From positions 2,938 to 23,885 of IMG/VR virus record IMGVR_UViG_3300030102_007852: a DNA stretch of 20,948 nucleotides. One strand, written 5' to 3'. The stretch comes from a virus. The translations under genes were made by a program, and so were the position numbers. The notes below the pieces were generated by a model. It was not told where the DNA came from. It ran no database searches and worked only from the letters and a program-made list of their open reading frames with translations. This document shows positions 1 to 20,948 of this stretch, piece after piece (the stretch's first letter is position 1; each line of letters begins with the position of its first letter).

Positions 1-188
1 CTGTATCTATGGGTACTACAAGACTGCAAACCCTCAGACATAAGTCAACTCTACCCAGCAAAAACAAAAAAGAGCGCACAGAGCGCACAAAATGTGATGA
101 TAGCAAGGAAGGATCGCTTCGTATTTGTAACAAACGAGAGAGACAAGGGTGGTTGTTGGGTTTCATCACCACGGTTCCCTGCCTGTCT
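1..188. other. Non-coding leader left of the structured RNA
   Basis: No convincing gene is seen. The only sizeable open frame (9-197) has a K/R/T-rich composition with no domain and runs into the structured region. The stretch holds a 9-bp tandem direct repeat (71-88) and a weak stem-loop (148-153 with 165-170, one G.U pair). It may contain the promoter or 5' part of the RNA candidate that follows, but no consensus sigma70 promoter is evident by eye. Confidence 0.5.
71..88. repeat. 9-bp tandem direct repeat
   Basis: AGAGCGCAC occurs twice back to back (71-79 and 80-88), preceded by an A-rich tract at 59-70. It lies about 100 bp left of the structured RNA candidate, where a regulatory or protein-binding site would be expected. 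Its function is not known; two copies of nine bases could be chance slippage. Confidence 0.6.
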
Positions 189-189
189 G

Positions 190-201
190 TTAGTTAACTA
201 A
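190..201. repeat. 12-bp perfect palindrome TTAGTTAACTAA
   Basis: TTAGTTAACTAA is a perfect 12-bp palindrome at the left edge of the structured region. Its half TTAGTTA recurs at 415-421, and the complementary TAACTAA recurs at 464-470 and 741-747. The copy at 741-747 near the right edge could pair with 190-196 to close the whole RNA, or the palindrome could act as a DNA operator or a dimerisation site. These are inferences. Confidence 0.6.
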
Positions 202-468
202 GCCTGTAAGTATCAAGGGCCTTTCGAGAGATAAGAAAGTTAGTCAGGGTGGCTCAGCGTATTAACGCGCACCGGACACCTTCTCGGGTATGGGGCTTAC
301 TTGGGTTCGTCACCCATACCTCTGGCTAATCGACCTGCCCTTTCACTGAATTAACAGGGACCACGTGGGTCTGGCTAGGACTCGATTGGGGATTGATACC
401 TCCGGACCTCAGTGTTAGTTAAAGGGTGCAAGGGCCAGGAACTACCTGACTCACTCGGTTCGATAACT

Positions 469-483
469 AACGGGAGCCCCGTT
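469..483 (+). other. Hairpin competing with an adjacent helix
   Basis: AACGGG (469-474) and CCCGTT (478-483) form a perfect 6-bp stem with a 3-nt AGC loop. Bases 469-471 are also the last three of the 8-bp helix 414-421/464-471, so the two helices cannot both be complete. This could be a conformational switch or simply coaxial strand exchange within the RNA candidate. Confidence 0.5.
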
Positions 484-700
484 GGCTGATGGCTTGACTT
501 GTTTGGGTCAGTTGCCTGACTTGTGAACTAAGTTACAGGATTCTGCCAAGTTCGGCAAGATCTTGTGACGGTTTGGCGACTGGCCCAGGGGCCTGGTCTC
601 GAATCAGTCGTTACAGAGCCGAGCTGCGATGGCTGCGGTTGGACGTGTTTGATTCGTTGTGAACAACATAAGACCAGACCACGCACTAGGTCAACCCCAT

Positions 701-712
701 CGAACCGGTTCG
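701..712. repeat. 12-bp perfect palindrome CGAACCGGTTCG
   Basis: A perfect 12-bp self-complementary sequence inside the structured region. As RNA it could form a short CGAA/TTCG stem with a CCGG loop; a self-complementary loop of that type can dimerise by kissing. As DNA it could be a protein-binding site. Neither can be decided here. Confidence 0.6.
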
Positions 713-755
713 TAGATTGGCACACTGTGTTCGCTTCTTGTAACTAAGAGGAACT

Positions 756-1081
756 GCGTGCGCGTGCGCGATTGTATCACACCACCCCGCCGTGGTTCAC
801 GAATTGTAATGATGATAGCAAAGGACCCTCCCACCAAGTCACACTACCCCTTACTACATTTATCCATAAGGTATACTTATCCCCCCTCCCCGGCACCCCG
901 CAATGTTGCCTTTTTTTACTTATTTGACATATGCGACGGCGTGGGCGAGAAGGGTCTGGGTATCTTCTAGGTATTTTGGGGGTAAAAGTTCTGGGGTAGC
1001 AGCATAATAACAGCGGTTTGAAAAAAATTCGGCGCGGCGAAAATGCGATAAAATTTAAAAAGACTGTACGCTTTGAGATAA
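756..1081. other. Intergenic region with possible promoter elements
   Basis: No convincing gene. It contains a hairpin ACCAC/GTGGT (781-785/792-796), a G/C-alternating tract (about 756-771), C-rich and T-rich tracts, and an A/T-rich segment at about 1018-1081 directly before the first gene. TTGACA is present at 924-929 but no suitable -10 box lies 15-19 bp downstream. The A/T-rich run before 1082 (including GATAAAAT near 1047-1054) is the likely position of a promoter for the downstream operon, but no pair of boxes is convincing. Confidence 0.4.
851..880 (+). promoter_or_regulatory. Weak sigma70-like promoter with overlapping inverted repeat
   Basis: TATACT (872-877) is a good -10 hexamer, preceded 15 bp upstream by a poor -35 (TTACTA, 851-856). 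It overlaps an inverted repeat, ATAAG (866-870) and CTTAT (876-880). It lies between the structured RNA and the first gene. The spacing is short and the -35 weak, so this is tentative. Confidence 0.2.
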
Positions 1082-1537
1082 ATGTCACAGATGCCTAGGG
1101 AAAGAACTCCTGCAGGACCTATTTTTGATTCGCCTTATCCGTTTCCGGATGCACGCCCGCGTAATCGTTACCCTCGTATTCCCTTTCCGAGTCGTCCAGA
1201 TTTAGAAATTCCCGGTGGTCTTGATGATTTTATACTTAGAGAGCGTTCTTTTCCTTCGAGAGAGTCGTGCGCGGAGTGTCGCAGTAGGCAAGATCCTAAC
1301 GTGATGTATATTGCAGATCCCTGCATGAATCAGTGTTCTGGAGGAGCAGGTGATTTTGAACTCCCTGACATCAGATTCCCTGATCGTTTTCCAGAGCCAC
1401 GCCCACGTCCGCGTTCGCGTTCGAGTGAGTATCCAGTTGACTTTCCTCGTGTTGATTCTCGGGATCGTGGTGTGAATGATGCTTTGATTCCCGCAGCACA
1501 GCTTTTAGGTGAGTTTCTCGGAAGACTTATGAAGTAA
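1082..1537 (+). CDS. Pro/Arg-rich hypothetical protein
   Basis: A 151-residue protein of unknown function. It is rich in proline, arginine, aspartate and phenylalanine, with recurring short F-P-D-R type motifs in residues 10-45 and 88-125, suggesting a largely disordered protein. Cysteines occur as two pairs (around residues 63-66 and 80-84), which could bind a metal or form disulfides. The C-terminal 20 residues look like an amphipathic helix. The ATG follows an A/T-rich segment without a Shine-Dalgarno. It is the first gene of a plus-strand series and its stop overlaps the next start (TAATG). No known family is recognised; a minor virion or DNA-associated protein is possible. Confidence 0.7.
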   Translation: MSQMPRERTPAGPIFDSPYPFPDARPRNRYPRIPFPSRPDLEIPGGLDDFILRERSFPSRESCAECRSRQDPNVMYIADPCMNQCSGGAGDFELPDIRFPDRFPEPRPRPRSRSSEYPVDFPRVDSRDRGVNDALIPAAQLLGEFLGRLMK

Positions 1538-1716
1538 TGGACGACAGATCCCGCGTTGAGTTCTCAGCTGACGTGGCATCATTGCGTTTACTGAGGAAAT
1601 CTGTCGCATATTTTTTAGAAAGGTGGCCTGGCGGTGATCCGCAGGAGCAAGTTTCGCTTGTTGCGATGCGAACTGAATTAGATAAAGCTCTTTTAGAGTT
1701 GCTTCTAGACGAATAA
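1537..1716 (+). CDS. Small helical hypothetical protein, 59 aa
   Basis: The ATG overlaps the stop of the previous gene (TAATG), the same coupling seen through much of the window, which supports it as a real gene. The 59-residue product begins MDDRSRVEFS and ends ALLELLLDE. It appears all-helical: a first helix about residues 11-29, a Pro-Gly-Gly turn at 31-33, then a second helix about 37-58 with heptad-like leucines. No cysteines, no membrane segment, no recognised family. Two-helix proteins of this kind often act as small dimeric adaptors, but this is only a guess. Confidence 0.6.
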   Translation: MDDRSRVEFSADVASLRLLRKSVAYFLERWPGGDPQEQVSLVAMRTELDKALLELLLDE

Positions 1717-1751
1717 AGGCTTAACTAGACTGGTAACAAAGGGATAGTTGG

Positions 1752-2078
1752 ATGCTTTCGACTGAAGTACGGAAAAAGGCGGAATATATTTGCAATCGAA
1801 TAGCAAACGGGGCGGAAGTACAAGTTACAGACATGATTTGGATACAAAAATGGGCCAAAAGCAACCACAGTGTCGATTCGATGCTTCGTAGGGCCAGGAG
1901 AGAGGCTCTCAGAGGCGAACAACCTGCCGGAGGGTTAGACCAATTTCTTGATGATATGGATATTGGCGATCCGGATCCCACAGATCACTTGGTTGGGCCC
2001 CAAGATCCGACTTCTATCGCTGAGTGGTTTACGTCTAAGCGCAAGTGGTTCGTAGATGACGAAGGGTTTAGAGATTAA
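1752..2078 (+). CDS. Hypothetical protein, helical N-terminus, acidic linker
   Basis: A 108-residue protein of unknown function. Residues 1-55 look helical and mixed-charge; residues 56-82 are acidic with repeated Asp-Pro (DIGDPDPTD), probably flexible; the C-terminus has Trp-Phe and Lys-Arg-Lys-Trp. The ATG has a weak purine-rich stretch (AAAGGGA) about 9 nt upstream. It is separated by 35 nt from the preceding small gene and likely belongs to the same transcript. No catalytic motif is visible. Confidence 0.65.
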   Translation: MLSTEVRKKAEYICNRIANGAEVQVTDMIWIQKWAKSNHSVDSMLRRARREALRGEQPAGGLDQFLDDMDIGDPDPTDHLVGPQDPTSIAEWFTSKRKWFVDDEGFRD

Positions 2079-2081
2079 ACG

Positions 2082-2091
2082 GGTGTACACC
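2082..2091. repeat. 10-bp palindrome GGTGTACACC
   Basis: A perfect 10-bp palindrome four bases after the stop of the gene ending at 2078, in a 48-bp gap before the next small gene. Its size and position fit an operator half-site or similar binding site, but palindromes of this length arise by chance. Confidence 0.4.
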
Positions 2092-2126
2092 AGGGCACAT
2101 AGACTAAAACAGCGACAAAAAACGCA

Positions 2127-2303
2127 GTGCTGGACAAGCTTTTGGGTTCTACTGTGTGGGAACCACTCTCTAAGCTTTTTCCGTTAGTTAGCCACGGTGA
2201 ATGCAAATCCTTGATTTGTTGCGATGAGCGGGGATGTAGGGTCAACTACCAGTTGATGTCTCATTTGACTTGGGATGAGGACGGTAACCTCAAGGTCGAC
2301 TGA
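2127..2303 (+). CDS. Small Cys-containing hypothetical protein, 58 aa
   Basis: An open frame starting at GTG and ending TGA, 58 residues. The product has four cysteines: Cys-Lys-Ser-Leu-Ile-Cys-Cys and a further Cys in a Gly-Cys-Arg context, followed by aromatic and acidic residues. The pattern could bind zinc, or the cysteines may be incidental. The start is preceded by an A-rich segment without a strong Shine-Dalgarno. It fills what would otherwise be a 430-nt gap in a compact genome, and codon use looks ordinary. No family is recognised. Confidence 0.5.
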   Translation: MLDKLLGSTVWEPLSKLFPLVSHGECKSLICCDERGCRVNYQLMSHLTWDEDGNLKVD

Positions 2304-2320
2304 AAGGGTTCAGAGACATA

Positions 2321-2476
2321 GTGATAAAAAACACAGAAGCGGCGCAAGCGTGTGGGTACTTTTACTGTGTTGAGTCATTTCCCGTTATGCCCAACTTAAC
2401 TCTCTGGACACTGTTCATTACTCTTTTCTTTTCCGCTTTTAATTTCTGGCTTTTAAGTCCGATGCTCATTAGTTAA
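2321..2476 (+). CDS. Small single-pass membrane protein, 51 aa
   Basis: GTG start, 51 residues. The N-terminal 20 residues are polar with two cysteines, and residues 23-51 form a strongly hydrophobic, Phe/Leu/Trp-rich segment ending at the C-terminus, fitting one transmembrane helix. An internal in-frame ATG at 2387 would give a 29-residue peptide that is almost entirely the membrane segment. Small phage membrane peptides of this type can be holins, antiholins or host-membrane modulators; nothing in the sequence decides among them. It lies 17 nt after the previous small gene. Confidence 0.45.
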   Translation: MIKNTEAAQACGYFYCVESFPVMPNLTLWTLFITLFFSAFNFWLLSPMLIS

Positions 2477-2508
2477 AATAGATTTATTGGTTTTGTTGGA
2501 GTGTCGCG

Positions 2509-3564
2509 GTGAACTATTTAGTTGCACCCCGTAATTACGATCGGGATTTCGGCGGTCGTACTCCTGGGTTTGGAGATATGGATGAATATGGTTTACCTAG
2601 AGATATGTCTCCAGAAGATAAACGTGAGGTGTTAGATCGTTTTCCGTTGCCTGGTGGAGGAAGAGGAGTTGATCCACGCGGTCCATCAATTACACCGGGC
2701 TCTAACCCGATGGGTGCATCAACGGAAATGCGCGGTCTAGATGAATTTAAAAAAGGTCTTGATGAAGTTAATCGCTTCATGGGTGTTTATGAAATGTTAG
2801 ATCCGCGTGGTAAGCAAGACGCATTAAAGCATTTACTGTTTCGCCCCACAGATAACTTTGATATAACAAAGCCTGTTTACCGTCCTGAAGATAAGGTTGA
2901 AGTTCAGCCTTTAGAGCTTGCTACAAATTACACGACCTACACCGATGTCTTACCTGAGGATATTGAAATTAGGAGAAGGATCGAAGATGTTATGGAGGAA
3001 AAGTCTCCCGCTATAAAGCTGGATCCTTCGAAGCTTGACTTGAGGGAGTACAGGCAGCCTGGTCCTTATAGACCCGGTGAGGATCTTGATAAAGATCGGT
3101 TCATTAAAAGTGACAGAAGTCCCATCGCTTCAAACCCCGAGACTGGTAAGCGCGATTACTTGTATCAGTACCTTGAGCAAAACAAAGAAGTGATGGGTCC
3201 TAAGAATCAGATGTTTGGTCGTTATGCTAATCCTGATGATGGTACGCTTAACAACGACGAAATGGCCCGTGTGGACCCCACCGATAAATTACTTCTCAAA
3301 TCCCTCCGTAAGGGCGAGATTGGTGATCCAAACAGCCCGAGGATTAGAAAAGCCATTATCGACTTAGAAAAGAAGATCTACAACGACGGACGCGCTAGTT
3401 CGATGGATGGTGCATTGATGGCTGCGGACCCTAGTTTTGTGATTCCTAGGGAAGCTTCCCCAGCAGAAGTAAGGGAAATCAACAGACGAGTTATCTCCGA
3501 TTACGAGAAAAAGAAAGAAATGCTCCGTCGCGGATTTTTATCACCTCTTCTTCGAGGAGTGTAA
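2509..3564 (+). CDS. Hypothetical protein, charged, possible virion protein
   Basis: A 351-residue protein of unknown function. The GTG start is preceded by GGAG about nine bases upstream. Residues 1-75 are Gly/Pro/Arg/Asp-rich and probably disordered; the middle alternates charged helices with Pro-rich turns (PGPYRPGEDLDKDRF around 190-205); the C-terminal 60 residues are helical and basic, ending in Arg-Gly-Val. There is no signal peptide, membrane segment or recognisable enzymatic motif. Size, charge and position next to another large unknown gene suggest a structural or assembly role, without direct evidence. Confidence 0.75.
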   Translation: MNYLVAPRNYDRDFGGRTPGFGDMDEYGLPRDMSPEDKREVLDRFPLPGGGRGVDPRGPSITPGSNPMGASTEMRGLDEFKKGLDEVNRFMGVYEMLDPRGKQDALKHLLFRPTDNFDITKPVYRPEDKVEVQPLELATNYTTYTDVLPEDIEIRRRIEDVMEEKSPAIKLDPSKLDLREYRQPGPYRPGEDLDKDRFIKSDRSPIASNPETGKRDYLYQYLEQNKEVMGPKNQMFGRYANPDDGTLNNDEMARVDPTDKLLLKSLRKGEIGDPNSPRIRKAIIDLEKKIYNDGRASSMDGALMAADPSFVIPREASPAEVREINRRVISDYEKKKEMLRRGFLSPLLRGV

Positions 3565-3600
3565 TTAAGCTAAAGTAGAAGATATCTGCTCCGTAGAAAT

Positions 3601-4362
3601 ATGACACGCATCGCTGGAGAAAAGTTCGATGCTCGCGAGTTTGAAAAGTATATGCGGAACTATGACCGTAAAGCTTACGGTGCAGGTTCTGATAAGAAAC
3701 CGCCTACAGATCGTTTTAGTGGAAAAGATGTCCGCAAGATGTTTGATGCGGGTATTGATATGGGCGGTTCAAAAGCTTACATTGCTCAGGAGGTTTTGGA
3801 TTACGCGGATGATTTTAAAGGCAAGACCAAGATGGGAGGTGCTACTCGCGCTGCCCTCGATAAGTTGCGTGGTTATTTGAAAGATGATGTGATGGACGGT
3901 GAGCCAGATCAGCCCGTAAGTGTTGATCCGATCCCTGCAGATGATGGCATTCCGGTTCCTTTCCCAGTCCGAGAAGAGGAAGCAACTTATGCTCCTTTCC
4001 GAGGATCTTTCTTTGATTTCGTTGGCGGTGATCCTAGCAATCCTGCGGACTATTACATGGGTGATCCGGACCGGGGAGGTGCCACGCGATACTTCGGAGA
4101 CGATAAATTCCTGATTGAGGATGGTGCGCCTGGTGCTGTTGTTCCTGGCGAAGCTGCAAGTTTCATTCGTGCGATCCAAGATCCTGAGTACATCGCAACC
4201 TTTGGTCTAAGGATGGATGAGGATGAAGATAAAGGTTACGAGACTGAAGAAGATCGAGTGTCTTCAGCAATGGCTGGCGGTATTGGCACTATTGCAACAA
4301 CGTTCAGGGATCGCGCTATGGGCGGCGGTTTAGTTGGTGGTTTGGTTGGATCGGTTATCTGA
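3601..4362 (+). CDS. Hypothetical protein with Gly-rich hydrophobic C-terminus
   Basis: A 253-residue protein of unknown function. Residues 1-95 are basic and helical (possible nucleic-acid or protein contact region), residues 96-150 are Pro/Asp-rich, and the final 20 residues form a Gly-rich hydrophobic tail (AMGGGLVGGLVGSVI) that could insert into a membrane. Such tails occur in ejected or membrane-active phage proteins, so a virion role is possible. No Shine-Dalgarno is visible before the ATG. It is followed six bases later by a small membrane protein gene, which supports co-expression. Confidence 0.75.
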   Translation: MTRIAGEKFDAREFEKYMRNYDRKAYGAGSDKKPPTDRFSGKDVRKMFDAGIDMGGSKAYIAQEVLDYADDFKGKTKMGGATRAALDKLRGYLKDDVMDGEPDQPVSVDPIPADDGIPVPFPVREEEATYAPFRGSFFDFVGGDPSNPADYYMGDPDRGGATRYFGDDKFLIEDGAPGAVVPGEAASFIRAIQDPEYIATFGLRMDEDEDKGYETEEDRVSSAMAGGIGTIATTFRDRAMGGGLVGGLVGSVI

Positions 4363-4368
4363 TAAGGT

Positions 4369-4602
4369 GTGAACGAGTTCAGGCCCAAGGTATTTCTACT
4401 TAGGGCCTTGATTGGTGTATTTGTGTATCAGGGTGTACTTGTAGTTGTTGGGTACGGTGCATGTGTTCAGTACACACGCGAAAGAGGTAAGGATGCACTG
4501 GTAAGTGAAGTGTGTCCAGAGATTACAGGTCGGGTGGAGAATTTATTCAGCGTGGCAACAGCAACTATATTGTCGTTACTGGGATCGGATAAGTTGAAGT
4601 AA
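4369..4602 (+). CDS. Small membrane protein, holin candidate
   Basis: A 77-residue protein with a GTG start six bases after the preceding stop. Residues about 8-30 form a clear transmembrane helix (VFLLRALIGVFVYQG onwards), and residues about 56-72 a second, weaker hydrophobic segment, with a charged segment (RERGKDA) between and a Lys-rich C-terminus. Size, hydrophobicity and charge layout fit class II holins, which form the membrane lesion that starts lysis, but no lysin gene is visible nearby, so a different membrane role remains possible. It ends the first plus-strand series. Confidence 0.65.
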   Translation: MNEFRPKVFLLRALIGVFVYQGVLVVVGYGACVQYTRERGKDALVSEVCPEITGRVENLFSVATATILSLLGSDKLK

Positions 4603-4640
4603 AAAACGGGGGAAGCGCAAGCAGCAAGAGATAAAGGGGT

Positions 4641-4766
4641 GTGCAAGGGGTTTTAAAAAAAAACGACGTACCTGGCTGGCTAGTGCAAATTATTCTGTGG
4701 GCACAGCCTTGCGTGAAGAGCATTGAGCGTTATCATCCGTATGAAGCTGGATCCCCCACACTGTAA
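4641..4766 (+). CDS. Possible 41-aa peptide overlapping a structured region
   Basis: GTG start preceded immediately by AAAGGGG; the frame runs 41 codons to a TAA inside the hairpin at 4735-4803. The product begins MQGVLKKNDVPGW and contains a short hydrophobic part (WLVQIILWA). It follows the small membrane protein gene by 38 nt on the same strand. The first hairpin of the structured stretch lies inside this frame, so either the peptide or the RNA structure may be the functional unit. Low confidence. Confidence 0.25.
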   Translation: MQGVLKKNDVPGWLVQIILWAQPCVKSIERYHPYEAGSPTL

Positions 4767-4829
4767 TGTGCTGGAACACAAGACAGTGTCAGCTTCCGTG
4801 GATAGGCCGCTTGGGTGCAGCAGCGGCCT
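4678..4829 (+). ncRNA. Three consecutive hairpins, small structured RNA candidate
   Basis: Three hairpins follow one another. Hairpin A: 4678-4681/4705-4708 and 4683-4686/4701-4704, 8 bp with one bulged A. Hairpin B: 4735-4738/4800-4803, 4743-4749/4790-4796 (7 bp), 4758-4764/4783-4789 (7 bp) and 4767-4770/4777-4780, with an 8-nt bulge at 4750-4757. Hairpin C: 4804-4811/4822-4829, 8 perfect bp, starting right after B. All pairs listed are Watson-Crick, so the strand is uncertain. The stretch sits between a plus-strand gene set ending at 4602 and a minus-strand gene ending at 4837. It may be a small regulatory RNA, a long 3' UTR structure protecting the transcript, or a bidirectional terminator; a possible 41-codon frame overlaps it. 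Confidence 0.5.
4804..4829. terminator. Hairpin at convergent gene ends, possible terminator
   Basis: AGGCCGCT (4804-4811) and AGCGGCCT (4822-4829) form a perfect 8-bp GC-rich stem with a 10-nt loop, between converging gene sets. Neither side has a proper T-tract (plus side continues TGAAGCGTTAATT), so if it terminates transcription it does so imperfectly or with help. Confidence 0.4.
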
Positions 4830-4836
4830 TGAAGCG

Positions 4837-5037
4837 TTAATTACCGACAATCAAGTCGCACTTGCCTTTGACTTTGCGACGAAGATATAAAACCAATTTG
4901 ACTCTTGCTTCTTCTGGAAGTCTTTGATCAACGAGTATCTTCGCTGCTTGCTCTTGCCATCTTGCACAGGTCATATACCAGTGAGAAGGCGTGTGGTTGA
5001 TAATTACAACCGCACCTAAGAGAGCAAAAAAATGCAC
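4837..5037 (-). CDS. Small membrane-anchored hypothetical protein
   Basis: A 66-residue minus-strand gene with a GTG start. A strong Shine-Dalgarno, GGAGG (5047-5043), lies five bases upstream, one of the best in the window, which fixes the start. Residues about 2-14 are hydrophobic (FFALLGAVVII), fitting a short membrane anchor or signal-like segment; the rest is soluble, helical and basic (residues 40-58, including YLRRKVKGK). Two cysteines occur at 24 and 60. No family is recognised. It is downstream of the methyltransferase gene on the same strand, 93 nt away, with its own leader hairpin. Confidence 0.6.
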   Translation of the reverse strand: MHFFALLGAVVIINHTPSHWYMTCARWQEQAAKILVDQRLPEEARVKLVLYLRRKVKGKCDLIVGN

Positions 5038-5042
5038 CCTAA

Positions 5043-5068
5043 CCTCCCGCTACTAATGTAAATAGTAG
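5043..5068 (-). promoter_or_regulatory. Ribosome binding site with upstream inverted repeat
   Basis: On the minus strand a 6-bp inverted repeat (CTACTA, 5068-5063, and TAGTAG, 5055-5050, 7-nt loop) ends two bases before GGAGG at 5047-5043, the ribosome binding site of the 66-aa gene. A hairpin this close could influence ribosome access or transcript stability, or the repeat could be an operator in DNA. Seen directly; the role is inferred. Confidence 0.45.
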
Positions 5069-5130
5069 AAGAATGCTAGGGAGCATAAGAGGACTTAATA
5101 AAAGAATTAACGTCCCTAATTCACTTAATG

Positions 5131-5847
5131 TCATCCGTGTGATTTTTTATAGTCAGCTACTTTTCCAACGAGCTGCCATCCAGTAAACATGGCAAGATCG
5201 AACGTAGCGAAGGCGTTTAGAGACATATCAACTGCTCTTTTAACGTCAGGATGCGCGTAATCGTCAAAAAAGACCACCCCGCCAGGCTTAACCATAGGAA
5301 CGTATAAAGTAACGTCACGAGCAACTGAAGTCGAATCATGTGCTCCGTCGATATAAAGGATATCGATCCACGGTTCTTCACCGTAACGGTGATGAAGATG
5401 AGGGAAAATTAAGTGTGAGTAACCTTTGATAATCTCAACTTTGCCTGCGTTATCAGATTTGGCGATGTTATCCCGCGCAGTTACTTCAAGCTGAGATAAT
5501 CCGGGGTACTTCTCGGGCTCACGTAGATGTTCTTCGCTACCTGTGAAGGGGTCAATAGAAATAAGACGAGAATCAGGATGATTGAGATAAAAATCCGACC
5601 AAAAACAGCTCGAAGCACCTTCGTAAACTCCAATTTCAACGATTTGGAGTCTCTGTGTAGCATCTAATTCGATTTTTTTGTCGGTATTGTTGTTTTGTAT
5701 TACATGTTCGCTGTTGAGGAGGGCGTCATACCATCCTTCACTAAAGGTATAGCGGTCACTCAGTTGTTTCTTGCTTTTGGTTTCGACTTTAACGTTAGTG
5801 TTTTCTTTAAGCTGACCCATCAGGTCTTGGAAAGAGGATGCAGTCAC
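5131..5847 (-). CDS. Class I SAM-dependent methyltransferase (Methyltransf_24-like)
   Basis: A 238-residue Rossmann-fold methyltransferase, predicted to transfer a methyl group from S-adenosylmethionine to an unknown acceptor. Motif I, VEIGVYEGASS (70-80), binds the SAM methionine part; ISIDPF (97-101) carries the acidic residue expected at the end of strand beta2; ILYIDGAHD (163-171) and PGGVVFFDDY (188-197) match the later motifs typical of Methyltransf_24/CmcI-type enzymes, which often act on sugars or secondary metabolites. The N-terminal 60 residues are polar and helical. GTG start, without a clear Shine-Dalgarno. It is transcribed away from the tRNA-Leu. With the glycosyltransferases nearby, sugar methylation is a reasonable inference; protein methylation cannot be excluded. 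Confidence 0.85.
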   Translation of the reverse strand: MTASSFQDLMGQLKENTNVKVETKSKKQLSDRYTFSEGWYDALLNSEHVIQNNNTDKKIELDATQRLQIVEIGVYEGASSCFWSDFYLNHPDSRLISIDPFTGSEEHLREPEKYPGLSQLEVTARDNIAKSDNAGKVEIIKGYSHLIFPHLHHRYGEEPWIDILYIDGAHDSTSVARDVTLYVPMVKPGGVVFFDDYAHPDVKRAVDMSLNAFATFDLAMFTGWQLVGKVADYKKSHG

Positions 5848-5889
5848 TTGTAATCATGTAAACATCAGCATGGTAACAGTCATAAACGG

Positions 5890-5917
5890 TTGAGCAACGG
5901 ATTTTTTGGGGTATATT
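5890..5917 (+). promoter_or_regulatory. Sigma70-like promoter of tRNA-Leu
   Basis: TTGAGC (5890-5895) and TATATT (5912-5917) are separated by 16 bp, a close match to sigma70/SigA boxes. Transcription would start near 5924, about 30 nt before the tRNA. It lies in the gap between the divergent methyltransferase and the tRNA and may also drive the downstream plus-strand genes. Confidence 0.5.
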
Positions 5918-5952
5918 TCTCACGTCAGCCGGTGCTGGCACATCAGCTAACA

Positions 5953-6038
5953 GCCTGAGTGGTGGAATCGGTAGACACAAGGGACTTAAAATCCCTCGAC
6001 CTGCAAAGGTCATGCGAGTTCAAGTCTCGCCTCAGGCA
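5953..6038 (+). tRNA. tRNA-Leu (anticodon UAA)
   Basis: A canonical type II tRNA. The acceptor GCCTGAG (5953-5959) pairs with CTCAGGC (6031-6037), discriminator A6038. The anticodon stem AGGGA/TCCCT (5980-5984/5992-5996) holds the loop CTTAAAA with anticodon TAA at 5987-5989, reading UUA and UUG. A long variable arm (about 5997-6014) and a T-arm with GTTCAAG confirm a leucine tRNA. CCA is not encoded. It likely supplements leucine decoding late in infection. It lies 12 nt before the zinc-ribbon gene. Confidence 0.96.
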
Positions 6039-6049
6039 TTTCATTTCTT

Positions 6050-6544
6050 ATGGCACTCCGAACTTCTACTTCTTGGGTTGAACTGACTTGCGACTGCTGT
6101 GGAGTCAAGTTCAAACGCAGAGCTTCAGAGCATCGTTCAAATCAAAAGAAAGGACGCACTAAAACTTTTTGTTCTGCTGTGTGTGCTGGCAAGACGCCAC
6201 CTAAGTTTTACGAGCGCAAAACAGAACCAGAACGCATTAAGGCGGCTCGTGCTGGACTAAGAGAGAAGTGTCCTAACTGCGGTGAAAGGTTTTTAGCTGT
6301 TGTAGAGACCAGGCTTAACAAGCAAGGTCATCGACGTCGCAAAAAGCACTGTCTTAACTGTAATTACCGTCTAACCACGGTTGAGTTGCCTGAGACAGAA
6401 GCCCACAAGCTTGTGGATAAAAGTTCACTCATTTGTCAAATGTGCATGCACAACGACCGAGAGAAGATGTGCTGCGACTTTGAGACTCCTGAGTACATGA
6501 CTCCTGACTCACAAGATTGCAACTTGTTTAAGAAGCGGTCTTAA
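6050..6544 (+). CDS. Multi-zinc-ribbon protein with NrdR-like motif
   Basis: A 164-residue, very basic protein with several cysteine pairs: C14/C16/C17, C41/C45, C74/C77, C101/C104, C129/C132 and C141/C142 with C157. The central part (CPNCGERF, 74-81, then an Arg/Lys-rich stretch, CLNC at 101-104 and RLTTVE at 107-112) resembles the zinc ribbon of NrdR, the ribonucleotide reductase repressor, but the ATP-cone domain of true NrdR is absent. The first part resembles zinc-finger segments seen in phage HNH and DNA-binding proteins. A nucleic-acid-binding regulator is likely; a role on nrd genes is only a guess. The start lies 12 nt after the tRNA, so the two are probably co-transcribed. Confidence 0.7.
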   Translation: MALRTSTSWVELTCDCCGVKFKRRASEHRSNQKKGRTKTFCSAVCAGKTPPKFYERKTEPERIKAARAGLREKCPNCGERFLAVVETRLNKQGHRRRKKHCLNCNYRLTTVELPETEAHKLVDKSSLICQMCMHNDREKMCCDFETPEYMTPDSQDCNLFKKRS

Positions 6545-6589
6545 CTGCTCCTAACTCACGTTATTATTTTTAAAGCTGTTCATTTCTCC

Positions 6590-6778
6590 ATGGAAGAGAG
6601 AAAGTGGATTAAGGGGGCTAGAGGTGGTGAGTATTACATTAATGAACTAGGTGTCAAAGTATACAAAAGAAGCCAGGCTAAAAAGCCTATACGCAAGTTC
6701 AGGCCAAAGCGAGGTGCTTTCTATAGGCATCTTCAGAGTCAACTTGACTCAGATGGCGATAATCTGAATTTGTGTTAG
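6590..6778 (+). CDS. Small basic hypothetical protein, 62 aa
   Basis: A 62-residue protein of unknown function. Residues 1-50 are strongly basic (Lys/Arg-rich, IRKFRPKRGAF near 34-44) with the motif GARGGEYYINELGVKVY at about 9-25, which reads as a short beta-hairpin. The last 12 residues are acidic and polar. It could be a nucleic-acid or nucleoprotein-binding factor. The ATG is preceded by CATTTCTCC rather than a Shine-Dalgarno; the gap upstream is A/T-rich and may hold a promoter. Confidence 0.55.
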   Translation: MEERKWIKGARGGEYYINELGVKVYKRSQAKKPIRKFRPKRGAFYRHLQSQLDSDGDNLNLC

Positions 6779-6801
6779 CATGCTGCTATTGCTAAGTCTT
6801 C

Positions 6802-7572
6802 ATGAATAGCATCCCTGTTCTGGGTACTGCGATCGTTAATACTCCTTACTGGTTACATCGGCTCTACATGAGTATCGATTATCCAGTCGAAAACTTTGTT
6901 GTATTTAATAACAACGGTCGCGGTCAGATCACCCATGAAGTTGACCTGCTTAAGGAGATACCTAACAACAACGTAAAGAACGTCCACATCTGTCATTTGC
7001 CTGCGAATGTCGGATGCAGCGGTGCTTGGAACTTAATTATCAAAAGTTTCCTCAAAGCTCCCTACTGGGTCATCTCGAACCACGACGTTAAGTTCGAACC
7101 TGGCTTTCTCAAGGAGATGAACGAGAAGGCTCAAGATCAGGAAGTCGGTATCGTCCACGGATCAGGTGGTGGTTGGGATATCTTCTTACTGAAAGACTGG
7201 ATGGTTCAGAAGTACGGTCTTTTTGACGAGAATCTATATCCCGGTTATTGCGAGGATATGGACTACGGGATGAGGTTCATCCACGACGACGTCAAGCGAG
7301 TGCTCGATCTTGAGGCTGATTACTACCACGGTTCTAAAAAGAACGACTATTCCGATGGCTCACAGACTTGGCGGTCTGAACCAGCGATCGCTCAGGGTAT
7401 TCATATAGCCCACGAGCTAAATAAGCAGTATCTGCACTTGAAGTGGAACGAGGCGTGGCAGTCTCATGTCGAAGGAGAAACTTATAAAACTCCTTTCAAT
7501 CTTCAGGAAATGCCACTGAGTTTCACGACATTCGATCTAAGCTTCGTCCGCCGCAAGCATCTCGGGTTCTGA
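6802..7572 (+). CDS. GT-A fold glycosyltransferase (family 2-like)
   Basis: A 256-residue glycosyltransferase, expected to move a sugar from a nucleotide-sugar onto an acceptor in the cytoplasm. The N-terminus has the GT-A start (IPVLGTAIVN, 4-13) and FVVFNNNGRG (32-41); ANVGCSGAWN (68-77) matches the conserved asparagine-glycine segment of family 2 enzymes; NHDV (93-96) takes the place of the metal-binding DXD; YPGYCEDMDYGMR (146-158) carries the ED pair that includes the catalytic base; H176 may be the late metal ligand. No membrane segment. It is followed two bases later by a methyltransferase-like gene, which suggests a shared pathway. Donor and acceptor are unknown. Confidence 0.85.
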   Translation: MNSIPVLGTAIVNTPYWLHRLYMSIDYPVENFVVFNNNGRGQITHEVDLLKEIPNNNVKNVHICHLPANVGCSGAWNLIIKSFLKAPYWVISNHDVKFEPGFLKEMNEKAQDQEVGIVHGSGGGWDIFLLKDWMVQKYGLFDENLYPGYCEDMDYGMRFIHDDVKRVLDLEADYYHGSKKNDYSDGSQTWRSEPAIAQGIHIAHELNKQYLHLKWNEAWQSHVEGETYKTPFNLQEMPLSFTTFDLSFVRRKHLGF

Positions 7573-7574
7573 CC

Positions 7575-8255
7575 ATGAAAAACGTACGTCACCGTATCCC
7601 GAGCGAATGCTGGTCTGTTGATGACGATGAAGCTGCTCAAACTTTTCAGGGGTGGGATTACGTCCTTAAAAGTATTAAGACTGCTACCCAGTGCCACATC
7701 GATTGTGATGGAACTTTTGTTAACTGTTTTCCTGGTGATCATTATAAGCTTCTGGCTGGTCTTATCTTTAACCTGGATCGTTCTAATGGACCAGTCAGTA
7801 TGGTCGACATTGGAACACACTACGGAACTTCTGCTCGGGTGATGCTGGACTTTTCCGACCAAAAGGATCGGGTCACCACGTTCGATGTAGTTCCTTACAC
7901 TTCACCTACTCAAACCTACCTTACGGAAGAAGACTTTTCTTCTAAGCTTACTCAGCGAGTAGAAGATCTTAAAGAGCATGATGTTTTTGTAAAACGAGCA
8001 AAGCTACTCACCGAAGCTGACTTTATTATGTGTGATGGGCCGAAGGACGGTATCTTTGAGAGAACTTTTCTGAGTAAACTTTCAACGTTGCAGTTCCCTT
8101 CTAAACCACGCTGGCTGCTTTTGGACGACATTAAGTGGATCACTGAACAACCGTTGTGGAGGCTTATATCCTCACCAAAGGTAGATCTCACTTCATTTGG
8201 TCATTTCAGCGGCACAGGTTTAGTCGATATCTCTGAAGGTCTTAAGCTTGGGTGA
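7575..8255 (+). CDS. SAM methyltransferase-like protein
   Basis: A 226-residue protein with a Rossmann methyltransferase pattern: VDIGTHYGTS (77-86, motif I), TTFDVV (101-106, acidic end of beta2), ADFIMCDGPKDG (148-159) and WLLLDDI (180-186). The layout matches Methyltransf_24-type enzymes, like the product of the minus-strand gene at 5131-5847, but the two share little beyond motifs. It would methylate a small molecule or sugar with S-adenosylmethionine. It starts two bases after the glycosyltransferase stop and overlaps the next gene by one base (TGATG). The acceptor is unknown; a catalytically altered relative is possible. Confidence 0.75.
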   Translation: MKNVRHRIPSECWSVDDDEAAQTFQGWDYVLKSIKTATQCHIDCDGTFVNCFPGDHYKLLAGLIFNLDRSNGPVSMVDIGTHYGTSARVMLDFSDQKDRVTTFDVVPYTSPTQTYLTEEDFSSKLTQRVEDLKEHDVFVKRAKLLTEADFIMCDGPKDGIFERTFLSKLSTLQFPSKPRWLLLDDIKWITEQPLWRLISSPKVDLTSFGHFSGTGLVDISEGLKLG

Positions 8256-8527
8256 TGCCTTTTTACTCCGCACATACAGCTAGTGGTTATTTAATCAATA
8301 ACCTCAAAGACTTATTAACGCAGAAGGATATTTCTTCTTTTGCGTTGAGTAAGCAGGCTTGTCTTTCACCAACGACGACTAGAAAAATATGCACTGACGA
8401 AAGATATATTCCATCTCCGGATGTACTTGAGAAGATCTGTCTGACGTTAGATGTTTCTCCCGGCGACGTTTTGGCAATACAGAGTACAATGGGGTTATCT
8501 GTTGCTGTAGGTTCCGGTGTTTTCTAG
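8255..8527 (+). CDS. Small Cro/CI-type helix-turn-helix protein
   Basis: A 90-residue protein from the ATG at 8255; a GTG one codon upstream (8252) is also possible, but TGATG overlap favours 8255. Residues about 13-75 match the HTH_3/XRE fold: a first helix (LINNLKDLLTQ), then a turn-helix region with SFALSKQACLSPTTTRKI, and a last part VLEKICLTLDVSPGDVL typical of the fifth helix. It should bind DNA as a dimer and may regulate phage genes. Its location inside a run of virion-type genes, rather than next to a divergent promoter, is unusual. The C-terminal 15 residues are hydrophobic and Gly-rich. Confidence 0.75.
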   Translation: MPFYSAHTASGYLINNLKDLLTQKDISSFALSKQACLSPTTTRKICTDERYIPSPDVLEKICLTLDVSPGDVLAIQSTMGLSVAVGSGVF

Positions 8528-9023
8528 GGAAGATTACGCTTTTGCGGCTCGTTTACTCGGTCTTCCGACGCCGATTACTCCGGACGAGCAAGCTGCTGCA
8601 GCCCCCGTGGTTGCTGATGTTCTTCGTAGGTTTGCTCAAGGCCGGGCTCCGAATCTAGAAGGTGAGCCTGGTGGCATGTATACCGGAGCCACACGGTCGA
8701 TCAACTCTTACCCAGATGTTGATGACCCCATGGGTCGCAACCAATTAGCTGCACGACTTCGTGTTGAAGAGGTTGAGCCTCCTTCGATGGACCCTGTTCT
8801 CGTCGAGCTTCTCGAACGAGTTTGCCAGCGTCCCGATCTGATGGATGAGATGCTTATGTTCCTGGACATGCTTGAGCAGCAGGGGAACATGCACATGGAC
8901 GAACTTTCTTCTCAGCGTCCTGCTGAATATGACACACCCAACATGGGTGCTAACTATTCGATGCTGAACGCACCGTCAAGTAACAACATTCCTCCCTCTA
9001 TTCAGTATCAACAACTGAGCTGA
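8517..9023 (+). CDS. Hypothetical protein, probable virion-module component
   Basis: A 168-residue protein of unknown function. The GTG start overlaps the HTH gene by 11 nt. Residues 5-45 are helical and Ala-rich; residues 75-125 are acidic and helical (DPVLVELLERVCQ, DEMLMFLDMLEQQ); the last 40 residues are Asn/Ser/Pro/Gln-rich and disordered. No enzymatic motif. It starts a set of six genes joined end to end, whose later members look like internal virion proteins; a structural or assembly role is inferred from that context. Confidence 0.65.
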   Translation: MFSREDYAFAARLLGLPTPITPDEQAAAAPVVADVLRRFAQGRAPNLEGEPGGMYTGATRSINSYPDVDDPMGRNQLAARLRVEEVEPPSMDPVLVELLERVCQRPDLMDEMLMFLDMLEQQGNMHMDELSSQRPAEYDTPNMGANYSMLNAPSSNNIPPSIQYQQLS

Positions 9024-9259
9024 TGAACCACCGCGAACAACAACTCCGCGAAAGGGACATTCGAAACGATGTCCCCGGTGTGGAAGCTAGTGAGTTTTTG
9101 CGTCGTTATCTAGCTTCTAACTTCCCTCAGACAGCTGCTATTGCTTCTAGACAGCAAAGGGATTCAGAAGTTGCACCGATGCTTCCTGGTGAAAATGACT
9201 TAAAATCGATAAAGAAACCGCTTAGCGGGACACAGTACGACAAACCTGGAGTTAACTAA
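9023..9259 (+). CDS. Small charged hypothetical protein, 78 aa
   Basis: A 78-residue protein, rich in Arg, Glu, Gln and Ser, without cysteine, membrane segment or domain. The first 45 residues look helical (REQQLRERD, EFLRRYLASNF), the remainder disordered. Both its start and stop overlap the neighbouring genes by one base (TGATG and TAATG), which supports it as a translated, coupled gene. Unknown function; possibly a minor virion or chaperone-like assembly factor. Confidence 0.65.
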   Translation: MNHREQQLRERDIRNDVPGVEASEFLRRYLASNFPQTAAIASRQQRDSEVAPMLPGENDLKSIKKPLSGTQYDKPGVN

Positions 9260-9771
9260 TGCCTGCTGCCCTTCCTGCTCTCCCTGCTGCTGGTTTAACT
9301 AAAGCCGGTCTTTTGAATTCCTTAGGTGGAAGCACACTTGCAGCAGCTTTATTCCAAGGACTTTTTGGTCAGGGAGGCGCTTTACGTTCCACACCGGCAC
9401 AAGGCGGTACGGCAAGTAAGTTTACTATTCCACAGTCTGACGTTCTTGGTCTGTACCAGTTTGTTGAAAAACAAAATAAACTTAGGGCAGCAGCCAATGC
9501 TATGGGAGCAAATTTTGAATACTTGGATGCTGACCAGATCTTAGATACAACTATTGCGCGTAATAACGCTGCTCTTGAAGAAGCTGCGCGTCGAGAAGCT
9601 TACATCGCCCGCGTTAAAGGTGAACAGCTGAATATCGGTCAAGGCATTGCTTCTCTCGGAAACTTGGGCCAAGAAGGAGAAAGAACTCTTCAAACTGCAA
9701 TTAATAAAGTTTTAGCTCAAGATCCAGTAGGATCTAATCAAGCGCTTGCAAACTTGAGCAGAGGTTTCTGA
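9259..9771 (+). CDS. Ala/Gly-rich protein, internal virion protein candidate
   Basis: A 170-residue protein. Residues 1-45 are Ala/Leu/Gly-rich and hydrophobic (MPAALPALPAAGL, then LAAALFQGLFGQGG), followed by a long helical region about 60-150 rich in Ala, Glu and Gln. The combination of a membrane-active-looking N-terminus and a long helix recalls small ejection proteins that leave the virion with the DNA (the gp14-like proteins of podoviruses), but this is an analogy, not homology. It is the first of three similarly built proteins encoded in tandem. Confidence 0.6.
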   Translation: MPAALPALPAAGLTKAGLLNSLGGSTLAAALFQGLFGQGGALRSTPAQGGTASKFTIPQSDVLGLYQFVEKQNKLRAAANAMGANFEYLDADQILDTTIARNNAALEEAARREAYIARVKGEQLNIGQGIASLGNLGQEGERTLQTAINKVLAQDPVGSNQALANLSRGF

Positions 9772-9773
9772 TC

Positions 9774-10577
9774 ATGGGTGATTTTGATTATCTAAATCCA
9801 CTCTTTCAGGGCACTTTACTTGATCAGTACGGTGATGTTTTTCGATCACAACCTCGTAGTGGTCCGCCCTCTGAGTTAGAAAAGGCATACGGCAAGCTGG
9901 ATGAGGAGCTTGGAGGTTATCTGCCCGGTGGTTCCGAGAGCCCACTTGGTCGATTCTCTCGTGGGACTCAGCAAGCTTTTGATCGTGCATACGGTCAGTT
10001 AGATAAAAATGTTTTTGGCGGTTATCTCCCTGGAGGAGCTGAAAGTTTATATGGAAAGGTAAGACGTCAAGTAGGTGATGTTCCTGCTTCTGCCCCCGTG
10101 GCTGAGCAAACCCTTCCAGTAACTTCTCAAGTAGAAAACACAACACAGCAGACCCCTGCGACACAACCGACAGCACCATTACCGGGTAATCAGACAGCAA
10201 ATACAACTGATCAGCTGGGCGGTCTGGTTGATGTTCTTAAGACTCAAATTGAGCAACAAGGTAGGCGATTTGATCGGACTACCTCTCCTGAGTACCTAGA
10301 CGCCGCAATGCGTCGTAGGCAACAGGAATTAGCGTACGCCACCGATCTTCTCTCAAAGGCCCAGATGGGTCAGATGAAGGAAAAGACTCGTCGTGATGTG
10401 ATCGACGGGTGGCGCAAGATCCAGCAAGAAAAGATTCGTGCCAACACCGTCATGGCAACAGCCATGATGAACACCGCTTATCTCGCTGCGACTCCTAACG
10501 CCAACGTTTTAAGTGCATTAAACGTCGCATCTGACTCTGCGATGCGTGCCTTCCAACCCGGTCAAGCGGTTAACTGA
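9774..10577 (+). CDS. Virion-type protein with internal duplication
   Basis: A 267-residue protein of unknown function. It contains an imperfect internal duplication: AYGKLDEELGGYLPGG at 38-53 and AYGQLDKNVFGGYLPGG at 72-88, each followed by a Ser/Glu-Leu-Gly stretch. A Pro/Gln/Thr-rich linker (about 103-140) follows, then a long helical C-terminal part (145-267) with charged and Ala-rich stretches. It could be a structural or ejected protein, placed between two proteins with Ala/Gly-rich hydrophobic N-termini. No catalytic motif or cysteine is visible. The start is two bases after the previous stop. Confidence 0.65.
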   Translation: MGDFDYLNPLFQGTLLDQYGDVFRSQPRSGPPSELEKAYGKLDEELGGYLPGGSESPLGRFSRGTQQAFDRAYGQLDKNVFGGYLPGGAESLYGKVRRQVGDVPASAPVAEQTLPVTSQVENTTQQTPATQPTAPLPGNQTANTTDQLGGLVDVLKTQIEQQGRRFDRTTSPEYLDAAMRRRQQELAYATDLLSKAQMGQMKEKTRRDVIDGWRKIQQEKIRANTVMATAMMNTAYLAATPNANVLSALNVASDSAMRAFQPGQAVN

Positions 10578-10579
10578 TT

Positions 10580-11383
10580 ATGGGACTTTTTACAACAATC
10601 GGTAGCGCTATCGCGCCTGGTATTGGAACAGCTATTGGTGGTGCTCTTGACATCGGTACAAGTTTTCTTGGCAGCAAAGGCAGCTCGTCAGGAGGTAGTA
10701 CGGGAGCACAACAAGCAGGTATTCCAGGTGATTACTTCGCACTTTATGGTGCTCAGGCTGCAGCAGCTAACGTACCTCTTACTATTGCAGCTCAGCGCTT
10801 TGCACAACAATCAGGTGCGAACGTAGGTGCTTTAGCTTCATATATCGAAGGTTTGAGTTCTGGTCAGAAGACCATTCTCAAGGATGCAGCTATGGATTCC
10901 CAGGCTGCTCGTGATCTGCAATCGCGAGAAGTTGCAGGGATGTTAGATGCTGGTCGTCGGTTAGCCGAAGAAGTCGGCTCGATGAAGACGGCTACAGAAA
11001 TGCTTAATCCTACGTTTGCCCAAAAGGCTGCGTCGGATTCCCTGAGTGCCGACAACCAGCTCGCTTTAGCTCTCGGTGGGACTAACTTAGGCATTAAATC
11101 TGCACAAGAAGGAGCCAAGCTCAATATCGCTCAAAAGTACAGTGATACTTTGAGTGGTATGTTAGGCACCAGGGCAGTTACGGAAGGTAACCTGGCGACA
11201 GGCGCACAACGTATTGCAGGTGCTCTTGCTCTTAATGATGCTTCGACTATCAGTGATCTGACGCGTAATCAGGCAAGAGTTAAAGGCGACATCGCTAAGA
11301 TTCGGGCCAGCACCGCTGCTACCAAAGATCTCCGTCGCAATGCCATGGGTATTGCAATGTCAGGTCACAACTTCTTTGCATGA
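10580..11383 (+). CDS. Gly-rich N-terminus, putative DNA-ejection protein
   Basis: A 267-residue protein. Residues 1-35 are a Gly/Ala/Ile-rich hydrophobic segment (MGLFTTIGSAIAPGIGTA) of the sort seen at the N-termini of podoviral internal core proteins such as T7 gp14, which insert into the host membrane to form the ejection channel. Residues 36-48 are Gly/Ser linker; residues 55-265 are almost entirely helical and Ala/Gln-rich without cysteine. The function is by analogy of composition and position. It starts two bases after the preceding gene and its stop overlaps the next gene (ATGA). Confidence 0.6.
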   Translation: MGLFTTIGSAIAPGIGTAIGGALDIGTSFLGSKGSSSGGSTGAQQAGIPGDYFALYGAQAAAANVPLTIAAQRFAQQSGANVGALASYIEGLSSGQKTILKDAAMDSQAARDLQSREVAGMLDAGRRLAEEVGSMKTATEMLNPTFAQKAASDSLSADNQLALALGGTNLGIKSAQEGAKLNIAQKYSDTLSGMLGTRAVTEGNLATGAQRIAGALALNDASTISDLTRNQARVKGDIAKIRASTAATKDLRRNAMGIAMSGHNFFA

Positions 11384-11904
11384 TCGATACTGAAGTCCAA
11401 GCCACTGTGGCCGACTGGCTGCAGTCGCTTGATAAAACTCAGAAAGACTCGTTTCTTCACTACGCGAAGAACGCCACGAGTGATATCGAGTCTTATTTGT
11501 ATGCACGTTTTATGAGACCTTCGTACGAAGGCTCTATTGCAGATATCACTGCTTGGATTCAAGAGAAGTACCCCAAACAAGACTTACGTAAGGTCTTGTT
11601 AATCGAGATCGACTCTTTGAAGACTGATATCGATAACGTAAGGCAGATGACCCTTACAGGGATGCTTGACCATGCAACGGCAGCGACGAAAATCAGCGTA
11701 TTACAAAAAGAACTCCGCTCACATATTCAGGCCGTACGACAGCTCACTGACGGTCTTGATCGTCGTGGCCTTCTACTTGCTGGTGCGGATCGTTGTTTAC
11801 GTGAGCTTCTGAATAGTTTTGAAGACGCCCCAACTGTGGCATCCTTGTTAGAGGATGCCTCATTGGTTGTGTGGTCGACTATCGAGCGCGAAGAGAAGTC
11901 TTAA
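11380..11904 (+). CDS. Helical protein, possible small terminase subunit
   Basis: A 174-residue all-helical protein. The first 60 residues contain several short helices (including ITAWIQEKYP at about 56-65, a possible HTH recognition part), and residues 70-130 form long charged helices with coiled-coil-like spacing, compatible with the oligomerisation region of small terminase subunits, which bind the packaging site on DNA. The start overlaps the previous stop (ATGA), and the stop overlaps the converging minus-strand gene by four bases. TerL lies 2.3 kb downstream behind an inserted minus-strand pair. The TerS call rests on size, fold pattern and position only. Confidence 0.4.
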   Translation: MIDTEVQATVADWLQSLDKTQKDSFLHYAKNATSDIESYLYARFMRPSYEGSIADITAWIQEKYPKQDLRKVLLIEIDSLKTDIDNVRQMTLTGMLDHATAATKISVLQKELRSHIQAVRQLTDGLDRRGLLLAGADRCLRELLNSFEDAPTVASLLEDASLVVWSTIEREEKS

Positions 11905-12989
11905 ACCGTCTCAAGCAACGCCAGGATATTCACCAGGGGACACTTGAAGATACCCATGAAGGAGTCGTTGACTCCAAGGGCAAGTTCAATCTCGTCGTCT
12001 TCCTCGTTGTAAGTGCCTCCGAAAGGCAAGATACAAGCAGGTTGCTTGGAGATTGGGCGACCAGTAACGTCTGTCCACCAGATCAAACGGTCGTTTGTAG
12101 AGCCACTAAACAGGGCTTCAGTGCATTGACGAGTGATCCTGGTGAAGTTTTCGTCGAGTGTATAAGCCCCTAAGTGGTATAGGAGGTATGAAATTTGATG
12201 CTTGCTGTCGTAGGCCATATATTTCCAGTGAAAAAATACGAGCCATTCGTTGCCAATTTTGATGGGTGATGTAGAATTAAAAGTTGGATACTCTCCAGTA
12301 ACCTTTTTCAGGCTGCTTGAATCAATAGTTTTGTCGGGTTGTCCAGGGGTTTTAATCGTTAGAGGGATCGTTGAATACAACAGACGAAGACTTTGATCTT
12401 CGCTGAAAAAACACCAGTTCTTCTCAGGCTTACCTTCGGTGAGGTTATCGCCAGCTGGAGGGTACACACAGTCGACAACTTTACCGAAATCGTCCACACG
12501 TCCTACGCACACTTTTGGTTGGTTAACCATTTTGTGCTTGGATGAGTCGTACTTACTTGCGTAAGAACTCGTGATGAACTGGAGGTAGAGGTTGTCGTCA
12601 GGAGCAACAAAGAGGCGTGGATCCTCGTAGCTCAGACGATGAGGTTTCTCACGAATCTTTTTCGCACCGATGATCGTTTCGTCTCCGATCAACTCACCGA
12701 CATACACCTCGGTAGGAGTGTTGTTGTAGTAGAAGTATTTACTGTCGTGCCTAAAGGTGAAAGCCTCTGGTTGGTTTCTCCAGGTAATCAGGCGGTGACC
12801 TTTGTGTGAAATCAAGCAGGGGCTGAAGTTAGCGACTGTTTGATCTGGCAGACCGTATTTAATACGTGTAAATGTGCCTCCAATATCGGAGGCTTGCTGA
12901 TAAACCGTGGGATAACCAGTCGCGGAACGAATGTCGACCGGGTGCTCTACGTAGCTAAGGGTAGTTTCGTAACGAGTTTGCTGGGTCAT
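11901..12989 (-). CDS. GH130-like five-bladed beta-propeller protein
   Basis: A 362-residue protein, beta-rich throughout, with motifs of the GH130/GH43-type five-bladed propeller superfamily: YEDPRLF (121-127), EKNWCFF (189-195), TSPIKIGNEWLVFFH (240-254) and a final GGTY...ALGVNDS segment (324-343). GH130 enzymes are mannoside phosphorylases or mannosidases; related proteins encoded beside glycosyltransferases may act as transferases. No signal peptide, so it should act in the cytoplasm. A good GGAGG lies eight bases before the ATG. It is downstream of, and overlaps by four bases (ATGA), the GT4 gene, so the two probably serve one glycan pathway. Which reaction it catalyses is not known. 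Confidence 0.75.
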   Translation of the reverse strand: MTQQTRYETTLSYVEHPVDIRSATGYPTVYQQASDIGGTFTRIKYGLPDQTVANFSPCLISHKGHRLITWRNQPEAFTFRHDSKYFYYNNTPTEVYVGELIGDETIIGAKKIREKPHRLSYEDPRLFVAPDDNLYLQFITSSYASKYDSSKHKMVNQPKVCVGRVDDFGKVVDCVYPPAGDNLTEGKPEKNWCFFSEDQSLRLLYSTIPLTIKTPGQPDKTIDSSSLKKVTGEYPTFNSTSPIKIGNEWLVFFHWKYMAYDSKHQISYLLYHLGAYTLDENFTRITRQCTEALFSGSTNDRLIWWTDVTGRPISKQPACILPFGGTYNEEDDEIELALGVNDSFMGIFKCPLVNILALLETV

Positions 12990-14152
12990 TTGAGCACCTC
13001 CATAGCTTTTGCAAAGCCCTCAGCGACAGCTTCCCAGCGGTACTGAGGGTTCTGAGTCACGTTGTAACAGTCGTCTGCAACTTTTTTGCGGAAAGTTTCG
13101 TCTTCGTAGAGCTGAGTCAACAGTTCTGCAGCGTGCTTGTAGTCGATAATTCCACGCTCAACGTTGAGGTCTTTGTCGTTGACCCAGGCTCCGACGTTGA
13201 TCAACAAGCCACTCCCATTCCAGATGTCTTTGCAGGAAGTGTGGTTTGGCACGACTTGAGCCTTGCGACACATGGCGTGTTCGAAGGGAACTAAACCCCA
13301 ACCCTCGCCGTTAGCAGTGTTGAGGCCAACGTCACATGCGTTGTAAATAAGGTTGAGTTGTTCGTCAGGTGGCGCAGCGTGATAATTCATGTTCGGAGTC
13401 AGCGCTACTTTCTGAGTCGGATCAATGCCACGTCTGCGAAGCTCAGTCTCTAACAGTTCTTTGATGTGCCAACCGAGATCTTTCTCAGCCATATTCAGGT
13501 AGAGAAGAACGTCTTCTTTACCTACGCAGAACTCAGCGAACGCCTTAATGGTCTGGTCGATGCATTTACGTGGTTGGTTTCGGTTGCCGTTGAAGACAAT
13601 AAATTTGTCTTGAGGCAGACCAAGGCGCTTACGAGCTTCGTTTTGATCGATTTCGTAGAACTTATCTCGGTCTAAACCGTGAGGCACAACGCCCATTTTC
13701 TTGGGTTGCACCCCGTGAGCCATCAAGCGTTGAGCTTGCTCGATGGTGAAAGTGATCGCAAAATCCCAGTCTTTGATGTACCGAAGCATAGGCAACGGAT
13801 ACCACTCAGAGTCAGTGGGGAAGTACGCAATGAATTTGAAGTCAAACTGTGCCTTGAGGAAGTGGATACGTTCCCAGATCTGGTTACAGATCCAGATGTC
13901 GTTTAGACAGATGAAGTAGTCAGGCTTCTCCTTTTCAACGATCTGTTGAATGCGTCCTACCCCGAAACGATCCCCTGGATTGTGGGCGGAAGCAGGGTAG
14001 ATTTTGAAGGGATAGTCGTGAGGATCACCTTGATAATTAATGCCGTAGACCACAACTTCATGATCTTTCTTCAAGTGATCTAGAACGCTGTGTGTTACAC
14101 GAGCGAAGCCAGTATTAGAAACAGCATCCCCGTACCAAAGTATCTTTGCCAT
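12986..14152 (-). CDS. Glycosyltransferase family 4 (GT-B fold)
   Basis: A 388-residue retaining glycosyltransferase. The N-terminal domain starts ILWYGDAVSNTGFARV (4-19), the acceptor-side loop; GVVPHGLD (154-161) links to the C-terminal domain; VFNGNRNQPRK (186-196) is the typical nucleotide-sugar binding strand; and NGEGWGLVPFE (281-291) carries the EX7E pair (E283 and E291) that grips the donor sugar. Full family length, no truncation. It would transfer a sugar from a nucleotide-sugar in the cytoplasm. It is the first gene of a two-gene minus-strand island and diverges from the large terminase gene across 45 bp. Confidence 0.9.
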   Translation of the reverse strand: MAKILWYGDAVSNTGFARVTHSVLDHLKKDHEVVVYGINYQGDPHDYPFKIYPASAHNPGDRFGVGRIQQIVEKEKPDYFICLNDIWICNQIWERIHFLKAQFDFKFIAYFPTDSEWYPLPMLRYIKDWDFAITFTIEQAQRLMAHGVQPKKMGVVPHGLDRDKFYEIDQNEARKRLGLPQDKFIVFNGNRNQPRKCIDQTIKAFAEFCVGKEDVLLYLNMAEKDLGWHIKELLETELRRRGIDPTQKVALTPNMNYHAAPPDEQLNLIYNACDVGLNTANGEGWGLVPFEHAMCRKAQVVPNHTSCKDIWNGSGLLINVGAWVNDKDLNVERGIIDYKHAAELLTQLYEDETFRKKVADDCYNVTQNPQYRWEAVAEGFAKAMEVLK

Positions 14153-14197
14153 ACAGAGTTAGAATTTCGCTAACAGTATACGAGCAGTCTTAAGAAA
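14153..14197. promoter_or_regulatory. Short divergent intergenic region with possible -10 boxes
   Basis: The 45-bp gap between divergent GT4 and terminase genes includes GTATAC (14176-14181). On the minus strand this gives TATACT (14180-14175), a good -10 about 23 nt before the GT4 start; on the plus strand it gives TATACG (14177-14182). No good -35 is visible for either, so the promoters may be phage-specific or the call may be wrong. Confidence 0.25.
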
Positions 14198-15718
14198 ATG
14201 CCTAGTAGAGAAACTTACGCATATCGACGTGCTCTTAAAGCACGAGCGCAAAAGGCTATCGATAGTAATGATTCTGCGATCGATAGTGTCTTTCATCGCG
14301 CTCAGAATGATTTCCTGACATTCTGTACGCTTCTTGATAAGCCTCCAGCTAAACATATGCTGGAATGGCACCAAGAATTAATTACGGGAGAAAGCAATAA
14401 ATACCTTATAGATATCGCTGGACCAAACCTTGATATTCTCAGCCCACGTGGATCAGCGAAGTCGACCGTCCTTAACCTCTTTACAGCTTGGGTTATCGGG
14501 AAGCACACAACTGCACAGCGTCCTCTACAGATTATCTACTGTTCTTATAACATCGCCACTGCTATCCCCAAGAGTCGAATCATCAAGCAGATCATCGACT
14601 CGTCCACGTTCAAGAAGATATTTCCGAAAGTAAAGCTCAAGGCAGGTATGCAGAGCGATATCGGTTGGTCTATTGACTTTGACTACGCAGGTATCGACAG
14701 AATCGGTGACGAGGAATTCACACTTCGTGCGGCTGGTCTTCGAGGATCAATTACCTCAAAAAGGGCACACCTTGTCATCGTGGATGACCCCATCAAATCA
14801 AGCTCTGACATCAAAAACCCTGCTGTGCGGGAAGAGATGAATAACAACTGGTCGTCAGTTATCGCTCCGATTGTCTTTGAGGGCGGTCGATCGATCTGTC
14901 TTGGTACGCGATTCCATCCTTTGGATATCCACAAGACCATGTTCATTCCGAAGAAGGGCTGGAAACAGGTGGCTCAAGAGGCCCTTACGTACGACAAACA
15001 AGGTGAGCCTGTCAGTTATTGGCCTGAGCAGTGGTCGGTTAGCTACCTGATGGGTCAGAAAGAATTAGATCCTGTTGCATTTGCTTACCAGTATCAGCAA
15101 CAACCGGTGATGACGTCTGACCTCGTCCTTTCACCTGACCTTCTTATTAAAGGCGAAGTTGAAACTGAGTTCGATACTCTCGCGGTCGGTATCGACTTGT
15201 CAGCCAGTAAGAATGAGACTTCTGACTACACAGCTTTTGTTCTTGGAGGGCGCTTAAAAGATAAGTATTTTATTATCGACTCTCATCAAGTCAGATCGAT
15301 TGGAAACTTAGAAAAAATCGACTTGCTTTGCGACATGCTCGTCGAATGGGGAATCCTGGAGCTTCAAGACGATCAATATTTTCCCACTTACTCAACAGTC
15401 ACACTCGTTGTGGAAGCAGTCGCATATCAAGCTTCTTTAGCGGCAGATCTGAAGCGTGTGCTTCTTGTAGAGCGAGGGCTGAGCAACCTTAATATCCACG
15501 AGGTCAAGGGTTTCAGGGGAGACAAGATCGCAAGATTCCGAGGCACTCTTGGGATTTTGGAAAACAAAAAGGTTACCTTCAATAAATACCGTAAGTTCGA
15601 TGCTTTAATGGACCAGATCGTGAACGTTGGTGCAACGTCACATGATGACTTGCTCGACGCTTACACGCACCTGATCAACTACCTGCAACGACGGGGCAAC
15701 TACAACGTCGAGTTCTGA
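14198..15718 (+). CDS. terL: Terminase large subunit (TerL)
   Basis: A 506-residue packaging motor, which pumps DNA into the procapsid through the portal and cuts the concatemer. The ATPase domain has a deviant Walker A, SPRGSAKST (82-90), Walker B HLVIVDD (191-197) and the coupling segment CLGTRFH (234-240). The C-terminal RNase H-like nuclease has D333 in VGIDLS, E406 in LVVEAVAY and D483/D484 with D487 in SHDDLLDAY, the expected metal-binding acids. Complete length. No intein or intron. Its stop overlaps the next gene by one base (TGATG). The portal gene follows 2.6 kb downstream with glycosyltransferases in between, an unusual separation. Confidence 0.96.
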   Translation: MPSRETYAYRRALKARAQKAIDSNDSAIDSVFHRAQNDFLTFCTLLDKPPAKHMLEWHQELITGESNKYLIDIAGPNLDILSPRGSAKSTVLNLFTAWVIGKHTTAQRPLQIIYCSYNIATAIPKSRIIKQIIDSSTFKKIFPKVKLKAGMQSDIGWSIDFDYAGIDRIGDEEFTLRAAGLRGSITSKRAHLVIVDDPIKSSSDIKNPAVREEMNNNWSSVIAPIVFEGGRSICLGTRFHPLDIHKTMFIPKKGWKQVAQEALTYDKQGEPVSYWPEQWSVSYLMGQKELDPVAFAYQYQQQPVMTSDLVLSPDLLIKGEVETEFDTLAVGIDLSASKNETSDYTAFVLGGRLKDKYFIIDSHQVRSIGNLEKIDLLCDMLVEWGILELQDDQYFPTYSTVTLVVEAVAYQASLAADLKRVLLVERGLSNLNIHEVKGFRGDKIARFRGTLGILENKKVTFNKYRKFDALMDQIVNVGATSHDDLLDAYTHLINYLQRRGNYNVEF

Positions 15719-16590
15719 TGCAATCTATTTATATAGCGGTCACAGCGCACAACCCTCTTTCTCGCATCGAGAAAACTCTTGCAGTTTTAAGAGCTTATGA
15801 GAGTCTTCCTTTGAAGGTTCACGTAGAGTTTTTTATCGACTACGAGCATGCTTACGACTTAGATGAGTTCTCTCTCATCGTTGGAGGACATGTTCACCTT
15901 GATCGAGTTAGTTTTGTTGTCGCAGATGAGTCTTATGCAGGTTTTGCACTTTGCTGGTCTCATAAACCAAGTCTCGCAAAAGCAATAAGAGATAAAAAAT
16001 ATGACTTCTATATGTACTCAGAGAACGATATGCTCTTTGGGTCTAAGCAGTTTGTTTACTGGCGTGACTACAAAGATGTACTCAAACCATTAAACCTTGA
16101 GCCTGGTTTTTGCCGATACGAAGAGTACAAAGGTCTAGATATACCTTTTGATAATTACAAAAAGTGGGACCTTTACGGACTTACCCCTGATGTGTGGGGC
16201 GAGATCCCTTACGAATGCGGAACGATCTTGACACCAAACGATAAGAACTTCCTCGGCTTTACCTCTCTTGGTAATCCATATGCGGGTCTAATGATTCTCG
16301 ACCAAGAAGATGCCGAGAAGTATATAAAGAGTGAAAGCTGCCACCCCCAGCTAAGTCACCGTGTGGTCGGTAAACGTAACTGGCCGATCGCTGATCGAAG
16401 TTCTATGGGTTTAGCTTTTGAAGGATTGAAACCGAATCAAGAGCACCGCCGAGTTGTGCCACTGATTAAATGCGGTGACTCAGTAGAGATTCACCCATGC
16501 GGTTTGGTTAGGCATCTTGATGTTAAATATTCGCCTGCTTTGTACGAGGGATCAGATACCATTCATACCGAAAACATGTTTTTGACGTGA
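15718..16590 (+). CDS. Putative GT-A glycosyltransferase
   Basis: A 290-residue protein with a GT-A-type start (MQSIYIAVTAHNPLSRIEKT, 1-20) and a DXD-like segment YMYSENDM (98-105), in which E102-N-D104 may bind the metal-nucleotide. The middle has several aromatic and cysteine-containing segments (YECGTI near 176-181), and the C-terminus HPCGLVRHLD may add ligands. Similar phage and bacterial proteins are annotated as glycosyltransferases of unknown specificity. The start overlaps the terminase stop by one base and the stop overlaps the DUF3310 gene, so it is expressed with the packaging genes. Donor and acceptor are unknown. Confidence 0.6.
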   Translation: MQSIYIAVTAHNPLSRIEKTLAVLRAYESLPLKVHVEFFIDYEHAYDLDEFSLIVGGHVHLDRVSFVVADESYAGFALCWSHKPSLAKAIRDKKYDFYMYSENDMLFGSKQFVYWRDYKDVLKPLNLEPGFCRYEEYKGLDIPFDNYKKWDLYGLTPDVWGEIPYECGTILTPNDKNFLGFTSLGNPYAGLMILDQEDAEKYIKSESCHPQLSHRVVGKRNWPIADRSSMGLAFEGLKPNQEHRRVVPLIKCGDSVEIHPCGLVRHLDVKYSPALYEGSDTIHTENMFLT

Positions 16591-16805
16591 TGGAAGCAGT
16601 AAACCATCCGGCACATTACTCACAGGGCGACATCGAGTGTATCGACGCGATGATGTCTGCTGCGGGTGTAGAAGGCGTAAAGTCTTTTTGTCACCTGTCT
16701 TGCTTTAAGTACCTCTGGCGATTCCAGCACAAGAACGGAGTAGAGGATCTGAAGAAAGCTCAGTGGTACTTGAACAAACTTATTGAAATAAGCACGTTAG
16801 ACTGA
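16590..16805 (+). CDS. DUF3310 family protein
   Basis: A 71-residue protein from the ATG at 16590; a GTG one codon upstream is also open. It matches DUF3310 closely: VNHPAHYSQGDIECIDAM near the start, then FKYLWRFQHKNGVEDLKKA and WYLNKLIEI. The family includes T7 gp1.7, reported as a nucleotide kinase, and similar small proteins in many phages; a role in nucleotide metabolism is plausible but the short form lacks a classical P-loop. It is unusual to find it between terminase and portal genes rather than with replication genes. The start overlaps the previous stop (TGATG). Confidence 0.85.
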   Translation: MEAVNHPAHYSQGDIECIDAMMSAAGVEGVKSFCHLSCFKYLWRFQHKNGVEDLKKAQWYLNKLIEISTLD

Positions 16806-16822
16806 TAAAAAAATAATCCTCC

Positions 16823-17110
16823 ATGGATATCCGCGCTTTTGGGTCGGTATACGGACAGACTTCTCAGCTACCGATGTGTAGTGGGTTCGTCTGGACGCCT
16901 TCTGATGGCGAGACGACTTTTGGCACTTGTAGGGCTCTTTTTATTGAATCAAAAAGCTCTTCTGCAAAAGATGATTTTTACGTTCGCTTGAACGATATGG
17001 CTGTTAACGAGTACATCCATGTGGAAAACATCGCTGGTGACATGCAGTTGGATTGGGGTGCCGTAACATTAAGTGGCGGATCTGTTAACGGCGTTGTCGT
17101 CTTGTACTGA
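16823..17110 (+). CDS. Small beta-rich hypothetical protein, 95 aa
   Basis: A 95-residue protein of unknown function. It alternates hydrophobic and polar residues with many Gly and Thr, fitting a small beta-sandwich: FVWTPSDG, RALFIESK, YVRLNDM, YIHVENIAG and GGSVNGVVVLY. No helix-rich part, no catalytic motif, two cysteines (19 and 36). Proteins of this type near portal genes can be head-decoration or neck proteins. The 17-nt gap upstream is A-rich with CCTCC directly before the ATG instead of a Shine-Dalgarno. The stop overlaps the next start by one base. Confidence 0.6.
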   Translation: MDIRAFGSVYGQTSQLPMCSGFVWTPSDGETTFGTCRALFIESKSSSAKDDFYVRLNDMAVNEYIHVENIAGDMQLDWGAVTLSGGSVNGVVVLY

Positions 17111-17409
17111 TGAGCGATTTTCAAGAATTCGGGAATATTCTCGCCAACCGGTATGCCCAAGCGGTCGGTGCTGCCAATAAACAGAGAGCACGAGAAAGAC
17201 CTGTAACTCAAGACTTTGAGTCTTTTGAACAAAGTGACTTCAACCAAGAGTCAGGTGGTCCCACGCCTCCGGAAATGCCTTCGACTAACGACGGCGCTGC
17301 ACAGTTCCAAACGGAATCTATTCCTCCAGAAGATCAAGACACAGAGGATATGAAGAACTTACTCCTTGAACGGAGTAAGAAACGTTTTCAGATGGGTGAT
17401 ATAGATTGA
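17110..17409 (+). CDS. Disordered hypothetical protein, 99 aa
   Basis: A 99-residue protein, with a short N-terminal helix (FQEFGNILANRYAQAV, 4-19), a long Pro/Ser/Glu/Gln-rich disordered middle (about 28-80) and a C-terminal charged helix (MKNLLLERSKKRFQMG, 81-96). No cysteine, no known domain. The arrangement of two helices bridged by disorder is common in small phage assembly factors. It starts at TGATG directly after the beta-rich gene, suggesting they are a pair in the head-assembly module. Function unknown. Confidence 0.6.
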   Translation: MSDFQEFGNILANRYAQAVGAANKQRARERPVTQDFESFEQSDFNQESGGPTPPEMPSTNDGAAQFQTESIPPEDQDTEDMKNLLLERSKKRFQMGDID

Positions 17410-17445
17410 GATTGAGGTAACATACTGCTACTAAGCTCTAGTGCA

Positions 17446-18267
17446 GTGCTGATCGATTGTTTTCCTTATTTCAACGAAAAAGAGATTCTTGAGCTTCGCG
17501 TAGAAACTCTTAAAGACCACGTAGATGGTTTTTTAATCACAGATGCAAACCGCACTCACAGAGGTGACCCTAAGGAGTTCTCTTGCGTAGACACGATTAA
17601 GGAACTGGGTCTGCCTGAAGAAAAGATTCAAGTCCTTCACGTTGAATTACCTTCTTACGAAGAAGCTCCAGACCCATGGGTTCGAGAACGAGGCCAGCGT
17701 GACGCTTTAAGTGTCGGTCTCTTTATGCTGCCCGACGACACTTACTTTATTTGCAGTGACTGCGACGAAATTACGAACCCAGATAAGCTGACAGAGATTA
17801 AAGAAGCAGTAGATACTCACTGTGATAAAACTGTCAGGCTGTCCATGTCCATGCATTACGGGAGGGCTGATCGTCAGCTTGTTTCACCCGAAGGAGAAAG
17901 GTTTGATTGGCGGTGTGGAACGGCTTCGACAGTCGGTCAGTTAAGAGATTTTGGAACGCTTTCGTCGCTAAGAGCAACCACGAATAACTGGTATGTAGGC
18001 GACAGAGATGCTGGTTGGCACTTGAGCTGGATGGGTGACAGCGACCGTCGTAAGACAAAACTTCGCAATATCGCAGAATACTATATTTGGGATAAACCAG
18101 AAGTGCAGAAACTATGTGAGGACTTTGTGCCAGAAGAAGGTAATACAGACATGCTGGGACGTGAAGATCACTTAATTACGTCTTATCCAGTTTCAAAACT
18201 TCCAGAAGCAGCCCTTAGAATAGAGCGAGTACGGAACTACCTCCTGCCTGACGGTCATGAGGTCTAA
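17446..18267 (+). CDS. Glycosyltransferase family 17
   Basis: A 273-residue protein that matches GT17, the family of the eukaryotic beta-1,4-N-acetylglucosaminyltransferase III with many bacterial and viral members. Seen are IDCFPYFNEKEILELR (3-18), FLITDANRTHRG (29-40), ICSDCDEITNP (102-112; the DCDE is the likely metal site) and GWHLSWMG (190-197), all in the usual order. It should transfer a sugar, probably an N-acetylhexosamine or related residue, to a protein or glycan. GTG start at 17446. It lies 6 nt before the portal gene, so it is expressed with head genes and may modify virion proteins. Acceptor unknown. Confidence 0.85.
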   Translation: MLIDCFPYFNEKEILELRVETLKDHVDGFLITDANRTHRGDPKEFSCVDTIKELGLPEEKIQVLHVELPSYEEAPDPWVRERGQRDALSVGLFMLPDDTYFICSDCDEITNPDKLTEIKEAVDTHCDKTVRLSMSMHYGRADRQLVSPEGERFDWRCGTASTVGQLRDFGTLSSLRATTNNWYVGDRDAGWHLSWMGDSDRRKTKLRNIAEYYIWDKPEVQKLCEDFVPEEGNTDMLGREDHLITSYPVSKLPEAALRIERVRNYLLPDGHEV

Positions 18268-18273
18268 TAAATA

Positions 18274-20493
18274 ATGACAGCTTCGCTTGACATCCGTAAT
18301 CAGTTTGAAGAGATCCTTGAGGCTGCTCGGTCTCAAGATCGTTCAAACCAGGCGGCGACGATGGTGGTTTTAAGCCACCTCCAACAAATGACCCTCTTGA
18401 TGATCAAGAAGGGTTTGTCTTTTTATTGTGATCAGGATACTTTTAAGAGTAGAACCAAGTTTATTCATGACGTAATTGAATTAAATCGTCTTGATATTAG
18501 ATTTCCTGCGATTATTAGGAACTTTTTAATCGATGGTTCGGGGCTTTTTTACTTTCGTCCAGACCCAAAACTGAAATATCAGATCTATTTCTTTAATAAG
18601 AAGCAGTATCGCGTCTACCACGACGCTAATGGACAGATTGATGAAGTCGTTATTCTTTACGATTACAAGGTAAAGAACAATAATCTCGGTTTACCGAGTG
18701 ATGTTTACGGTCAGAACAAGCGTTACGTTCGTTTGAGCATCACTGCCGATGAAATTACTGAAAACGAGTCAGACACTGAGCTTAGTTTTGAGCTTGAGCC
18801 TGGTGGGGTACTTACTGCAGATCGAAAAAGACCTAATCAGCTTGGATTTGTCCCTGCTGTTGAGGTTTTAAACAAACCTAACGCCAGTGGTACAGAAGGA
18901 GAGGGTGATTTTGACCCCTTCATGGAGCAAATTGTGCTTCATGACCAAATGCTCAGGAATATTTCCAAAAATATTGAGTTTTTTGGTAACCCTACGCTGA
19001 TTTCTAGTCGTCCACGCTCCGATCTGGTCGAAGCGTCGGACTCTGGAAGCACTTTTAGGCCCACAATCAGCTCTCAGTCTGGTTTTGCGGGTCAAAATAC
19101 GCCTTCGACACGCGTCAGCGAGCCTTTTGGGGCTGGAATGGGTGGTGGTTTGCGTGTTCCACGCATTATTGCCAACGTCGAGCCTTCTGATCGAGTCGGT
19201 TACATGACTCCTGACCCGATCAGTGGTGATATGAACCGTTATGCGCTTCTTTTACGCGAAGAAATTCGTACAGCGCTTGGCGGAGTTGATGAAATCTCCA
19301 TTTCGGCAGGTGCAACTGCCACAGAGATCAAAGGCTTGATGGGTCGTGCCCAGGCGACTGCAACAAGGAAGAATAAGAGCTTCTTGACTTACGGTTTCTG
19401 TGCTCTCTTGGAGATGATGATTTATCACCAAGAAACAGTCTTCCGCGAGTCATTTATCGCGGCTCTTAACTTAAAAGAACCTAAAGAACCTGAAGAAATC
19501 ACTGAAGAATCGGCTGAAAAGTACCGCAAGGCTCAAATCCGGTTCGAAACCAAGTTAAATCAAGAAATGCAGAAGGCACTTACCGAAAATAAAGTGCCTC
19601 GTGGTGTTATCGGTCTACCAGAAGATGGTGACCGTAGTGTCAGCTACAGATACCAGGGTGATGTCTACGAAGACACTGCTTATGACGTCCTTCAAAAGTC
19701 AATGGTCGTCCGCAACATGCAGGAATTAGGTGTTGAGAGTGTAGAAGCTCTGAAATACCTTTTCCCTGATAAAAATGAGTCTGAACGTGCCGAAATGTTG
19801 AAAGGATTTCCTTTCAGAATGGTTGGACAAGTTCAGTCGTCAATGCAGCAGTTCCTGGTATTATTAAACCAGATGTTGCAGTCTCCGCATCCTCTTGCGC
19901 CTGATCAACCTTTAGCGGCTGATCCTAGACTGAATATCACTCCGCTCCTTTACAGGACATTCGATCACCTTGCGGAAGAACTAACTTACTCGGGTAGCTA
20001 TGAGCCAGCAGATCCAAGCTTCAACCCCGAGCCCGGTCTCCCCGGCGGCAGCCCCGGCGGTAATCAGCGACCAGGGCTCGACAACCGTCTCTCCGCAGCA
20101 GTGGGTGGTCCAAGGAGCTACCCCGGCGGTAGCTTCGGTTCCTACAGCCCAACCGCCGTCCCAGGTGGCACCGGCTTCGGATCCTTCTATCAATCCCCAG
20201 TACAACCCGTCAACGTACAACTCCTCCCCGAGCAACCCTTGGGAAGCAGCGATGGGTTCCCTGGAGCGGGTGCTAACCTCCCAATCACCATCCCTCAGCC
20301 AGGCAGCACAGTATCAAACCCAGGCACCACAGCAGGCTACAACACAGATCAGTCAGCCTTCGCAGGTCCAGCCTTGGGCTTACCAGCAGCCGGTTCAGCA
20401 GACCTCGCCTACCAGCGTCTCACAGACCCCGATTTCTTATCAGGATTCTACGGACCAGAGCCTAAGCGAGGCAAGCGCCGAGGTCGTTCGTAA
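18274..20493 (+). CDS. Portal protein
   Basis: A 739-residue protein, identified as the portal by its position after the terminase and its fold pattern. It forms the dodecameric ring at one head vertex through which DNA passes. The N-terminal half is alpha/beta (wing and clip regions); the segment EEIRTALGGVDEISISAGA (about 330-348) with ATEIKGLMGRAQ following is the characteristic stem/crown helix region of portals, then a Glu/Lys-rich helix (about 404-440). Residues from about 576 onward are Gly/Pro/Ser-rich low complexity, ending in a basic tail (KRGKRRGRS). That whole tail is encoded in the region that also encodes the next gene in another frame. The portal call is fairly safe; its subfamily is not determined. 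Confidence 0.8.
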   Translation: MTASLDIRNQFEEILEAARSQDRSNQAATMVVLSHLQQMTLLMIKKGLSFYCDQDTFKSRTKFIHDVIELNRLDIRFPAIIRNFLIDGSGLFYFRPDPKLKYQIYFFNKKQYRVYHDANGQIDEVVILYDYKVKNNNLGLPSDVYGQNKRYVRLSITADEITENESDTELSFELEPGGVLTADRKRPNQLGFVPAVEVLNKPNASGTEGEGDFDPFMEQIVLHDQMLRNISKNIEFFGNPTLISSRPRSDLVEASDSGSTFRPTISSQSGFAGQNTPSTRVSEPFGAGMGGGLRVPRIIANVEPSDRVGYMTPDPISGDMNRYALLLREEIRTALGGVDEISISAGATATEIKGLMGRAQATATRKNKSFLTYGFCALLEMMIYHQETVFRESFIAALNLKEPKEPEEITEESAEKYRKAQIRFETKLNQEMQKALTENKVPRGVIGLPEDGDRSVSYRYQGDVYEDTAYDVLQKSMVVRNMQELGVESVEALKYLFPDKNESERAEMLKGFPFRMVGQVQSSMQQFLVLLNQMLQSPHPLAPDQPLAADPRLNITPLLYRTFDHLAEELTYSGSYEPADPSFNPEPGLPGGSPGGNQRPGLDNRLSAAVGGPRSYPGGSFGSYSPTAVPGGTGFGSFYQSPVQPVNVQLLPEQPLGSSDGFPGAGANLPITIPQPGSTVSNPGTTAGYNTDQSAFAGPALGLPAAGSADLAYQRLTDPDFLSGFYGPEPKRGKRRGRS

Positions 20494-20914
20494 CTTCGGA
20501 ATCGAGGCCCCTGGAATTTTGAATGCTTACGCGTGTGCCCTTGAGGACATGCTCGTTGAGCAAGCTCAGAAGACCGACACGGTGCTCGACGTCGCCGCCA
20601 GCATGGAAGAGATCCTGACAGATCCCGACCACCTGGCCGACTACACCGATCGTTACTTTACCGAAGTAGTCCCTGTTGATATCGGGGATGACTACGAGAT
20701 GGAGTACGACCCCAACGCTGCTGCCTACCAACAGCAGTACGACATGCCTGCTCCTCCTGTAGGCGCAGCTGGTCAAGGCGGCGTTCCCAATGGTCAGACC
20801 TGGGAGCAGTTTGGTGAAGTGATGAGCCGTTCTCCTGAGAACGCTTGGCGCGTCCTGAGCCAGATGCAACCTGAAGCTTTACGGAGCAAACTCCTGTTCA
20901 TGGAACCTTCCTGA
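20000..20914 (+). CDS. Scaffolding protein candidate, overlapping portal gene
   Basis: A 304-residue protein in the +1 frame relative to the portal gene, overlapping it by 494 nt. Residues 1-153 are Pro/Gln/Ser/Thr/Ala-rich and disordered; residues about 154-304 are helical and acidic (ASAEVVRNFGIEAPGIL, then LEDMLVEQAQKTDTVLDVAASMEEIL, a Tyr/Asp/Glu-rich segment, and a final helix RVLSQMQPEALRSK). An acidic, helical, partly disordered protein placed just after the portal fits a scaffolding protein, which shapes the procapsid and leaves before packaging. The capsid gene would be expected right after the window. The start at 20000 is inferred from the open frame; translation could begin downstream or arise by frameshift. 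Confidence 0.65.
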   Translation: MSQQIQASTPSPVSPAAAPAVISDQGSTTVSPQQWVVQGATPAVASVPTAQPPSQVAPASDPSINPQYNPSTYNSSPSNPWEAAMGSLERVLTSQSPSLSQAAQYQTQAPQQATTQISQPSQVQPWAYQQPVQQTSPTSVSQTPISYQDSTDQSLSEASAEVVRNFGIEAPGILNAYACALEDMLVEQAQKTDTVLDVAASMEEILTDPDHLADYTDRYFTEVVPVDIGDDYEMEYDPNAAAYQQQYDMPAPPVGAAGQGGVPNGQTWEQFGEVMSRSPENAWRVLSQMQPEALRSKLLFMEPS

Positions 20915-20922
20915 TTAGCTTT

Positions 20923-20934
20923 AAAAAGGAAGAG
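20923..20934 (+). promoter_or_regulatory. Shine-Dalgarno of a gene beyond the right edge
   Basis: AAAAAGGAAGAG follows the last stop, a good purine-rich ribosome binding site. The next gene must start within or just past the last bases. By gene order it may be the major capsid protein, but it is not in view. Confidence 0.35.
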
Positions 20935-20948
20935 CAACCGCCCTGTCA

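Follow-up and report, generated by a model that had tools for sequence, protein, structure and literature searches.

What does an uncultured phage encode in the non-coding gap between two divergent blocks of its genes? The window, by which we mean the whole stretch of 20,948 nucleotides analysed here, covers bases 2938-23885 of an uncultured virus record that is 23,885 bases long. The nearest named phage is Synechococcus phage S-EIV1, to which the terminase is 44% and a portal-like protein 46% identical. Genes left of the window lie on the minus strand. The closest of them is a relative of Kyanoviridae Gp96 (Kyano_Gp96, PF23790, E=7e-43) and is read leftward. The rightward genes start at 1082. 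Ten Ns, a scaffold gap (L002:2928-2937), lie directly before window position 1 and separate this left gene from the locus in question.

As judged from its sequence, the region encodes a large, conserved, structured non-coding RNA. Such an RNA had been proposed in the initial annotation for positions 189-755, and its existence is supported by covariation, but its extent had to be redrawn as approximately 51-659, most likely on the minus strand, with a probable 5' end at about 659-657 and a 3' end at about 63-55, on the basis of covariation together with a candidate promoter and terminator. The earlier observation that the region holds no credible gene was borne out from the window start to 1082. 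Stop-to-stop segments within the RNA are at most 54 codons long, and its translated comparison with homologues gave short similar pieces in which the frames differ or shift. A conserved protein frame, which had been named beforehand as evidence against an RNA, was looked for in the RNA and its homologues and none was conserved. The suggestion that the locus lies near tRNAs is weak, as the sole tRNA detected is a tRNA-Leu at 5953-6038, about 5.3 kb from the RNA, and there is no tRNA in the 2.9 kb left of the window.

Conserved fold

Dense folding of 189-755 had been claimed and indeed exceeds that of dinucleotide shuffles on both strands, with a folding-energy z of -2.95 on the plus and -2.27 on the minus strand. 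Across 12 homologues the mean single-sequence z was -2.57 for the minus and -1.85 for the plus strand. The consensus structure of the whole RNA, built from four window-type sequences, has 98 pairs with 92.6% of the cells paired. Two-sided change was found in 41 of these 98 pairs. Shuffled alignments gave 15.9±3.1, with none of the 500 reaching 41, and slid controls did not exceed 10. The shuffle statistics ignore kinship, and any derived structure is at an advantage in the comparison with slid controls. In the 3' domain (99-328, minus), 25 of 66 pairs changed on both sides, against 8.9±2.1 when shuffled, and 93.3% of the cells are paired in five sequences. The homologues of type A covary as well, with 20 two-sided pairs on the minus strand against 8.2±2.1. 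These tests each draw on four to five related homologues with the structure taken from the same alignments, and in them the compensatory change that the initial annotation had proposed to look for in aligned homologues lies above the controls (41/98 vs 15.9±3.1; 25/66 vs 8.9±2.1).

The predicted minus-strand fold is built of several parts. The 3' domain contains a hairpin at 287-294/313-320, a branched stem at 233-251/270-285 with 257-260/265-268, a compound stem at 128-135/189-196 with 141-149/176-183, and a small hairpin at 108-111/117-120. A long-range helix, 208-216/393-401 extended by 220-221/388-389 (208-401 overall), closes this domain and encloses the hairpin 287-294/313-320 and the branched stem 233-251/270-285; all of its cells are paired, and four of nine pairs change on both sides. 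The middle domain (402-481) consists of 402-408/475-481, 414-424/461-471, 429-434/452-457 and 436-439/445-448 and has 12 two-sided pairs. Towards the 5' end, the segment 517-590, which on the minus strand reads CGCCAAACCGTCACAAG..., is highly conserved in sequence across both types of the RNA, and the whole-RNA consensus structure places a hairpin at 543-547/554-558 there.

All five helices listed in the initial annotation are literally present in the sequence, but they fared unequally, with two confirmed, partial conservation of one and no support for two. Those at 288-294/313-319 and 414-421/464-471 are conserved, with four to five two-sided compensatory pairs each. The helix 532-541/560-569 is kept in several homologues and pairs better on the plus strand, but shows no two-sided change in the window-type set. 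As for the other two, 240-249/320-329 is not conserved (30 of 40 cells paired on plus), has no compensation and competes with a supported helix, and the first arm of 368-374/402-408 falls in a stretch that is absent from the aligned homologues.

Strand and ends of the predicted transcript

It is likely that the RNA lies on the minus strand and is transcribed leftward from about 659 to about 55, because the terminator, the promoter class, the wobble pairs of the 3' domain, the consensus energy and the mean single-sequence z all favour this direction, and the same probability applies to strand and ends taken together. The best minus-strand structure of the 3' domain has 39 G.U and 5 A.C cells, whereas the best plus-strand structure still has 14 A.C. 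For the whole RNA, the minus-strand consensus has the lower energy and more compensated pairs. A plus-strand transcript, as expected in the initial annotation, is thus probably on the wrong strand, although one helix dissents: 532-541/560-569 pairs in 31 of 40 cells on plus versus 23 of 40 on minus, with U.G on plus where minus has A.C, and the strand is therefore regarded as likely rather than certain. The type-A homologues do not discriminate between the strands and have more two-sided pairs on plus, and symmetric helix scans over the whole alignments did not separate the strands. A plus-strand reading of the 5' hairpin was dropped once a longer minus register was seen.

The candidate intrinsic terminator is at 63-88 on the minus strand, with GTGCGC-TCT-GTGCGC followed by TCTTTTTTGT and the stem near 74-88. 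Terminator-like sites are about equally frequent in shuffled sequence, and the weight of this one therefore comes from its conservation: several homologues preserve the stem by U.G pairs that are possible on the minus strand only, and the T-rich tail is found in all. Upstream of the RNA, a promoter-like site at 665-694 (minus) reads TTGACC-N18-TATGTT, which is a weak consensus match and taken alone no better than shuffles. Most homologues have at the same position a cyanophage promoter block, TGTGCCAAT...CACCATT...CCATTG...-10, from which the window's own site differs. An HMM built from 30 promoter sites of cyanophages matched six homologous loci at E<0.05, always on the window-minus strand, the best match being E=5.9e-9 (L093). 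When the block, which makes up part of the conserved core, was followed into other phage contigs, 31 sites were on the gene strand, three on the other strand and none reversed, and an open frame is near 30 of 34 sites at a median distance of 42 bases. The block is also intergenic in named Kyanoviridae (KU594606, 63173-63241; MN018232, 142087-142157). We found no description of it in the literature searched.

In its own right, the promoter block spans approximately TGTGACAGTYGGGGNRNTGTCCACCATTNTCCCCATTGCNCCCCAT..TGCCATACT and is sharply conserved on the gene strand a short way upstream of small hypothetical genes, for example at L183:4931, L201:3079, L211:2271 and about 30 more sites in L168-L237. 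The window has relatives of another repeated motif, ATGATGATAGGGGAANTCC, at 95-110 and 811-826. With only 0-2 copies per genome, this motif was rejected as a candidate phage promoter. Where it occurs, it lies between leftward genes, in one or two copies per genome (G009:69396, G046:77688, G049:28454, and G047:5545 and 961).

Homologues and known RNA families

Homologues were obtained by BLASTN against related contigs, by a pattern of the flanking element and by whole-record searches, and the locus is present in about a dozen related phage contigs. Its flanks (1-94 and about 835-1030) show strong conservation; between them the sequence has diverged except for conserved motifs. The left flank is outside the RNA except for the terminator, and close relatives share 94-96% identity there. 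At least two types can be told apart among the homologues; they have the 5' segment in common and differ in the 3' half. One locus (L088) has a window-type 5' part joined to the 3' part of the other type, and in another (L108) a start resembling that of the other type is followed by a window-type 3' domain. The alignments thus indicate that the 5' and 3' halves are swapped between the types by recombination and that these two loci are recombinants. Such natural recombinants reveal which halves are exchangeable, and therefore make it directly testable which part of such phage RNAs does what.

The limits of the family were approached in several ways. A covariance model for the 3' domain of the window type matched only the members from which it was built and none of 79 further loci, and model R1 had no match in the corresponding stretch of S-EIV1, where about 500 bases are without a recognisable counterpart. 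One locus (L242) has the same flanks and start region, with an RNA body that did not align. BLASTN of named phages with the window or a homologue as query gave no homologue and short matches only, one of which (S-WAM1) falls in the promoter block. A pattern of a conserved segment found nothing beyond the known members except chance matches. The search of bacterial genomes for an antisense target of the conserved 5' segment gave three matches, about the chance level and none of them cyanobacterial.

The right flank seems to be something else. The element at 835-1030 stands before the rightward genes with a T-run at 911-917 and GGCGAGAAGGGTCTNGGTATCTTNNNGGTATTTTGG. We take it as regulatory DNA separate from the RNA, because two related records (L100 and L103) retain it with AT-rich repeats in the place of the RNA. 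Like the window, S-EIV1 has gene blocks that diverge at this place, with a comparable T-run / GAGAAGGGT element, but RNA model R1 is without a match there. The right element as a whole comprises the T-run, GGCGAGAAGGGTCTNGGTATCTTNNNGGTATTTTGGGG and a TATAAT-like site near 1004; it occurs in L103, L100 and L092:14440-14560 and is recognisable in S-EIV1. The AT-rich repeats, TAGGTATNNATACTTA, are upstream of 11467 in L103 and upstream of 772 in L100, and could be an origin or an operator array.

The initial annotation had offered membership of GOLLD or ROOL, or a new class, as the identity of the RNA. The first of these found no support in covariance-model searches: cmscan with all 4227 Rfam families gave no match to GOLLD, ROOL or another large RNA at E<=10 in window 1-1200 or at E<=5 in seven homologous loci, the curated and lax thresholds returned tRNA and chance matches only, and the GOLLD model RF02032 had no match at E<=10 in nine records. 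As no Rfam family matches, the proposal of a new class stands. On sequence grounds, the best reading is that the RNA belongs to a new family of large non-coding phage RNAs, modular in build, and that it is similar to GOLLD and ROOL in size and setting but a member of neither.

GOLLD RNAs have a universally conserved 3' region and a less conserved 5' region and stand near tRNA genes, and both GOLLD and ROOL assemble into RNA-only nanocages. Here the arrangement is the reverse of GOLLD, with the 5' segment shared and the 3' half exchanged, and the single tRNA-Leu about 5.3 kb off is not a neighbour. For ROOL, we know of no citable report that halves are exchanged as modules. The likenesses are nevertheless clear: as in GOLLD, this is a large ornate phage RNA with one conserved and one less conserved part (PMC12286853), and as in ROOL, whose solved example has 659 nt (PMC12286853), it is phage-encoded, non-protein-coding, densely folded and of similar size. 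Unlike ROOL, it has no Rfam match and is outside any tRNA island. There are few large structured non-coding RNAs, most of them of unknown function, and the present one would be a further family, carried by phages of picocyanobacteria.

Proposed role and alternatives

We put at roughly 70% the probability that the minus strand of the locus specifies a discrete RNA of about 600 nt, untranslated and folded into several domains, with its promoter at about 694-665 and its terminator at about 88-63, which represents a new modular family. Transcription would run leftward from the promoter, the intrinsic terminator would end the RNA just before the leftward gene block, and the family would occur in a subset of S-EIV1-like cyanophages. 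The recognisable promoter class and the terminator define a transcript to test. Concerning function, the chances seem about even that the RNA acts in trans in the course of infection, as a decoy or scaffold for some factor of the host or the phage; the conserved 5' segment would be the contact site and the exchangeable halves folding modules. It is doubtful that an ornate phage RNA of about 600 nt with halves exchanged as modules would assemble into or scaffold a particle, like ROOL and GOLLD, in cyanobacterial infection.

As transcription runs toward the leftward operon, the main rival is a 5' leader of that operon, in which the folded leader would set the read-through in cis, with the terminator at 88-63 as attenuator. 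Lambda 6S RNA-like terminated leaders stand before phage operons, and the locus resembles them in having a promoter, an untranslated RNA and a terminator directly before a phage operon, the first leftward gene lying directly past the terminator; the same promoter class is found directly before genes in other cyanophages. The RNA is, however, about three times longer than Lambda 6S-type leaders and has a multi-domain conserved fold, some 600 nt being long for a leader. The one consensus structure examined has no antiterminator pairing with the terminator stem, and phages sharing the left gene are without the RNA, and we regard such a riboregulator as unlikely.

Less probable still is a leader or non-coding RNA on the plus strand, before the rightward structural operon, to which helix 532-541/560-569 (31/40 vs 23/40 cells) and the slightly better z of the window stretch (-2.95 vs -2.27) would belong; the wobble counts of the 3' domain, the minus-strand terminator and the minus-strand promoter block speak against it, and the T-run 911-917 had no preceding hairpin in the terminator scan. 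The position between divergent blocks, with AT-rich repeats at the same place in two related records, would suit a signal for replication or packaging in which the hairpins would work as single-stranded DNA, yet strand-biased wobble pairs with a matching promoter and terminator are at odds with this, as is a neighbouring conserved element that is kept without the RNA region, and we consider it improbable. A highly diverged GOLLD or ROOL RNA would share with this one its size, phage origin, ornate fold and the combination of a conserved with a variable part (PMC12286853), but there is no covariance-model match in the window or its homologues and no tRNA island, which makes this origin very improbable. 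We prefer the reading of a minus-strand RNA of a new family that stands alone and would act in trans.

Two observations concern the genomes more widely. One homologous contig (G046, 80,498 bases) has about 749 bases repeated at both ends with a few differences. This record is therefore probably complete, its genome being circular or terminally redundant, and the ends join at the RNA locus. In the window, methyltransferase- and glycosyltransferase-like genes are dispersed in the structural block (5131-5847, minus; 6802-7569, plus; 12986-14149, minus; 17446-18264, plus), some of them on the opposite strand.
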